Positions 1 through 60,008 of a DNA stretch of 60,008 nt are shown here, piece by piece. A model generated the notes under the pieces. It had not been told where the DNA came from. It ran no database searches and saw only the letters and a program-made list of their open reading frames with translations. The DNA is from Clostridia bacterium (GTDB taxonomy: Bacteria > Bacillota > Clostridia > Oscillospirales > CAG-272): the NCBI GenBank assembly GCA_017411805.1, contig JAFQPI010000007.1, positions 1-60,008 on the forward strand, read 5' to 3'. Every line of letters starts with the position of its first letter. Within the stretch, counting starts at the first letter, position 1. Both the position numbers and the translations under genes were made by a program.

Positions 1-1
1 A

Positions 2-244
2 CTTGAAGCAGCAAAGGGCCACACACCCGGAGCTGAAGCAGATTGTGTAAACGCCCAGACCTGTACGGTATGCGGCGAAGTACTTGAAGCAGCAAAGGGC
101 CACACACCCGGAGCTGAAGCAGATTGTGAAAACGCACAGACCTGTACGGTATGCGGCGAAGTACTTGAAGCAGCAAAGGGTCACACACCCGGAGCTGCAG
201 CAGATTGTGAAAATGCTCAGATCTGTACGGAATGCGGTGAGGAA
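2..244 (+). repeat. Three tandem 81-bp coding repeats
   Basis: Three nearly identical 81-bp units at 2-82, 83-163 and 164-244 encode the 27-residue CxxC units of the partial secreted protein. The array probably continues upstream of the window edge. The unit is a multiple of three and keeps the frame, so it is a protein repeat. Confidence 0.95.
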
Positions 245-808
245 CTCAACGCAGCCCTCGGCCACACCCATGACCACTACGAATACGACGCAACTCACCA
301 CTGGAGCATTTGTTCCAAGTGCGAATCCAAGTTTGACGAAAAAGCTCACAGCTTTGACGAAAACAACGATTGCGAATGCGGACTTAAGAACGTAGTAGTT
401 GATGCCAAGCCCGGCATGACCTACACGGTATTCGGACAGACCGTAACAGTTGAAAGCCAGCTTGCTTGCAAGCTCGGTTACTTGAACGGCTCGAAGTACG
501 AGGCTGTTGAAGCAATCAAGAATTCAGATGGCAGCTACAGCTTCACTGCACCTGAGGGTGTTGAGAGAGTACTGCTCATCATCAACGGCGACTTCGATAC
601 GGACGGCGACGTTGATTCGAACGACGCAACAATTTTGGCAAAGTCCCTGCTTCCCTCCGATCATAAAGAGTACGCAAGCTTGAACGATGCACAGCTGTTC
701 ATTGCGGATATTAACGGCAATGGCAAAATCAACTCGGCAGACAAGACGCTGCTTGCACGCAGTCTGCTTGACAGTACACATAAGTTGTATCTGCCGCTGA
801 GTTGGTAA
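2..808 (+). CDS. Secreted CxxC-repeat protein with C-terminal dockerin (5' end missing)
   Basis: The frame is open from base 2, so the true start lies outside the window; 268 residues are visible. The first 81 residues are three 27-residue units (81 bp each, from 2, 83 and 164), each with a GHTPGA motif and a CTVCGE-type CxxC pair. A His/Cys-rich linker follows, then a module with ACKLGY and GVERVLL motifs that also occurs in the next gene. The C-terminus carries two calcium-loop/helix repeats (D-D-D-D pattern at DFDTDGDVDSND and D-N-N pattern at DINGNGKINSAD), the pattern of a type I dockerin. Dockerins bind cohesins on scaffold proteins outside the cell. The enzymatic or binding part upstream is not visible. 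The next gene starts 51 bp downstream with no terminator between, so co-transcription is plausible. Confidence 0.85.
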   Translation, partial: LEAAKGHTPGAEADCVNAQTCTVCGEVLEAAKGHTPGAEADCENAQTCTVCGEVLEAAKGHTPGAAADCENAQICTECGEELNAALGHTHDHYEYDATHHWSICSKCESKFDEKAHSFDENNDCECGLKNVVVDAKPGMTYTVFGQTVTVESQLACKLGYLNGSKYEAVEAIKNSDGSYSFTAPEGVERVLLIINGDFDTDGDVDSNDATILAKSLLPSDHKEYASLNDAQLFIADINGNGKINSADKTLLARSLLDSTHKLYLPLSW

Positions 809-859
809 AAAACTTGTTAGGATTTATTATTAAATATTTAAGGAGGATAATCCAAAACA

Positions 860-2104
860 ATGAAAACGAAACTTCTTAAAGCCTGTTCGTTATTATTGGC
901 AATCAGCATGCTGATAATTCCGGCAAGCATTGTTTCCGGAGCGGAGGGAATCTCCGATGTGGAAGCAGTAGGAACGAGCGTTGCTCTGGATGGAACGGAG
1001 AATACTGTTGCAAAAGTCGGTATTGCATTTACTGCTGACGTCTATTGCTACGGCATTCAGGGAACCTGGGATAAGGCGGCTACCAACAACGCCGATATTA
1101 CATTGGGATCTATTGAGTTTTGCGGCGATGAAGCAACGTTTACCGATGATGATGACTACGTTTCTCCCACAACAGGTAATGTTATGTGGACGGATTTGGA
1201 GTTCATAGGCGGTAAGTTCTCAAAGGGCTCAAAGCTTCTGACAGCAACCTACATAATTCCTGCAGACACAGCTCCCGGCGAATACAAGGTAGGCTTCCTT
1301 TGCGAGGTATACACCGACGCGAGCGGCTTCCCTGTGGAGTTTGAGAATACTTACCTGGAAGCAACCATAACGGTAACTTGCGACCGACCCCCCGTTCTTC
1401 AGCCCGGTCAGGCATCTGGCTGTGACACCGACGGTTGGAATGATTACTACAAGTGCAATGTCTGCGGTAAGTACTATACCGACGCAGAGGGTAATAACCC
1501 GATCGACGACATTGAGACTTGGAAGACCGGCGACGGTAAGATCCCCGCGGGTCACACATCAACCGAGGTTACATACGATAACGTAACCGCAACCACCCAC
1601 GACGAGTACTACGCTTGTTGTGGTGTCGAAAAGGCTACCGGTGTAGAACACATCTACAATCAGGAAAATAACACTAAGTGCCTTTGCGGAGCGGTTAAGC
1701 TTACCGTTACATTCAAGGGTGCAGCTCTTGCTAACGCTTATACTGTAAGCGGAAACGTTGTTAACGTAAAATTCGACATTGCTTGTAAGCTTGGATATTG
1801 GGATGCAACAAGCGGTAAGTACGTTGCAATTGCTGCCGTAGCAAATCCCTCCGGAGGTTATGACTTCACAGTTCCCGCAGGAGTAACCGAGGTTCTCTTG
1901 GTTATTAAGGGGGACGCGAATGCGACGGGTGGGCTTGATAGTGGTGACCTCCCCCGTATTAAAGCTGTTCTTATGGGCAGACTAACTCTAACTGCAGAAG
2001 AAATTTTTGCTGCCGATGCAAATGATACCGGAACCATTGATAGTGGTGATCTGCCCCGTATTAAAGCTGTTCTCATGGGCAGAACCAGTCTTGCATGGGG
2101 TTAA
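860..2104 (+). CDS. Secreted protein: cohesin-like domain, CxxC module, dockerin
   Basis: 414 residues. AGGAGG at 841-846 precedes the ATG. Residues 1-28 form a signal peptide (Lys-rich start, hydrophobic core, cleavage near VSGA). Residues about 30-170 look like a cohesin-type beta sandwich, with ATYIIPADTAPGEYKVGF near its end resembling the corresponding region of the next protein. A Cys-rich stretch follows (CNVCGKYY and CLCG motifs), then the ACKLGY...VLLVIKGD module shared with the upstream gene. From residue about 351 come two dockerin repeats with almost identical SGDLPRIKAVLMGR helices. Calcium-loop position 5 is Thr in both, where Asp is usual. No catalytic domain is seen, so this looks like an adaptor that both receives and docks. 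The cohesin call rests on pattern only; the dockerin call is firmer. Confidence 0.75.
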   Translation: MKTKLLKACSLLLAISMLIIPASIVSGAEGISDVEAVGTSVALDGTENTVAKVGIAFTADVYCYGIQGTWDKAATNNADITLGSIEFCGDEATFTDDDDYVSPTTGNVMWTDLEFIGGKFSKGSKLLTATYIIPADTAPGEYKVGFLCEVYTDASGFPVEFENTYLEATITVTCDRPPVLQPGQASGCDTDGWNDYYKCNVCGKYYTDAEGNNPIDDIETWKTGDGKIPAGHTSTEVTYDNVTATTHDEYYACCGVEKATGVEHIYNQENNTKCLCGAVKLTVTFKGAALANAYTVSGNVVNVKFDIACKLGYWDATSGKYVAIAAVANPSGGYDFTVPAGVTEVLLVIKGDANATGGLDSGDLPRIKAVLMGRLTLTAEEIFAADANDTGTIDSGDLPRIKAVLMGRTSLAWG

Positions 2105-2146
2105 TATCCATAGAAGTGGAATTGAAATATGAAAGGAAATGTTGGA

Positions 2147-5100
2147 ATGAAACATTTTAAAAGAATTTTGATGTTATCTCTCGCTATTATGATGTGTTCA
2201 CTGATTAGTATATCTGCATTTGCAGCAAATGATAATGGTGTAACATATTTAGCGACGATTGATAACCCGACGATCTCTGTGAGCAGCGAAGATCAGACTA
2301 TTGCTGTTACGATCAAAGCGAATAAACCTGTAGATATCGATTCTATTGACATTGGCGTAGGTTTACCCTCTGGGTTAGCTTATGTAAGTGTTGCCAATAC
2401 TGACTTGGGATTTAAGACTGGCGATTTTAATAAATCCAATGGAAGTTTAGTTTGGTATTATGAATATGATCAAGAGGCGGACTGGTTAACGACAGATTTA
2501 TTGGCTGTTGTTACATACAAAGTGCCTGCCAATACGCCTGCTGGTGAGTATAAAATCGATTTTGAGATTAATAATATTACATCTGACTTTGGTACTCCCT
2601 GGGAAACCGGTGTTACCGTCTCTACTACCCTCACCATCGCTCCTTCCACCCCCGCACACACTTGTTCTCTTACTCATGTTCCTGAAGTAAAGGCAACGTG
2701 TATTGCCGGCGGTAACATCGAATACTGGTACTGCTCCGATGAAGAGTGCGGCAAGTACTACAGCGATGCAAACGGTGTGAACGAGATCACCGACAAGACG
2801 AGTGTTAACACCGACATAGACAACGATAACCACGTTGGAGATGAGGCAAGCGGTGGATTCACCTCCAATGGTGATGGTACACACTACGAGACTATCACCT
2901 GTAAGAGCTGCCATAACGCAAAGAGCACCGTACCCGGCACTTGCTCCGGCGGCACTGCAACTTGTACCGAAAAGGCTGTCTGCTCTTACTGTAACACCGC
3001 TTACGGTCCTGAACCCGCAGGTCACGGTAAGACCAATGGCTTTCGTTATAATTCTAATAATAACGGTACTCACGACGTTGTCTGTGATGATTGTGGTCAG
3101 ACTACGGAAACGAATGTAAAATGCTCCGGCACTTCTACCGAGTGCGAAGGAACAGATACCTGTTCCAAGTGCGGCGGCACATTCGATCTTGCTCACAACA
3201 TTACTTACGTCCCTGAGGTAATTCCCGAAAACTGTCAGCAGACAGGTCACGGCGAATATTGGTACTGTGACAAATGTGAGGCTTGCTTCGGCGACGCTGA
3301 GGGTTCTTACCAGCTCAATCCCGCATGGCTCTACTACACCGGCGAACACGTTCGTCCCGAGGGCGCAGCTGATTGTGCTACTGTGGGATGCGCGCTTTGC
3401 GGTGAGGAAACCTATGGCTTAGGTGAGCACGACACCGGTGTTCCTGCCTGCCAGACCGGAACCTGCTCCAAGTGTAATGAAACCATCACCGGCTACGGTT
3501 GCGTTAACTATACCACCCCCGCATGTATGGACGGCGTTTGCAACTACTGCGGCGGTTTCGTTGCCGGATTTGGTCACGAGAACGGCGCTTGGGCTGATTG
3601 CCTTGACGGCGAGTGCTCTTACGGTTGTGGTCTTGAATACCCTGCTACCGCTGAGCATAAAGACGATGATGACGACGGTTATTGCGACACCTGTTGGGGC
3701 CACCTGAACCACGACGTGGATCCCTGCGTGGGCGGCATGTGCTCCATCTGCGAAACCTATGTTGAACCCGCTCACAAATACTTCTACGCTTGCGATCAGT
3801 ACTGCATGAACTGCGGCGAGAAGACCAATCCCAATGCAACTCACAGCATTACCCACGTAGAGGCTAAGCCTGGTACAGATTGTCAAACCTACGACGGTCA
3901 CATGGAGTATTGGACTTGTTCGCATTGCGGTGGCGTATGGACTGATGAAAACCTGATGCACCAGACCAATATGATGAGCATCAAGGTTAACGGCAATCAC
4001 ACCTACACCTACAACTGCGATACAAACTGTAAGGTTTGCGAACAGTTGACAAGACCTGAGGCTAAGCATGAGGGCGGCACTGCAACCTGTACCAAGAAGG
4101 CAGAATGCTCGTACTGTGGCAAGGAGTACGGCGAGCTGGCTAAGCACGAATACTTCTACCCTTGCGATCCGTACTGCTGTATCTGCTACGAGTTGACTAA
4201 TCCCGAAGCAACTCACAGCATTACCCACGTAGAGGCTAAGCCTGGTACAGATTGTCAAACCTACAACGGTAACATGGAGTATTGGACTTGTTCGCATTGC
4301 GGTGGCGTATGGACTGATGAAAACCTGATGCACCAGACCAATATGATGAGCATCAAGGTTAACGGCAATCACACCTACACCTACAACTGCGATACAAACT
4401 GTAATGTTTGCAAAGAGTTGACAAGACCTGAGGCTAAGCATGAGGGCGGCGAAGCAACATGTAAAGAAAAGGCTGTATGCCAGTATTGTAAGACAGCCTA
4501 CGGTGAGCTTGCGAAGTGCACAAGCTTGACGGCCATTAATGGTAAGGATGCAACATGTAAGGAAAGCGGTTGGAAGGAATACTGGATGTGCTTCACTTGC
4601 AATACCCTCTATGCCGATAGTGATGCAACGAAAAAAATCGATGTTTTTGCAGATTGGAAATCCGAAGGCGGCGAAGGTTATATTGCGGTTAATCCCGACA
4701 ACCATGTTGGCGGTGTGTCCTTCGTCTACGAGAATGTCACTAACACCACCCACGACAAGATCACTGTGTGTAGCGACTGTAACAAACGCACTAACACTGC
4801 CACTGAACCCCACAACTACACCACCGGCAACTCTGCTTACACCTGCATCTGCGGCAAGGTCAAGGAGTTCACCCTGACCATCTACGCCCTCCAAGTCTCC
4901 GGTGATGCTGACCCCGAAAACTGTCCTATTGAAATCACTGTTCCCTACGGTGCTCTGCTGAAGGATTACATCCCCAAAAATTGCGGAGCAGTATGGAATT
5001 ATGCACCCATCCACGAAAAAGGTGAAACGGTTCCCGTAAACGGCACCCGCTATAACGGTGTTTACGCCATTGATGAGTGGTGCGACATGGACTGGAACGT

Positions 5101-6754
5101 GGTGGATATGGAAACAGCCACCATGCCCGCAGGCAATTTCGGGATCAGAAATGATTACTACTACACCGGTTGGTGGAATGTATTCTGGGATGGGGTAAAT
5201 CTGGAATGGTCCGACACCGCTCTGGGCACCGCCTACCAGATCAACAGCTCCGAGGCAAAAGGCTGGCAGCAGATCGACGGCGATTGGTACTACTTCGCCT
5301 ATGATGCTAAGCAGAGCCATTACTTCCGCGTTGAGGGCCTGACCCGCGTTCCTTATCCCGTTGACGAGGAAGGCAACCCCATCACCATCGACGGCAACAA
5401 ATACGCTCCTAACCAGGAAGATATTGATTATGCAGCAAATAAGGGTATTACCTTTATCGATGCAACCGAGGCTTGGTTCATCTTCGATGAAGACGGCAAG
5501 TTCCAGAGCGATGTAAACGGAAAGTTCGAGGGACCCAAGGCAACTTGCTATGCAGTCAACGGTATGATTCCGTGGCACTACGGCCTTGCTAAGATCAATA
5601 ACAAGTACTACTACTTCGTTGGTGACACTGTCAACGGCGGTAACAAGGTCGCAAACGGTCCCGTATGGATTACCCGTGCAAATGGTGTTGAGGGTCTTGA
5701 TAACGGCGCTTGCTACTACTTCCTGGGTGGTGTGCTGGCTCATAACTTGACTGACATTGTGGATGGCAAGTACTATGAAAACGGTAAGCTCATGATGGGC
5801 GAAGGTCTTGTTAAGATCGAAGAAGGTAAGTACATCTACGTTCGCTCCAGCGGTCAGGTTGCTACCGGTATGTACTGGGTAACCAAGACCAACGGTCTGG
5901 TGACTGCTGCTATGTACAACTTTGGTACCGACGGTATCCTTCAGAGCGTTGAGGATCCTTCCGTAAACGGTCTGGTTGACGGCGTATACTACAAGAACGG
6001 TAATCCTTATTATGCAGGTCTGATCGTAATCGAAGGCGAGACTTACTACGTGAAGTCCAACGGCAAAGTTGCAACCGGCGACTACTACATCACCAAGGTT
6101 GACAACTACACTGGCGATCTGAACGTGAAGAACGGCGACAAGCTCACCTTCAACGACGAAGGCAAGCTGCAGCCTATGAAGGACGGTATCGTTGACGTTG
6201 ACGGCGTTCTGTACTACTACGTGAACAATCACGTTAAGTACGGCGCAGGTCTGATCAAGTATCAGGGTAATATCTACTACGTACGTTCGAACGGTCAGGT
6301 TGCTACCGGTAAGTACTACATAACCAATACAAACGGTATGGAAGGCTTCGTAACCGGTCAGAAGTGCTACTTCGACGAAAACGGTAAGCTTATTCAAGAC
6401 GGCGATTCTGCTCCTCTCGCTGAGGGAAGTAAGTATTTCGGCAGCTCAGACTGGGAGATCGTACCCGAAAATGCGGTATTGATCTTTACTCCCGAAAAAT
6501 CCGGAAAACTGATTGTTGAAGTCACTGGTATCTCCTCTGAAATTGCAATTCCCGCTAACGGATTTTCCGTGGATGCATACGATGGCGAGGGATACGTCGG
6601 CGAGACCGCATGCGAAGGCACAGGCATCATTGAGGTTGAGCTTGAAGCCGGTAAACAGTGGGCAATCTACGTACGTCCTGCTATTGTAGGCGATGGATAT
6701 TTTGCGTTCGAATCCGGAACGATTGAATATAGGATTACCTTTATTGCTGACTGA
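2147..6754 (+). CDS. Large surface protein: cohesin-like domain, CxxC array, cell-wall-binding-like repeats
   Basis: 1535 residues from the ATG at 2147, preferred over the in-frame ATG at 2129 because an AAAGGA site sits 9 bp upstream and the signal peptide (MKHFKRILML..., cleavage near SAFAA) starts there. The next roughly 140 residues form a cohesin-like beta domain ending with VPANTPAGEYKIDFEI, similar to the upstream protein. About 730 residues of His/Cys-rich units with CxxC pairs follow, including a near-exact internal duplication. After a roughly 140-residue linker domain come about seven aromatic/Gly-rich repeats (YYVRSNGQVATGKYYIT type) resembling choline/glucan-binding or cell-wall-binding repeats, then a C-terminal beta domain (EIVPENAVLIFTPEKSGKL). 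There is no dockerin and no sortase motif. Together with the dockerin neighbours it could serve as a wall-anchored scaffold; that role is inference. Confidence 0.75.
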   Translation: MKHFKRILMLSLAIMMCSLISISAFAANDNGVTYLATIDNPTISVSSEDQTIAVTIKANKPVDIDSIDIGVGLPSGLAYVSVANTDLGFKTGDFNKSNGSLVWYYEYDQEADWLTTDLLAVVTYKVPANTPAGEYKIDFEINNITSDFGTPWETGVTVSTTLTIAPSTPAHTCSLTHVPEVKATCIAGGNIEYWYCSDEECGKYYSDANGVNEITDKTSVNTDIDNDNHVGDEASGGFTSNGDGTHYETITCKSCHNAKSTVPGTCSGGTATCTEKAVCSYCNTAYGPEPAGHGKTNGFRYNSNNNGTHDVVCDDCGQTTETNVKCSGTSTECEGTDTCSKCGGTFDLAHNITYVPEVIPENCQQTGHGEYWYCDKCEACFGDAEGSYQLNPAWLYYTGEHVRPEGAADCATVGCALCGEETYGLGEHDTGVPACQTGTCSKCNETITGYGCVNYTTPACMDGVCNYCGGFVAGFGHENGAWADCLDGECSYGCGLEYPATAEHKDDDDDGYCDTCWGHLNHDVDPCVGGMCSICETYVEPAHKYFYACDQYCMNCGEKTNPNATHSITHVEAKPGTDCQTYDGHMEYWTCSHCGGVWTDENLMHQTNMMSIKVNGNHTYTYNCDTNCKVCEQLTRPEAKHEGGTATCTKKAECSYCGKEYGELAKHEYFYPCDPYCCICYELTNPEATHSITHVEAKPGTDCQTYNGNMEYWTCSHCGGVWTDENLMHQTNMMSIKVNGNHTYTYNCDTNCNVCKELTRPEAKHEGGEATCKEKAVCQYCKTAYGELAKCTSLTAINGKDATCKESGWKEYWMCFTCNTLYADSDATKKIDVFADWKSEGGEGYIAVNPDNHVGGVSFVYENVTNTTHDKITVCSDCNKRTNTATEPHNYTTGNSAYTCICGKVKEFTLTIYALQVSGDADPENCPIEITVPYGALLKDYIPKNCGAVWNYAPIHEKGETVPVNGTRYNGVYAIDEWCDMDWNVVDMETATMPAGNFGIRNDYYYTGWWNVFWDGVNLEWSDTALGTAYQINSSEAKGWQQIDGDWYYFAYDAKQSHYFRVEGLTRVPYPVDEEGNPITIDGNKYAPNQEDIDYAANKGITFIDATEAWFIFDEDGKFQSDVNGKFEGPKATCYAVNGMIPWHYGLAKINNKYYYFVGDTVNGGNKVANGPVWITRANGVEGLDNGACYYFLGGVLAHNLTDIVDGKYYENGKLMMGEGLVKIEEGKYIYVRSSGQVATGMYWVTKTNGLVTAAMYNFGTDGILQSVEDPSVNGLVDGVYYKNGNPYYAGLIVIEGETYYVKSNGKVATGDYYITKVDNYTGDLNVKNGDKLTFNDEGKLQPMKDGIVDVDGVLYYYVNNHVKYGAGLIKYQGNIYYVRSNGQVATGKYYITNTNGMEGFVTGQKCYFDENGKLIQDGDSAPLAEGSKYFGSSDWEIVPENAVLIFTPEKSGKLIVEVTGISSEIAIPANGFSVDAYDGEGYVGETACEGTGIIEVELEAGKQWAIYVRPAIVGDGYFAFESGTIEYRITFIAD
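3833..4450 (+). repeat. Recent internal duplication within the surface protein gene
   Basis: A segment of about 245 bp at about 3833-4078 recurs almost base for base at about 4205-4450, an offset of 372 bp (124 codons). The near-identity at DNA level, including synonymous positions, indicates recent duplication or gene conversion. It encodes the HSITHVEAKPGTDCQT...EYWTC module. Confidence 0.9.
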
Positions 6755-6806
6755 TTATCGATCGGTTTATTCCCGATAAAGCTCGGGTGTTAAAACAAAT
6801 ATTAAA

Positions 6807-6842
6807 ACAGATGCTCCATGCCCGCGGGCATGGAGCGTCTGT
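6807..6842 (+). terminator. 17-bp hairpin after the surface protein cluster
   Basis: An inverted repeat of 17 bp (one G-U pair) around a GC centre lies 53 bp after the stop at 6754. No strong T run follows, so it may be an RNA-stabilising or partial terminator structure working with the second hairpin downstream. Confidence 0.6.
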
Positions 6843-6865
6843 TCCTAACGATGTAAGACATTGAT

Positions 6866-6893
6866 AAAAAACCGATGGAGTCCGTCGGTTTTC
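6866..6893 (+). terminator. Intrinsic terminator before the flippase gene
   Basis: AAAACCGA pairs with TCGGTTTT around a 9-nt loop, giving a stem that ends in a T run. It separates the secreted-protein cluster from the flippase gene. Confidence 0.75.
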
Positions 6894-6936
6894 TATTGGG
6901 GTTTTATGCAAAATTTCAGAAACATGGTTAAATAAT

Positions 6937-8421
6937 ATGGGAATTAGAGATAAATTGTCAAGCGGCGTTTCGGCGGATGCGATCTTATTGACGTTTATAA
7001 AGCTTGTAACGACTGCTTTGGGCTTGGCGACAACCCGCTTGCTTTCAGAATATCTGTCCGTGCACGATTACGGCACGTATTCGCAGATCATGCTGGTAGT
7101 ATCAACGATCGCTTCTGTGACTATATTCGGCATGATGGACGGTGTAAATTACTTTTATGCCGGAAAAAACGAGGAAGATGAAAAAGAATCATATGTGGCA
7201 ACGATCTTTGCATTGCAGTGTGTGATAAGTTCTGTTGCCGGTTTGGTTGTTATGATTATGAATCGGAATATATGCGGTTATTTCGGTAATGAAGACGTTG
7301 GCATATATTTGATTTTTGCGGCAATATTACCATTTTTGCAGAATATTCTGGGAATGTCTCAGGTATTGTTTGTTTCAATTGGTAAGGCAAGGCTCTTGGC
7401 ATACCGTAATTTGGCAATCTCTACGATCAGGATGATATCCGTTTTTATTGTAGTTTTTGCGGTGCGAAGTATATTGGTTATTCTGATCACTACCTTAGTA
7501 ATTGATATCGGACAAATTGCTTTCTTTTGGATCATTTTGCGCAAGAATAGTTGCAGGCTTAATTGGAGGAAAGTGCGTATTAAGTACTTTGGAGACGTTA
7601 TTCATTATTGTACTCCTATGGCAATTTTCCTAATCATAAGTACTTTAAACCGTGATATTGACAAATATCTTGTTTCAGCCATGACCGATACTGAGACATT
7701 GGCTATGTATTCAAACGCTTCAAAACAGCTTCCTTTTGATATTATTATGGCATCATTCTGTACGGTCCTTGTTCCATATATAACAAGATATATTTCAAAC
7801 AAAAACAAAGAAAAAGCAGCGGAGCTATATAAATTATTTATTGAGATAGCATACGTATCGACAGGCATTTTGTGTTTTGCGGCATTATCTGCATCACCAC
7901 AGCTTATGAAGTTACTTTATTCAAATAAATATACCGATGGATTAGCAATATTCTGCGTGTATATTTTTGTCGATTTGTTTCGATTTACAAATATTACTCT
8001 AGTTCTCAGCGCAGCCGGCAGAACAAAAAGACTTATGATTTTGGGAGTCGGATCGCTTGCGTTCAATGCACTGTTGAACATAGTTTTTTATAGAGTTATG
8101 GGAATTATTGGTCCTGCCGTGGCAACACTGGTTGTTATTGTAATAACAGGAGTTATTATGTTGAGCTTCAGTGCAAGTATCCTTGAAACCAGATTGTCAA
8201 AATTGTTTGACTTGAAATATTTGATAGTGTTTGTATTAGAGAGTGTAGCTTTGACTTTCGCTTTAAGTAAGCTCAGAGAGTATTTGCATGGTATGAATAT
8301 ACATTATTTTGCAATATTGGTCATTGTTGCAGGCATATACGGAATCACAATGCTTTTGCTTAACGGAAAAAGACTGCTATCTGATTTATACAGAGTCAAC
8401 CGCGTTGGTTACGACGAATGA
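6937..8421 (+). CDS. Polysaccharide/lipid-linked oligosaccharide flippase (MOP superfamily, Wzx-like)
   Basis: 494 residues, almost entirely hydrophobic helices (12-14 membrane segments), with the N-terminal pattern TTRLLSEYLSVHDYGTYSQI typical of polysaccharide biosynthesis/oligosaccharide flippases. Such proteins move undecaprenyl-linked glycans across the cytoplasmic membrane. The ribosome site upstream is weak. Base composition is clearly lower in GC than the surrounding genes, which fits an exchanged glycan locus. Next gene, 86 bp downstream, is a sugar O-acetyltransferase-like protein, supporting a role in surface glycan modification. No glycosyltransferases are present here, so the locus may be incomplete. 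Confidence 0.85.
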   Translation: MGIRDKLSSGVSADAILLTFIKLVTTALGLATTRLLSEYLSVHDYGTYSQIMLVVSTIASVTIFGMMDGVNYFYAGKNEEDEKESYVATIFALQCVISSVAGLVVMIMNRNICGYFGNEDVGIYLIFAAILPFLQNILGMSQVLFVSIGKARLLAYRNLAISTIRMISVFIVVFAVRSILVILITTLVIDIGQIAFFWIILRKNSCRLNWRKVRIKYFGDVIHYCTPMAIFLIISTLNRDIDKYLVSAMTDTETLAMYSNASKQLPFDIIMASFCTVLVPYITRYISNKNKEKAAELYKLFIEIAYVSTGILCFAALSASPQLMKLLYSNKYTDGLAIFCVYIFVDLFRFTNITLVLSAAGRTKRLMILGVGSLAFNALLNIVFYRVMGIIGPAVATLVVIVITGVIMLSFSASILETRLSKLFDLKYLIVFVLESVALTFALSKLREYLHGMNIHYFAILVIVAGIYGITMLLLNGKRLLSDLYRVNRVGYDE

Positions 8422-8507
8422 GTCTTGAGAATCTCACAGATGACAAAAACTATTATTAGAGTATAATCATCTGCAGTATAATTATTTAGTTTGGGGAGAG
8501 AAAATTC

Positions 8508-9029
8508 ATGGGAAATATCTCAGAAAAAATAGGCAAATTGATTTATTATTCGATTGCTAAACATATGCCGGTATCATTTTCCGGAATAAAAATCGGGCAG
8601 AAGGCATTGAGAGCTTTTTGCGGCAAACTGATTTTAAAACACTGTGGTAAAAAAGTAAACATTGAGCAAGGTGCTTCTTTCTCATCCAAGGTTTCGCTTG
8701 GCGATTACTCCGGAATTGGTATTAACGCACGAATAAACGGTAGCTGTACCATTGGGGATTATGTTATGATGGGAGCAGATGTTGTTGTACTGACCCGTAA
8801 TCATGCCTTTGACCGTATAGATATCCCGATGATGCATCAAGGATTCCAAGAAGAACGACCGGTGGTTATTGGCGATGATGTATGGATTGGCGACAGAGTA
8901 ATTATTATGCCGGGAGTACATATTGGAAATGGAAGTATTATCGGCGCGGGAGCAATTGTGACGCATGATGTTCCCCCTTACGCGATTGTTGCAGGAGTTC
9001 CGGCAAAAGTTATTAGAACGAGGATATAG
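8508..9029 (+). CDS. Hexapeptide-repeat acyltransferase (CapG/WbbJ/Maa type)
   Basis: 173 residues with a left-handed beta-helix signature: repeated [IV]GxxxxI units such as [40 protein letters not shown] and [20 protein letters not shown]. The catalytic His is the H of TRNHAF. These enzymes transfer acetyl or similar groups from acyl-CoA to sugars. A GGGGAGAG site lies upstream of the ATG. It is lower in GC, like the flippase before it, and it stops one base before the next gene, which is therefore probably translationally coupled. Confidence 0.88.
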
Positions 9030-9030
9030 A

Positions 9031-9834
9031 ATGAAAAATATAGACAAGCTTTTACTCCCCCTCATCCTCAAGGCGGGGAAGATCATGACAGGTGCGCATG
9101 ATATTGAGGCGGGGGATGCCGTCAGCGAAAAGGGCGGCGACTCGGCAAACATGGTTACGGTTTATGACGTTGCCGTGCAGAATTTTTTGATGAGCGAGAT
9201 CTCGAAGCTCATCCCGGGTGCCTGTTTCTTCGCGGAGGAGAAGGAGAACAACTCAGAGGATCTGATGCGCGATTATTGCTTCGTCATCGACCCGATCGAC
9301 GGAACGACTAATTTCGTACACGAGTATCATTATTCTTGCATTTCAGTTGCCCTGTTCTCAAAGGGTGAGATCGAATTTGCCGCGATCTACGACCCATATC
9401 AGGACGAGATGTTTTCGGCTGTTCGCGGCGCGGGAGCATTTCTCAACGGCAAGCCTATGAAGGTCGCGGATCGCGATATGGCTCATTCTATCGTGGCTTT
9501 CGGAACCTGCCCGCATATGAAAAAGGACATGGGCGAGCAAAGCTTCCGTCTTGCATACGCACTTTACAGTGAATGCAGCGACGTCCGCCGTCCCGGAGCG
9601 GCGGCGCTCGACCTTGCTCATCTTGCCGCAGGCAGAAACGATATCTTTTTTGAGCTGTTGCTTTCCCCATGGGACTGTGCCGCCGGCGCACTTTTGGTCA
9701 AGGAAGCGGGTGGAGTCATTACGAATGCAGAGGGGAAAGAAATTGATTTTTCTGCGCCCTCGCCCGTGCTTGCAGCAACACCGCGAGTTTACGGCAGATT
9801 CATCGAGATCGCAAAGACTGTTCTTGCGGAATAA
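9031..9834 (+). CDS. suhB: Inositol-monophosphatase family phosphatase
   Basis: 267 residues from the ATG at 9031, one base after the preceding stop; an in-frame ATG at 8965 lies inside the previous gene and is unlikely. Metal-binding residues are visible: EE at 69-70, DPIDGTTNF at 87-95, and WDCAAG from residue 214. The family hydrolyses phosphate from inositol-1-phosphate and related sugar phosphates, or 3'-phosphoadenylates, using magnesium. GC content returns to that of the wider window here, so the gene may be an old neighbour of an inserted glycan locus. The substrate cannot be told from sequence. A strong terminator follows immediately. Confidence 0.85.
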   Translation: MKNIDKLLLPLILKAGKIMTGAHDIEAGDAVSEKGGDSANMVTVYDVAVQNFLMSEISKLIPGACFFAEEKENNSEDLMRDYCFVIDPIDGTTNFVHEYHYSCISVALFSKGEIEFAAIYDPYQDEMFSAVRGAGAFLNGKPMKVADRDMAHSIVAFGTCPHMKKDMGEQSFRLAYALYSECSDVRRPGAAALDLAHLAAGRNDIFFELLLSPWDCAAGALLVKEAGGVITNAEGKEIDFSAPSPVLAATPRVYGRFIEIAKTVLAE

Positions 9835-9835
9835 A

Positions 9836-9876
9836 AATTCACTCACCTGTGTAAGTCAGGTGAGTGAATTTTTTAT
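9836..9876. terminator. Bidirectional terminator between suhB-like and rpiB-like genes
   Basis: A perfect 16-bp stem (TTCACTCACCTG arm and its complement) around a 7-nt loop, with A and T runs on the two sides. It can serve both converging genes and overlaps the 3' end of the minus-strand gene. Confidence 0.92.
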
Positions 9877-10307
9877 TCTGCTTCGTATTCGTAAATCCTT
9901 GCGAGTTTTGGCGCGGAACGGCTATTTTCGTCATAGGTGACCGAAAGATATTCCTTCACGATACATTTTGCCAGCTCGTTGCCGACAACCTGCGAGCCGA
10001 GTGTGATGATGTTTGCGTGGTTTGAAAGTTCGGCGCGCTGAGCTTGATAAACGTCGTGAACGCAAGCGGCGTATGCGCCCTTGACCTTGTTTGCGGCGAT
10101 CGAAACGCCGATTCCGGTGCCGCAGATAAGTATACCGCGGTCGTGCTTCTTTGAGGCGACAGCTTCAGCAACCTCGATGGCTACGTTGGCGTAGATCGTA
10201 TCGTCGCTGCCATAGTCGCAGACCTCGTGACCGAGCCCTTTAACAAATTCAATAAGTTCTTTCTTCAGTGCCGCTGCGTTGGGGTCGCAGCCGAAAGCGA
10301 TATTCAT
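9873..10307 (-). CDS. rpiB: RpiB/LacAB-family sugar-phosphate isomerase, atypical active site
   Basis: 144 residues covering the whole RpiB fold: GCDPNAA at 6-12, ICGTGIGVSIAANK from 61 with Cys62, and the SAPKLARI tail. RpiB interconverts ribose-5-P and ribulose-5-P. The canonical GCDH His is Pro here, the YPHYA His is absent (YANVA), and the catalytic His of the QHND motif aligns to Ser95 in LSNHAN. A clostridial subfamily with the same pattern exists; the active site suggests another substrate such as a tetrulose or other ketose phosphate (inference). It is transcribed divergently from the OPA-type transporter, from a clear promoter. Confidence 0.82.
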   Translation of the reverse strand: MNIAFGCDPNAAALKKELIEFVKGLGHEVCDYGSDDTIYANVAIEVAEAVASKKHDRGILICGTGIGVSIAANKVKGAYAACVHDVYQAQRAELSNHANIITLGSQVVGNELAKCIVKEYLSVTYDENSRSAPKLARIYEYEAE

Positions 10308-10378
10308 TTTAACTTCTCCCGATTCTTTTTATTGCGCGTTCTGAGTTCGGAAAGATCTGATTGTTTATGCGCAGGTAT

Positions 10379-10407
10379 ATTATAGCATAACCTATAGAAA
10401 AAAACAA
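10379..10407 (-). promoter_or_regulatory. Promoter of the rpiB-like gene
   Basis: On the minus strand, TTGTTT (10407-10402), a 17-bp spacer, then TATAAT (10384-10379). It lies 71 bp upstream of the start codon. Confidence 0.75.
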
Positions 10408-10425
10408 GTATTTGGTTTGTATTCA

Positions 10426-10454
10426 TTGAAAAATTCCCCGAAATATGCTATAAT
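10426..10454 (+). promoter_or_regulatory. Promoter of the transporter/hydrolase/peptidase operon
   Basis: TTGAAA at 10426-10431, 17-bp spacer, TATAAT at 10449-10454, about 30 bp before the transporter ATG. Confidence 0.8.
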
Positions 10455-10483
10455 TAATCAACGACATTTTTCGAGGCAGAACA

Positions 10484-11683
10484 ATGAAGATCTCACAAAG
10501 TGCGAAAAACGCGATATGTCTCGGCTCGCTTTGCTCGGTGGCATATTTCGCGGTTTACATAGCAAGAAATATTCTCAGCGCGGTTACGCCGCATATGGTG
10601 GCGGATGGATATACCGAGGAATATATTGGCAGTGTTTCCTCGCTTTATCTGCTTTTTTACGCCTTCGGACAGCTCATCAACGGCGCGATAGGCGATAAGA
10701 TCAAGGCAAAGTATATGCTCTCCTTCGGACTCTTCTTCGCGGGAGTGACGAATCTCCTGCTCCCCGTTATCATCGAAAAACCGAACGCGGCAATGATAGT
10801 CTACGGTATGACGGGATTCTTTCTTTCGATGATCTACGGGCCGATGACGAAGGTGGTCTCCGAGAATACCGAGCCTATCTACGCGACTCGATGCTCGCTC
10901 GGATATACCTTTTCCTCGCTTCTCGGATCGCCCGCGGCGGGAATTCTGGCAATATTTTTGAGCTGGCAGAGCGTGTTCTACGTCAGCACCGGTGTGCTCG
11001 TTCTGATGGCGGCAAGCGTTTTCACTTGCTTTACCGTATTTGAGAGAATGAAACTTGTCAGGTACTGTCAGTATAAGCCAAAGGAGAAGGGCGCGGGTAA
11101 TCTGAAGGTACTCTTTGAGAGACAGATCGTGAAATTTTCGCTGATCTCAATATTGACAGGCGTGATCCGCACGTCTGTTGCGTTCTGGCTTCCGACCTAT
11201 TTTGCGCAATACCATGGATTTACAACGACCGAAGCGGCAAGTATCTTCACGGGTGCAACGCTTGCGATCTCGATGACGTCCTTTATTGCCGTTTTCATCT
11301 ATGAAAAACTCGGTCATGATATGGATAAGACGATTCTGATCGGCTTTTCAGCGTCGGTCATCTTCTTCACGCTGACGTATTTCATCAAGACGCCGGTGAT
11401 GAATATCATTTTCATAGTGATTGCCATAATGTGCTCGAATATGGCGGCAACGATGCTCTGGAGCCGCTATTGCCCGAGTCTGCGTGATACGGGGCTCGTC
11501 TCCTCGGCGACGGGATTTCTTGATTTTCTCAGTTATACAGCCTCGTCGATCGCTAATAAAGCGTTTGCCGCCGCGATCACGTCGATCGGATGGAGCAATC
11601 TGATACTTGTCTGGATCGGAATCGTTCTGCTCGGCGTTATCGTAGCATTGCCTTACAGAAGGAGGGTGCAGAATGTTGCATAG
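10484..11683 (+). CDS. MFS transporter, organophosphate:phosphate antiporter-like
   Basis: 399 residues with 12 predicted hydrophobic segments. The N-terminal pattern (YFAVYIARNILSAVTPHMV, then FGQLINGAIGDKIKAK as the loop 2-3 motif) resembles GlpT/UhpT-type transporters. These exchange sugar phosphates or other organophosphates for phosphate. The gene leads an operon with an SGNH hydrolase (11-bp overlap) and an M20 peptidase, and is divergent from the RpiB-like isomerase, so import and breakdown of an esterified or amide-linked metabolite is plausible. The actual substrate is unknown. Confidence 0.8.
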   Translation: MKISQSAKNAICLGSLCSVAYFAVYIARNILSAVTPHMVADGYTEEYIGSVSSLYLLFYAFGQLINGAIGDKIKAKYMLSFGLFFAGVTNLLLPVIIEKPNAAMIVYGMTGFFLSMIYGPMTKVVSENTEPIYATRCSLGYTFSSLLGSPAAGILAIFLSWQSVFYVSTGVLVLMAASVFTCFTVFERMKLVRYCQYKPKEKGAGNLKVLFERQIVKFSLISILTGVIRTSVAFWLPTYFAQYHGFTTTEAASIFTGATLAISMTSFIAVFIYEKLGHDMDKTILIGFSASVIFFTLTYFIKTPVMNIIFIVIAIMCSNMAATMLWSRYCPSLRDTGLVSSATGFLDFLSYTASSIANKAFAAAITSIGWSNLILVWIGIVLLGVIVALPYRRRVQNVA

Positions 11684-12416
11684 TATATTAAAAGGGAAAA
11701 ATCTCTCCGTCTTCGGCGCGAGTATGTGCACCTACGACGGATATTCGAACAATATCGCGCATAACTCCACTATCGGAAAGAATAAGCCATATTACGGCAC
11801 GCCTGAATCCGAGAACGTCAAATGCCGCGATATGACTGTCAATGAGACGTTTTGGGGAAGACTGATAGATAAATATTCGATGGAGCTCTGCGTTAATAAT
11901 TCCTGGAGCGGCTCGAAGATACTCGATGACAACCCCGATGCGGCGGGTTGGAATACAAGACCCACCGAGCTTCATCGAAATGATGGCAGTGAGCCCGACG
12001 TGATCCTGTCTTTTATGGGGAATAACGATTTTTCTAAAGAACGTCCCGCGGGTGAGGTTACGGACGACCTTTTTGAACGCGTCAAAGCCGGGGATTTTGT
12101 TCCCGAGACCTTTGCCGAGGGATATGCCGTGATGCTCCGCAAGGTGACCGAAAGATATCCGCAGGCGAAAATGTTCGTATTCAATATGGCGTGGAGAACG
12201 GCAGAGAAGAGCGAATTGCTGATCAAGTACAACGAGATAATAGAGAAAGTTACTGCGCATTACGGAGTCTGTATCGTCCGTTTGACCGAAAGCAGGATGA
12301 GCGGTCTTGATTATGCTAAATATACATGCGACGGAAAGCTCCATCCGAATTCCGAGGGCATGGCTGTCTGGGCGGAGCTTATCGAGGAAGCAATGAAAAA
12401 ATGTTATATAGGATGA
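11673..12416 (+). CDS. SGNH/GDSL-type hydrolase
   Basis: 247 residues. AGGAGG sits just before the ATG, inside the 3' end of the transporter gene (11-bp overlap). SGNH blocks are visible: FGAS with Ser17 as probable nucleophile, MGNND as the block III Gly-Asn motif, and DGKLHPN with Asp220 and His224 as the rest of the triad. The family contains esterases and deacylases. No signal peptide is seen, so action is cytoplasmic. Position between the transporter and the M20 peptidase suggests processing of an imported compound. Confidence 0.85.
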   Translation: MLHSILKGKNLSVFGASMCTYDGYSNNIAHNSTIGKNKPYYGTPESENVKCRDMTVNETFWGRLIDKYSMELCVNNSWSGSKILDDNPDAAGWNTRPTELHRNDGSEPDVILSFMGNNDFSKERPAGEVTDDLFERVKAGDFVPETFAEGYAVMLRKVTERYPQAKMFVFNMAWRTAEKSELLIKYNEIIEKVTAHYGVCIVRLTESRMSGLDYAKYTCDGKLHPNSEGMAVWAELIEEAMKKCYIG

Positions 12417-12425
12417 GGTAGCAAA

Positions 12426-13577
12426 ATGAAATGTACGGAAATATTCAATACGATCGACAGTTTGAACAGCGAATACGTAAAGGTTTGGGAGGATGTTTGC
12501 AATATCGAAAGTCCGACGAAATATAAGGCGGGCGTTGACGCTTGCGGTGAATATTTTGCAAAAATGGCTCGAGAGAGAGGATGGAAGATAGAGTATTTCC
12601 GCCAAGCGGTAGCGGGGGACGTCGTGGATATAACGTTGAATCCCGATGCGGAGGAAAAACCCATCATCTTCTCGGCGCATCTTGATACCGTCCATCCCGT
12701 AGGACTCTTCGGCAACCCTGCAGTGAAGATCGACGGGGATAAGATATACGGTCCCGGCGTTGAAGACTGCAAGGGCGGAGCGGTTGCGGCGTTCCTTGCT
12801 ATGGACGCGCTCGATAGATGCGGCTTCCGCGCAAGACCCGTTAAGCTGATTCTTCAGACAGACGAGGAGGTCAGCAGCGTAATCAGCGGAAAGACTACGA
12901 TCGCGTATATGTGCGATCGTGCTCTTGAGTCAGTTGCTTTCTTGAATCTCGAGGGTCATTCGGCAGGAAAGGCATGTCTTATTCGTAAGGGAACGATCAC
13001 ATTCACCTTCAAGGTCGAGGGAGTTGAGGCGCATGGTTCGCTTTGTGCGACCGCGGGTGCGAGTGCCATTCTCGACGCGGCACATAAGATCATAGAGCTT
13101 GAAAAGCTTAAGGATAAGGACGGTCTGACCTGTAACTGCGGCGTTATCAGCGGCGGAAGCGTGCCGAATACAGTTCCCGGCTACTGTGAATTCAAGGCAA
13201 ATATCAGATTTGCAAATTCGGAACAGCTTGAGTGGGTGCGTGCTCATGTAAAGGCGATCGCGGATACTGTTCACGTTCCCGGATGCAAGTGCACGGTGAA
13301 TGACCCCAAGGGCAGAGTGGCAATGGAGTATTCCGAGAAGAACGTGGCTCTGCTTGATAGGATGAATGAGATATTTACCGAAAACGGGCTCCCTGAGCTT
13401 GTGGCTTCAAAGAGCAACGGTGCGTCGGATGCGGCGAACGTAACTGCGGCGGGTGCGGCATGCATAGACTCGCTCGGCGTTCGCGGCGGAAAGATTCATA
13501 GCCCCGATGAGTTTGCGTATCTTGATTCGCTTGCGGAATGCGCAAAGAGACTTGCCGCAGTTGCCGTAAATATATAA
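12426..13577 (+). CDS. M20-family metallopeptidase/deacylase (ArgE/DapE/CPG2 type)
   Basis: 383 residues. Two-zinc site residues are present: SAHLDT with His85 and Asp87, GPGVEDCKGG with Asp114 as bridging ligand, and TDEEV with the catalytic Glu147 and ligand Glu148. A dimerisation lid follows (residues about 190-300), and a late His is found in GGKIHSPDEF. The family removes acyl groups or amino acids from amides and short peptides. It follows the SGNH gene by 9 bp with its own AGG-rich site and is the last gene of the operon. Confidence 0.88.
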   Translation: MKCTEIFNTIDSLNSEYVKVWEDVCNIESPTKYKAGVDACGEYFAKMARERGWKIEYFRQAVAGDVVDITLNPDAEEKPIIFSAHLDTVHPVGLFGNPAVKIDGDKIYGPGVEDCKGGAVAAFLAMDALDRCGFRARPVKLILQTDEEVSSVISGKTTIAYMCDRALESVAFLNLEGHSAGKACLIRKGTITFTFKVEGVEAHGSLCATAGASAILDAAHKIIELEKLKDKDGLTCNCGVISGGSVPNTVPGYCEFKANIRFANSEQLEWVRAHVKAIADTVHVPGCKCTVNDPKGRVAMEYSEKNVALLDRMNEIFTENGLPELVASKSNGASDAANVTAAGAACIDSLGVRGGKIHSPDEFAYLDSLAECAKRLAAVAVNI

Positions 13578-13595
13578 AAATTTTTCCTAAATCTA

Positions 13596-13624
13596 TTGAC
13601 AACGGGCTTGGGTTGTGGTATACT
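13596..13624 (+). promoter_or_regulatory. Promoter of the riboswitch/nucleoside kinase transcript
   Basis: Perfect TTGACA at 13596-13601, 17-bp spacer, TATACT at 13619-13624. The predicted start near 13631 places the aptamer at the very 5' end of the RNA. Confidence 0.9.
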
Positions 13625-13633
13625 GATTTAAAG

Positions 13634-13707
13634 AGAAAAAGGTATAAGCTTGCAATAGGGCAGGCGTTTCTACTAACCACCGATAAATGGTTGACTACCG
13701 TATTTTT
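13634..13707 (+). ncRNA. Purine riboswitch aptamer (guanine-type)
   Basis: All conserved parts of the purine aptamer are visible in order: P1/J1-2 GGTATAA at 13641, P2 arms GCTTGC and GCAGGC closing loop AATAGG, J2-3 GTTTCTAC at 13666-13673, P3 arms AACCA and TGGTT closing CCGATAAA, then J3-1 GACTAC at 13693-13698 pairing back through TACC to GGTA. The loop GG and CC pairs for the L2-L3 kiss are present. The specificity base is C (GAC rather than GAT), which indicates guanine or hypoxanthine rather than adenine. It lies upstream of a nucleoside kinase gene. L2 and L3 deviate slightly from the usual lengths. Confidence 0.87.
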
Positions 13708-13727
13708 GCGGCAGTCAACCTTTTTTT
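13689..13727 (+). terminator. Terminator overlapping the purine aptamer (expression platform)
   Basis: GGTTGACT (13689-13696) pairs perfectly with AGTCAACC (13713-13720), with an inner CCG/CGG extension, followed by seven T. The 5' arm is the 3' side of P3 plus J3-1 of the aptamer, so aptamer and terminator exclude each other. Ligand binding should therefore prevent termination, an ON arrangement. Confidence 0.88.
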
Positions 13728-13743
13728 GTTTCAGGAATATAAT

Positions 13744-13758
13744 GTTATCATTGATAAC
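13744..13758. promoter_or_regulatory. 15-bp dyad in the kinase leader
   Basis: GTTATCA T TGATAAC is a perfect dyad just before the GGAG ribosome site of the kinase. It could form a small RNA hairpin or be a protein operator; nothing distinguishes these. Confidence 0.45.
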
Positions 13759-13772
13759 AGAACGGAGTCATT

Positions 13773-15473
13773 ATGAAATTGATTATTGACGGATACGTTT
13801 ATTGGGTGCGCACGGGGCAGTCGCTCCTTGATATTGTGCGCGAGCTCGGGCTTATCTCGGGCAAGCTATCAACCGACCCCATCGCGGCAAAGATCGCGGG
13901 AGAGGTTTTTACTTTGAATTACATACCTATGCGCGAAAAGGACGCGGCGCATGAGCGCGAGTCGATCAGAAAGGCGATGGCATCGGCGGACGGCGTAGTC
14001 AGACTTTTGCGCTATTCCGATCCGAGCGGAAAGGATGCCTACAGAAGAACCGCTCAGTTTGTCCTCTTTCTTGCCATCCGCAAGCTCTGGCCGAAGGCAA
14101 GAGCGAAGATGAATTGCACGGTGGGTTCGGGTATGTACATAAAGATCGCGGGAGCCGAGGACTTTTCGGCAGAACGGCTTAAAAGATGCGTCGAAGAAAT
14201 AATTGCGGAGGATATTCCGCTGATCCGAAGAAGAATATCGACCTCCGAGGCGATGGATTATTTCACTCGTCAGGGTCAGTACGACAAATCGCGCCTGCTC
14301 ACATACCGCGCATCTCCCTATCTCGACGTTTACGGATACGGCGATTTTATTGACTATTATTACGGCGAGATGGCTCCCTCAACGGGATTTTTGCGCGTTT
14401 GGGATATTTTGCCCGCGAAAAACGGTTTTATCTTTGTTTTCCCCGATAGAAACGATCCCGACCGTATCTCGCATTACCGCGAGATGACGAATTTTATGAA
14501 GGTCTATGACGAGGGAAAGCAATGGGGCGAGCTTATGCGATGCGAGACTGTGGCAGATCTTAACGAGCTTGTCGATTCGGGCAGGCTTCGTGAGCTGATA
14601 CGCGTCAACGAGGCACTTCACGAGAAGAATTTCTCGCAGGTGGCTGACAGTATATGCGAGAGGGGTGCGAAGGCGGTCATGCTTGCGGGTCCTTCGTCAT
14701 CGGGAAAAACTACCTCGGCTAACAGACTTGCAACTCAACTTCGCTGCCATGGAAAAACGCCGATCCTGATAAGCCTTGACGATTACTACCTCGATCGCGA
14801 CAAGATCGCGCCCGGCGAGGACGGAAAGGTCGATCTTGAGCATATCAATACGATAGATACCGAGCTTTTCGGCGAGCAGCTTACAGCGCTTCTGCGCGGA
14901 GAGGAGATCGAGCTGCCAAGCTTCAATTTTAAGACGGGCAGGCGTGAATGGCGCGGTAAGGTATTAAAGCTTGACGAGCGATCGGTGATCATCGTCGAGG
15001 GTATCCACGCGCTGAATCCAGTACTGCTTCCGAATGAGCTTGAAAAGAGGGCGGTCTTCAAGATATTCGTAAGCCCGCTCTTGCCGCTCAGTCTTGATGA
15101 TCACAACCGAATTCCGACGAGCTATCTTCGCCTGCTCAGAAGGACCGTGCGGGACCACGATACTCGGAATTCGCCGATACAGCAGACGCTTGCCATGTGG
15201 GATTCCGTGCGCCGAGGGGAGGGAAGATGGATCCTGCCATTTCAAGAGGAGGCGGACGTCATCTTCAATACCTCGACACTTTATGAGCTTGCGGTGCTGA
15301 AAAAGCATATCTACCCGTTGCTTTGCGCCGTAGAACCCGAGGAGGAGTGCTACGAGCAGGTCCGCGCGATGGTAAAGATACTCAACTATATTCACGAAGC
15401 CGACGTTGACGATGAGATCCCGCCGACAAGCATCGTCCGCGAGTTTATCGGAGGAAATGCGTTTTACAGATGA
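13773..15473 (+). CDS. Nucleoside kinase (uridine kinase/PRK family with TGS and ThrRS-like N-terminal domains)
   Basis: 566 residues. Residues 1-60 are a TGS-like domain and about 65-220 resemble the second additional domain of threonyl-tRNA synthetase. The kinase domain starts with the P-loop GPSSSGKTT at 306-314, followed by SLDDYY and the VEGIHALNP segment typical of uridine kinase/phosphoribulokinase enzymes. These phosphorylate nucleosides with ATP or GTP. The full-length arrangement matches the clostridial nucleoside kinases of about 550 residues. Control by a guanine-type riboswitch suggests a link to purine nucleoside salvage rather than uridine alone (inference). Confidence 0.87.
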   Translation: MKLIIDGYVYWVRTGQSLLDIVRELGLISGKLSTDPIAAKIAGEVFTLNYIPMREKDAAHERESIRKAMASADGVVRLLRYSDPSGKDAYRRTAQFVLFLAIRKLWPKARAKMNCTVGSGMYIKIAGAEDFSAERLKRCVEEIIAEDIPLIRRRISTSEAMDYFTRQGQYDKSRLLTYRASPYLDVYGYGDFIDYYYGEMAPSTGFLRVWDILPAKNGFIFVFPDRNDPDRISHYREMTNFMKVYDEGKQWGELMRCETVADLNELVDSGRLRELIRVNEALHEKNFSQVADSICERGAKAVMLAGPSSSGKTTSANRLATQLRCHGKTPILISLDDYYLDRDKIAPGEDGKVDLEHINTIDTELFGEQLTALLRGEEIELPSFNFKTGRREWRGKVLKLDERSVIIVEGIHALNPVLLPNELEKRAVFKIFVSPLLPLSLDDHNRIPTSYLRLLRRTVRDHDTRNSPIQQTLAMWDSVRRGEGRWILPFQEEADVIFNTSTLYELAVLKKHIYPLLCAVEPEEECYEQVRAMVKILNYIHEADVDDEIPPTSIVREFIGGNAFYR

Positions 15474-15886
15474 TCGGCGAAGATTAAGAGGGGTTTGTTT
15501 TTTTAAAACAGCAGAGGAAAAGTTTTCGTCCACCTTTTTCAAGAAGCTTATGCTTGCCTTTGGCAAGCTACGACTCTGTCTCGGCGGCTGAACACCGCCG
15601 TTTTCCTTCGGAAAACCGCCAGAGCCGCACGGATTCCTAAGGCGGGCCCCCACCCCATAGGTGGGAACTTAAGAGAGTCAAAGTCTCTCCCTCCACCGCG
15701 GTCACGCGGAACGACGGAGGGAGAGATATAGTATGCTTAAGTTCCCACCTATGGGACCCCACCCTGCATCCTCCCCGTGAATGAACCGGGGAGGGAAATA
15801 GCGCATCAGCTGATATTATGCTTTTTGAACATCTTGAGTGCTTGAAGTCAAAAAAAGAAGTTCACAAAGATATTTAAGACTCAAAA
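15474..15886. other. 413-bp intergenic region full of hairpins, no gene seen
   Basis: No convincing reading frame. The region holds successive stem-loops: GCTTGCC/GGCAAGC near 15552, GGCGG/CCGCC near 15575, a GGTTTTCC-type stem near 15600, the large nested element at 15654-15755, and CCTCCCCG/CGGGGAGG near 15770-15793. It separates the converging kinase and ECF sigma operons. Confidence 0.7.
15654..15755. repeat. Nested inverted-repeat element with 20-bp perfect arms
   Basis: Bases 15654-15673 and 15736-15755 are perfect 20-bp reverse complements. Inside them, TCTCTCCCTCC (15685-15695) pairs with GGAGGGAGAGA (15716-15726), and a third small CCGCG/CGCGG stem lies in the centre. It may be a MITE-like mobile repeat or a structured RNA. 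There is no coding capacity. Confidence 0.85.
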
Positions 15887-17170
15887 TCAATAATACTCGC
15901 CGTCTTTAGGGTGTTTTTCCTTCTGCAGCTCAAAATATTCATCAAGTCCGCTGACCTTGACGGCGGGGACGTAGGTCTTGGCGTAGGTGTAGACGGTGTG
16001 CGTTTCGAGCTCCTCGGTTTCGATCAGCTTGTAAAAGACGTAAAAGGGAACGCCGACTGTGTCGTAGTAATTATTATCCTTACCGAAAACGTATTCAAGC
16101 CCGACGTAGTCGTAGCCCTCGAAATCGACCTTTGCCTGTTCCGCCATACAAAGCTTGCAGGTGTGTCCGCCGAAAACGTAGCCTTTGTAAAGTAATTCTT
16201 CGGCTTCCTCGAGCGTGAGCATCTTTGTGCGCGCGATCTCGGGGCAGTAGTCCTCGGTATTTTTGCGGAATATTCTCAGATCCATATTTACATCGTATTG
16301 ATGCGAGATGCCGCCGTATATTGTCAGAAAGTTGTCGTAGTTGTAATAATCCTCGGAATATACTTTTGAATAGTTTTCTGTCGGATGTGTTATGCCGTTA
16401 TAGAAGGTGGAGCCTCTGGTTCGAAAATCATGGTAGGGCAGTTCGATCCCGAACAATTCGCAAAAGATGTCCCTAACGACCGAATGCGAGGCATAGCGTT
16501 CTTCTTCGCTCATATCCGCATTTGAAATGAGATCCTTTCCGTCAAGTTTCAGCGGAACGGCATCTTTTTTGTATTGGTAATTGCTGTAATCGAACGAAAT
16601 ATTATAATAATCCTGTCGTTGTTCGATCTCGATCTTCAATTGCGAATCTTTTCTGTTTTCTTTCTTTGATTGGTATTTTATTACGATGCTGTCTGTGAAT
16701 GTGGTGTCATGATATTCGTCGTAACATTCAAGCTCGCAATCGAAAAGATCTTCAAATTTCGGGATAATACAGTTTGCAAGTTTAAGGAGTTCGTCTTCGT
16801 TAAGCTCGGAAAGCTTTGTATCATATATCGGTATATACTCGGTTTCGGGAATTTTATAGATACGCAGTTCCTCTGGCGATTTGACTCTGATCTTCTGATA
16901 AGCGTTTGTACTCACGCCCATGGTGTCTCTGTGCATAATCTTCTCGATCTCTTCTGCGGAAAACATCGCGCCGTTGACCGTCGGCACATGTCCCGACATC
17001 AGAAAACCAACGATAACCGAGCTGCAAAGAATGAGGCAGAGGCATGCGGCGATGAGAGTGCGCCTTGCGGCAGGGGAGAGAATACCTTTTCGCCTCCGCT
17101 CGGGTGCGGCTTCAAGTATGAAACGGCGGTCTATGTTGCCCATTGCGGTGAAAATATCATGTCCCGTCAT
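15887..17170 (-). CDS. Membrane protein paired with ECF sigma factor (anti-sigma candidate)
   Basis: 427 residues: a short N-terminal cytoplasmic part (about 36 residues), one membrane segment (TLIAACLCLILCSSVIVGFL), then about 370 predicted extracellular residues of unrecognised type. The start overlaps the sigma gene stop by four bases (ATGA), so the pair is translationally coupled. ECF sigma factors are commonly encoded with a membrane anti-sigma factor that senses an outside signal. No zinc-binding anti-sigma motif (HxxxCxxC) is seen, so the role is inferred from position. Confidence 0.6.
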   Translation of the reverse strand: MTGHDIFTAMGNIDRRFILEAAPERRRKGILSPAARRTLIAACLCLILCSSVIVGFLMSGHVPTVNGAMFSAEEIEKIMHRDTMGVSTNAYQKIRVKSPEELRIYKIPETEYIPIYDTKLSELNEDELLKLANCIIPKFEDLFDCELECYDEYHDTTFTDSIVIKYQSKKENRKDSQLKIEIEQRQDYYNISFDYSNYQYKKDAVPLKLDGKDLISNADMSEEERYASHSVVRDIFCELFGIELPYHDFRTRGSTFYNGITHPTENYSKVYSEDYYNYDNFLTIYGGISHQYDVNMDLRIFRKNTEDYCPEIARTKMLTLEEAEELLYKGYVFGGHTCKLCMAEQAKVDFEGYDYVGLEYVFGKDNNYYDTVGVPFYVFYKLIETEELETHTVYTYAKTYVPAVKVSGLDEYFELQKEKHPKDGEYY

Positions 17171-17715
17171 AGCGCAAATCCCTCCTTTTCAAGATGTTCC
17201 TTGAGCTTTTGCCGTGTGCGGAGCAGGAGCATCGCGACCGTGCTTTCTTTCATGTAAAAATCCTTTGCGATCACGGCGATCGAGTCTGCGTACCAATAAC
17301 GGCAGACGAAGATCCTTCGTGCTTTTGTCGGAAGCTTTTCGATAAATCTGTTCAGCGAATCCGAAAGCGCGGTACTTTCGCCGATATCTCCTGTGCTTGG
17401 TATGCATTCCTCAAGCTCAAGGATCGCGATCGAAACACCCTCTCCGCGCTTTTGTGTCTGCCTTGCATTGTATACGTTGAAGGCGAGCTGACGGCTGATC
17501 ATGCCGACGTAGGGCTTGAGTGGATCGGGGCGGTCGGGCGGAACGCGGTTCCAGACCTTGAGATAGGTGTCATTGACTATTTCCTCGGCGTCCTCGTTGT
17601 TTGAAAGAATATTGAATGCGATGTAGTGGCAGTATTTGCCGTATTTTGTGTGAGTTTCGGCAATCGCGCGTTCGTCGCGCTGCCAATAAAGCTCCACGAT
17701 CTGTCTGTCTTCCAT
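17167..17715 (-). CDS. RNA polymerase ECF-type sigma-70 factor
   Basis: 182 residues. Region 2 is at about residues 10-75 (YCHYIAFNILSNNEDAEEIV and DTYLKVWNRVP), and region 4 at about 120-175 (LPTKARRIFVCRYWYADSIAVIA...KESTVAMLLLRTRQKLKEHL). A good AAAGGAG site precedes the ATG. It resembles the second sigma gene of the window (34323-34880) in the start MxDxQIVExxW and in region 4, so the two are paralogues. It is followed, with an ATGA overlap, by a membrane protein. The target promoters are unknown. Confidence 0.88.
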   Translation of the reverse strand: MEDRQIVELYWQRDERAIAETHTKYGKYCHYIAFNILSNNEDAEEIVNDTYLKVWNRVPPDRPDPLKPYVGMISRQLAFNVYNARQTQKRGEGVSIAILELEECIPSTGDIGESTALSDSLNRFIEKLPTKARRIFVCRYWYADSIAVIAKDFYMKESTVAMLLLRTRQKLKEHLEKEGFAL

Positions 17716-17824
17716 TTTTATTCTCCTTTCCGGCTCCTTTCATATAATAAAACAAGAAAAAAGTGCTTTACATCACATCTTTTTGATAATTATATCATAT
17801 ATTTTTATTTTATGCAATAAAACA

Positions 17825-17853
17825 TTCCCCGCTGCAATGTGCAACGGGGAAAA
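17825..17853 (-). terminator. Terminator of the DtxR/lipoprotein operon
   Basis: On the minus strand TTCCCCG pairs with CGGGGAA, extended inward to a CAT loop, followed by a T-rich stretch. It lies just after the lipoprotein stop at 17861. Confidence 0.8.
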
Positions 17854-17860
17854 ATATAAA

Positions 17861-18685
17861 TTATTCTTTGGAGGTATCTGCGGTTTCGGGCTCCGGCTCA
17901 AAACCGATAAGCTCGCAGATCATTTGAGAATAATCACTTTCGAGTGAGCAGTATTCATACTGATTTGCTCCGTGCGTAAAGTAAAGCTCTCCGTCTTCAT
18001 GATACAATTCGGTAAGCCATACGATATTGCTGTTTTCCTCAAAGCGGACGAGCAGGTAATAATAAGTATATTCCTCCCAACTTTTTCCGGGCATGCCGTC
18101 TTCCTCGTACTTATATACACTTTTGAAGTTCCGGCCCCGGGATGGATTCGGGGTTTCGTAAGAGTCTGCTATAGAATTCAGAAAGTCACGGAATTCTTTG
18201 CGGGAAAAGACTTTGATCTCCTCACTTACGGAAAGGTTGTACTCCATGGGCTTGCGCGCAAAGTCCTCTTCGGAAACTTCGTTTGCGTCGGTGGGCGTAA
18301 AGGGCAGATACCCCGAAAGCAGAGTGATGCTCTCTATAGTCCAGTCCTTCATGGGAGTCGGTGCATCGGCACTTTGGTAGACTCCGAAGGTCACATACGG
18401 TGCGCCAATAAAGAAGGAATATTCGGTTACGGAGACGAACTCTGAGGGGTCTGCGTCATCGATCAGGGAGAGAAGATATTGGGTGTTGCCGTCTCCGAAT
18501 TCCGCCTCCCATGGGGATGCCGAAAAATATGACAGCTGAGGATCGGCAAGAGAATAGTTCTCGAAAAATGACTCGATAAATTCACGGTAAAAATTGTCGG
18601 AATGATCCGGAAGCTCGGTGACGCGGCAAGCTGTGCATGACAGACAGATCAAGACAGACAGCAACAGCAAAACAACTCGTTTCAT
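17861..18685 (-). CDS. Lipoprotein of unknown function in a DtxR-regulator operon
   Basis: 274 residues from the ATG at 18685, chosen because it overlaps the upstream regulator stop by four bases (ATGA) and starts a lipoprotein signal peptide (MKRVVLLLLSVLICLSCTAC). A longer in-frame start at 18754 would read through the regulator gene. The mature part is rich in acidic and aromatic residues; no family is recognised. Co-transcription with a metal-type regulator suggests, but does not prove, a role in metal homeostasis at the cell surface. Confidence 0.7.
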   Translation of the reverse strand: MKRVVLLLLSVLICLSCTACRVTELPDHSDNFYREFIESFFENYSLADPQLSYFSASPWEAEFGDGNTQYLLSLIDDADPSEFVSVTEYSFFIGAPYVTFGVYQSADAPTPMKDWTIESITLLSGYLPFTPTDANEVSEEDFARKPMEYNLSVSEEIKVFSRKEFRDFLNSIADSYETPNPSRGRNFKSVYKYEEDGMPGKSWEEYTYYYLLVRFEENSNIVWLTELYHEDGELYFTHGANQYEYCSLESDYSQMICELIGFEPEPETADTSKE

Positions 18686-19050
18686 TTCATGCCACCGATA
18701 TATTTCTTGATCGCCTCGAAGGATTCTTCGCTTATGACGTGCTCGATCTTGCAAGCATCCTCCGTGGCGATTTCTTTATCGACTCCGAGAGAGACGAAGA
18801 GCCCGGTTAAGATCGTGTGTCGCTCATAAAGGCTCTCTGCGGTCTTGACGCCTTTTTCTGTGAGTGTGATAAAACCGGATTTATCAACCGTGATATATTC
18901 GCCCTCCTTAAGGATACCGATAGCGCGGCTGACGCTCGGTTTGGAGTATCCCATGCTCTCAGCAACGTCGATCGAACGCACCGAGGTCGATTTTCGGGTC
19001 AGTACGTATATTGTCTCAAGATACATTTCGCCGGATTCGGCAAGTCTCAT
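18682..19050 (-). CDS. DtxR/MntR-family metal-dependent transcription regulator
   Basis: 122 residues: winged helix-turn-helix (MYLETIYVLTRKSTSVRSID...MGYSKPSVSRAIGILKEGEY) followed by the dimerisation/metal region with ERHTILTGLFVSLGV, EDACKIEHVIS and a short tail. The SH3 domain of long DtxR proteins is absent, as in MntR-like short forms. Family members bind DNA with Fe2+ or Mn2+. An AGGAGG site precedes the ATG. The typical target, a metal transporter, is not next to it; the only operon partner is a lipoprotein. Confidence 0.87.
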   Translation of the reverse strand: MRLAESGEMYLETIYVLTRKSTSVRSIDVAESMGYSKPSVSRAIGILKEGEYITVDKSGFITLTEKGVKTAESLYERHTILTGLFVSLGVDKEIATEDACKIEHVISEESFEAIKKYIGGMK

Positions 19051-19131
19051 TTCGGATACCTCCTTTTGCTTTTATATTATAATGATAACATATTTACGCA
19101 GAAAATGCAAGGGGATTGAGGAAAATAACTA

Positions 19132-19160
19132 TTGACTTTTATTTGGAATTGTGATATTAT
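19132..19160 (+). promoter_or_regulatory. Promoter of the DUF3990 cassette
   Basis: TTGACT at 19132-19137, 17-bp spacer, TATTAT at 19155-19160, placed 32 bp before the start codon. Confidence 0.8.
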
Positions 19161-19191
19161 TATAATGAAATACTATTATAGGAGGCGCAAA

Positions 19192-19674
19192 ATGATCGTT
19201 TATCACGGAAGCGATACAGTTGTAGATTATCCCAAGATCTTAGATGCTAAACGTCCGTTGGACTTTGGCGGTGGGTTCTATGTTACAACGAGCGAATGGC
19301 AGGCAGAACAATGGGCGGTTAAGGTTGCATACAGAAATGCAAGCGACCATAAATGTGTGAACTCCTATGTATTTGATTACCAAGCTGCCAAATCGGATTT
19401 GATTGTTATTGAATTCAGTGCGGCGGATGAAAAATGGCTGGATTTTATTTGCGCAAATCGTCAGAAAAAATTTACCGGAGATTATGACATTGTTATCGGA
19501 CCTGTTGCGGACGACAGAGTATACCGTGTCGTTGTTGAATATGAAAACGGTGACGTTGACAAGGAAACGGCACTAAAGAAATTGAAAACCGAGCAGTTAT
19601 GTGATCAGATACTTTTTCATACCGAAAAATCACTGAAGTATTTGAAATATGCAGAAACGGAGGTAGTATTATAA
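19192..19674 (+). CDS. DUF3990-family protein (ADP-ribosyltransferase-like fold)
   Basis: 160 residues from the ATG at 19192 with AGGAGG just upstream; an in-frame start at 19132 coincides with the -35 box and is discarded. The sequence opens VYHGSD (His5), then FGGGFYVTT (25-33) followed by a Gln/Glu/Trp-rich helix, and ends with CDQILFHTEKSLKYL. This H-Y-[E/Q] order is that of the ART superfamily, to which DUF3990 has been assigned. It is the first of three tightly packed genes, the other two being small DUF3791-like proteins. A toxin or regulatory modifier role is plausible but not shown. The gene is AT-rich relative to its surroundings. Confidence 0.8.
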   Translation: MIVYHGSDTVVDYPKILDAKRPLDFGGGFYVTTSEWQAEQWAVKVAYRNASDHKCVNSYVFDYQAAKSDLIVIEFSAADEKWLDFICANRQKKFTGDYDIVIGPVADDRVYRVVVEYENGDVDKETALKKLKTEQLCDQILFHTEKSLKYLKYAETEVVL

Positions 19675-19907
19675 TGAATGAACGAAGTTTTGAGACTCTT
19701 CTGTACAGTATTACCGCCAATGTTGTTCAAAGGCTCATTGAGATAAACGGATGGTCGGAAAACGAGTCTATGGCGCGCTTTACACAGTCTAAGCTATATT
19801 CATTCCTTGAGAAGGAAGAAACAAAAGTGTGGCAATACAGCTCGTTGATGCTCGCAGAACTTTTTAACGATGAGCGCTCGGGCAGATTAGTGTTCCCTGA
19901 GGTGTAA
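19674..19907 (+). CDS. Small DUF3791-like protein
   Basis: 77 residues, acidic and helical. Its ATG overlaps the stop of the DUF3990 gene by one base (TAATG), with GGAGG inside the upstream gene, so translation is coupled. The pattern SITANVVQRLIEINGWSENE then FTQSKLYSFLEKEETKVWQY resembles the short proteins that accompany DUF3990 in other Clostridia. The function is unknown; antitoxin or adaptor is a guess from position. Confidence 0.7.
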   Translation: MNERSFETLLYSITANVVQRLIEINGWSENESMARFTQSKLYSFLEKEETKVWQYSSLMLAELFNDERSGRLVFPEV

Positions 19908-19908
19908 A

Positions 19909-20115
19909 ATGAGCAAGACACTGGAATTTAAAGTATTTTGCTTTGAAGCATACCGCGCTGAAAAGAAGCTCAGCGGACGTGAGGCTATGAACATTTTTAT
20001 TAAGTACGGGGTTCTTGATTACTTGGAAACCTGCTATAATGTTCTTCATACCACAGGACGGGACTATATTATTGAAGATATAGATCTGTTTATATCCGCA
20101 AGGCAGAGTGCATAA
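19909..20115 (+). CDS. DUF3791 domain-containing protein
   Basis: 68 residues covering the whole DUF3791 pattern: KVFCFEAYRAEKKLSGREAM, then FIKYGVLDYLETCYNVLHTTG and YIIEDIDLFI. It follows the previous small gene by one base, with GAGGTG as ribosome site inside that gene. No catalytic motif is visible. As last gene of the cassette it ends before a strong terminator. Confidence 0.8.
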   Translation: MSKTLEFKVFCFEAYRAEKKLSGREAMNIFIKYGVLDYLETCYNVLHTTGRDYIIEDIDLFISARQSA

Positions 20116-20120
20116 ATTGC

Positions 20121-20152
20121 TATCCGCAGAAGCTTTTCTGCGGATTTTTTTA
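20121..20152 (+). terminator. Terminator of the DUF3990 cassette
   Basis: ATCCGCAGAA pairs with TTCTGCGGAT around a GCTT loop, followed by a run of seven T. Confidence 0.92.
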
Positions 20153-20159
20153 TTTTCCC

Positions 20160-20188
20160 TTGACTTTTCCTTTCTTTTGTGATATCAT
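20160..20188 (+). promoter_or_regulatory. Promoter of the AspRS gene
   Basis: TTGACT at 20160-20165, 17-bp spacer, TATCAT at 20183-20188, 45 bp before the ATG. The leader is too short for a T-box. Confidence 0.75.
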
Positions 20189-20233
20189 TATGATGTATGC
20201 AAAAATCAAACCAAATCTCGAAAGGGTTAAGAA

Positions 20234-21523
20234 ATGAAAAGAACATTTATTGCTGACGTCAAGCCCGGTGAAAAGGTAAAGATCGCCGGTTTTGTTGAAA
20301 ACTGCCGCAACAAAAAGGCACGCGCCTTCCTCGTTATCCGTGATATCACGGGCAAGGTTCAGGTCTACGTTGAGAAGGAAGGCAACGACGAGCTCGCTGC
20401 TATCGTTGATCAGCTCACCATCGACTCTGTCGTTACCATCGAGGGCGAGTGTATCGCTAATGAATACGTAAAATTGGGCGGAAAGGAGATCATTCCCACC
20501 TCTATCCGCATCGAATCCATCGCGGACGCGCTCCCCATCAAGGAAGACTCCGCTATCGACTCGCGCCTTGACTACCGTTGGGTAGACCTCCGTACCGAGC
20601 GCAACACTCTCATTTTCCACGTTCAAAGCGAGATCACCGCGGCTCTCCGCGATTATCTCCTTCAGAATAAGTTTACCGAGCTTCATTTCCCCAAGATCAT
20701 CGGCGCGGCTTCTGAGTCGGGCTCCGAGGTCTTCAAGCTCAACTATTTCGACCGTGACGCTTATCTTGCACAGTCGCCTCAGTTCTACAAGCAGATGGCA
20801 ATGGCATCGGGTCTCGAGAGAGTCTTCGAATGTGCGCCTTGCTTCCGCGCTGAAAAGTCGCACACCAACAAGCACGCTACAGAGTTTACCTCCTTCGACC
20901 TTGAATTCTCCTATGTTGAGTCCTTCCATGACGTTATGGCTCTCGAGGAGGAGATGCTCACCTACGTTCTCGGACGTGTAAAGGAGAAGTACGGCGAGGA
21001 CATCGAGCGCATCTTCGGTCTCGAGGTTGTTGTTCCCACCAATCCTTTCCCTGTTCTTTCCGTTGCCGAGATCTACCGTCTTCTTGAGGAAAGATACGGC
21101 TACACCTGCCCCGAGTCCGAAAAAGGCGACCTTACCACCGACGCGGAGCGTATGACTCACCGTCTCGTTAAGGAGCTTTACGGCCACGAGTTCCTCTTCG
21201 TTACCGATTTCGCACAGGACAAGCGTCCCTTCTATCATATGAGAGACGAAAACGGCGTTCCTCAGGGCTACGACCTTATCTGGCGCGGCGTTGAGATCAC
21301 CTCGGGCGCACAGAGAGAGCACCGCTATGAGCAGCTTTGCCGGAACGCGGCAGAGAAGGGACTTGGCGAGGACGTTAAGTTCTACACCGAGTTCTTCCGT
21401 TACGGCTGTCCTCCCCACGGCGGCTTCGCTATCGGTATCGATCGCCTGACCATGCTCTTCCTCGGCATCCCGATCAAGGAAGCTATGTTCCTATTCCGCG
21501 GACCCGACAGACTTCATCCTTAA
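20234..21523 (+). CDS. aspS: Aspartate--tRNA(Asn) ligase, archaeal-type AspRS
   Basis: 429 residues, against about 590 for the usual bacterial AspRS. An OB-fold tRNA-binding domain (1-100) is followed by a class II catalytic core: motif 2 region CFRAEKSHTNKHATEF and motif 3 GGFAIGIDRL with the ATP-binding Arg. The bacterial insertion domain is missing. This archaeal/eukaryotic-like form in Firmicutes is annotated as non-discriminating, charging tRNA(Asn) with Asp for later amidation by GatCAB. Its strongly optimised codon use suggests high expression. Whether a second, bacterial AspRS exists elsewhere cannot be seen. Confidence 0.88.
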   Translation: MKRTFIADVKPGEKVKIAGFVENCRNKKARAFLVIRDITGKVQVYVEKEGNDELAAIVDQLTIDSVVTIEGECIANEYVKLGGKEIIPTSIRIESIADALPIKEDSAIDSRLDYRWVDLRTERNTLIFHVQSEITAALRDYLLQNKFTELHFPKIIGAASESGSEVFKLNYFDRDAYLAQSPQFYKQMAMASGLERVFECAPCFRAEKSHTNKHATEFTSFDLEFSYVESFHDVMALEEEMLTYVLGRVKEKYGEDIERIFGLEVVVPTNPFPVLSVAEIYRLLEERYGYTCPESEKGDLTTDAERMTHRLVKELYGHEFLFVTDFAQDKRPFYHMRDENGVPQGYDLIWRGVEITSGAQREHRYEQLCRNAAEKGLGEDVKFYTEFFRYGCPPHGGFAIGIDRLTMLFLGIPIKEAMFLFRGPDRLHP

Positions 21524-21528
21524 AAAGC

Positions 21529-21592
21529 CACTTGTAAAACTTCGTTTTACAAGTTAGAATCGCGCGGCGCGCGGACTCGCTTTGCTCGTCTG
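21529..21592 (+). repeat. CACTTGTAAAAC stem element, copy A
   Basis: ACTTGTAAAAC and GTTTTACAAGT form a perfect 11-bp stem with loop TTC, followed by CGGCGCGCGGACTCGC and GCTCGTCT. The same stem occurs at 33791-33817 and 53519-53545, and the GC-rich tail recurs at about 53597-53624. It lies just after the AspRS stop. Confidence 0.85.
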
Positions 21593-21615
21593 AAAAACAA
21601 AAATAATAAAAATAC

Positions 21616-21660
21616 TTGCCGCACTGACCCGCTCAATGCGGCAAAAACTTTATTTTCTTC
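21616..21660 (+). terminator. Probable terminator after AspRS
   Basis: TTGCCGCA pairs with TGCGGCAA around a 13-nt loop, followed by an A/T-rich tract with several T runs. Confidence 0.65.
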
Positions 21661-21676
21661 TTTTTGCATAAAGCTA

Positions 21677-21705
21677 TTTACTTTTGTATAAAAATATGCT
21701 ATAAT
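21677..21705 (+). promoter_or_regulatory. Promoter of the DUF234 ATPase gene
   Basis: TTTACT at 21677-21682, 17-bp spacer, TATAAT at 21700-21705. Confidence 0.75.
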
Positions 21706-21744
21706 ATTATCAAACGAGAAATTGTCAAATGTTCGTTTGATAAT
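21706..21744. promoter_or_regulatory. 12-bp inverted repeat downstream of the promoter (operator candidate)
   Basis: ATTATCAAACGA (21706-21717) and TCGTTTGATAAT (21733-21744) are perfect reverse complements with a 15-nt centre. The left arm abuts the -10 box and the right arm ends 20 bp before the ATG, so a bound protein or an RNA hairpin there would block transcription or translation. Confidence 0.6.
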
Positions 21745-21764
21745 GTGCAAAAGGAGGTTGCGAT

Positions 21765-23153
21765 ATGCGTTTTATCGGAAGAAAAAAAGAATTATCCGAG
21801 CTTGAGATGCGTTATTCATCGGGACGCTTTGAAATGGGCGTGGTATACGGCTCCAGGCGTATCGGAAAGACCAGATTGATAAAAAAATTCGTTGAAAATA
21901 AGGAATCATTCTATTTTCAGGCAAAAGAATCAAATGAGCTTGACAATAGGACCGCTTTTTCTGCTGCAGTCAATAAACTTATAGGTGTACCGTATAGTTT
22001 TGTATATCCGAGCTATACGGAAGGCTTTGATGCGCTTCTGAAATATTCCGCCGGCAAGCCTTTTGTTATTGTCATTGATGAAATTGCCTTCATAGCGCAA
22101 TCAGACAGAGGTTTTTTATCCGAGCTGCAGTACAATATTGACCACAAATTCAAAGATACTGAGATCAAGCTTATCCTTTCCGGAAGTACTATCTCGTTTA
22201 TGAAGGATATTCTGAAAGATAAAAGAGGACCTCTTTTCCAAAGAAGTACTTTTAGTATGAATGTCAGAAAGATGGTCTTTAGCGAGGCGTTGGAGTTTTT
22301 GGATGGTATCCCTCCCGAGGATGCGATAAGATATCTTTCTCTTTTCGGTGAGCGTCCATTCTATCTTGAAATGATTGATAAATCAAGGTCATTTGAAGAG
22401 AATCTGATGAACCTGCTATTCAACCGATTTGGCAATCTTGTGGATGCTCCGGATAAGGTGTTGCCGAGCGCATCGAAGGATCAGAATACTTATAATACGA
22501 TCTTAAAAGCGATTGCTCACAGAAAACGTACCAATAAGGAAATCGCGGAGTATATCGGAAAGGAACCAAACTACGTTGCGGCGTATCTGCCAAAGCTGAT
22601 AGATAATGAGATCATTGAAAAGCGCGAATCCTTTAACAGAAATCAGAAAATGAATTATTATGAGATATCGGATAATCTCATTCGTTTCTGGTATCGTTTT
22701 GTATTTGACAACCGCGAAGAGATACAGTTGGATATGGGAAAAGTCATTTATGAAGCAAACCGAGAGGAGATTTCACTTTTTATTTCATTAGGCTTTGAGG
22801 ATGCGGTATTGAGTTATCTGACAGAAAAGAATGTCAGAGGAGAACTGGACTATTATTATGAGGTTATCCGCGGATATAAGGTAGAGAACTCGAAGCTTGG
22901 ACGATCCATTGAACTTGATGGCTTGGCAAGAGGCATAGGTAACGCGAAGGATCGTTTGTTGGTCGTTGAGTGTAAGTATCGAAACAAGCGTTTGTCCCGT
23001 GCGGTGCTTGAACACGTCAGAGAGAGCGTATCCGTATTTGAGGCGGAATATTACGATATATATCTATTTTCAAAATCCGGATTCAATGAAGACGTTCTCT
23101 GCCTTGAAGATCCCTTAGTCCATCTGATAACACTCGAAGATATGGTAAAATAA
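21765..23153 (+). CDS. AAA-family ATPase with C-terminal DUF234 (archaeal-type ATPase)
   Basis: 462 residues. Walker A is YGSRRIGKT (G29-T36), Walker B is VIVIDEIAF with Asp105/Glu106, and a sensor-like LILSGST follows. A winged-helix segment (about 240-300, RTNKEIAEYIGKEPNYVAAY) and the DUF234 region end the protein; its SIELDGLARG and LLVVECKYRNK motifs match a PD-(D/E)xK nuclease-like fold. An AAAGGAGG site precedes the ATG. Proteins of this type are frequent in mobile and accessory regions, and their role is not settled. AT-rich composition and the 12-bp inverted repeat in its leader suggest an acquired, self-regulated gene. Confidence 0.85.
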   Translation: MRFIGRKKELSELEMRYSSGRFEMGVVYGSRRIGKTRLIKKFVENKESFYFQAKESNELDNRTAFSAAVNKLIGVPYSFVYPSYTEGFDALLKYSAGKPFVIVIDEIAFIAQSDRGFLSELQYNIDHKFKDTEIKLILSGSTISFMKDILKDKRGPLFQRSTFSMNVRKMVFSEALEFLDGIPPEDAIRYLSLFGERPFYLEMIDKSRSFEENLMNLLFNRFGNLVDAPDKVLPSASKDQNTYNTILKAIAHRKRTNKEIAEYIGKEPNYVAAYLPKLIDNEIIEKRESFNRNQKMNYYEISDNLIRFWYRFVFDNREEIQLDMGKVIYEANREEISLFISLGFEDAVLSYLTEKNVRGELDYYYEVIRGYKVENSKLGRSIELDGLARGIGNAKDRLLVVECKYRNKRLSRAVLEHVRESVSVFEAEYYDIYLFSKSGFNEDVLCLEDPLVHLITLEDMVK

Positions 23154-23195
23154 CTATAAAAATATGATGGGATAATGATCCCACAGGAGTTCCAA

Positions 23196-24515
23196 ATGAG
23201 CACTACTGAAAAGAACAAGAAGCTGATCCCCGAGCCTCCGGCTCATATAAAGGTTTTTAATACCCGTCGTAAGCCGAAGAGGAGAAAATTTCTCCCTTGG
23301 GTAGCGCAGACCATCATCTGTTGGCCCGATCTCAAGAAGAGAAACGCAAAGCTCATCCGCACGAATATGGAAGAGCTTGACGGCAAGCCCTATCTCCTTC
23401 TCATTAACCACGCTTCGAAGGTCGACCTCAATATGATGTACAAGGCGACTCATCCGCAGCCGCTCGTCAACGTCATGACGCTCGAGGGTTTCCGCGACTT
23501 CACATTGCCGCTGATGGATCTTCTCGGCGTTATCGGTAAGCGTAAGTTTATCCAGGACCTCAATCTTATCAGAAATATCAAATACACCATAGAGGAGCTT
23601 AAAGCGATCTTCGTGCTGTTTCCGGAGAGCCGTTATTCGCTCGACGGAACGACCTCGTATCTGACCCCCTCGCTCGGAATGCTCGTTCGTATGCTGAAGG
23701 TTCCGGTGGCTGTGCTGACTTTGCACGGCAATTTTGTCACGCATCCGCAGTGGAACAAGAAGAATAAGCATACATACGTTGAAGGCGAGATCAGACCCGT
23801 AGTCCTCCCTGAGGAGGCAAAGACTCTCTCTTCCGACGAGATCAACCGCCGTATCCGCGAGTCGTTCGTCTACGACGATTATAAGTGGCAGTATGAGAAC
23901 AAGGTCGTTATCGACGATCCCGACCGCGCAAAGGGACTCCACGCGATCCTATATAAGTGCCCTCGCTGCGGCAAGGAATTCGAGACCGATTCAGCGGGCA
24001 CAGAGCTATGGTGCAATGCATGCGGTGCAAGATGGGAGCAGGACGTATACGGCAGACTTCACGCCACCGACGGCGGCGAGACCGTTTACGAGCATATTCC
24101 CGATTGGACAAAGTGGGAACGCGAGTGCGTCCGCGAAGAAGTCCGTAACGGCACATACCGTTTCGAGGACAACGACGCGCGCATCGAGACTCTGCCGAAC
24201 TGGACGAAGTTTTATAAGCATGGCCACGGACGAGTCATTCAGACACTCGAGGGCACGCGCGTTGAGGTTGATTCCTATTACGGCGGCGAGCCGACGGTCC
24301 TTTTCCGTCCCGCGCTCGACCTCGATTCGATGCATATTGAGTACGATTACCTCGGCTGGGGCGACTGCATAGACATTTCGGTTCCGAAGGACTCATTCTG
24401 GTGCTATCTCTCAAAGCGAGATCAGATCACAAAGATCTCGTTTGCAACCGAGGAGATCTATTTCCTTGCCAAAGAAAAAGCTGAGGCGAGAAAGAAAACT
24501 TCGGGTGAAAACTGA
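23196..24515 (+). CDS. 1-acyl-glycerol-3-phosphate acyltransferase-like protein with zinc ribbon
   Basis: 439 residues from the ATG at 23196 with CAGGAG upstream. Residues about 60-230 form the PlsC domain: NHASKVD supplies the HX4D catalytic pair and FPESRYS is the EGTR-type substrate motif. The domain acylates lysophospholipids at the membrane. Unusually, about 200 further residues follow: a Cys4 zinc ribbon (CPRCGKEF and CNACGARW) and a Trp-rich domain that is not recognised. Possibly the second domain regulates or localises the enzyme. An N-terminal basic patch (RRKPKRRKF) could bind membrane. Confidence 0.83.
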   Translation: MSTTEKNKKLIPEPPAHIKVFNTRRKPKRRKFLPWVAQTIICWPDLKKRNAKLIRTNMEELDGKPYLLLINHASKVDLNMMYKATHPQPLVNVMTLEGFRDFTLPLMDLLGVIGKRKFIQDLNLIRNIKYTIEELKAIFVLFPESRYSLDGTTSYLTPSLGMLVRMLKVPVAVLTLHGNFVTHPQWNKKNKHTYVEGEIRPVVLPEEAKTLSSDEINRRIRESFVYDDYKWQYENKVVIDDPDRAKGLHAILYKCPRCGKEFETDSAGTELWCNACGARWEQDVYGRLHATDGGETVYEHIPDWTKWERECVREEVRNGTYRFEDNDARIETLPNWTKFYKHGHGRVIQTLEGTRVEVDSYYGGEPTVLFRPALDLDSMHIEYDYLGWGDCIDISVPKDSFWCYLSKRDQITKISFATEEIYFLAKEKAEARKKTSGEN

Positions 24516-24531
24516 TAATAAATATTTTATT

Positions 24532-24567
24532 CTCCCTCCGTTCATGATAGAGCGGAGGGAGAATTAT
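24532..24567 (+). terminator. Stem-loop after the acyltransferase gene
   Basis: ATTCTCCCTCCG pairs with CGGAGGGAGAAT around a 12-nt loop. The T run after it is weak, so it is a likely but not certain terminator. Confidence 0.65.
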
Positions 24568-24717
24568 TGCTTACGACAATATTCGTGTTAATGTGCCAAT
24601 TTTACAGTAAAAGCCATAACATCAACAAAAATTGATATTTATGTGAAACATAGTTGAAGTTTGTCAAGTATAATATAAATTGGTAAAAACTGAGTACCAA
24701 AGAAAGTGAGAACTTCA

Positions 24718-25569
24718 ATGGCAGCATATTACATTCTTTACAATCCCCATGCGGGCAACGGATCGAGCGAGTCGACGGCAAAAAAGCTCCGTGAGAGCGG
24801 AAAGTACGAGCCCTCCGAGGTCGTTTCTATGACGGATATCAAGTCTTATTCCGAATTCTTTGCGGACAAAGCAAGTGCTTCCGTAATTCTATGCGGCGGA
24901 GACGGTACGCTCAACCGCTTCCTCAACGAAGCCGACGGCGTTAATCTCGGTGACGTTTACTACATGGCTTCGGGATCGGGCAACGATTTCCTCCGTGACC
25001 TTGACATAAGCGAGCAGACTGAACCCATCTGCATCAACAAATACATAGAAAACATTCCCGTTTGCGAGGTAAACGGAAAGTGCTTCAAGGTCCTCAACGG
25101 CGTTGGTTACGGTATCGACGGCTATTGCTGTCTGACGGGCGACGACATGAAGGCGCAGAATATTCAGAAGATCAATTATACCGCGATCGCTATCAAGGGT
25201 CTATTCGGAAAATACAAGACCTGCGGCGGAAGCGTTACCGTTGACGGCGAGACGCGCAGATATAAGAGGATCTGGCTCTCCTCCGGCATGAACGGTCATT
25301 ACTACGGCGGAGGTATGATGCCCTGTCCCGAACAGGACAGACTTAACGGCAAGGGTATCGTTTCATCCTGCACCTGGCACGACTCGGGCAAGCTCGGCAC
25401 CCTGATCAGATTCCCCTCCTTTTTCACGGGCGAGCACGTGAAGCATAAAAAATACATAGACGTCCGCTCGGGCAAGAAGATCACGGTCGAATTCGATTCT
25501 CCTCGTCCTCTCCAGATCGACGGCGAGGTAGTCAAGGACGTCACAAAATACAGTATTTATTACAAATAA
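24718..25569 (+). CDS. Diacylglycerol/sphingosine kinase-family lipid kinase, copy 1
   Basis: 283 residues from the ATG at 24718. The DAGK catalytic domain is recognised by YNPHAGNGSS near the start, LCGGDGTLNRFLNE (the GGDGT nucleotide motif) and SGSGNDFLRDL. A C-terminal beta domain ends with PLQIDGEVV. These cytoplasmic enzymes phosphorylate diacylglycerol or related lipids. A paralogue of very similar layout lies at 44966-45847. It follows a PlsC-like acyltransferase, consistent with phospholipid metabolism. Confidence 0.85.
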   Translation: MAAYYILYNPHAGNGSSESTAKKLRESGKYEPSEVVSMTDIKSYSEFFADKASASVILCGGDGTLNRFLNEADGVNLGDVYYMASGSGNDFLRDLDISEQTEPICINKYIENIPVCEVNGKCFKVLNGVGYGIDGYCCLTGDDMKAQNIQKINYTAIAIKGLFGKYKTCGGSVTVDGETRRYKRIWLSSGMNGHYYGGGMMPCPEQDRLNGKGIVSSCTWHDSGKLGTLIRFPSFFTGEHVKHKKYIDVRSGKKITVEFDSPRPLQIDGEVVKDVTKYSIYYK

Positions 25570-25623
25570 TTCTTAAGATTTTCTTAAATCTCCGATTCGA
25601 GTATCGAATTGGAGATTTTTCTA

Positions 25624-25653
25624 TTGACAAAAGTTTCAAAAATATGCTATAAT
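25624..25653 (+). promoter_or_regulatory. Promoter of the YwaF-like gene
   Basis: TTGACA at 25624-25629, 18-bp spacer, TATAAT at 25648-25653. This fixes the start codon downstream of 25660. Confidence 0.85.
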
Positions 25654-25683
25654 AGCGCGAAATCAATGAAAAAGGACGCTGTT

Positions 25684-26481
25684 ATGCTTAAGCTTATTGA
25701 AAATTTCTTCACACACAAGGACTTCCTCGGCGGCCTTGACCTGCCGGGCAGACTTTTTTCGCCGCTTCACATCATCTTTTCTCTATGTCTTCTCGCCACG
25801 GTCGTCATTATCGCGGTCGCGGTTTCAAAGAGGTCAGAGGAGTCGCGCCGACGGATACTTATGACACTGTGGATCGTTTTTCTCATTCTTGAGGTGGTTA
25901 AAACTACTTATGAATCGCTTGGCGGAAGTGAACCGAGATTTGAGGTCGGTGGAATCCTGCCCCTCTATCCCTGCAGCGTTTACCTTTATTCGTTCCCATT
26001 CTGCTTTTCGAAAAAACGCGCGGTACGTCTTGCGGCTTGCGGATATCTTTTTACGATGGGATTCCTCGGCGCGGCGGTAAACTTCGTCTACCCCGTAAAC
26101 GTGCTCTCAAACTACTCCTGTATCTCCTTTATGGGCTTCCATACACTCTTTTTCCACGGAACGATGCTCTTTACAATGCTCGTTATGTTATTCTCGGGCT
26201 ATCACCGATATAACCACATCGAGAAATTTTCCGAGCTGATCCTTCCCGCACTGCCAATGCTGATCGTCTCGATCCCCGCGAATATCATCAATTTCTCTCC
26301 GATAGGATCGGATTACATGTTCTTCAAGGCAAATTCCTTCTTCCTCCCCGCCATTTTCGGCAACCTTTCGGACGGCGTAACGACCGTCATCGCATATCTG
26401 CTTTACGCGATATTGCCGGGACTATTCTATCTGCCGGGATACATTATGAATGCAAAAGGCAGAATGCAAAATGCAAAATAA
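25684..26481 (+). CDS. YwaF/TIGR02206-like integral membrane protein
   Basis: 265 residues from the ATG at 25684 (AAGGA site 8 bp upstream; starts at 25609 and 25666 precede or ignore the promoter). Six to seven hydrophobic segments alternate with short loops, with the conserved-looking LPLYPCSVYLYSFPF and NYSCISFMGFHTLFFHGTML stretches of the YwaF family. Its function is unknown. The last eight or so codons (NAKGRMQNAK) are encoded by a 7-nt-period TGCARAA repeat tract, meaning the original end was probably replaced when the repeat arrived. Confidence 0.72.
   Translation: MLKLIENFFTHKDFLGGLDLPGRLFSPLHIIFSLCLLATVVIIAVAVSKRSEESRRRILMTLWIVFLILEVVKTTYESLGGSEPRFEVGGILPLYPCSVYLYSFPFCFSKKRAVRLAACGYLFTMGFLGAAVNFVYPVNVLSNYSCISFMGFHTLFFHGTMLFTMLVMLFSGYHRYNHIEKFSELILPALPMLIVSIPANIINFSPIGSDYMFFKANSFFLPAIFGNLSDGVTTVIAYLLYAILPGLFYLPGYIMNAKGRMQNAK
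26449..26481 (+). repeat. Heptamer tract TGCAAAA/TGCAGAA, locus 1 (coding)
   Basis: Successive 7-nt units of the form TGCARAA cover the last codons of the YwaF-like gene and run straight into a terminator hairpin. Related tracts occur at 45960-46002, 47138-47166, 54479-54516/54550-54590 and 59569-59604. Confidence 0.8.
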
Positions 26482-26513
26482 AAAAATGGACTGAGTAACT
26501 CAGTCCATTTTTG
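26481..26513. terminator. Bidirectional terminator
   Basis: AATGGACTGAG and CTCAGTCCATT form a perfect stem with loop TAA, flanked by A and T runs, between converging genes. Confidence 0.92.
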
Positions 26514-27122
26514 TTAGATCTCCATATCCTCAACAAGTCCGCCGTCGACGAGGCTTTTGATGAGATCGAGCTCTTTTGCGATCCATTTGCCTTCCGATTC
26601 GGGCATACCGGCAACTACAGCCTCGTGGTTTGCGGGGTAGGCAGATACTGTAACCTTACGAGGCAGAAACGCCTTTGCGAGCGCGATACTGCGCTTCATA
26701 TGCGAGCGCGAGGTGACCACGATCACGCTGTCGATCTTCTCGAAGCGGAGCTTGCGATTGATCTGCAGGGTGGCAAAGATCATATTTTCCTTTGTGGTCG
26801 TTGCTTGGTTTTCGAGGATGATCGCCTCCTCGGGCACGCCGTTCTCCATAAGGATGCGCTTCATATAGTGCGATTCGCTGATCATCTCGCCGTCAACCTC
26901 CCATTTTACGCCTCCGCTCGGCATAATAAAGGGAGCTCTGCCCGATTTATAGAGCTCTGCCGCCGCAAGTGCGCGGGGAAGGGCGTTGTTCGGGTTGCCT
27001 CCGAGAAGGATTGCAACGGGCGCGCTCATGCCGTCATCAACGATCGAGCCGCAGATGAATTCCACCTTTGCCTCGAAGGGCATCGAGGCGATATCTTCAC
27101 GTGTCAATTCTGAAAGTTTCAT
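26514..27122 (-). CDS. YdcF/SanA-family (DUF218) protein
   Basis: 202 residues. The DUF218 pattern is clear: PVAILLGGNPNNALPRALAAAELY, SHYMKRILMENGVPEEAIILEN then TTKENM, and VIVVTSRSHMKRSIALAKAF. Family members are linked to cell-envelope functions, but the reaction is poorly known; this copy lacks the N-terminal membrane helix seen in SanA/ElyC. It is the last gene of a three-gene operon: its ATG touches the stop of the DUF2357-like gene (ATAAATG) and GGAG lies inside that gene. Whether it works with the McrB-like ATPase is open. Confidence 0.8.
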   Translation of the reverse strand: MKLSELTREDIASMPFEAKVEFICGSIVDDGMSAPVAILLGGNPNNALPRALAAAELYKSGRAPFIMPSGGVKWEVDGEMISESHYMKRILMENGVPEEAIILENQATTTKENMIFATLQINRKLRFEKIDSVIVVTSRSHMKRSIALAKAFLPRKVTVSAYPANHEAVVAGMPESEGKWIAKELDLIKSLVDGGLVEDMEI

Positions 27123-28532
27123 TTATGCAAGTTCTCCGTTTTCGTTGATCTCTGTGATATTGCGGTAATAGTAAAGTCCTTCAAGCGAGCGGCGGTCCGC
27201 TATCTTTTTGGGTTTGCGGAAATGCTTAATATCGGTTCTGTAATAAACGCCGTCGGGGCTCTCGAGCCTTTCGATGACCGTTCTGCAGGCACCGCATTCG
27301 TGACCGCTTTCGGTCTCTGCCATATTCTTGCCGCAGAAGGGACAGAAGTCGTGCGATGCGTCCGCGTAGATCATGGCGCGCAAAAGCATCTGCTGGATGC
27401 GGCGGAAGGAATCTATATCGTAAATGCTCAGCCGTAGGCTGTCCTCGCCGTTTGGAGTGACGCGGATGACCTCGTCAGCCTCGATCGTAGGTTCGCTCTC
27501 GGTCGGACAGAGCAGGATCTTATAGACGCTGTCCTTGATCACGACGAGCATAATCCCGCCGTTCTCGGCGCGAATATTGAGCTTCCATTCGCCAAAAGAG
27601 GCATGTTGATTGATGTGCTTGAAATCTATCGTTTGATCTCTGTCGAACTTAAAGTTGAAATGTCCCGCGGCGAAGACGCATAGCATGGAGCAGAAGATCG
27701 AATATTCTTCTTCCGAAATCCCTTCCTCAGCCGAGCAGGAAAGCGAATCAAGCCCGATATCCGAAAAATATTTGGCAAGCGAATAAAGTTTTTTGTAGTC
27801 CTTATGCGAGCGGAAGATATTCGTCTTTTTGAGAGCGAGCTTGGTGTTCTTCTTGCGGCATTTTTTGTAGACGGGCATCGAAAGGCGGGGAAGCAGCGCA
27901 TGCTCGATCACGGTCAGTTTCTCAAAGCATCGCTCGATGGGCAAAAGGTATTTGTCGTAGTCGCGCAAGTATCCCGTGTGCAGCTTGCCGAGCGCGAGGA
28001 AATATGACGGATGATTCTCTCGCTCAAGCAGATTGAAGCGCATCTCGCGGTTTGCATATAGCATATCGCGCAGAGCCGAGAGATTTTGCGAGGCAAATCG
28101 AAGGATAGTGTCAACAGTACGCGCGAAAATAATATTCTCATAGATCGCGTAGTCATCCTCATGGCGGATGGTCATAAGCTTGCGCGGGATAAGATTGTCG
28201 TCCTTGATATTGCTCCAAAGCTCGCTGTGAACAGAAATATGCGCCAGCGTTTTGCTGTTGACGACTCTGACGGCTTCCGCGGGCAGTATTTCGCCCGAAT
28301 CGCGCAGACGGATTATCGGCGCGGAAAAGATCCGCTTCAGAGAAGGGAGCGCCCAGGTGATCTTATCAAGTATCTCGTCGAGCGCCGTAAAATCAAGATC
28401 CTCACGGAGAGCAAAGAGATTTAGTCCTGTTTGCGTTGCGGCATCAAAATCATGATAGCCGGCGGGCGGCGACGAGGCGTATGAGCAGAGGGTACGGTAT
28501 CCTTCAAGCGGATTTAATACAGCATCGGGCAT
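27123..28532 (-). CDS. DUF2357-like protein with C-terminal zinc ribbon, partner of McrB-like ATPase
   Basis: 469 residues from the ATG at 28532 (GAGGA 9 bp upstream; a TTG start at 28550 inside the upstream gene is less likely). The central part matches the DUF2357 pattern: RHEDDYAIYENIIFARTVDT, a long basic helical stretch, and YLRDYDKYLLPI. The C-terminus has a Cys4 ribbon (CPFCGK near 397, then CGAC) followed by a basic tail. DUF2357 proteins are found next to McrB-type ATPases, in the position of McrC. No PD-(D/E)xK nuclease motif could be identified. The gene lies 4 bp after the ATPase stop. Confidence 0.68.
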   Translation of the reverse strand: MPDAVLNPLEGYRTLCSYASSPPAGYHDFDAATQTGLNLFALREDLDFTALDEILDKITWALPSLKRIFSAPIIRLRDSGEILPAEAVRVVNSKTLAHISVHSELWSNIKDDNLIPRKLMTIRHEDDYAIYENIIFARTVDTILRFASQNLSALRDMLYANREMRFNLLERENHPSYFLALGKLHTGYLRDYDKYLLPIERCFEKLTVIEHALLPRLSMPVYKKCRKKNTKLALKKTNIFRSHKDYKKLYSLAKYFSDIGLDSLSCSAEEGISEEEYSIFCSMLCVFAAGHFNFKFDRDQTIDFKHINQHASFGEWKLNIRAENGGIMLVVIKDSVYKILLCPTESEPTIEADEVIRVTPNGEDSLRLSIYDIDSFRRIQQMLLRAMIYADASHDFCPFCGKNMAETESGHECGACRTVIERLESPDGVYYRTDIKHFRKPKKIADRRSLEGLYYYRNITEINENGELA

Positions 28533-28536
28533 TTTA

Positions 28537-30897
28537 TCAGTCCTCGCCAAGGCTCAGAACGAAATCGCGGCAACGGAAAAGACCGAGTCTTTCAAATTCA
28601 TCCGCAAGCTCATCCTTATTATCAACGCTCTTGAATTCGAGCTTGGATACGACCTTTGACAGCAGGATCCTCTCAAGACCGTCCGAGATAGCCCGGTCGG
28701 TGCCGCCGAAGCATGCGGCATAGATTCGGACAAAGTCCTCGATCTGATTTGCGATACGGTTACCGAAGGAAATATTATAGGGTGCGAGGAGCGATTCGAC
28801 TTCTCCGATGACGGAGGAGGATTCGATATCAAAGTAAATATTAGCCTTTGCCTCTGCAAAAAGATTTCTCAGATCAGTGGTGGAGATGAATTTCTGCGGT
28901 ATCGGTTCGCCCGTGGCACGGATCTTGGGCGCACGCTTATTGAAATTCATGGTGTGAGCACGGTCATAGACCTTGTCGCTGATCTCAAAGGTGCTTTCGT
29001 CTCGGTTTGCAGTACCGATGAACCAAATATTTGCGGGGATCTTGATCGTCGTACCCTCATAAAGACCCATATAGCGGTATCTTCTGCCGTCGTATTTGCG
29101 GTAGAGGGGAGTGCCGAGGAGCTTGATCTCGCGGCGATCCTCCTCGTGCTCCATCAGCGAAAGAAAATCCGAGAAATAGTATTCGATTCTCGAGAGGTTC
29201 ATCTCATCGAGTACGATGAAGGTGGGACGGTCGGGGAAGAGGCGGGCGCGGTAGAGTGCCTGAGTAAACTTTTTGGGCGTGAAAACGCGGCTGAATTCGT
29301 TATAATAGCCGAGAAGCTCGTTTTTATCTCGCCATGCGGATTCGACCTCCACAAGGTCGCAGGAGCCGTGGATCGCCTCGGCAAAGATCTTCGGTAGGCT
29401 TGTCTTACCCGTACCGCTCATACCCTGAAGGATGGTGAGTCGGGTTGTTCCGAGGCCGGCTATGAAGGTTGCGATATCCTCGGGAGTGTAGTAAAGATGC
29501 AGGCGCGAATCGCGGGCATAATTAACTACGAAATTGACAAGCTCGGGGAGCGAGGGCGATTCAAATGAGGATTCGTGCGCTGCCTCAAGCTCGAGGCGCA
29601 AGGGCTCGAATTTTCTGTCAATTTCGGTAAATGCAGGGCAGGGATCGTGGTCGCCGGGAGATAAGGGAGCCGAGCTGTCATCGGCGATCTGCTCCTGACC
29701 CGAGGTAGGATCGTAAATTGCGGAGCTCTGACCGATCGCAACGATAAGCTCGCCCTTCGTTCCGCGTGTATAGGGCTTACGGAGCAAGACAAGGCAGAGA
29801 ACGCCGAGCGCGGCAAGGAAGAACCAATGAGAGGGGCTTTGGATATCGTAATTGAGCCCGATCGACTCGGGATCTATCAGATCGCCGAAGCCGTATTGAT
29901 TGAGCTGGTAGGAGATCCATGCGTTGAGGATATCGGCGTTGATCTCCTGCGCGATCGAAAAATACTTGCCGAAGAGTCCGACTACGAAGGTGGTCAGCGC
30001 GCCGCAGATGATCTCAAACAGGGTCAGCTGATAAAATAGTCTCGATCTGCCCGCAAGCGACGTGAGCGAAAGAAGGAAGAAGGCTACGTTTGCAGCAACA
30101 AAGGCGAGGACGAAGAAAACGAGAACCTGCAGTCCGCCGGTTGCCTCGATCTTTCCGGTGAGAGCTTCAAGGCCATTGAAGTAAACGTCGCCGATCTCGA
30201 TGTCGAATTTTACCCAAAGAATGTCGCCGAGCGCACAGCATACCGCAAGTGCGGAAATGATAGCACCGTAAAAGAAGAGCTCGATACGCGCGCCGACGGA
30301 AATATTCTTTGGCTTGGGGGCTTCCTCTGTGAAGGAGACGAGTCGGGTCAGATAGGCAAAATAGATCGTTACGGCAAAGCAGAGCCAGAATCCGAAGCCC
30401 GAGTAGAAATCATAATGAACCGTAGCCGAGCCGGCATTTCTGATAGCGGAGAAGAGGATGCTGGTCAGATAGAAGGCGCCGTTTACAAAGGTTGAATAAA
30501 CAAGTACTGTCTGTACCGCTCCGAAGAATTTTATATCGGTATCGGAGTAATGTCTGATAGCCGAGAAAAGAAGGCAGACTCCAACGACAGAGAGAAGACA
30601 TACGGCTATGAAGATAATGAGCGATTCAATCGTAAAAAGATCGCCTTCAAGCGAAATATCGCCGTCCGCAGAGATCTTTCGGCTTTTGAGGATATCAATA
30701 CCTCTGATCGCGCCTTGCTGTTTGTCACCGTATTCATCAAAATACGTGGCGTTATAAAAGGGCGCGAAAAGAAGAGTGAAGACTAACAGCACAGAGACTA
30801 CGCTGAGAGCCAAAACCGTCAATCTTCTTGTGCGGTCTGAAAAAGCGGGTATAGTGATCGTCTTGCCCGCGTTATTATCTTTTCGGTTTTGTGTCAT
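28537..30897 (-). CDS. Membrane-anchored McrB-like AAA+ ATPase
   Basis: 786 residues. The ATG at 30897 is chosen because GGAGGAC lies 8 bp upstream; the ATG at 30903 overlaps that site. About eight hydrophobic segments fill residues 25-375. After a soluble linker comes an AAA+ domain: Walker A GMSGTGKTSL (492-501), Walker B FIVLDEMNLSR near 558, then IWFIGTANRDES and ISDKVYDRAHTMNF as sensor/arginine-finger region. The MNxxR after Walker B and the GTANxDES string are the McrB hallmark. McrB ATPases normally drive a nuclease on modified DNA; a multi-pass membrane N-terminus is unusual and points to a membrane-located assembly. It heads an operon with DUF2357-like and YdcF-like proteins. Confidence 0.82.
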   Translation of the reverse strand: MTQNRKDNNAGKTITIPAFSDRTRRLTVLALSVVSVLLVFTLLFAPFYNATYFDEYGDKQQGAIRGIDILKSRKISADGDISLEGDLFTIESLIIFIAVCLLSVVGVCLLFSAIRHYSDTDIKFFGAVQTVLVYSTFVNGAFYLTSILFSAIRNAGSATVHYDFYSGFGFWLCFAVTIYFAYLTRLVSFTEEAPKPKNISVGARIELFFYGAIISALAVCCALGDILWVKFDIEIGDVYFNGLEALTGKIEATGGLQVLVFFVLAFVAANVAFFLLSLTSLAGRSRLFYQLTLFEIICGALTTFVVGLFGKYFSIAQEINADILNAWISYQLNQYGFGDLIDPESIGLNYDIQSPSHWFFLAALGVLCLVLLRKPYTRGTKGELIVAIGQSSAIYDPTSGQEQIADDSSAPLSPGDHDPCPAFTEIDRKFEPLRLELEAAHESSFESPSLPELVNFVVNYARDSRLHLYYTPEDIATFIAGLGTTRLTILQGMSGTGKTSLPKIFAEAIHGSCDLVEVESAWRDKNELLGYYNEFSRVFTPKKFTQALYRARLFPDRPTFIVLDEMNLSRIEYYFSDFLSLMEHEEDRREIKLLGTPLYRKYDGRRYRYMGLYEGTTIKIPANIWFIGTANRDESTFEISDKVYDRAHTMNFNKRAPKIRATGEPIPQKFISTTDLRNLFAEAKANIYFDIESSSVIGEVESLLAPYNISFGNRIANQIEDFVRIYAACFGGTDRAISDGLERILLSKVVSKLEFKSVDNKDELADEFERLGLFRCRDFVLSLGED

Positions 30898-30926
30898 AAG
30901 CATGTCCTCCGTAAAGTTATAATATA

Positions 30927-30955
30927 ATTATATCAATAAATAATAGTAAAGTCAA
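30927..30955 (-). promoter_or_regulatory. Promoter of the McrB-like operon
   Basis: On the minus strand TTGACT (30955-30950), 17-bp spacer, TATAAT (30932-30927), 30 bp before the start codon. Confidence 0.85.
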
Positions 30956-30988
30956 GGGGTTTGCAATTTACCCTTAAATAATAAGACA

Positions 30989-31025
30989 GAAAAAAACGCC
31001 CAAAGTTTCAAGATCTTGGGCGTTT
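30989..31025 (-). terminator. Terminator of the dap operon
   Basis: On the minus strand AAACGCCCAA pairs with TTGGGCGTTT and is followed by a T run. It ends the dapA-dapB-ddh transcript. Confidence 0.88.
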
Positions 31026-31072
31026 CTCTCTTTTGTACAAAAAGGAACTGTATTTTTTGTTTAAAATGACTA

Positions 31073-32047
31073 TCAAAGCATATGCGCGCGAAGCTCCTCG
31101 GGGGAGAGCGGCGAAAGATCTGCGGGCGCGATATCGAATATCGTCTTGCAGCCGCATAAGCCTCTTTTATGCATGCGGTCGATAGCGCGCGCGCAGGCAA
31201 CGAGGACGCTTGAGGTAAATTCGGGATTTGAATCAAGCGCAAGCGAGAACTCGACCGTGTGGCTATGCTCGCCCGAAAGCCCGGTTCTGCCGCTTCTTAT
31301 GACCGAGCCGCCGTGCGGGAGAGCGGAATGCTTTTCCTTAAGCTCGTCAAGCGAAATAAAGGTAACCGTGGTATCGTAATCGGCAAAATAATTCGGCATA
31401 TTCTTGATCTCGGACTCGATCCGAGCGAGATCCGCGCCTTCTTTTGCCACAACGTAACATTCGCGGGTGTGCTTCTGCCTTGTCGTAAGTTCGGGACATT
31501 CACCCGAACGTACCGACTCGAGAGCCTCGGGGACGGGAACGGTATACTGCCTTGCGTCGAGGACACCTTCGATGCGTCTGATGGCATCGGAATGACCCTG
31601 GCTTACGCCGCGTCCCCAAAAAGTGTAATCCTTGCCCTCGGGAAGGACGGAGGAAGCGTAAAGACGCGCGATCGAGAAGAGTCCCGGATCCCAACCGCCC
31701 GATATCATTGCAATATGTCCCGAAGCTTGTGCCGCCTTATCTACGCGGGCAAAATGCTCGGGGATCGCCGCGTGGGTATCGTAGCTGTCTATGACGTTGA
31801 AATGCTCGGCGAGGGTATGCGTCATCTTCGGCAGATCGGTCGCGCTTCCTCCGCAGAGGATGAGAACGTCGATCTTATCCTTGAAACCCAGGATATCGTC
31901 GGCGGAATAGACGGGCGCGCCCGCGGTCTTCACGCTTGCGGGATCGCGGCGGGTAAAGACGGCGACAAGTTCGCAGTCAGGGTGGTACTTCACTGCAGCT
32001 TCAACTCCGCGTCCGAGATTTCCGTATCCGTAAATTGCTATTTTCAT
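31073..32047 (-). CDS. ddh: meso-diaminopimelate D-dehydrogenase
   Basis: 324 residues. The N-terminal Rossmann motif IYGYGNLGRGVEAAV binds NADPH; later IDSYDTHAAIPEHF, ISGGWDPGLFSI and FWGRGVSQGHSDAIRRI are characteristic Ddh substrate regions. The enzyme aminates tetrahydrodipicolinate directly to meso-DAP, bypassing the acylated intermediates. It follows dapB by one base, so the operon encodes the dehydrogenase branch of lysine/DAP synthesis starting from aspartate semialdehyde. The length is as usual for the family. Confidence 0.95.
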   Translation of the reverse strand: MKIAIYGYGNLGRGVEAAVKYHPDCELVAVFTRRDPASVKTAGAPVYSADDILGFKDKIDVLILCGGSATDLPKMTHTLAEHFNVIDSYDTHAAIPEHFARVDKAAQASGHIAMISGGWDPGLFSIARLYASSVLPEGKDYTFWGRGVSQGHSDAIRRIEGVLDARQYTVPVPEALESVRSGECPELTTRQKHTRECYVVAKEGADLARIESEIKNMPNYFADYDTTVTFISLDELKEKHSALPHGGSVIRSGRTGLSGEHSHTVEFSLALDSNPEFTSSVLVACARAIDRMHKRGLCGCKTIFDIAPADLSPLSPEELRAHML

Positions 32048-32048
32048 C

Positions 32049-32825
32049 TTAATTACCTACAAGTTGCGCAGATTTTGCGCCGTTTACAAGTGATTTCATA
32101 TCGTACATTCCGGCGTCACAATTTACAAGAAATGCCGCCGCGGCAAGTGCGCCCTCGGCAAAAAGTGCGCGGGAATGTGCCTCGTGCTTGAGAGTTATGG
32201 TTTGATTCGGCGTGCCTATCATGACCTCGTGCTCGCCGACGATATTTCCCATTCTGATCGCGTGGATACCGATCTCACTCTGCGTACGCTTCCCCTGACC
32301 GCTTCTGCCGCAGTTGACTGTCGCCTCGGGGCGGACGTCACAGAGCGCGTCTGCAAGCATCAGAGCAGTTCCGCTCGGAGCATCGACCTTGCGGTCGTGG
32401 TGCTTTTCGATTATTTCGATCTCAGCCTCGGGGAACGCCGCAGCCGCCTGCTTTGCAAGCTCAACGAGGAGCGCGACTCCGAGCGACATATTTGCCGAGA
32501 AGAATACGGGAATAACCTCTGCCGCCGCCGCGATCTTCACCTTTTCCTCGGGCGTGTGACCGGTTGTGCAGAGGACGGTCGGGAGCCTTCTTGCCATTGC
32601 AAAATCAAGGAGCGCGGAGGTGACCGTATGATGCGAAAAATCAACTATGCAGTCGATCTGCGCATCGGGGACTTCGGAAAAATCCTTATAGATCACGTAT
32701 GTCTCGTCTCCCTTCTTGAAGGGATCGACACCGCAGATGCATTCGGCACCTCTGTAGCCCGATTCGCAAAGCGCGAGGACCTCCCGTCCCATATGTCCGC
32801 AGATTCCGTTAATTAAAATTTTCAT
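32049..32825 (-). CDS. dapB: 4-hydroxy-tetrahydrodipicolinate reductase
   Basis: 258 residues. The GICGHMG nucleotide-binding start, VDFSHHTVT, TTGHTPEEK and the catalytic EKHHDRKVDAPSGTA block are all present, followed by RMGNIVGEHEVM. The enzyme reduces the DapA product with NAD(P)H. AAAGGA precedes the ATG, and the gene lies 12 bp after dapA in the same operon. Confidence 0.96.
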   Translation of the reverse strand: MKILINGICGHMGREVLALCESGYRGAECICGVDPFKKGDETYVIYKDFSEVPDAQIDCIVDFSHHTVTSALLDFAMARRLPTVLCTTGHTPEEKVKIAAAAEVIPVFFSANMSLGVALLVELAKQAAAAFPEAEIEIIEKHHDRKVDAPSGTALMLADALCDVRPEATVNCGRSGQGKRTQSEIGIHAIRMGNIVGEHEVMIGTPNQTITLKHEAHSRALFAEGALAAAAFLVNCDAGMYDMKSLVNGAKSAQLVGN

Positions 32826-32837
32826 TTCAAGCTTCCT

Positions 32838-33722
32838 TTAGATAAGATTTTCTGCTCTCATGAGATCAAGAAGGACGGCTTCCTTGTCCGCACTCATGGG
32901 AGTCAGGGGTAGGCGGAGATAATTCTCGCCAAAGCCCATAGCCGCGCATGCTGCCTTTGCGGGGATCGGATTGACCTCCGAGAAGAGGGCGTTGATAAGC
33001 GGTATGTAATGAAGCTGCATCTCTCGCGCGCCATGGACGTCGCCCGCGAGAAATTTCTTGCAGATTGCCGAGGTCTCGGCGGGCAGAATATTCGAGAGGA
33101 CAGAGATAACTCCCTTGCCTCCGAGCGACATGATCGGCACGATCTGATCGTCGTTGCCCGAATAGATATCCATCTTGTCGCCGACGAGAGAAGCAAGCTC
33201 CGCGATCTGCGAGATATTTCCGCAAGCCTCCTTGATAGCGACGATGTTTTCGTGCTCTGCAAGACGAGCTGCGGTTGCGGGGAGAAGATTGCATCCCGTG
33301 CGCGAGGGTACGTTATATAATATGCAGGGCTTCGAGGAAGCTTCCGCGATCTTGAGGAAGGAGAGCTCCATTCCTGCCTGAGTTGCCTTGTTGTAGTAGG
33401 GTGTGACGAGGAGCATTGCGTCCGCGCCGACCGCGCAGGCGTATTTGGTCAGCTCGATTGCGTAGTTTATATCGTTCGAGCCCGTACCCGCGATGACGGG
33501 AACGCGTCCCGCGACTCGCTCGACGCAATACTTGATAGCCGCCTTGTGCTCGGCGTCGTCAAGCGTCGAGCCCTCGCCCGTAGTGCCGACTGCAACGAGA
33601 GCGTCGATGCCCTTATCTATCTGGAAATCGATCAGATTGCCGAAATTATCAAAGTCTATGCCCGATTCGGTAAGGGGAGTAACAAGCGCGGTTGCCGCTC
33701 CTGTGAAAACTGTTTTTTTCAT
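32838..33722 (-). CDS. dapA: 4-hydroxy-tetrahydrodipicolinate synthase
   Basis: 294 residues, a TIM-barrel aldolase: GTTGEGSTL near residue 45 binds pyruvate/ASA, LYNVPSRTGCNL contains the catalytic Tyr, and VAIKEACGN holds the Schiff-base Lys. The enzyme condenses pyruvate with aspartate semialdehyde, the first step toward DAP and lysine. It is the first gene of dapA-dapB-ddh. A lysine riboswitch lies upstream on the same strand, and a second promoter lies between riboswitch and gene. Confidence 0.96.
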   Translation of the reverse strand: MKKTVFTGAATALVTPLTESGIDFDNFGNLIDFQIDKGIDALVAVGTTGEGSTLDDAEHKAAIKYCVERVAGRVPVIAGTGSNDINYAIELTKYACAVGADAMLLVTPYYNKATQAGMELSFLKIAEASSKPCILYNVPSRTGCNLLPATAARLAEHENIVAIKEACGNISQIAELASLVGDKMDIYSGNDDQIVPIMSLGGKGVISVLSNILPAETSAICKKFLAGDVHGAREMQLHYIPLINALFSEVNPIPAKAACAAMGFGENYLRLPLTPMSADKEAVLLDLMRAENLI

Positions 33723-33739
33723 ATCTTTATACCTCTGTA

Positions 33740-33768
33740 ATAATATACTAAATCTTTGATTTTGTCAA
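33740..33768 (-). promoter_or_regulatory. Second promoter of the dap operon, inside/next to a dispersed repeat
   Basis: On the minus strand TTGACA (33768-33763), 17-bp spacer, TATTAT (33745-33740), 18 bp before the dapA ATG. The -35 box is formed by the end of the CACTTGTAAAAC element; in the copy at 53519 the same position reads TTGGCA. If active, it bypasses the lysine riboswitch. Confidence 0.65.
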
Positions 33769-33817
33769 GCGGCGATAAGCGCGCGATATTCACTTGTAAA
33801 ACGAAGTTTTACAAGTG
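33760..33817 (-). repeat. CACTTGTAAAAC stem element, copy B
   Basis: Reading the minus strand: CACTTGTAAAAC, TTC, GTTTTACAAGTG, then a GCGCGCTTATCGCCGCTTG segment and CAAAATCAA, matching 53519-53578 closely. It sits between the lysine riboswitch terminator and dapA. Confidence 0.85.
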
Positions 33818-33825
33818 TCTAAATG

Positions 33826-33850
33826 AAAAAAGGCAGCCACGAAAGCTACC
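33826..33850 (-). terminator. Expression-platform terminator of the lysine riboswitch
   Basis: On the minus strand GGTAGC pairs with GCTGCC around TTTCGTG, followed by six T. A further CTCCCG/CGGGAG hairpin lies between this and the aptamer, probably part of the switching region. Confidence 0.85.
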
Positions 33851-33886
33851 GCAAATACTCTCCCGAAAGAACGGGAGGGTTTATCG

Positions 33887-34047
33887 GATAGCTCTCCGCA
33901 AGAGTAAACTCGAGCGACAACAGAACGGATATTTTCCGAACTGCCAGCCGAACGCCCGCCACAGCGCCGACTTCGGCACCCGCGCCTTTCCCGCGTGACT
34001 TTGGCAGTCGTTTCTTCGCGGTACTCTTCACAAGGTGCGCCTCTATC
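33887..34047 (-). ncRNA. Lysine riboswitch (L box)
   Basis: On the minus strand the aptamer starts GATAGAGGCGC and ends GAGAGCTATC, the closing P1 pair. In between come AAGAGTA, GGAAAGG, GGTGCCGAAG, GGCTGGCAG and CTGTTGTCGCTCGAGTTTAC-type segments in the order of known lysine riboswitches. The length, about 161 nt, fits. It is followed by a terminator and then dapA, so lysine should switch off its own synthesis. This also explains why a short reading frame here is not a gene. Confidence 0.95.
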
Positions 34048-34060
34048 AAACATTTTTTAC

Positions 34061-34089
34061 ATTTTATCATATTTTTTGAGAAATGTCAA
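34061..34089 (-). promoter_or_regulatory. Promoter of the lysine riboswitch/dap transcript
   Basis: On the minus strand TTGACA (34089-34084), 17-bp spacer, TAAAAT (34066-34061). The predicted transcription start near 34054 places the aptamer at the 5' end. Confidence 0.88.
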
Positions 34090-34322
34090 TACCCAAAAAC
34101 AAAAAAACGTATTCTTACGCGTTTTCATAGCCTTCCGACTTCTTGACAAAGCGATACTAATATGATAATATAATAATACGAAAATGATCAAACGCGTGAT
34201 CCGTCAGTTTGAACAAATCGCAGATGTTGGTTTTGTGCAAAAAGACGAAATTAATTTTTTTAAAAAAATCACGCAACTTTTTTGTGCCGAATGCGACTAA
34301 TTATGCAAAAGGAGGAATTATT

Positions 34323-34880
34323 ATGAAAGACGAACAAATCGTTGAGATGTTCTGGGCGCGCGACGAAGACGCGATCAGACAGACAGAAATAAAATATAAC
34401 GACCTTTGCCATTACGTCGCAAAAAGCTTTCTGGCAATTCATGAGGACCGCGAGGAATGTATAAGCGATTCCATGCTCGCGCTATGGAACTCAATCCCTC
34501 CCGAGAGGCCGAAAAGCCTGCGCGCTTATCTTACCTCGATCGTGCGGAAGAACGCGATCAGCCGCTCCCGTGCCAACAATGCCTGGAAGCGCGGAGGTCA
34601 GATAAACACCGCTCGCGCCGAGTTTCTTGAGGTGCTTGACGATGGGCGCGAGCTTTCATCCTACTATGAATCCCGCCGCGCGGGCGAGGTAATCAACGCC
34701 TTTCTCCGCAAGCTCAGCCGCGATGACAGACGCATTTTCGTAATGCGCTTCTGGTTCGATATGAGCTACCGCCAGATATGTGAGCATACGCGATTCAGCG
34801 AGACCAAGGTCAAATCCTCGCTCAACCGCACTCGAAAAAAGCTCGCCGCAGAGCTTGCACGGGAGGGCATTACGGTATGA
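34323..34880 (+). CDS. RNA polymerase ECF-type sigma factor, second copy
   Basis: 185 residues from the ATG at 34323 behind AAAGGAGG; a longer in-frame start at 34209 lacks a site. Region 2 (HYVAKSFLAIHEDREECISD and LALWNSIPPERP) and region 4 (LSRDDRRIFVMRFWFDMSYRQICEHTRFSETKVKSSLNRTRKKL) are visible. It is a paralogue of the sigma factor at 17167-17715. It overlaps the following membrane protein by four bases, again the sigma/membrane-partner arrangement. Confidence 0.87.
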   Translation: MKDEQIVEMFWARDEDAIRQTEIKYNDLCHYVAKSFLAIHEDREECISDSMLALWNSIPPERPKSLRAYLTSIVRKNAISRSRANNAWKRGGQINTARAEFLEVLDDGRELSSYYESRRAGEVINAFLRKLSRDDRRIFVMRFWFDMSYRQICEHTRFSETKVKSSLNRTRKKLAAELAREGITV

Positions 34881-37315
34881 GAACAGAAATGATTTTCAAG
34901 GACGCAAGACTTCTCGAAGCTCTCGATTACCTCGATCCCGATTTCATCGACGAGGCAATCGATATTATGCGTATTCCGCCCGCAAAACAGAGCCCCGAGC
35001 GCGACCGCAGGACCACGATCCTTTCGGTCAAGCTCATTGTTGCGCTTGCAGCTTCGCTTCTGCTTATCAGCGCGTGCATTCCCGTAGTTTCGAAAATAAT
35101 CCGCAATTATTTCTCAAGTCCCGGCGGTCTTCTGTCATCCGACACAGAGGAGACTCTGTACGCTCCCGAATCGGATGGGTCTACTGCCAATGAGGAAACG
35201 ACCTCCCCCGAGCCGATCGATTATTCAGACGTTGAGAATCTCCCCGAGCTCTATCGCGCGGTTCTCAAAAACGAGATGGGATATTATATGCGCTATCTCA
35301 ACGTCGAGGGAGAGAGGTTCATTTCCGATCCTCCGACGCAATACGCGCTTGCTTCTGATCTCAGATACGCCGCAATTGACATGGACGGCGACGGCGGGAT
35401 CGAGGTTGCGGTCAAGACCGCTCATCTTCAAAGCGATATAGTCATACTGCATATAGAGGGCGACCGCGTTTACGGCTTTGACTTTAATTTTACTCAGCTT
35501 GAGGAGATACAGGATGACGGAAACTTTATCTGGAGCAATTTCAGCAACAATACCACAGGCTTTTCCGCTATCTCCTTTACCGGAGGCTACGAATACAAGC
35601 TTCGTGAGATCTGCTCAAAGAGTACGAGCATACTGAACGTCAAGTACTATGTCTCCGGCAAGGAGGCGACCAGCGAGGAATACACCGCCGTTTACGACAA
35701 GCTTTCCAAAACCGAGGTCATCTGGTATCCGCTCCGGAAGTATTATCCCGAGACCACGACTCAGGAGGATAACATCACCGCTCCCGCAGACGTCGAATAC
35801 GACGGCAGCCGCGGGCTCGAGTACAGGATCAATTCCGACGGCAGGACGGTCACTCTCGTCGGCTACGGAAGCTGCAAGGACCGCGACGTCATCGTTGCCA
35901 CTCTTTACGATGGTAAGCCCGTGACAGTTATCGGCGCGAGTGCCTTTGAGGATTGCCGCGCGATAAACAGCGTAGTTCTGCCGGAAGGTCTGAAAGTGAT
36001 CTCCGACAAGGCCTTTAAGGGCTGTGACGTGCTCAAGAGCGTAATTATCCCGGACGATGTAAAGAGCATCGGCAAGGAGGCTTTCAAGGAGTGCAAGTAT
36101 CTGAACAGCATAGTCATCCCCGAAAGCGTTACCGCCATATATGACGGAGCCTTTGCTTATTGCTCAAAACTCATATCTGTCACTCTTCCGAGCCAAGTGG
36201 ATCACTTCGGCACTCATATGTTCGAGTGGTGCACAAGTCTCACTTCGATCGCTCTCCCCAAGGGAACCAAGCTGCTTGACTGCACGTTCTACGTTTGTCA
36301 GTCTTTGCGCGACGTGTCGCTTCCTTACGGAATAACAGGTATCGGAGCGCACAGCTTCAACGGCTGCACCGCGCTCGAAAGCATTACTCTCCCCTCAAGC
36401 GTTGAAAAGATAGACAGCTTCTCCTTTGCCGGTTGTGATAAGCTGACCGATTTTAATTATAACGCCGTTCTTTCAAGATGGATCGGAACGGTCCGGAAGG
36501 AAGAATATTGGAATCAGGATTCGCCCTTCGCGGCAGTGCATTGCCTTGACGGAGATATAAGACCCGATTCGCTGACGGAAGAAGAGGCTCTCAAGCTCGT
36601 TGCCGATCATCTCGGGCTTAAAACCTACAACTCTGATCCCGATTGGCTTTGGGTCAGAAAATATCCTTCGACCTCGTCGCCGAAATACAGGATCGCGCAC
36701 AGCGTAAAAAAGGATGGAGCTTATCCCGTGGTCGCGCAATATGAGATCGATATTTATTCGCTTGAGATAACGCCCGTCGGTTTTGATCTCTCGGATATTC
36801 CCGATGCGCTCTGCGACGTTGTTACCAACAAGAGGACCTTCTTCATCTATTCGGATAACCGTGAATTCTATCTCAAGGATTTCGGTTATCCCGACGAGAT
36901 AGCGTACAGCTCTTTTCTCAATTATTGCGTGATGGATATGGACGGTGACGGCAAGAGCGAGCTTCTTATTGATGGCATGAACGGCATTCTTCTGCTCCAT
37001 GACAACGGCACAAGTGTGCGCGGATATATTATGGGCATACATAACGTGTATGCAAGCGGTGCATATTCCTGGAGCGAGCTTACCTCAACGGGAAAAACGG
37101 GTATCGAGAGGATAGTATCCTTTACCGAAGACGGCTATAAGACCGAGGAACTTTGCCGCACGGAGCAGGACGAGAATGGAAACGTGAAGTACTTCATCGG
37201 CGAGCACGAGGTCGGCGCGGACGAGCATTTTGCCTTCGTAGAGTCACATTCAAGCTATAACGCCGATTGGCGCGAGCTTGATTATTACCCGATCTATATG
37301 AAAGTTCCGAATTGA
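34877..37315 (+). CDS. Membrane-anchored protein with BspA-type leucine-rich repeats, partner of ECF sigma
   Basis: 812 residues. A short cytoplasmic N-terminus and one membrane segment (SVKLIVALAASLLLISACIP, about 50-70) precede a large outside part. Residues about 340-545 are LRR_5/BspA-type repeats (FKGCDVLKSVIIPDDVKSIG pattern, about nine units). Segments DMDGDGGIEV and DMDGDGKSELLIDG before and after them look like calcium-binding FG-GAP/VCBS-type motifs. The ATG overlaps the sigma stop (ATGA). By position it could be an anti-sigma factor with an unusually large sensor domain; no known anti-sigma motif is visible, so this is inference. Confidence 0.72.
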   Translation: MRTEMIFKDARLLEALDYLDPDFIDEAIDIMRIPPAKQSPERDRRTTILSVKLIVALAASLLLISACIPVVSKIIRNYFSSPGGLLSSDTEETLYAPESDGSTANEETTSPEPIDYSDVENLPELYRAVLKNEMGYYMRYLNVEGERFISDPPTQYALASDLRYAAIDMDGDGGIEVAVKTAHLQSDIVILHIEGDRVYGFDFNFTQLEEIQDDGNFIWSNFSNNTTGFSAISFTGGYEYKLREICSKSTSILNVKYYVSGKEATSEEYTAVYDKLSKTEVIWYPLRKYYPETTTQEDNITAPADVEYDGSRGLEYRINSDGRTVTLVGYGSCKDRDVIVATLYDGKPVTVIGASAFEDCRAINSVVLPEGLKVISDKAFKGCDVLKSVIIPDDVKSIGKEAFKECKYLNSIVIPESVTAIYDGAFAYCSKLISVTLPSQVDHFGTHMFEWCTSLTSIALPKGTKLLDCTFYVCQSLRDVSLPYGITGIGAHSFNGCTALESITLPSSVEKIDSFSFAGCDKLTDFNYNAVLSRWIGTVRKEEYWNQDSPFAAVHCLDGDIRPDSLTEEEALKLVADHLGLKTYNSDPDWLWVRKYPSTSSPKYRIAHSVKKDGAYPVVAQYEIDIYSLEITPVGFDLSDIPDALCDVVTNKRTFFIYSDNREFYLKDFGYPDEIAYSSFLNYCVMDMDGDGKSELLIDGMNGILLLHDNGTSVRGYIMGIHNVYASGAYSWSELTSTGKTGIERIVSFTEDGYKTEELCRTEQDENGNVKYFIGEHEVGADEHFAFVESHSSYNADWRELDYYPIYMKVPN

Positions 37316-37325
37316 TAAGGAGATT

Positions 37326-37949
37326 ATGATGAAAAAAGCAATTATCTTATGCTTAATACTGCTTTTGCTTTCTGCCTCTCTTTTCGGTTGCAGCGACAGT
37401 GGCGGCGAGAATGGCACGGAGGAAAACAGTGAAATTGCCGAGGCTATGACGGATCAAAGCTTTTCCTCGCCCTTTTCAAGCGTCAAGGAAGAGGATTTGA
37501 AGCTTTCGGACGATGTTATCAGAGATATTCTGTCGGATGTTCCTTTGGATAGATATGAGATCTATCCCGATCGTCATATTATCCCGCTTTCGGCGACTCT
37601 CTATGATGGCGACAAGGCGACGCCGATAAATATAAACGACCCGCGTCTTATCAGCCTGATAAATTTCTATAATAATTCCGTTTATCACGGATACTATTCG
37701 TATACGCAGGGCGTCCTGAGCACGTCGGACCTTGAATCTGCCGAGAGCGAATCTAAGAGGCTCGTTCTGACATACGCCCCGTACGGGGAGGAATTGGCTA
37801 CCTTGTATGATACGATCATTGTGACCGAAAAATGGTTTGTGGCTGTATGCCATGACGTTCCTGCTTACGATGGCGAGTATCCCGATACCGCATTCGGTCA
37901 TATTCCGCTTTATAATTACTACGATTGGCTTGAGCTGTTCGATTTTTAG
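37326..37949 (+). CDS. Lipoprotein of unknown function
   Basis: 207 residues. It begins with a type II signal peptide (MMKKAIILCLILLLLSASLF then GC at the lipobox). AAGGAG is 3 bp before the first ATG and 6 bp before the next (37329), so the second ATG may be the real start. The mature protein is acidic, with no recognised domain. It lies 10 bp after the LRR protein and 7 bp before another lipoprotein whose first codons are nearly identical (ATGATGAAAAAAGCAATTAT), suggesting duplication of the signal-peptide region. Confidence 0.7.
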   Translation: MMKKAIILCLILLLLSASLFGCSDSGGENGTEENSEIAEAMTDQSFSSPFSSVKEEDLKLSDDVIRDILSDVPLDRYEIYPDRHIIPLSATLYDGDKATPININDPRLISLINFYNNSVYHGYYSYTQGVLSTSDLESAESESKRLVLTYAPYGEELATLYDTIIVTEKWFVAVCHDVPAYDGEYPDTAFGHIPLYNYYDWLELFDF

Positions 37950-37956
37950 GAGTTTT

Positions 37957-39621
37957 ATGATGAAAAAAGCAATTATCTTTATACTCTGCCTGATCCTCGC
38001 CGTGCTTTTGGTCTCCTGCTCGGAGCCCGTGAGCGCAGAGGAGGCTTACGCAGACGTTATTTCCGAATACACCGAGCTTCTTCAAAAGAAGCAAAATGGC
38101 GAGTCCGTACCCGAAGAGTCGGACGACCCGATAAAAAACGCGCTCCTCTCGGCTGTCAACTCCTGCAAGGATCCCACGCAGATGGGCTACGCGACCAAGG
38201 ATATTAACTCGGACGGCGCAGAAGAGCTCTTCCTTACCTCGAAAGCCTACGATTTTTACGCTCTCTTCACCCTCGACGGCCGCAAGCCCGTGCTTCTCAA
38301 GGTTTTTGAGGGTGGGAGAGGCGCGATAGATTTTGACGGTGTTATATATAGCTGGGCGTACAGCGAAACAGAGGTCTCTTATTATAACCGCTACTATCTT
38401 TCGGAGAATGGTCTTGAGGGATTTGAGGTTTGGCGCAAACCGAGTGCAGATGGCAAATTTGATTATTCTTCCGGCTTTTACGGCGAAGAAAAAGAACTGA
38501 CCGAGAGTGAGTATAATTATTATATCAATACTTACAACAAATTTAAAAGAGCCTCAATGAAGGATCAGACCCGTATAGCAGGTCTGCGAGTTCATCTGCC
38601 CCTCAGAGAGGAGGCGGAGTCAAGCCTGCCCGTTGCCGATATTTCGAGCTACGAGGGTATCCTTGAACTCTATCGGACCGTGGTCTCATGCATGAAGGAT
38701 TATTCAAATGCCGATTATATGGCGGGAGTATATGACGAAAAGCTGATCTTCCCCGACGACGAGTCCTACGAGATATACAACCGCTTGCTCGACACCTGCC
38801 GCAAGCAACGCAGAATATATTCCTACTCGAGCACCGAGTATATGCCCGATGCCGATAACGCATACGGCTACGCTCTGAAGGATATCAACGGTGACGGAGC
38901 GGAAGAGCTGATCCTTCTGAGCGACAGATATTCAGTCGGTGCCGTCTTTACTATGAAAAACGGCACGCCCGCTCTGATCTACGATTCGCATTTTGGCGGC
39001 GTTACTATAGGCGGCAACGGAGAGATACTCGTCAGCATTTATTATAACGACAGGCACATGGAGTACAGATCCTACATAATCAACGGCAAGAGCGAGCTTG
39101 AGCTTACCGATTTCGCGGGATGGATTTATTCCGTAGAAAGCCATTACTATGCTCTCGCGGACGGTAAAATTGTTGAATCCAAGGAGAAATACGACGCTTC
39201 CGTAAAGCTGATACAGGAGCGCGAAGAAGCAGCGCCCCATCCCATAAGGGAGTTTGATTTTATTCCTCTTCATGAGATCGAAAGGATCGACGCCTCATAT
39301 GAGAGCAAGGAATTCAGCTATTATGGCTCGTTTTATGACGAAAACCTGATAGTGTTTTCAAATATAACCGAGGATTCCTTTGATTTTTCATTCAAATACG
39401 TTTATTCTTATCTTGCTGACCCGAATGATACCGACTTTACAACCTACGAAGCTGAGATCAGCGCCTCGGCGGCGTGGGACGGAAAGGGATATGCTTTTGA
39501 CAGCAGCACAGTAAGCGGCAGAATATATTTCGGCGTCGGTATCTTATGGCTTGATATCACCGAAAGCCGAGAGGAAAATATCAAATGCGATCCGATTTTT
39601 TTGAAGCTTATTGAGAAATAG
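37957..39621 (+). CDS. Large lipoprotein with repeated DINGDGAEEL-type segments
   Basis: 554 residues from the ATG at 37957 behind AGGAG; the frame is open further upstream inside the previous gene, but the lipoprotein signal (MMKKAIIFILCLILAVLLVSCSE) fixes the start. Two similar halves carry YATKDINSDGAEELFLTS and YALKDINGDGAEELILLS, FG-GAP/VCBS-like segments related to those in the LRR protein. No enzyme domain is recognised. It is the last gene of a four-gene sigma/surface operon. Confidence 0.7.
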   Translation: MMKKAIIFILCLILAVLLVSCSEPVSAEEAYADVISEYTELLQKKQNGESVPEESDDPIKNALLSAVNSCKDPTQMGYATKDINSDGAEELFLTSKAYDFYALFTLDGRKPVLLKVFEGGRGAIDFDGVIYSWAYSETEVSYYNRYYLSENGLEGFEVWRKPSADGKFDYSSGFYGEEKELTESEYNYYINTYNKFKRASMKDQTRIAGLRVHLPLREEAESSLPVADISSYEGILELYRTVVSCMKDYSNADYMAGVYDEKLIFPDDESYEIYNRLLDTCRKQRRIYSYSSTEYMPDADNAYGYALKDINGDGAEELILLSDRYSVGAVFTMKNGTPALIYDSHFGGVTIGGNGEILVSIYYNDRHMEYRSYIINGKSELELTDFAGWIYSVESHYYALADGKIVESKEKYDASVKLIQEREEAAPHPIREFDFIPLHEIERIDASYESKEFSYYGSFYDENLIVFSNITEDSFDFSFKYVYSYLADPNDTDFTTYEAEISASAAWDGKGYAFDSSTVSGRIYFGVGILWLDITESREENIKCDPIFLKLIEK

Positions 39622-39658
39622 AACCGATGTAGCTGAAATTGTATCTCTATGCAAACGT

Positions 39659-39707
39659 AAAAATAGGGGCTGAGTCGGAATTTTAATGACTCAACCCCTA
39701 TTTTATG
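39659..39707. terminator. Bidirectional terminator
   Basis: AAAATAGGGGCTGAGTC pairs with GACTCAACCCCTATTTT apart from one mismatch, with an 11-nt loop, between converging genes. Confidence 0.85.
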
Positions 39708-39712
39708 ATTTA

Positions 39713-41425
39713 TCAGTCTATAGACTTATCGATATTGAATCTTGTGATCTTACGGGAGGTATTCTTGATGAATTCCTCCTTACGGATCTTGACGAGACCG
39801 ACCTTTTTATAGGGTGCCATATGGGTGTTGGCAACCTTGACGTGCTCGTCGAAGTATTCCTTTACGTCAACAACGCCGTCGTTCTTAAGCTGTTCGTAGT
39901 CGGGGAAGATCTCGGCAACGATGACTTCGCGTTCGGGATTCGACTTGCTCTCGCCCGCGTAAACAACGACTTCGAGAACGCCGCGGATACGCGAGATCTC
40001 GGTCTCGATCTCCTCGGGATATACGTTCTTACCGTTCGAGAAGATGATGAGGTTCTTCTTGCGTCCCGTGATGTAGAGCCAGCCCTCGTCGTCTAGCTTG
40101 CCGTAGTCGCCGGTGTGGAAGAATCCGTCAGCGTCGATAACAGCCGCGGTTGCCTCGGGCTCCTCGTAGTAGCCCATCATTACGTTCGGACCCTTGACGC
40201 AGATCTCGCCCTCGCCGTTCGCGTCGGGCTCATAGATGCGGACCTCCTCGCCGATGATGGGAAGACCTACGCTTCCGTTCTTCTGCCACTCGTTTCTGTT
40301 GCAGGATACGAGGGGAGCGCACTCGGTGATGCCGTAGCCGTTGAGGACGGTGATTCCGATCGCGTCGAAGAAGTCGATGATGTCCTGGTTGAGAGCCGCA
40401 CCGCCGCAGATGATCATCTGGAGCTTGCCGCCGAAAGTCTCGTGAACCTGCGCGAAGAGAGAACGGCGCTTGTCGATACCGATCGCGCGGAGAGCCTTGG
40501 ATATCTTCATACCCATCTTCAGCTTCTTGTCCGCACCCGTTTTCTCGGCTGTTGCCCAGATACGGCGGTAGAGGGTCTCAACGAAGAGGGGAACGAGGAC
40601 GAGGTGGGTCGGCTGCTGCTCCTTGAGCTCACCCAGAAGGTACTTGATGCCCGAGGTGATGTAGATCTCACAGCCCTGCGCGTAGTGACCGACGTAGTTG
40701 ACGGTCGAGCCGAAGGTGTGGTGCGGAGGAAGGACGTTTAAGGTCTTACGGGTGATGTCAAAGAGGTACATGCCCTGCGTCATATCGGATACGATGTTGG
40801 TCTGCGAGAGCATAACGCCCTTGCCCTTGCCGGTGGTTCCCGAAGTGAACACGATGGTGGCAAGGCGGTCGGGATCGATCTCGTAGTCGTAGTAGGAGTT
40901 GTCACCGTCCGCGAACTTCTTGCCGCCCGCCTCAATGAGAGAGGAGATCGCAAGATCGCCCTCGCGGAGGGGATCGCCGTTCATGCAGACGTAGAGCTCT
41001 GCCTTGGTGTTTTCCTTGAGGTAGTCGAGCTTGCCCGCAATCTCTGCGCCGTAGAAGATGGCGTAGCATGAAGCTCGCTCGATGGTAGCGGCGAGGTCGG
41101 GGGCGGGCATCTCCTTGTCAAGCGGAACTGTGACGGCACCGATCGCCATCAGCGAGAAGTAGGTGTAGATCCATCCCACGCTTGCGCCGCCGACGATGGC
41201 AACCTTTTTATCGCGCAGGGAGAGAGCGATCTCCTCTGTTCCGAGATTGCGGATAATGTCGCGTGCCTCGGAGTAGGTGACGCTCTGAGTCTCGGTGTCA
41301 CGGGGGCTCACCTTATAGGAGATAGCAGGCTTGTCGGGGAAGTTTTCAGCCGATTGCTCGACCATTACTCTGAAATCGCGGAATACTGTAGTTTCATAAA
41401 GCGGATATGCTTTCTTTCTGTTCAT
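39713..41425 (-). CDS. AMP-dependent acyl-CoA synthetase/ligase (long-chain fatty-acid type)
   Basis: 570 residues from the ATG at 41425, which has GGAGG 8 bp upstream; an in-frame ATG at 41440 contains that site itself and is unlikely. ANL-family motifs: TIVFTSGTTGKGKGV (phosphate loop), GYGITECAP, GEICVKGPNVMMGYY, FFHTGDYGKLDDEGWL and GRKKNLIIFSNGKNVYPEEIE. The C-terminal catalytic Lys lies in NTSRKITRF. These enzymes activate carboxylates as acyl-AMP, then acyl-CoA. The substrate is probably a fatty acid; acyl-ACP ligation is possible. Confidence 0.87.
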   Translation of the reverse strand: MNRKKAYPLYETTVFRDFRVMVEQSAENFPDKPAISYKVSPRDTETQSVTYSEARDIIRNLGTEEIALSLRDKKVAIVGGASVGWIYTYFSLMAIGAVTVPLDKEMPAPDLAATIERASCYAIFYGAEIAGKLDYLKENTKAELYVCMNGDPLREGDLAISSLIEAGGKKFADGDNSYYDYEIDPDRLATIVFTSGTTGKGKGVMLSQTNIVSDMTQGMYLFDITRKTLNVLPPHHTFGSTVNYVGHYAQGCEIYITSGIKYLLGELKEQQPTHLVLVPLFVETLYRRIWATAEKTGADKKLKMGMKISKALRAIGIDKRRSLFAQVHETFGGKLQMIICGGAALNQDIIDFFDAIGITVLNGYGITECAPLVSCNRNEWQKNGSVGLPIIGEEVRIYEPDANGEGEICVKGPNVMMGYYEEPEATAAVIDADGFFHTGDYGKLDDEGWLYITGRKKNLIIFSNGKNVYPEEIETEISRIRGVLEVVVYAGESKSNPEREVIVAEIFPDYEQLKNDGVVDVKEYFDEHVKVANTHMAPYKKVGLVKIRKEEFIKNTSRKITRFNIDKSID

Positions 41426-41463
41426 ATCAAAATCCTCCATAGGGGCTGTTTTTTGTCACTCTA

Positions 41464-41492
41464 ATTATACAATTTTTATTGTCAATAGTCAA
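41464..41492 (-). promoter_or_regulatory. Promoter of the acyl-CoA synthetase gene
   Basis: On the minus strand TTGACT (41492-41487), 17-bp spacer, TATAAT (41469-41464). Confidence 0.8.
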
Positions 41493-41522
41493 GATACTCT
41501 TGAGAAATCGTGTAAATTCTGC

Positions 41523-41550
41523 GTAGAGTCGACTCTACCGACAGTAGAGT
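41523..41550. promoter_or_regulatory. 16-bp perfect palindrome plus extra half-site (operator candidate)
   Basis: GTAGAGTCGACTCTAC (41523-41538) is a perfect palindrome, and a third GTAGAGT follows at 41544-41550. It lies between the divergent acyl-CoA synthetase and antiporter genes. Confidence 0.55.
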
Positions 41551-41638
41551 TGCCGCTTTATTTGGGTAAAATGTGTATTTAAAGGCAATAACTGCTGAAG
41601 TGCGCCATTTTTGGCAATAATAAACTCGGAGGTGGCGC

Positions 41639-42562
41639 ATGGAATATTTTTTGCTTTCGGTCGGACTTTTTTTGCTTATCAAGGGAGCGGACGTATTCGT
41701 TGACGGCGCGTCGGCGGTCGCGGGAAAATTCGGAGTGCCCTCGTTTATGATCGGACTTACCGTCGTTTCGCTCGGAACGAGCGCACCCGAGGCGGCGATC
41801 AGCATATCGGCGAGCATTTCGGGATCGGGCTCGATCTCGCTCGGCAACGTGATCGGATCGAATATTTTCAATCTGCTGATGGTTATTGGTGTAACGTCAC
41901 TTTTCACACCGCTCGGGGCGAAAGAGGATCTGATCAGGCGCGATATGCCCGTGAATATTATTGCCTCGGGCGCGCTTGCGATAGTCATCCTCGACGGTGT
42001 AATCGGGCGGATCGAGGCGATTTTTCTGCTTGCCGCGCTCGGAGCATACCTCTTTTTCGTCATCAAAGGCGCGATCGGAAGCCGATCTGATGACGGTGGA
42101 CAAAAGCAGTATCCGTGGGTATTGAGTATTCTGATGATCCTCGGCGGACTCGCGTCGATCATGTTTGGCGGTGACCTTGTTGTTGATAATGCCAGGATAA
42201 TTGCCGCGAATTTCGGAATGAGCGAGCTTCTGATCGGGCTGACTGTCGTTGCATTCGGCACCTCGCTTCCCGAGCTTGTGACCTCGATCGTGGCGGTAAG
42301 GAAGGGCGAGACGGGGATCGCGGTCGGAAACGCCGTCGGCTCCTGCCTTTTCAATATCCTCTTCATCCTCGGAATCACGGGAGTGATCAAGCCCCTGCCT
42401 GCGGGGAGTGAACTCATCGCGGATACGGTTTTTCTTGCGATCGCCTCTGTTATCGTGTATATCTTTGCCGCAAGGAAGAGAAGCATCGGCAGGCTCGACG
42501 GCGCACTCTGCGTCATTCTTTACGCGATCTATACGGCGTTTATTATTATGAGAGCGTTATAA
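41639..42562 (+). CDS. Calcium/sodium antiporter (CaCA family, YrbG-like)
   Basis: 307 residues, about ten hydrophobic segments. The two inverted alpha repeats are clear: VVSLGTSAPEAAISISASI...GSNIFN in the first half and VVAFGTSLPELVTSIVAV...AVGSCLFN in the second, containing the acidic residues that bind cations. It exports Ca2+ in exchange for Na+ or a related ion. GGAGG precedes the ATG. The length is typical for the bacterial family. Confidence 0.92.
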   Translation: MEYFLLSVGLFLLIKGADVFVDGASAVAGKFGVPSFMIGLTVVSLGTSAPEAAISISASISGSGSISLGNVIGSNIFNLLMVIGVTSLFTPLGAKEDLIRRDMPVNIIASGALAIVILDGVIGRIEAIFLLAALGAYLFFVIKGAIGSRSDDGGQKQYPWVLSILMILGGLASIMFGGDLVVDNARIIAANFGMSELLIGLTVVAFGTSLPELVTSIVAVRKGETGIAVGNAVGSCLFNILFILGITGVIKPLPAGSELIADTVFLAIASVIVYIFAARKRSIGRLDGALCVILYAIYTAFIIMRAL

Positions 42563-42566
42563 AAAC

Positions 42567-42595
42567 TTGCAAATCCCGTCATTTTGTGCTATAAT
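42567..42595 (+). promoter_or_regulatory. Promoter of the PHP phosphoesterase gene
   Basis: TTGCAA at 42567-42572, 17-bp spacer, TATAAT at 42590-42595. Confidence 0.75.
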
Positions 42596-42624
42596 AAGTA
42601 AAACAACACCATCGGAGGCGCAAA

Positions 42625-43500
42625 ATGATCTATTTTGCAAACTGTCATCTTCATTCGGATATATCGGATAGCTTTCTTTCGCCCGAGAAGCTTGTCGGGA
42701 TCGGTAAACAGCTCGGGCACAAGGCACTCATTCTGACCGACCACGACACCGTCAAGGGCTCTCATAGATTTGACGTCGCCTGCCGACGTGCGGGGATATA
42801 CTCGATGCTCGGAATCGAGTTCATCACGAAGGGGCTCGGCACGGGATTCCATCTTCTCGGCTACGATTTTGACGCAGAGCATCCCGCAATGCGCGAGCTG
42901 ATCGAGCGTTGCTCCTCTCGTCATAGAGAAAGATGCCATCTGCTTTTCGAGGAATCGCTGAAAAACGGCAGTCTCCGTCCCGGAGTGACCTGGCAGGAGG
43001 TGCTCGATGCCTTCCCCGAAAACGATTTTTACTATTACACGCAAGTTTTTACCGTCCTCGAGCGCAAAGGTATCTACGAGCACGCCGAGCATCCGCAGTT
43101 CATCAAGGATGCATTTACGATCCCGAAGGAGCGCGAGCCCGAGATCGAGGCGGAGATCGGATTCTTCACACCCGATATCGAGGAGTGCATCCACATGATC
43201 CTGAAGGCGGGCGGAGTTCCCGTCATCGCGCATCCGCACGCAAAGCAGGAGTATATGGACGATCTCATCAAAATGGGAATCAAGGGCATTGAGGTCTACC
43301 ATCCCTCGATCACGGAGGATGAGCGACCCGACTACGACGCACTTTGCCGCGAGAGAGGACTCTACGTCACGGGCGGCACCGACCACGCGGGTACTATAGG
43401 CGGTTTCGGCGACATCTTCCCGAAAAAGAACCGTCCCGACGATTGCGGCGGACTGGCGGAGGACGATTTCTTCAAGCTTTACCGCAGAGAGCTCGGATAA
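42625..43500 (+). CDS. PHP-domain metal-dependent phosphoesterase
   Basis: 291 residues. Metal-ligand motifs of the PHP family are all visible: CHLHSD at the start, ILTDHDT, LGIEFI, VIAHPHAK, EVYHPS and GGTDHAG. Stand-alone PHP proteins of this size include 3',5'-nucleoside bisphosphate phosphatase and 5'-3' exoribonuclease-like enzymes. A good GGAGG site precedes the ATG. The substrate is not resolved; the absence of a polymerase or other domain argues against a replication role. Confidence 0.87.
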   Translation: MIYFANCHLHSDISDSFLSPEKLVGIGKQLGHKALILTDHDTVKGSHRFDVACRRAGIYSMLGIEFITKGLGTGFHLLGYDFDAEHPAMRELIERCSSRHRERCHLLFEESLKNGSLRPGVTWQEVLDAFPENDFYYYTQVFTVLERKGIYEHAEHPQFIKDAFTIPKEREPEIEAEIGFFTPDIEECIHMILKAGGVPVIAHPHAKQEYMDDLIKMGIKGIEVYHPSITEDERPDYDALCRERGLYVTGGTDHAGTIGGFGDIFPKKNRPDDCGGLAEDDFFKLYRRELG

Positions 43501-43550
43501 TTTTCGACAAAAGCTGTCACACAGCGAGAAATACCGACATAATATAATAT

Positions 43551-43571
43551 CGAGGAGGCAAAAGCCCCTCG
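43551..43571 (+). promoter_or_regulatory. Leader hairpin before the Cys-rich peptide gene
   Basis: CGAGGAGGC and GCCCCTCG pair around AAAA with one bulged A. It lies between a TATAAT-like box (43543-43548, no clear -35) and the GGAGG ribosome site, so it may affect mRNA stability or translation. Confidence 0.45.
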
Positions 43572-43600
43572 GCAGAAAAACAATATTATGGAGGTATACC

Positions 43601-43750
43601 ATGAATAACAGCTGTCTTTGCGGACTTTTCAACAACAACGAGTGTCTCATCTGGGTCATCATTGCCGTTCTCGTAGTTCTCGCGCTTACCTGCAACACCG
43701 GTTGCGGTTGCGGAAACTCCTATAACACCGGCTGTGGCTGTGGCTGTTGA
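43601..43750 (+). CDS. 49-residue Cys-rich single-span membrane peptide
   Basis: A strong TATGGAGGT site lies 6 bp before the ATG. The peptide has a short polar N-terminus with Cys5 and Cys7, one hydrophobic span (LIWVIIAVLVVLAL, residues 16-29), then a tail in which NTGCGCG occurs twice, ending in Cys. There are ten Cys in all. A terminator follows directly, which supports a stand-alone gene. Small proteins of this type occur in Clostridia without a known role; metal binding, redox or spore-coat cross-linking are guesses. Confidence 0.75.
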   Translation: MNNSCLCGLFNNNECLIWVIIAVLVVLALTCNTGCGCGNSYNTGCGCGC

Positions 43751-43772
43751 ATAAAATCGGATAATTAAAAAT

Positions 43773-43803
43773 AACCCTCCGAGGCTCTGCCTCGGAGGGT
43801 TTT
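43773..43803. terminator. Bidirectional terminator
   Basis: AACCCTCCGAGGC and GCCTCGGAGGGTT form a 13-bp perfect stem with loop TCT, followed by T-rich sequence. Confidence 0.92.
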
Positions 43804-43807
43804 GGTT

Positions 43808-44953
43808 TTATTTCCGATAAACGATCTTGCCGTCGACGACGGTGACGTAGGATTCCGCGCCGACCGACGTGATGGGGTCCGCGGTCCAGATAACAACGTC
43901 GCCGTCCTTGCCTGCCTCGAGACTTCCGACGCGATCGGCGATCTCGAGGGCGCGCGCGGGATTGATCGTGATCGCGCGCCAAGCGTCCTCGTAGCCGAGG
44001 CCTGCCTCTGCGGCAAGACCCGCGCACATGGGAAGATGCTGGAGGGGGATGACGGGAGCATCGGTGATGATGCTGACTTCAACGCCCGCTTCGGTGAGAA
44101 CCGCGGGGGTGTTGAAGGACTTGTTGATGAGCTCGACCTTGCTCTTGTTTCCGAGGGATGGGCCGACGAATGCGGGATAGCCTTCCTTTGCAAGCTCGTC
44201 CGCGATGACGGAGCCGTCGGTGCAGTGGTCGAGCGTGAGCTTAACGCCGAATTCCTTGGCAATGCGGATCGAGGTGAGGATATCGTCCGCGCGGTGAGCG
44301 TGAGCCTTAAGCGGGATCTCGCCCTTCATAACGGGGATCATTGCCTCAAGCTTCATATCGAAGACGTCCTTGCCCGCTTCCTTGTCGGCAAGATATCTGC
44401 GGCTCTTGAAAAGAAGCTCGCGGAGAAGCGCGGCTGTTGCCATTCTTGTAACGGGACTCTTCTTGCTCTGACCGTAAACGCGCTTGGGATTCTCGCCGAA
44501 AGCGCATTTCATAGCCGCGGGATGCTTTACGATCATATTGTCAACTCTGTTGCCCGCGAGCTTGATGACCGCGAATGAGCCTCCGACTACGTTTGCCGAG
44601 CCGGGACCCGTACAAGCCGTGGTAACACCGCCGCGTATCGCGTTGCCGAAAGCCTCGTCCTGCGGATAGATCGAGTCGATCGCGCGCATATGGGGAGTGA
44701 TGGGATCGACACTTTCATTGTAATCGCGACCCTCCCATCCGACAGCCTCGTTGTCAAGACCGATATGGCAATGTGCCTCAACGCATCCGGGAGTGACGAG
44801 TCTGCCTTCCGCGTCGATGACGGTGGCGAACTCGGGAGCTTCGATGTTTTCTCCGACAGCGATGATCTTGCCGTCGTCTCCGATGAGGACGGAGCCGTTT
44901 TCAATGTCTGCGCCAACCATTGGCTTTACGTAACCGTTTTTGATAAGAATCAT
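43808..44953 (-). CDS. Amidohydrolase (imidazolonepropionase/AdeC-like)
   Basis: 381 residues. The metal-binding start VTPGCVEAHCHIG, KAHAHRADDILT and LDHCTDG, and VSIITDAPV with the late Asp match the amidohydrolase superfamily. The N- and C-terminal beta sandwich strands flank the barrel, with the typical ending DGDVVIWTADP. Members hydrolyse amide or amidine bonds of cyclic substrates, and many clostridial copies are of unknown substrate. It is followed upstream, 12 bp away, by a lipid kinase gene on the same strand. Confidence 0.87.
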   Translation of the reverse strand: MILIKNGYVKPMVGADIENGSVLIGDDGKIIAVGENIEAPEFATVIDAEGRLVTPGCVEAHCHIGLDNEAVGWEGRDYNESVDPITPHMRAIDSIYPQDEAFGNAIRGGVTTACTGPGSANVVGGSFAVIKLAGNRVDNMIVKHPAAMKCAFGENPKRVYGQSKKSPVTRMATAALLRELLFKSRRYLADKEAGKDVFDMKLEAMIPVMKGEIPLKAHAHRADDILTSIRIAKEFGVKLTLDHCTDGSVIADELAKEGYPAFVGPSLGNKSKVELINKSFNTPAVLTEAGVEVSIITDAPVIPLQHLPMCAGLAAEAGLGYEDAWRAITINPARALEIADRVGSLEAGKDGDVVIWTADPITSVGAESYVTVVDGKIVYRK

Positions 44954-44965
44954 GATATTTCTCCT

Positions 44966-45847
44966 TTATGCGTTTCTTGCTTTGGATGCGTTGCGGCTGT
45001 ATGCCGTATATTCCGTTACGTTCGGTATGCTTTCGCCGTCGATCTGAACGGCGCAGGGGCGATCAAAGCGGACGGTGACCTCGTCGCATTTGACGATCTC
45101 GATATATTTTGTATGACGGACGTGGGTGCCCTTGAAGATCTCGGGGAATATTGGAACGATGCGCGGGCGGGAAAGGTCGTGCACGATGAGGAAGGTGATC
45201 TTGCCGTCGGGATCGAGTCTGTCCTGATCGGGAGCGATCTTCATGCCGCCGCCGAAGTAACGTCCGTTTGTAACCGGAGCGAGCCATACGCGCTTGTAGG
45301 TCTTTGTGACTCCGTCAACCGTGACGGTGGCGTTGCAGGGCTTGAAATCGTAGAGAAGACCCTTGAGGGCGATCCCGGTATAATTGATCGCCTTTTTCTT
45401 CTCATTGCGCTCACGGTTGCCGACCTCGCAAACGTAGCCGTCAAGACCGAAGCCGACGTTGTTGATGAAGGTGTATTCCTTGCCGTCGATGCGGACGAAG
45501 GGGAGATTCTTTATGTACTCGGTGAGCTCGAAGGGAGCAGCACCGCGCTCGAGTCCGAGGTCATTGAGAAAGTCGTTGCCGCTTCCGGCACCGTAGTAGT
45601 ATATGGTCTGTTTTATGTGAAGTCCACGGGTGTCATTGATGAAATGGTGCAGCGTACCGTCGCCTCCTGTAAGGATGACGATGCAATCGTCGTCGCAGGA
45701 AACGAAAAAGTCGTAGTAGCTGCCCATCGAGGCAACGTCGACGTATCTTACCTCGCCGTCAGTCAGGATGGCCTCAAGCGCGTGTGCCGCCGCCTCGGCT
45801 TTGCCGTTGTTTGCAAGGGGGTTGTATAAAACACAATAATTCTTCAC
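44966..45847 (-). CDS. Diacylglycerol/sphingosine kinase-family lipid kinase, copy 2
   Basis: 293 residues from a GTG start at 45847, with GGAGGAAG 6 bp upstream. YNPLANNGKAEAAAHALEAI, LTGGDGTLHHFIND and GAGSGNDFLNDLGL are the kinase motifs, the same order and spacing as in copy 1 (24718-25569), with which it also shares the GKEYTFINNVGFGLDGY and HTKYIEI patterns. The two are clear paralogues within 20 kb. The neighbour downstream is an amidohydrolase, which gives no hint on the lipid substrate. Confidence 0.85.
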   Translation of the reverse strand: MKNYCVLYNPLANNGKAEAAAHALEAILTDGEVRYVDVASMGSYYDFFVSCDDDCIVILTGGDGTLHHFINDTRGLHIKQTIYYYGAGSGNDFLNDLGLERGAAPFELTEYIKNLPFVRIDGKEYTFINNVGFGLDGYVCEVGNRERNEKKKAINYTGIALKGLLYDFKPCNATVTVDGVTKTYKRVWLAPVTNGRYFGGGMKIAPDQDRLDPDGKITFLIVHDLSRPRIVPIFPEIFKGTHVRHTKYIEIVKCDEVTVRFDRPCAVQIDGESIPNVTEYTAYSRNASKARNA

Positions 45848-45959
45848 GTGTCTTCCTCCGAAATACTCAATTAATATATTATACCTTGTCTTTCGGAATT
45901 TTTCAAGAACTTTTTATCAATTCTTAAGATTTTTTGGAAAAACAGAGGAAAAAACGCAA

Positions 45960-46002
45960 AATGCAGAGTGAAGAATGCACTCTGCATTCTTCACTCTGCA
46001 TT
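45960..46002. repeat. Heptamer-based 20-bp inverted repeat, locus 2
   Basis: Bases 45960-45979 and 45983-46002 are perfect complements with a 3-nt loop; each arm is built of TGCAGAG/TGAAGAA heptamers. It lies just after the 3' end of the hydrolase gene on the minus strand, where it may act as a transcription end. Confidence 0.85.
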
Positions 46003-46005
46003 ATA

Positions 46006-47109
46006 TCACATTCCCGAATAGAGACAATGGCGGAGTCTCGGGTGGACGTAGGCTTCCTTATTGTTGAGCATATGCTGGGCGTAGAAGAGGGAGGTCTTCG
46101 TGTCGGGGTCGATGACCATGAATGAGCCTGCCGCGCCGTGCCAGCCGAATTCGTTCGGGGACGAGATAGTTCCCGCCGCGGGGTCGATAAATGCGCGGAC
46201 ACCGTAGCCGTAGCCGTAGCCGTCGAGCGCCGCCCATTTCTTGTGATAATCGGCGAGCATTTCGTCGGTAAGGCAATTTTGATGCATCATCCCCAGCGTG
46301 TATTCCGAAATGATGCGCTTGCCGAGTGCGCTGATGCCGCCGCAGGCGAGGGTGTCGATGAATTTTGCGTAGTCGGAAACAGAGGAGATGAGTCCCGCGC
46401 CGCCGCTTTCGTACTCGCTGCCGAGGACGTACATATTCGACATCGGCGTTTGCTCGGCAACGCCGCGTTTGTCATTGAAGCGGTACTGCGGTGCCATTCT
46501 TGCCTTGACCGAATCGGTCATAAGGAAGGTCGAATCGACCATTCCGCAGGGCTCGAAGATATTCTTTTTAACGTATTCGCCGAATCTCATGCCCGACATG
46601 ACCTCGACAGCCGCCGCGAGAACGTCGTGGCATAGGCTGTACTGGAAGCGGTCGCCGGGGTGGAAATCAAGCGGCATTTTTGCGATCGCGGCGATCGTCT
46701 CGCGGGTTGGACAGCGTCCGCCCGTGCGGTCGGAGATGTCCTGAATATAAGCGGAGGTGAGGTTGTAGTTGAGTCCCGCCGTCATCGTGAAAAGGTGGCG
46801 GAAGGTGATGGGACGATCCGCGGGGACGGTGTATGTGCCGTTCTTGACGCGGACTTCGGCAAACTCGGGGAGCACGTTCGAGACGGGATCGCGCATAAGG
46901 AATTTGCCCTGCTCGAAAAGCTGAAGCGCCGCGATGCAGGTTACGACCTTGGTGCAGGAATACATATAGTAAAGCTCGTCGCCGCGCAAGGGCTTGCCTG
47001 CCCTGTGACGGTAAAGCTCTTCGTGGTTACGGTAAACGATAACGTCCGCTGTGGGAATACCGTGGGCGGGGAGGGAGTTGATGAAGTTTGTGAGATTTGT
47101 AAAGTCCAT
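46006..47109 (-). CDS. Serine hydrolase, beta-lactamase class C/esterase family
   Basis: 367 residues from the ATG at 47109 (GGAG 6 bp upstream). Catalytic motifs: SCTK (SxxK with nucleophile Ser and base Lys), FQYSL for the YxN/YS element, and WHGAAG in place of the KTG triad. The family includes D-alanyl-D-amino acid peptidases, esterases and beta-lactamases; without a signal peptide here, a cytoplasmic esterase or amidase is more likely than a true beta-lactamase. Its upstream region contains heptamer repeats. Confidence 0.87.
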   Translation of the reverse strand: MDFTNLTNFINSLPAHGIPTADVIVYRNHEELYRHRAGKPLRGDELYYMYSCTKVVTCIAALQLFEQGKFLMRDPVSNVLPEFAEVRVKNGTYTVPADRPITFRHLFTMTAGLNYNLTSAYIQDISDRTGGRCPTRETIAAIAKMPLDFHPGDRFQYSLCHDVLAAAVEVMSGMRFGEYVKKNIFEPCGMVDSTFLMTDSVKARMAPQYRFNDKRGVAEQTPMSNMYVLGSEYESGGAGLISSVSDYAKFIDTLACGGISALGKRIISEYTLGMMHQNCLTDEMLADYHKKWAALDGYGYGYGVRAFIDPAAGTISSPNEFGWHGAAGSFMVIDPDTKTSLFYAQHMLNNKEAYVHPRLRHCLYSGM

Positions 47110-47137
47110 TTTATGCTCCAAAATAAATATAGTTCAA

Positions 47138-47193
47138 TGCAAAGTGCAGAATGCAGAGTGCAGAGTTAAGGTAATTTTTCGCCGAGGCGAAAA
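47138..47193. repeat. Heptamer tract followed by hairpin, locus 3
   Basis: TGCAGAA/TGCAGAG units are followed by GTTAAGGTAA and a TTTTTCGCC/GGCGAAAAA stem. On the minus strand the stem ends the lipoate ligase gene and may be its terminator. Confidence 0.75.
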
Positions 47194-47197
47194 ATAA

Positions 47198-48076
47198 TTA
47201 TAATGAAATCCGATTCACTTCCTCCAATCGCTTGCCTGTTATCTCCGCGCGAATTCTCTCCGCCGCAGTCGGGTCAAGCGAATCGGTATAGGCTCGGCAA
47301 TCGGCGACGATGCCGTTTTTTACCTTCAGCTTCAGGGTAAATTCAGCCTCGTCGGTACGGTATTTTATCTCGTCGGTAAATTCGGGGTCGTAATCAAAGA
47401 GCCATTCCCGCGATGCGAAAAACTCGGCTCGGTCGCGGTAGAGGGATTCCTCGGGCATCGGTCGGGAAGAGAAGCCGCGTGCGAGGGCGTCGGCAAAGAG
47501 CGCGGGAGTGATATTCGTGTTCAGTTCTCGGAGATTTACCACCCTTGAACGAACCGATTTTATGCCTTTGGCTTCAAGCTTGGTATTTGATACGGTAAGA
47601 TAATTCGAAAGCCTGTCCGTATCGGACGCGATAAGGACGGTGCCGTGGTGGCATTTGTTTTTGCCGATGCTATAAAAAGCGTTGCCCGAAAATTTTCTGC
47701 CGTCGGCTTCGATATCGTTTCTGCCCGTGGGCTCGGCATCAATGCCGAATTCGGCGCAAGCCTCGGAAATGACGGCAAGCTGCGCGGGTACGTCGTGGTC
47801 ATCCTCGTGCGAGATAAAGCTGAAGCAGAGGTTGCCCGCGTCGTGAAAGACCGCGCCGCCGCCCGAAAGTCTGCGAGAGAGGAGAACGCCGCCCTCCTTC
47901 ATCCGCTCAAGATCGCATTCGGCTCTCGAATTCTGATTTTTGCCGATAACGACGGTGTCCGTATTCTGCCATAAAAACAGTATCGTTTCGCCTCGGCGAA
48001 CATTTTTCGTCAGATATTCCTCGGCGGCAAGATTGACGTATGGATCTGTTGTATTTGATCTGATAATGAATTTCAT
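47198..48076 (-). CDS. lplA: Lipoate--protein ligase
   Basis: 292 residues from the ATG at 48076, set by the family start pattern (MKFIIRSNTTDPYVNLAAEE). Motifs: WQNTDTVVIGKNQN, SRRLSGGGAVFHDAGNLCFSF and GNAFYSIGKNKCHHGTVLI (lipoyl-AMP pocket), plus the C-terminal accessory domain. It activates lipoate with ATP and attaches it to lipoyl domains, here most likely the E2 protein of the adjacent divergent dehydrogenase operon. Its promoter places transcription start at or next to the ATG, so the mRNA appears leaderless. Confidence 0.92.
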   Translation of the reverse strand: MKFIIRSNTTDPYVNLAAEEYLTKNVRRGETILFLWQNTDTVVIGKNQNSRAECDLERMKEGGVLLSRRLSGGGAVFHDAGNLCFSFISHEDDHDVPAQLAVISEACAEFGIDAEPTGRNDIEADGRKFSGNAFYSIGKNKCHHGTVLIASDTDRLSNYLTVSNTKLEAKGIKSVRSRVVNLRELNTNITPALFADALARGFSSRPMPEESLYRDRAEFFASREWLFDYDPEFTDEIKYRTDEAEFTLKLKVKNGIVADCRAYTDSLDPTAAERIRAEITGKRLEEVNRISL

Positions 48077-48082
48077 ATTCCC

Positions 48083-48111
48083 ATTATACACCGAGTGAGC
48101 TCCTTTGTCAA
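48083..48111 (-). promoter_or_regulatory. Promoter of lplA, predicted leaderless transcript
   Basis: On the minus strand TTGACA (48111-48106), 17-bp spacer, TATAAT (48088-48083). Only six bases separate the -10 box from the ATG at 48076. Confidence 0.88.
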
Positions 48112-48139
48112 TAAGCTTTTCCGAAAAAAGCAAATTCGT

Positions 48140-48153
48140 CATGTAATTACACA
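48140..48153. promoter_or_regulatory. ATGTAATTACA operator-like site 1
   Basis: CATGTAATTACACA, differing by two bases from the perfect palindrome at 48244. It lies upstream of the -35 boxes of both lplA and the dehydrogenase operon. Confidence 0.5.
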
Positions 48154-48193
48154 AACGGCGCAAAAAATGCCGAGCTCAAAATCGAGATTTTTC

Positions 48194-48222
48194 TTGACTT
48201 GTTACATTATCTATGATATACT
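48194..48222 (+). promoter_or_regulatory. Promoter of the 2-oxoacid dehydrogenase operon
   Basis: TTGACT at 48194-48199, 17-bp spacer, TATACT at 48217-48222. Confidence 0.85.
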
Positions 48223-48243
48223 CAATCTGTAGTAACACAAATC

Positions 48244-48257
48244 CATGTAATTACATG
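48244..48257. promoter_or_regulatory. ATGTAATTACAT operator-like site 2
   Basis: CATGTAATTACATG is a perfect 14-bp palindrome in the leader between promoter and ribosome site, a typical repressor position. Related sites lie at 48140 and near the LacI gene at 55629 and 55651. Confidence 0.6.
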
Positions 48258-48274
48258 AAAAGGAGAAAATAAAG

Positions 48275-49249
48275 ATGTCGGTTATGCCGAATAAGGAAAA
48301 AGCACTTGGTATGTACCGTAAGATGTATGAGATCCGTCAGTATGAGGAAACGGTAAAGTACCTCTTCTTTGAGGGCATCATGCCCGGAACGATTCACCAG
48401 AGCGCGGGAGAAGAGGCTTCCGCGGTTGGAATTATCTATGATCTTCGCCGCGAGGACGTCGTTTACTCGACCCACCGTCCCGCGGGTCACGATCTCGCGA
48501 AGGGCATTTCTCTGCGCTCGATGATGTGCGAGATGTTCGGAAAGGCGGACGGCTGCTGTAAGGGTAAGGGCGGCGCGATGCACACGGGCGATTTCTCGAT
48601 GGGCGTTCCCCCCGCAAATGCGATCGTAGGCGGAAATATTCCGATCGCGGCAGGCACCGCGCTTGCATTCAAAATGCAGAAGAAGGACAACGTCGCCGTT
48701 TCCTTTATGGGTGACGGTGCGACCAACGAGGGCGCGTTCCACGAGGGCATCAACTTTGCCGCAACCTGGAAGCTTCCCGTAGTTTACGTTTGCGAGAACA
48801 ATCTCTATTCCGCAACAACCTCGATCAGACTCACCACTCTTCTTGAAAATCCCGCCGCAGACCGCGCTTCCGCTTACGGAATCCCCGGCTACGTCGTTGA
48901 CGGAAACGACGTCCTTGCAGTAAACGAGGCTATGGCGAAGGCTGTAGAACGCGCAAGAGCGGGCGAGGGTCCCACCATCCTTGAGCTCAAGACCTACCGC
49001 AAGTACGGTCACTCGAGAAACGATGCCTGCGGCTACAGACCGAAGGACGAGGAAAAGCATTGGCTTGAGGACCGCGATCCGATCAAGACTTTCCGCGCAC
49101 GCATTCTCGAAGAGGGTGTAGCAACGGAAGAAGAATTGGTTGCTATCGAGGAAGAAGTAGATATCGCGATCGACGATTCGGTTGAATTCGCAAAGAACTC
49201 CCCGTTCCCGACTCTTGAGTCGGCGCTCGAGGACGTTTACGCAGACTAA
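48275..49249 (+). CDS. pdhA: Pyruvate/acetoin dehydrogenase E1 component, alpha subunit
   Basis: 324 residues. Thiamine-diphosphate motif GDGATNEGAFHEGINFAATW...CENN is complete, and THRPAGHDLAKG plus GKGGAMHTGD are typical E1-alpha regions. With E1-beta it decarboxylates a 2-oxoacid and hands the acyl group to lipoyl-E2. The sequence is close to both PdhA and acetoin dehydrogenase AcoA types. AAGGAG precedes the ATG. First gene of a four-gene operon E1a-E1b-E2-E3. Confidence 0.92.
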   Translation: MSVMPNKEKALGMYRKMYEIRQYEETVKYLFFEGIMPGTIHQSAGEEASAVGIIYDLRREDVVYSTHRPAGHDLAKGISLRSMMCEMFGKADGCCKGKGGAMHTGDFSMGVPPANAIVGGNIPIAAGTALAFKMQKKDNVAVSFMGDGATNEGAFHEGINFAATWKLPVVYVCENNLYSATTSIRLTTLLENPAADRASAYGIPGYVVDGNDVLAVNEAMAKAVERARAGEGPTILELKTYRKYGHSRNDACGYRPKDEEKHWLEDRDPIKTFRARILEEGVATEEELVAIEEEVDIAIDDSVEFAKNSPFPTLESALEDVYAD

Positions 49250-49263
49250 GGAGGTAGTGAGAT

Positions 49264-50307
49264 ATGGCAATTATGTCAATAGCAGATGCTCTTAAGGCGG
49301 CTATAGCTGAAGAAATGCGACGCGATCCGAGCGTTTTCGTGCTCGGTGAGGACGAGGATATCCCCGGCGGTATGGGCGGTGCTTTTACCGTAACCAAGGG
49401 TATCGGTGACGAATTCGGCAGACTTGAAAATATCGGTGGCGAGATCAAGGACGGAAGATGTATCAACACTCCCATCTCCGAGATCATGATCGGCGGTGTT
49501 TGCGTAGGCTCGGCAATGTACGGTATGCGCCCCGTTGCCGACCTTCAGTACTGCGACTTCCTTTTCTGTATGATGGACCAGCTTGTAAATCAGGCGGCTA
49601 AGATGAGATATATGTCGGGCGGTGCGGTCAGCGTACCGATGGTTATGCGTTGCCCCTCGGGCGCAACGAACCGCGGCGCACAGCACGCGCAGAGCCCCGA
49701 GACCTATTTTGCACACGTTCCGGGACTGAAGGTCATCTGTCCCTCGACCGCTTACGACGCAAAGGGTATGATGAAGCAGGCTATCCGCGATAACAACCCC
49801 GTTATCGTCTTCGAGCACAAGCTCCTTTACGGAAGCAAGCGTAAGGAAGCGGGCGCGCTCGACTCGGCGGGTGAGGTTCCGGACGGCGATTACACGGTTC
49901 CCTTCGGCAAGGCGGCTATCCGCAGAGAGGGCACCGACGTCACGATCGTTGCAAATCTCCTTATGAGCTACAAGGCGCAGGAGGCTGCGGCTGAGCTTGA
50001 AAAGGAAGGTATCTCCTGCGAGATCATCGACCCCCGTTCGCTCCTCCCCTTCGACTACGAGACCGTAGTTGAATCGGTAAGAAAGACGGGCAAGCTTATG
50101 ATCGTTCATGAGGATACTTATAATTACGGATGGGGCGCGCAGGTAGCATCCTACTTTGCCGAGAACGAGATATTCCTTCTCGATGCTCCCATCGTCCGCA
50201 TCGGCGCAATGGACACTCCCGCGCCCTTCTCGCCCATCCTCGAGAATTACGTCATCCCCTCGAAGGAGCGTATTATGGAGGAAGCAAGAAAGCTCGCAAA
50301 GCTTTAA
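49264..50307 (+). CDS. pdhB: Pyruvate/acetoin dehydrogenase E1 component, beta subunit
   Basis: 347 residues. The family pattern is clear: AIAEEMRRDPSVFVLGEDED, INTPISEIMIGGVCVGSAMYGMRPV, FCMMDQLVNQAAKMRYMSGG, RCPSGATNRGAQHAQSPE and FEHKLLYG. The C-terminal transketolase domain ends with GAMDTPAPFSPILENYVIPS. It forms the heterotetramer with the alpha subunit. AGGAGG precedes the ATG, 14 bp after the alpha gene. Confidence 0.94.
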   Translation: MAIMSIADALKAAIAEEMRRDPSVFVLGEDEDIPGGMGGAFTVTKGIGDEFGRLENIGGEIKDGRCINTPISEIMIGGVCVGSAMYGMRPVADLQYCDFLFCMMDQLVNQAAKMRYMSGGAVSVPMVMRCPSGATNRGAQHAQSPETYFAHVPGLKVICPSTAYDAKGMMKQAIRDNNPVIVFEHKLLYGSKRKEAGALDSAGEVPDGDYTVPFGKAAIRREGTDVTIVANLLMSYKAQEAAAELEKEGISCEIIDPRSLLPFDYETVVESVRKTGKLMIVHEDTYNYGWGAQVASYFAENEIFLLDAPIVRIGAMDTPAPFSPILENYVIPSKERIMEEARKLAKL

Positions 50308-50319
50308 GGGAGGCACAAA

Positions 50320-51459
50320 ATGGTTAAAAAGGTCGTTATGCCCGCGGCGGGTCAGACCACCGATATCGCAACCGTGACCAAGCTTATGGTCTCGGTCGGC
50401 GACAGCGTCAAAAAGGGAGACGTTCTCCTTGAGGTTGAGACCGACAAGGCTGTTCTCCCCATCGAGAGCTTTGCCCGTGGATTTGTAACCGAAATATACG
50501 TAAATGAATTTGATCAGGTCGACGCGGGCACGCTGCTGCTTGCGATCGGCGACGCGGCTGACCTCGAGGCGGCAAAGAACAAACCCGCCGAGGCACCCGC
50601 ACCCGCAGTCGAAGACGATGACGACGAGGACGATTTCGTTCCCGTAATGCCGAAGTCTGAGTCTGCTCCCGCACCCGCACCCGCTCCCGTAAAAGTCAGC
50701 GTTTCGGGCAAGGCTATGCCGAACGCGAAGAAGCTTGCATCAGAGCTCGGAATTGATCTCGATAAGATCATGCCCTCAAACGGCGAGTTTATCAAGGCTT
50801 GCGACGTCAGAGCGGCTGCCGAAAATATTAAGAAGCCCGAGATCGCGCCCGCAGAGGACGTCATCCCCACCGCGCGTATGAGAAATACCCTCTCACGCCG
50901 CTGGGAGGCGTTCGTTCCCACCTTTGGTGTCAGCGTTACCTGCTCGGACGAGGCTTATTCGAAGCTTGCGGAGAAATCTCCCGCGGTCTCGCCCGTGCAT
51001 TACGTTATGATGGCACTTTCGAGACTCGCGCAGAGATACCCCATCCTCCGCGCGCTCAACGACGGCGGAAAGCTCCCCCTCTCGGAGGGCTCGGATATCG
51101 GTCTTGCTGTATTTGCCGAGAACGGAACCGTTACCTCGGTCGTCGAATCTGCTGAAAAGCTCGGCGCGAACGCGATCGCCGAGGCTTGCGAGAAGAATCT
51201 AACCCTCGTTGCAAAGGGCGACCTCTCGAGCGTCCGTCCCTGTCCCGTCAGCGTTTACGACGCGACAGGATATAAAGTCGACTCCTTCACGGCACCCGTC
51301 TGCGCACCCGGTGTTGCCGCCTTCGGCATCACACTCGGCGAGGGCAGGGTCGCTGTCAGCGGAAGCTTTGATATCCGCGTTATCGAGGGCAACGTCGGCG
51401 CGTCGATCATGTCCGATCTGCGCGACTTCATCGAAAATCCCGTGCTTATGCTGATATGA
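50320..51459 (+). CDS. pdhC: Dihydrolipoamide acyltransferase (E2) with degenerate catalytic motif
   Basis: 379 residues. Residues 1-78 are a lipoyl domain with the modification Lys43 in VETDKAVLPI. An Ala/Pro/acidic linker leads to the E3-binding domain (PNAKKLASELGIDLDKI), then another linker and the acyltransferase domain from about residue 190. The conserved DHRxxDG motif reads DIRVIEG (351-357): the catalytic His is Ile and the Asp is Glu. The catalytic domain also seems somewhat short. So the protein can carry lipoate and hold E3, but normal acetyl transfer to CoA is doubtful. GGGAGG precedes the ATG, and the stop overlaps the E3 start. Confidence 0.88.
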   Translation: MVKKVVMPAAGQTTDIATVTKLMVSVGDSVKKGDVLLEVETDKAVLPIESFARGFVTEIYVNEFDQVDAGTLLLAIGDAADLEAAKNKPAEAPAPAVEDDDDEDDFVPVMPKSESAPAPAPAPVKVSVSGKAMPNAKKLASELGIDLDKIMPSNGEFIKACDVRAAAENIKKPEIAPAEDVIPTARMRNTLSRRWEAFVPTFGVSVTCSDEAYSKLAEKSPAVSPVHYVMMALSRLAQRYPILRALNDGGKLPLSEGSDIGLAVFAENGTVTSVVESAEKLGANAIAEACEKNLTLVAKGDLSSVRPCPVSVYDATGYKVDSFTAPVCAPGVAAFGITLGEGRVAVSGSFDIRVIEGNVGASIMSDLRDFIENPVLMLI

Positions 51460-52775
51460 AAAGCTTCGAATTAATAATAATAGGCGGTGGTCCGGGCGGT
51501 TATACAGCCGCCCTCGCCGCCGCGCGTGCAGGAAAGAGAGTTTGCCTTTTTGAGAAGGACTCGCTCGGCGGAACCTGCCTGAACGTCGGATGTATTCCGA
51601 CAAAATATCTTCTCGACCGCGCAAATGCGCTTGAAAAGATCCGTTCGATGACGGAGGAGGGCGTTCTCCGCGGCGCGGGCGAGTATTCCTTCAAAAGAGT
51701 TATGAGGGGCAAGGCACCCATCATCGAAAAGCTCACCTCGGGCATCGCCTCGATGCTCCGCTCGGCAAAGGCCGAGGTCGTGAGAGGTACCGCTTCATTT
51801 AAAAATGCCAATACCGTCGTCTGCAACGGCGAAGAATACTCGGCAGGCGACGTCATTATCGCAACGGGCTCATCAGCGATAAAGCTTCCTTTCCCGGGAA
51901 GCGAATACTGCATCGACAGCACGGCGGCTCTCTCGCTGACAAAACTGCCGAAAAAGCTCTGCATAATCGGCGGCGGAGTCATCGGACTCGAGTTTGCTTC
52001 TGCATTCTCGGCTTTCGGCTCGGATGTGACCGTCATCGAGATGATGGATTCTATCCTCCCGCGCGAGGAAAAGTCGGCGGTCGATCTGCTCGTCCGCAGT
52101 CTCACCGCGAAGGGAATAAAGATCAAATGCTCTGTGAAGGTCGAAAGTGTAGAGAAGATCGAAGGAATCTATACTGTTCGCACGTCTTCGGGCAATATTG
52201 ATGCCGATTGCGTTATTTCAGCCGCGGGAAGACGCGCGAATACAGAAGGTCTCGCGCTTGAAAACGCGGGAATCACGCCCGAAAAGAACGGTACCGTCGC
52301 CGTAAACGAATATCTTGAAACCAAGATTCCGCATATCTACGCGATCGGTGACGTCATCGGCGGCTATATGCTTGCCCACGCGGCATACGCCGAGGCGGAG
52401 GTTGCCGTTTCGAATATTCTCGGAAACAAAAAGGAGCTTGACCATAGGATCATGCCCCGTTGCGTTTATACCATTCCGCCCCTTGCCGCTGTCGGCGTGA
52501 CCTCGGAGAACGGCGCGCTTGGACGCTTCGACTACCGCGGAAACGGTTTTGCCGTTGCCGAGGGTGAGAGCGGATGCGTTTTTGCCGTTATGGACAGAGA
52601 GACGAAGAGGACGGTCGGATTTACCGTTGTCGGTGCGGCGGCTCCCGAGATGATCGCGGCGGCTTCGATTGCCGTAGAGCGCGGATATACTCAGGATGAT
52701 TGGCGCGCGCTCACGGTCGCGCATCCCTCGCTCTCCGAAACGCTCCGAGAGGCGGCGCTTTCGGTAAAATTCTGA
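51456..52775 (+). CDS. lpdA: Dihydrolipoyl dehydrogenase (E3)
   Basis: 439 residues. FAD motif IIGGGPGGYTAALAAARAG, redox disulphide GGTCLNVGCIPTK, NAD motif CIIGGGVIGLEFASAF, FAD-binding IYAIGDVIGGYMLAHAA, and the dimer-interface catalytic pair in VAHPSLSETL are all present. It re-oxidises dihydrolipoate on E2 with NAD+. It overlaps the E2 gene by four bases (ATGA), so the four subunits are made together. Confidence 0.95.
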   Translation: MKSFELIIIGGGPGGYTAALAAARAGKRVCLFEKDSLGGTCLNVGCIPTKYLLDRANALEKIRSMTEEGVLRGAGEYSFKRVMRGKAPIIEKLTSGIASMLRSAKAEVVRGTASFKNANTVVCNGEEYSAGDVIIATGSSAIKLPFPGSEYCIDSTAALSLTKLPKKLCIIGGGVIGLEFASAFSAFGSDVTVIEMMDSILPREEKSAVDLLVRSLTAKGIKIKCSVKVESVEKIEGIYTVRTSSGNIDADCVISAAGRRANTEGLALENAGITPEKNGTVAVNEYLETKIPHIYAIGDVIGGYMLAHAAYAEAEVAVSNILGNKKELDHRIMPRCVYTIPPLAAVGVTSENGALGRFDYRGNGFAVAEGESGCVFAVMDRETKRTVGFTVVGAAAPEMIAAASIAVERGYTQDDWRALTVAHPSLSETLREAALSVKF

Positions 52776-52790
52776 AAAGGAAAGAGAAAA

Positions 52791-53516
52791 ATGACTACAG
52801 TTTATATTGTACGCCACGGCGAGACCGATCTCAACCGCCTCTACCGCTTCATCGGAAGCACAGACCATCCTCTTAACGAGAGAGGGATCGCGCAGGTCGA
52901 GACTCTACGCGAGCCGATGTCGAAGTTCCATCTCGACCGCATCTATTCGAGTCCGCTGAAGCGAACGATGATGACGGCTGAAAGGATTCAGAACGGCAGA
53001 GATATCGAGATCATTCCCGTCCCCGACATCAAGGAGATCCATTGCGGCGGCTGGGAGACCCTCAACCGCGATGAGATCGAGGCGAAATGGCCGGGTCAGA
53101 TCGAGCTATGGGAAAAGAAGCCCGATCTGCTTCATATGGAGGGCGGCGAGACTTTCCTCCAGGTTCAGGAGCGCGCAATCCGCGGAATTATCGACATTGT
53201 CAACCGCGAGAGGGGCAACAGTATCGCGATCGCTTGCCATATGCTGACGATCCAGCTTATTATGGCAAAGCTGCTCCGTGTTCCGATCCGCGACGTATGG
53301 GAAATGGTCAGACTTGAAAATACCTCGATCACGACAATGAATATCGAGGACAACGGCGATTTTGAGGTCGTCCGTTGGGCGGATGACAGCCATCTTCCCG
53401 ATGAGCTCAAGAACGCGAACGTAAAGATCGCGGGAATCCATAACACAAGCTTTGACGCAAAGTACGACATCACCGACGTCGAGGGTAAGCATCACTTCGA
53501 CGGATTTGCTATCTGA
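52791..53516 (+). CDS. Histidine phosphatase family protein (phosphoglycerate-mutase-like)
   Basis: 241 residues. VYIVRHGETDLN provides the phosphorylated His (RHG), SSPLKRTMMTAERI, then CGGWETLNRDEIE, and AIACHMLTIQ with the second His. Members are phosphatases or mutases acting on small phosphorylated metabolites; the CobC/PhoE-like length and motifs favour a phosphatase. It starts 15 bp after the E3 gene with AAAGGA upstream, so may be read through from the dehydrogenase operon. A dispersed repeat follows its stop. Confidence 0.87.
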   Translation: MTTVYIVRHGETDLNRLYRFIGSTDHPLNERGIAQVETLREPMSKFHLDRIYSSPLKRTMMTAERIQNGRDIEIIPVPDIKEIHCGGWETLNRDEIEAKWPGQIELWEKKPDLLHMEGGETFLQVQERAIRGIIDIVNRERGNSIAIACHMLTIQLIMAKLLRVPIRDVWEMVRLENTSITTMNIEDNGDFEVVRWADDSHLPDELKNANVKIAGIHNTSFDAKYDITDVEGKHHFDGFAI

Positions 53517-53518
53517 TC

Positions 53519-53624
53519 CACTTGTAAAACTGCGTTTTACAAGTGAGACGCGCGCTTATCGCCGCTTGGCAAAATCAAGGATTTTGCCGGCTCCCCTCGG
53601 CGCGCGGACTCGCGTGGCTCGTCT
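53519..53624 (+). repeat. CACTTGTAAAAC stem element, copy C (longest)
   Basis: CACTTGTAAAAC, TGC, GTTTTACAAGTG, then GCGCGCTTATCGCCGCTTG, CAAAATCAAGG, and a GGCGCGCGGACTCGC tail with GCTCGTCT. It contains both the segment shared with copy B and the tail shared with copy A, so it approximates the full element of about 105 bp. Confidence 0.87.
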
Positions 53625-53712
53625 ATAAGGTGTTTTTTCGTAGGCAAAGCCCACGAAAAAACGGATTTTATCGGATTATTCCGATTAACTGAAAATTCGA
53701 AAGGATAATACA

Positions 53713-54474
53713 ATGAACAAGAATTTAGTAGAAGGCAAGATCGCCGTTGTAACCGGCTCGGGTCAGGGCATCGGAGAGGCGATCGCGCGCAGACTTGCGG
53801 AATTCGGCGCAAGCGTAATTATCACAGATATCAACCGCGAAAAGGGTCAGGCTGTTGCCGATGATCTCAATGCGCAGGGCTATACCGCGGCTTTCAAATA
53901 CTTCAACGTGACCGATTTCGATAATCTCAAGAGCGAGATCGAGGATATGAAGAATATCTTCGGCAGGATCGATATCTGGGTCAACAATGCGGGGCTTACG
54001 GGCACTATGCGCGTTGACGAGATCACCCTCGAGCATTGGGACAGAATGCAGACCATCGACATCAAGAGCGTATTCTTCTGCACTCAGGCGGTCTACGAGA
54101 TCATGAAGGAGCAGAATTACGGCAAGCTCGTGCATATCTCCTCGATGGCTGGCGAGCGCGGCGGACGTTCATCCTCCTGCGCGTACTCCTCCGCAAAGGC
54201 TGCTGTTCTCAATATGTCAAAATGCTTTGCTCTCTCGGGCGGTCAGTATAATATCACCTCAAACTGCGTTTGCCCCGGCAGAACTCTGACGGCTATGGCG
54301 CAGGGTCTCTCCTGGCTTACCGACCCCAAGGACGATCCAAAGCTTACCATCCCCATGGGACGCTTCGGCACTCCCGATGATATTGCAAACGCCGTCCTCT
54401 TCCTCTCCTCCGATCTTTCGTCCTATATCACGGGCGACGTGATCGACGTAAACGGCGGACTCTATATGAAATAA
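53713..54474 (+). CDS. SDR-family oxidoreductase (3-oxoacyl-reductase-like)
   Basis: 253 residues. VVTGSGQGIGEAIARRL is the TGxxxGxG cofactor motif, WVNNAGLTG the NNAG motif, HISSMAG and CAYSSAKAAV give the Ser and the YxxxK catalytic residues, and NCVCPGRTLT follows. An acidic residue after beta-2 (ITDINRE) suggests NAD(H) preference. The substrate cannot be told. AAGGATAA precedes the ATG. The neighbours downstream are a LacI regulator and a phosphodiesterase, compatible with sugar or polyol metabolism. Confidence 0.88.
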   Translation: MNKNLVEGKIAVVTGSGQGIGEAIARRLAEFGASVIITDINREKGQAVADDLNAQGYTAAFKYFNVTDFDNLKSEIEDMKNIFGRIDIWVNNAGLTGTMRVDEITLEHWDRMQTIDIKSVFFCTQAVYEIMKEQNYGKLVHISSMAGERGGRSSSCAYSSAKAAVLNMSKCFALSGGQYNITSNCVCPGRTLTAMAQGLSWLTDPKDDPKLTIPMGRFGTPDDIANAVLFLSSDLSSYITGDVIDVNGGLYMK

Positions 54475-54478
54475 TGAA

Positions 54479-54590
54479 AAATGAATAATGAATAGTGAAA
54501 AATGAATAATAAAAGGAAGATTTCCGCGCTAAGCGCGGAAATCAACCTGAATTATTCATTATTAATTATTCACCATTCATCATTCATTAT
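54479..54590. repeat. Heptamer tracts flanking a hairpin, locus 4
   Basis: TGAAAAA/TGAATAA heptamers (54479-54516), a GATTTCCGCGC/GCGCGGAAATC stem with loop TAA (54521-54545), then the reverse-complement heptamers (to 54590). The whole forms a large imperfect palindrome between converging genes and likely terminates both. Confidence 0.8.
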
Positions 54591-55600
54591 CTTTTTAATA
54601 TTACGCTGTTATGCTCTGTAAGCACGGGCGGGAAGACCATCCGCTTCGGCGCTCCGCCGGGGGATGATATGCGTTCGAGAAGGAGCTCGGCGGCTGTTTT
54701 GCCCATAAGGATCGGATCCTGCTCGAAGGTTGTAAAGTCGATCGGGCAGGGCATATAGTCGCGGCTGTAATCGTCGTTGCAGATGACGCTTATGTCGTCG
54801 GGCACGCGGATGCCGTCCGCGCGGAGTGCATCGACCATTCCCGCCGCCATAAGACCCGTCGTTGAAAATACGGCGGTGAAGCGTTTTTCCTGCGGCATCG
54901 CAACGATCTGCGCGCCGAATTCGCAACCGCTTCTGTATCTGCGGTCGCCGTAAAAGAGGTAGCTTTTGTCGATTTTGATACCGTACTCGCGCATTGCATC
55001 GAGGTAACCCTGAGTTCGGTCGCGGCAAGTGACCGAGGTGGAGGGCCCTGCGACGTGCGCTATGCGGCGGTGTCCGCGGTGGATGAGATATTCGGTGGCA
55101 AGATAGCCGCAACGGTAGTTGTCAACCGTGACGACGTCGGTATCGACAGACCGCAAAAATCGGTTTACGAAGATCACGGGTGTTTTTATCTCTCCAAGGA
55201 GATCGACAAGCCGCTTGCTTTCGATCGCGTTGAGCAGAAAAATGCCCGAAAAGCCGTTTTGGGCGGCGTATTTCAGCGCGTCGCATTCAGCGGAGGTCTC
55301 GTAGTCGCTGAGGGAAATGACGGTTCTCATACCCTCTGCGGCAAGCCGCTGGCGGATTCCGTCGATGAATCCGAGGGTTATCGGGTTGTGGAGCTGACCC
55401 GCGATGACGAGGACGGTCCCGCTTCCGCGAAGCTCGGCAGAGCGTCTGCGCGGACGCTTTTCGTATCCGCTTTCCCGGACGGCTGTGAGCACCCTTTCTC
55501 TCGTCTCGGGGGAAACGCAGTCCTCGCCGTTCAGTACGCGTGAGATCGTCGCGGTCGATACTCCGATCTCCTTTGATATTTCAAGTAAAGTTTTGCCCAT
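54587..55600 (-). CDS. LacI-family transcription regulator
   Basis: 337 residues. HTH with LLEISKEIGVSTATISRVLNG and the hinge helix region near residue 50-60, then a periplasmic-binding-type sensor domain (GSGTVLVIAGQLHNPITLGF...VFVNRFLRS...VTVDNYRCGYLATEYLIHRG). Ligands are usually sugars or derivatives. AAAGGAG precedes the ATG. It is divergent from a phosphodiesterase gene, and two ATGTAATTA-like sites in the 88-bp gap overlap its own promoter, consistent with autoregulation. Effector unknown. Confidence 0.92.
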   Translation of the reverse strand: MGKTLLEISKEIGVSTATISRVLNGEDCVSPETRERVLTAVRESGYEKRPRRRSAELRGSGTVLVIAGQLHNPITLGFIDGIRQRLAAEGMRTVISLSDYETSAECDALKYAAQNGFSGIFLLNAIESKRLVDLLGEIKTPVIFVNRFLRSVDTDVVTVDNYRCGYLATEYLIHRGHRRIAHVAGPSTSVTCRDRTQGYLDAMREYGIKIDKSYLFYGDRRYRSGCEFGAQIVAMPQEKRFTAVFSTTGLMAAGMVDALRADGIRVPDDISVICNDDYSRDYMPCPIDFTTFEQDPILMGKTAAELLLERISSPGGAPKRMVFPPVLTEHNSVILKR

Positions 55601-55622
55601 CTGTAATACTCCTTTTGTTTAC

Positions 55623-55664
55623 ATTTTACATTAATTACATAGAAAAATCAAGTGTAATTTCATG
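55623..55664. promoter_or_regulatory. lacI-type gene promoter with two operator-like sites
   Basis: On the minus strand TTGATT (55651-55646), 17-bp spacer, TAAAAT (55628-55623). The spacer holds CATTAATTACATAG (55629-55642), and AGTGTAATTTCATG lies at 55651-55664; both resemble CATGTAATTACATG of the dehydrogenase operon (two and three mismatches). Confidence 0.6.
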
Positions 55665-55688
55665 AAAAATCAAGAAAAGAGGCTTTTT

Positions 55689-57008
55689 ATGAAAAAAAGA
55701 TTATTGGTTTTCTCGGTTGACGCGATGGTTTTCGAGGATCTTGAGTACCTTCGCGAGAAGCCGAACTTCAAAAAATACCTTTCGGGCGGCAGCGCCGTCG
55801 AGCGCATCCGCTCGATCTATCCGACGGTAACCTACCCGAATCACGTCAGTATGTCGACGGGCTGTTATGCCGATAAGACGGGCGTTTTCTCGAATTATAA
55901 GTTTACTACCGACTCGAAGGAGGACACCTGGCAGTGGTTCGCCGACAGCGTGAAGGTCAAGGATATCTTCACGGCGGCGAAGGAAAAGGGCTACAGCACC
56001 GCATCGATCTTCTGGACCTGCACGGGCTGCCATCCCGATATCGACTACCTCATCAACGAGTACTGGATGCCGAAGAAGGGCGACACGCTTGAATCCTCCT
56101 TTGCCGATGCGGGCTCATCCCCCGAGGTAATTGAGATCATCAAGAGCCACGCGGACCTTCTCCATCCCGATTACGTCAAGGGCGGCAGAAAGAATTTTAT
56201 GATCCACCCCTATGACGACGAATTTCTCGTTGCCTGCGCGGCGGATATCATCAGAAAATTCGCGCCCGAGGTGACCTTTGTTCACAACGGACAGATCGAC
56301 GGCATCAGACATACGCAGGGTGCTTTCGGCGATCATCTTTATCCCGAGCTCGACCGCGTTGACAAGCATATCGGTCAGATCTGCGAGGCGCTCGAGGATG
56401 CGGGCGTGCTTGAGGAGACCGATTTTTTCCTCGTCAGCGACCACGGTCAGCGCGACATCAAGCGCACGATCAAGCTAAACGCGCTCCTTGCCGATCACGG
56501 ACTTGTTGACGTCAACGAGAAGGGCAAATGCGTCGATTACAGAGCATATTGCCTCTCGAACGCGATGTCCTCGCTCGTTTATCTGAAGGATCCGAACGAC
56601 CGCGAGCTCCACGACCGCGTTTATAAGCTTCTCTGCGACCTCCGCGATGAGGGTATTTACGGCTTTTCCGAGGTCTTTACACGCGAGGAGATCGCAGAAA
56701 AGGAGCATCTTGACGGCGATTTTTCCTTTGTGCTTGAATCCGACGGATATACCTCCTTCTCGGATAGCTGCCGGAGACCGCTCGTGGCAAAGCTCGATCT
56801 GACCGATTTCCGATTCGGACGCGCGACCCACGGATACCATCCCGATCTCGGACCTCAGCCGACGCTCGTTGCTAAAGGACCGCATATCAAGGAGGGCGTG
56901 GTCATCGACCGCAGACCGATCGTTGACGAAGCACCGACCTATGCAAAGCTGCTCGAAGTCGATCTTCCCGATGCGCAGGGAAGGGCGATAGAGGAGATAT
57001 TGAAGTAG
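55689..57008 (+). CDS. Alkaline-phosphatase superfamily phosphodiesterase/nucleotide pyrophosphatase
   Basis: 439 residues from the ATG at 55689 with AAGAGGC upstream; the in-frame ATG at 55662 has no site. FSVDAMVFEDL provides the first metal Asp, YPTVTYPNHVSMSTG the Thr nucleophile region, FLVSDHGQ the second Asp/His pair and RATHGYHPD a late His. This matches bacterial ectonucleotide pyrophosphatase/phosphodiesterase-type proteins. No signal peptide is seen, so a cytoplasmic phosphodiester or phosphonate-type substrate is likely. Divergent from the LacI regulator. Confidence 0.85.
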   Translation: MKKRLLVFSVDAMVFEDLEYLREKPNFKKYLSGGSAVERIRSIYPTVTYPNHVSMSTGCYADKTGVFSNYKFTTDSKEDTWQWFADSVKVKDIFTAAKEKGYSTASIFWTCTGCHPDIDYLINEYWMPKKGDTLESSFADAGSSPEVIEIIKSHADLLHPDYVKGGRKNFMIHPYDDEFLVACAADIIRKFAPEVTFVHNGQIDGIRHTQGAFGDHLYPELDRVDKHIGQICEALEDAGVLEETDFFLVSDHGQRDIKRTIKLNALLADHGLVDVNEKGKCVDYRAYCLSNAMSSLVYLKDPNDRELHDRVYKLLCDLRDEGIYGFSEVFTREEIAEKEHLDGDFSFVLESDGYTSFSDSCRRPLVAKLDLTDFRFGRATHGYHPDLGPQPTLVAKGPHIKEGVVIDRRPIVDEAPTYAKLLEVDLPDAQGRAIEEILK

Positions 57009-57015
57009 GGTATAG

Positions 57016-57136
57016 TCTCGCTGTGCTCGAGTTAAGATCACGCTTCGCGTGAGTTAAGATCGGGCTTGCGCCCGAGTTAATGTTCGCCATAGGCGAAGTT
57101 AAAGGAAAATTTCCGCCCCAAAGGGCGGAAATTTTT
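57016..57136 (+). repeat. 22-23 nt array of GTTAA-linked mini-hairpins ending in a terminator
   Basis: GTTAA occurs at 57031, 57053, 57076 and 57098. After each of the first three comes a different perfect 6-bp hairpin (TCACGC/GCGTGA, TCGGGC/GCCCGA, TTCGCC/GGCGAA) with a 3-4 nt loop. After the fourth comes a 12-bp AAATTTCCGCCC stem with T run, a terminator. A fifth, degenerate unit may precede 57031. Confidence 0.85.
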
Positions 57137-57140
57137 GATT

Positions 57141-57758
57141 TTATTCAAATTTCGTGCATTCCTCGCAAACGTACCAGCCGTCGCCGTCGTCGTGGCAGAT
57201 GACGTACATCGTTCTGCCGAGTCCGATCTTAAAGCCGAGTTCGACGTTTACGACTTTCTCGCCGTCCGCGTTTTTGGTCACGTTTCTTTGGTAGCTGTTG
57301 AATGTGATATCATCCTCGTTAAGCCCAAGCTCGGCGTATTTGTCGCTTTCGATAAGATAAGCGTAAGCAAGCTTATATTCCTCGGAGTCCTTTGTCGCTT
57401 CGAGAACGCCGAGAACGATGCCGAAGATCGAGGCGGTGAGTATCAGGATGAAGGCGACCGAGGCGCAGATGATGGCGATGATCGCCTTTTTGCTGAGGCG
57501 AGGGAGCTTTATGTTGAATGAATTCGGATCTGCTTCTTCGCTTCCTTCTATATAATGCCCCGCCATAAGCTCCTCGGGGCGGACGCCGAGTATTTCCGCA
57601 AGCTTGAAGAGGACCTCGACTCGCGGCTTTGAAGAGCCGTTTTCCCACTTCGAGACAGCCGCGGCGGTAACGCCGAGCTGTTCTGCGATATCGGCTTGGG
57701 TCAAGCCCTTTTTCTCGCGGAGCATACAGACAAAATTGCCGAAATTGTAATCGTTCAT
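57141..57758 (-). CDS. XRE-type helix-turn-helix protein with membrane segment
   Basis: 205 residues. Residues 1-62 are a Cro/C1-type HTH (LREKKGLTQADIAEQLGVTAAAVSKWENG). A linker is followed by one membrane span (IIAIICASVAFILILTASIFGIVL, about 92-115) and a roughly 85-residue outside domain ending with a DGDGWYVCEECTKF segment with two Cys. A DNA-binding domain tethered to the membrane suggests a direct signal from outside to transcription, or simply a fusion of a regulator with a sensor. GGGAAA precedes the ATG. Confidence 0.82.
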   Translation of the reverse strand: MNDYNFGNFVCMLREKKGLTQADIAEQLGVTAAAVSKWENGSSKPRVEVLFKLAEILGVRPEELMAGHYIEGSEEADPNSFNIKLPRLSKKAIIAIICASVAFILILTASIFGIVLGVLEATKDSEEYKLAYAYLIESDKYAELGLNEDDITFNSYQRNVTKNADGEKVVNVELGFKIGLGRTMYVICHDDGDGWYVCEECTKFE

Positions 57759-57844
57759 TTGAGTTTCCCTTTCTTAGAGTACCTCAATTATAGCCGAAAA
57801 CGCGCGAAAAGTCAAGAAAAAGCATATTGAATATCGGTTGATAT

Positions 57845-59479
57845 TCACTTTTTGCCGCGAAGACGCTCCATAATGCGGTTGCCGCCCCTGCCGAAATAGT
57901 CGTGCAGAGTGAGATATTCGGCGTAGAGCGCGTCATAGCGAGCAATATTATCCTTGTTCGGGTAGTAGATCTTGAAATTGCTGTCCGACATTGAGTCGAT
58001 CGCGTTTTCGATACCCGCGGCGGATGCGGCATTGATCGCGGAGCCGAGGGCGGGTGCTTGCGCGCACCAGCTTGCCTTGATCGGAAGACCGATGACGTCC
58101 GCGTAGATCTGCATAAGGAGTGGATTTTTTCCTACGATCCCACCGCAGGCGCGGATCTCATCGACGGGAACGCCGCTTGCACGGTATTCCTCGATCACTC
58201 GCCGGGCACCGAAAGCGGTTGCCTCGATGAGGGCGCGGTACATCTGCTCGGGTCGGGTCGAGATCGTGATGCCGATAAAGAGCCCCGAAAGATAGGGGTT
58301 CGCAAGGCAGGATTTGTTACCCTTGAGCCAATCGAGAGCCATAACTCCGCCCGCGCCCGGCTCGAGAAGAGATGCCTTTTCTGTCAGAAGCTGTTGGATT
58401 CCCATTCCGCGCTCGGAAGCCTCTTTTTCATAGTGGGCGGGAACGCAGTTTTCGGCAAACCAGCCGAATGAGTCGCCGACGCTCGTAAGACCCGAGGCGT
58501 AGCCCCATAAGTCCTTGCGGTAGATGTCGGGAAGTGAAGCGGTGACGCCCGAGACCGAATGACCCTCGCGGCTCATCAGCATCATTCCCATAGAGGTGCC
58601 TATGATCATGATCATTATGCCCTCTCGCGTGATACCGAGGGCGGAGATCGGCGAATAGGAATCGGCTGTTCCGACGGAAACGGCAATTCCCGCTTGGAGC
58701 CCGAGGATCTCAGCCATTTCGGAGCAGAGCGAACCCGCGCGCTCGCCCGGGAATGCGATGACCTTTTCGGCAAATCCGTCGGTAAGCTTATTCGGCAGTT
58801 CCGCAAGATCTTGATGAATTGCAGACAAAAATTCCTTGTCGGGGTATCCGTTGTCATAAAAAGCCTTTGCCTTCATAAGCGGGAGGCTGAAGGTCGGAGT
58901 GCCCGTCAGAAGCGAGCTAAGGTAGTCCATCACCTCAACGAAAGCCGTAGCCTCGTCGTAGATCTCGCGGTCGCGCTCAAATACCTCAACGACCTTCGAG
59001 AGCAGACATTCGGGCGAGACGGTGCCGCCGTACCACTCGGGGTAGGGACTCTTCTGCTCGCGGCAGATGCGAAGGATCTTTTCTGCCTGGGGCGCGGCGC
59101 CGTGATGCTTCCACATCTTCATCCAGGCGTGCGGACGGCTTACGAAAGAATCCTTCTCGCAGAGAGGAATGAAATTTTTATCGATCGGAAGAACTGTACT
59201 TGCCGTGGTGTCGATCGCAATGCCAATGATGTCCGCGGGATCGCACTTTGCCGCAAGCTCGCGGACGACCGCGATCATCGATTCGCGAAAATCTGCGGGG
59301 GACTGCAGGCAAAAATCACCTTGGAGCGGCGTTCCGTCGGGCAGAGCCTCGCTCATGACCGCGTGCGGGTACGCCATCGAAGCCTCCGCCGCGATAGAGC
59401 CGTCTTTCACGTCAACGAGCACGCCACGGCATGAAAGCGACCCGAAATCGAGACCTATTGTGTACTTTATATCACTCAT
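57845..59479 (-). CDS. araB: FGGY-family carbohydrate kinase, ribulokinase-like
   Basis: 544 residues from the ATG at 59479 with AAGGAAA upstream; a longer start at 59599 would translate a heptamer repeat and is discarded. YTIGLDFGSLSCRGVLVD is the ATP-binding start, IAIDTTASTVLPID, GTADSYSPISALGI and IIGTSMGMMLM follow, and the C-terminal actin-like half has ACGGIVGKNPLLMQIYADVIGLPI. These features and the length match ribulokinase, which phosphorylates ribulose in arabinose use. No other arabinose gene is visible in the window, so the assignment to L-ribulose is not certain. Confidence 0.85.
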   Translation of the reverse strand: MSDIKYTIGLDFGSLSCRGVLVDVKDGSIAAEASMAYPHAVMSEALPDGTPLQGDFCLQSPADFRESMIAVVRELAAKCDPADIIGIAIDTTASTVLPIDKNFIPLCEKDSFVSRPHAWMKMWKHHGAAPQAEKILRICREQKSPYPEWYGGTVSPECLLSKVVEVFERDREIYDEATAFVEVMDYLSSLLTGTPTFSLPLMKAKAFYDNGYPDKEFLSAIHQDLAELPNKLTDGFAEKVIAFPGERAGSLCSEMAEILGLQAGIAVSVGTADSYSPISALGITREGIMIMIIGTSMGMMLMSREGHSVSGVTASLPDIYRKDLWGYASGLTSVGDSFGWFAENCVPAHYEKEASERGMGIQQLLTEKASLLEPGAGGVMALDWLKGNKSCLANPYLSGLFIGITISTRPEQMYRALIEATAFGARRVIEEYRASGVPVDEIRACGGIVGKNPLLMQIYADVIGLPIKASWCAQAPALGSAINAASAAGIENAIDSMSDSNFKIYYPNKDNIARYDALYAEYLTLHDYFGRGGNRIMERLRGKK

Positions 59480-60008
59480 TTTATTGTTTCCTTTTGATTT
59501 GGTGACTTTATTATAGCGCAAAATGGGGGAAATGTCAAGAAGGAGGAACGAGTGAGGAATGCAAAAATCAGAATGCAAAATGCAGAATGCAGAATGCAAA
59601 ATTGAGGTAGCTTTTCGAGCGTTGCTCGAAAAGCAAATACGATAATTCTGTTTTGTTTTAATAATCCTTTGTCAGGTTTAAACCTATAATAAGTAAATAG
59701 AAAAATCGAGATGTAATGAAGCAAAAACTTCAAAACATCCCGATTTTATTATTTATTTTTTTGCAAAACTTCAGTTTATTACAATGCAATAGCCGAAGAG
59801 AGCCGAACACATAAGGTTTTCATCGGCAAATATCCGCATATACTGCAGAAAAAATCCTCGTAAGATTAATATCTTGCATCGAATTTTTTCTTTGTCTATC
59901 CGAATATTTGCTCGATGAAAACTGCTTCGCACTCTCCGGCGAATAAATTTTTGATGGATTTTGGTGGGATGTAGGGAAGCAAGGTATTAACCTTGCGAGA
60001 TATATCAC
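59480..60008. other. Intergenic region of about 530 bp with heptamer tract and terminator-like stems
   Basis: It contains a TGCARAA heptamer tract (59569-59604), a GCTTTTCGAGC/GCTCGAAAAGC stem (59612-59636), an AAATCGAGATGT/ACATCCCGATTTT stem (about 59702-59746), and A/T-rich DNA to the window edge. No clear gene is seen apart from a weak partial frame at the end. Confidence 0.7.
59820..60008 (-). CDS. Possible partial reading frame at window edge, unknown
   Basis: A frame of 62 codons runs in from the right edge on the minus strand and stops at 59820. It is basic and Ser-rich and matches no family I recognise. It may be the end of a gene or, given repeats nearby, non-coding repeat DNA. A GCAAGGT/ACCTTGC dyad lies within it near 59979-59996. 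Confidence 0.25.
   Translation of the reverse strand: MIYLARLIPCFPTSHQNPSKIYSPESAKQFSSSKYSDRQRKNSMQDINLTRIFSAVYADICR

Follow-up and report, generated by a model that had tools for sequence, protein, structure and literature searches.

Results

Genomic Context of the Riboswitch

The window, by which we denote the entire analyzed stretch of 60,008 nucleotides from a Clostridia bacterium, belongs to a contig (C2) of a 2.46-Mb genome that comprises 73 contigs and is 84.7% complete. An Rfam scan identified two riboswitches in it: the purine riboswitch described here and a lysine riboswitch, whose aptamer occupies 33881-34053 on the minus strand (81.8 bits). The purine riboswitch is located between a peptidase gene and a gene for a protein with a uridine-kinase-like part, referred to below as the kinase, and the region is composed of the following features:

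12426..13577, plus strand: M20-family peptidase gene, the upstream border of the intergenic region, outside the switch
13596..13624, plus strand: candidate sigma-70-type promoter, TTGACA-17-TATACT, from a pattern scan; TG precedes the -10 element, and the start is predicted at about 13631
13620..13717, plus strand: purine riboswitch aptamer, span of the RF00167 match (44.3 bits, gathering score 37)
13641..13699, plus strand: three-way-junction aptamer proper; the minimum-energy fold of 13628-13704 is exactly P1-P2-P3
13689..13727, plus strand: predicted intrinsic terminator, from folding; its 5' arm lies within the P3 3' strand, J3-1, and the P1 3' strand
13695..13695, plus strand: C74, the guanine-specifying base, paired with G in the terminator as well (Rfam alignment and folding)
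13703..13707, plus strand: UUUUU tract in the terminator loop, a possible pause site (sequence and analogy to pbuE)
13773..15473, plus strand: regulated gene, encoding a 566-residue threonyl-tRNA-synthetase-like and PRK/uridine-kinase-like protein (open reading frame and profile matches)

The candidate promoter agrees with the consensus at 11 of 12 bases, and the single site found compares with 0.9 expected in shuffled sequences, which makes it weak evidence by itself. The genome contains a second purine riboswitch (L001; G000 C32:64072-64172), which precedes a BMP-type lipoprotein gene and whose terminator is separate from the aptamer, beginning 37 bases 3' of C74. A phosphoribosyltransferase search of the same genome gave six places, and relatives of purine nucleoside phosphorylase were found at three.

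Aptamer Architecture and Identity

The first-pass annotation of the window had placed a C at the specificity position, which indicates the guanine type, and had proposed a covariance search. This search returns RF00167 above its gathering cut-off. With all 4227 families run on the 60-kb window the E-value is 4.1e-4, and for the genome it is 4.0e-6. The base was correctly assigned: J3-1 consists of A13694 and C13695. P1 (13641-13644/13696-13699) is very short, with four base pairs followed by a mismatch or bulge. P2 (13648-13653/13660-13665) is closed by the loop AAUAGG and P3 (13674-13679/13688-13693) by the loop CCGAUAAA, and J2-3 has the sequence GUUUCUAC (13666-13673). Thus, the core features of guanine-I aptamers are present, namely C74, U22, U51, and a J2-3 free of insertions, with contact positions as given in PMC9295807.

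The aptamer stretch alone is not exceptional in its folding energy (z -1.24 against dinucleotide shuffles, 19 of 200 as good), so the case for it rests on the Rfam score and on its relatives. A full-length relative of the kinase (65-100% identity) occurs in eight of the 116 family genomes searched, and in all eight a purine riboswitch lies upstream of it: seven of these are listed by RF00167, the one in G054 below the gathering score, and the one in G031 (L034) was recognized by its motif. A further set of 34 close orthologues (L046-L079, 62-86% identity), taken from the 80 loci kept, stems from metagenome-assembled genomes of Clostridia and Oscillospiraceae, many labelled as herbivore gut. 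Here, RF00167 finds a riboswitch at gathering score before 15 of the 34 kinases, and a scripted motif search, from which false matches were discarded by eye, finds it before 18, adding L064, L067, and L068. All leaders were chosen by the aptamer motif, independently of the terminator. As the two sets have four loci in common, they provide 23 distinct kinase-linked leaders, including that of the window.

Across these 23 leaders the aptamer pairs are kept in 93.5% of the cells, compared with 24.5-44.7% in slid controls. P2 exhibits compensatory changes on both sides at five of its six pairs, P1 does not vary, and P3 shows no more than one-sided changes; the outermost P3 pair is not formed in 15 of 22 cases. 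Cells changed on both sides number 16, above every shuffle (4.2 on average), and further pair types in the aptamer are no more frequent than in shuffles (11 vs 11.9). The GG and CC contact bases of L2 and L3 are the same in all 23 leaders, the window included. The window contains a purine riboswitch of the guanine type.

Overlap of the Terminator with the Aptamer

Folding of the complete leader (-32.1 kcal/mol; z -4.67 against dinucleotide shuffles, none of 200 as good) predicts a terminator with an outer stem of eight base pairs (13689-13696/13713-13720), an inner stem of five (13698-13702/13707-13711), and the tract UUUUUUU at 13721-13727. A simple scan for terminator patterns did not return this hairpin and listed P2 instead. 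The outer 5' arm is made up of the P3 3' strand minus its first base, A73, C74, and the first base of the P1 3' strand, which matches exactly the arm that the first-pass annotation had located inside the aptamer, and the inner stem uses two further P1 bases (13698-13699). Because bases 13689-13699 are common to both structures, aptamer and terminator are mutually exclusive. This anatomy supports an ON-type layout as in pbuE, an adenine switch, whose platform feature, a 5' arm inside the P3 3' strand, J3-1, and the P1 3' strand, is present in all 23 kinase-linked leaders, that of the window among them. Control at the level of translation was also considered and rejected: the start codon of the kinase lies 73 bases past P1, and no sequestering pair occurs among the folds computed.

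Comparison with Other Purine Riboswitches

We scanned kinase-linked, family, and class sets for terminators by one rule with a horizon of 170 nt. Throughout the 23 kinase-linked leaders, the start of the best terminator lies 2-12 bases 5' of C74, and in 22 of them C74 is paired with G in this terminator. Position 73 forms an A-U pair in 12 leaders, a U-A pair in three, and a U-G pair in two and is an unpaired A in six; hence, the leaders with U73 retain a terminator pair at this position in five of five cases. These pairs were counted in each sequence by folding; a whole-leader MAFFT alignment misregistered the 3' arms of several relatives. When terminator arms were swapped between relatives, the mean energy changed from -12.7 kcal/mol (own arms) to -11.1 kcal/mol, with the own arm surpassing the average of its swaps in 15 of 23 leaders, an advantage that is only modest because the aptamer arm hardly varies. 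Compared with shuffled arms, the own arms are matched by at most two of 200 shuffles in 15 of 23 leaders and by 79 of 200 in the worst case (L039).

As a family control we used 23 other purine riboswitches, which according to our uncurated reading of translated gene starts, the basis of all gene names given for control riboswitches, precede genes for BMP-type lipoproteins (10), xpt (7), FAD oxidoreductases (3), purF (2), and an NCS2 permease (1); a sub-threshold match in G070 (L042) was left out of the scan. Their best hairpin begins before C74 in two cases (L009 and L016), at +5 in two, and later in 17, and two have none. Among the 20 linked to BMP, xpt, purF, or NCS2 genes, it begins more than eight bases past C74 in 16. 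The class sample comprised 245 genomes, 79 of which have matches, 137 in total. We retrieved the 135 matches that lie in other genomes than the window's, including two (L172 and L238) that end early at contig ends. Of its 129 riboswitches with C74, the terminator begins at or before C74 in three, within P1 in two, and later in 111, and 13 have none; of its five with U74 (adenine type), three have the ON layout, one has a later terminator, and one has none, so the scan does recognize the known adenine layout. One further locus has A at position 74. A separate terminator is taken here as a sign of an OFF layout from its position alone, antiterminators aside.

By terminator position, the ON layout is specific to the kinase-linked group within the sets examined. 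The first-pass annotation had called ON wiring unusual for a guanine-type base, and a share of three in 129 bears this out. What it chiefly claimed, namely that a C74 aptamer of the guanine type is wired as an ON switch, finds support in the anatomy and in the occurrence of the layout in 23 of 23 kinase-linked leaders against three of 129 controls. The stricter filters of the class and family searches drop weak matches, and low scores are typical of aptamers of the kinase type (the one in G031 was missed), so the controls may hold more C74 switches in ON layout than were counted.

The three ON-layout C74 cases of the class are a clean one (L263), which has a very similar aptamer and precedes a gene for an FAD-dependent oxidoreductase, and two less clean ones before a guaB-like (L184) and a BMP-like gene (L223). 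A C74 riboswitch in ON layout likewise precedes an FAD-dependent oxidoreductase gene at L016 (1501-1630). The link to this gene is sporadic: among 30 FAD-oxidoreductase loci, with the gene start located in 17, the motif search flags two (L271 and L276), and a third (L266, identical to L016) was seen by eye. Two other riboswitches before this gene family (L017 and L020) have C at position 73 (GCCUGC and GCCUAC) and no clear terminator in the leader. Before purF-like genes (L008 and L010), the specificity junction reads CGCUAUG, which corresponds to G73.

Distribution among Kinase Relatives

No riboswitch was recognized before 13 of the 34 close orthologues, one of which (L076) offers only 199 bases of upstream sequence. 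The three nearest relatives of the window's kinase (L046, L047, and L079) have kept the terminator and lost the aptamer. Since the nearest relatives have lost it and 13 of 34 orthologues lack a recognized one, riboswitch control is dispensable. The motif is also absent upstream of L126-L129, close orthologues that belong to a different family within the order, and none of the 19 loci examined (46 fetched) with kinases at about 36-42% identity has a riboswitch. A tree of the kinases (41 rows) requires four changes of the riboswitch label, or three without the outgroup, compared with 13.6 on average for shuffled labels, none of 500 shuffles being as low. The 13 orthologues without riboswitch fall in one part of the tree, which also holds two with riboswitch; with 12 of the 38 inner branches starred, the gains and losses cannot be placed in a firm order.

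Even without the aptamer, L046 and L047 show a TTGACA-17-TATACT promoter upstream of their leaders. Just 5' of position 3001 they contain an identical stretch, GAATTACGGTATTGCATATTTGAATGACTACCGG, and their GGUA and UACC segments could pair in a small hairpin incompatible with the terminator. At L079 (2900-3975) the kinase begins with a clean start codon and is devoid of the first approximately 241 residues, the threonyl-tRNA-synthetase-like part; an assembly error of the metagenome bin is possible. Around the distant kinase relatives L080-L098, mostly from Lachnospiraceae, an RNase P RNA gene lies within a few kb in 17 of 19 loci.

In 13 of the 23 kinase-linked operons a gene for a YgjV-like membrane protein lies between riboswitch and kinase. 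The first 90 residues of a homologue from a kinase-less locus (L012/L041) match the Pfam family Imp-YgjV with 26.3 bits (cut-off 23.5). At that locus (L041, in G013) a purine riboswitch precedes the YgjV-like gene, and the kinase is absent from the fetched stretch; a hairpin of -10.9 kcal/mol starts two bases 3' of C74 and contains a likely ribosome-binding site.

The Regulated Kinase

Residues 69-215 of the window's protein match threonyl-tRNA synthetase, and residues 300-516 match uridine kinases and phosphoribulokinase. Its score for the uridine kinase model TIGR00235 is 75.2 bits, far under the equivalog cut-off of 220.3. We aligned 37 kinases (the window's and 36 of the 80 fetched) with six canonical Udk proteins from the same bacterial family. 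The P-loop (with one Ser for Thr), D336, Y338, R391, R457, D461, and R465 are common to both groups. A motif histidine, which in uridine-cytidine kinase structures contacts the pyrimidine base, is present in six of six Udk proteins and replaced by Gly in 36 of the 37 kinases and by Ala in one, and the Asp of the Udk motif YDY/YDF is replaced by Asn (FNF) in 36 of 37. Based on the sub-threshold score and on these two exchanges, the kinase is probably something other than a uridine kinase.

Of the eight genomes that have a close kinase, six contain a canonical udk above the cut-off, compared with 17 of the 108 lacking such a kinase (Fisher p 0.0007, ignoring kinship). A plain replacement of Udk by the kinase was rejected on the grounds that both stand side by side in those six genomes. 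No second PF00485 protein was found in the window's own genome (84.7% complete), where the argument against a Udk function is weaker, the kinase being the sole PF00485 protein. Together, the His-to-Gly exchange and the accompanying udk genes lend support to an earlier hint in the first-pass annotation that the kinase is no true uridine kinase. Judging from the switch, a purine substrate is plausible.

Ligand Specificity

PMC9295807 names U22, U51, and C74 as ligand contacts and describes guanine-I riboswitches as commonly repressing; guanine-II, xanthine-II, and a 2'-deoxyguanosine variant, each with changes in the core, are predicted there to be ON switches. The guanine-II and xanthine-II classes were rejected for the window, whose J2-3 is free of their one- or two-base insertion; in xanthine-II, U51 is changed as well (PMC9295807). 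The 2'-deoxyguanosine variant, which has C73 and is associated with a nucleoside hydrolase gene, was rejected too, the window having A73 and a PF00485 gene. Among the kinase-linked leaders, five of 23 have U73 instead of A73, and two of these five additionally have C48 (U48C); these changes may or may not alter the ligand. U22, U51, C74, and U47, which we take to be a further ligand-contact base, do not vary in any of the 23 leaders. Because the contact bases never vary, guanine remains the expected ligand and is the best guess for the window on the basis of its sequence. A variant aptamer for another ligand, raised as an alternative in the first-pass annotation, receives no support from the window, where all contact bases correspond to the consensus.

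Discussion

Proposed Mechanism and Alternatives

When transcripts of increasing length are folded computationally, the aptamer has the lowest energy (-15.5 to -16.5 kcal/mol) at the 3' ends sampled between 13700 and 13710, and a competing fold prevails from 13712 onward. At 13727 the terminator fold reaches -32.1 kcal/mol compared with -16.5 kcal/mol for the forced aptamer, a gap of 15.6 kcal/mol in an energy model that omits the loop-loop contact. By our estimate, nanomolar ligand binding could pay about 11 kcal/mol at equilibrium; as the gap exceeds this binding energy, the switch must be kinetic or else be mostly off. Kinetic operation has been described for pbuE (PMC7707468).

We consider it likely, and hold this with good confidence, that the element in the window is a transcriptional ON riboswitch of guanine-I type that controls a likely purine-handling kinase. 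The aptamer would fold while RNA polymerase passes about 13700-13710, as the computed folding suggests. A ligand bound in that interval (guanine, or more weakly hypoxanthine or xanthine) would hold P1, C74, and P3, and the aptamer so held would resist displacement by the 3' arm of the terminator, allowing the kinase to be transcribed. When the ligand is absent, the 3' arm may invade first P1, then C74, and finally P3, a succession that follows the computed anatomy, and the terminator thus formed would stop transcription about 45 bases 5' of the kinase start codon. The most likely role of the protein controlled in this way is that of a kinase in purine salvage or purine handling, distinct from classical uridine kinases.

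That the element is instead an ordinary OFF switch like xpt, in which the ligand favors termination by way of an unrecognized antiterminator, would conform to the usual repression by C74 guanine riboswitches (PMC9295807) and to the downstream hairpin of 16 of the 20 BMP-, xpt-, purF-, and NCS2-linked riboswitches of the family. However, the window's terminator consumes C74 together with P3 and P1 bases and cannot form with a ligand-bound aptamer, an arrangement repeated in 23 of 23 leaders, and the alternative ligand-free pairing found by folding, between the P1 5' strand and J2-3, sets the terminator arm free and does not block it; we therefore regard an OFF switch as highly improbable. Loss of switching, with a hairpin that mainly terminates transcription of the upstream peptidase gene and acts as a constitutive attenuator next to a decaying aptamer, might be read from the three nearest kinase relatives, in which precisely the aptamer is gone. 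The window, however, retains P1, P2, P3, all core bases, and the GG and CC bases of L2 and L3, exceeds the RF00167 cut-off, and has a promoter-like site of its own, so that such decay is very unlikely.

More room must be given to the same ON design with another guanine-like ligand (hypoxanthine, xanthine, guanosine, or deoxyguanosine) that corresponds to the substrate of the kinase. In its favor, the original pocket prefers guanine to hypoxanthine and xanthine by a factor of only about 10 (PMC9295807), A73U is present in five of 23 leaders, with U48C in addition in two of them, and induction of a gene by its substrate fits the ON direction. The window itself, however, has A73, U48, and every guanine-I contact base, and it has neither the J2-3 insertions of xanthine-II and guanine-II nor the C73 of the 2'-deoxyguanosine variant. 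We judge a different main ligand to be possible but rather unlikely; the distinction is gradual, since our preferred reading, a guanine-responsive ON switch, itself allows hypoxanthine and xanthine as weaker ligands.

Relation to Known Systems and Implications

The window's aptamer resembles guanine-I (B. subtilis xpt, RF00167) in its three-way junction, core bases, C74, uninserted J2-3, and the GG-CC contact of L2 and L3. It differs in a predicted terminator that overlaps the aptamer (ON), whereas the xpt type has a downstream terminator and a separate antiterminator (OFF), and also in its very short P1 of four base pairs and in regulating a kinase. L2 and L3 of the B. subtilis xpt aptamer both have a length of 7, unlike those of the window with 6 and 8. 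The expression platform is shared with B. subtilis pbuE, where the terminator strand invades P1, J3-1, and P3 unless the ligand holds the aptamer, and the UUUUU loop tract of the window resembles the hexauridine tract of pbuE (both from PMC7707468); in contrast to pbuE, the window has C74 and not U74, which makes it guanine-type, and its gene encodes a kinase and not an efflux pump. With guanine-II of Paenibacillus the window shares the guanine type, the predicted ON direction, and an OFF guanine riboswitch in the same genomes, but guanine-II has an insertion in J2-3, which the window lacks, and mostly precedes phosphoribosyltransferase genes (PMC9295807). The kinase is related to Udk (TIGR00235) by its P-loop PRK/uridine-kinase sequence and differs from it in the extra threonyl-tRNA-synthetase-like N-terminal part and in two exchanges within the substrate motif, Gly for His and Asn for Asp.

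In the literature searched, to which supplements and most subscription papers do not belong, we found no published report of a guanine-type riboswitch associated with such a kinase, and the search gave no match for a TGS domain combined with uridine kinase or for YgjV combined with a riboswitch. Within this literature, the components and the general principle of the mechanism have precedents, and their combination and its conservation appear to be new.

A broader scenario, which we put forward tentatively and consider conceivable rather than probable, is that in gut Clostridia one lineage of aptamers of the guanine type took on a pbuE-like ON platform and induces an undescribed purine-handling kinase, the part of the lineage marked by A73U/U48C having drifted to another purine ligand. 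Such a lineage would amount to a new, substrate-induced branch of purine salvage, working against the direction of the guanine switches that act as repressors in these genomes. If the ON reading is true, a standard guanine aptamer with unchanged contact bases could join an activating platform and persist in evolution, so that the base sensed would be separable from the direction of switching, and a natural guanine-ON part would be at hand for engineering. It would further provide a biochemical lead for an uncharacterized kinase family that resembles uridine kinase.
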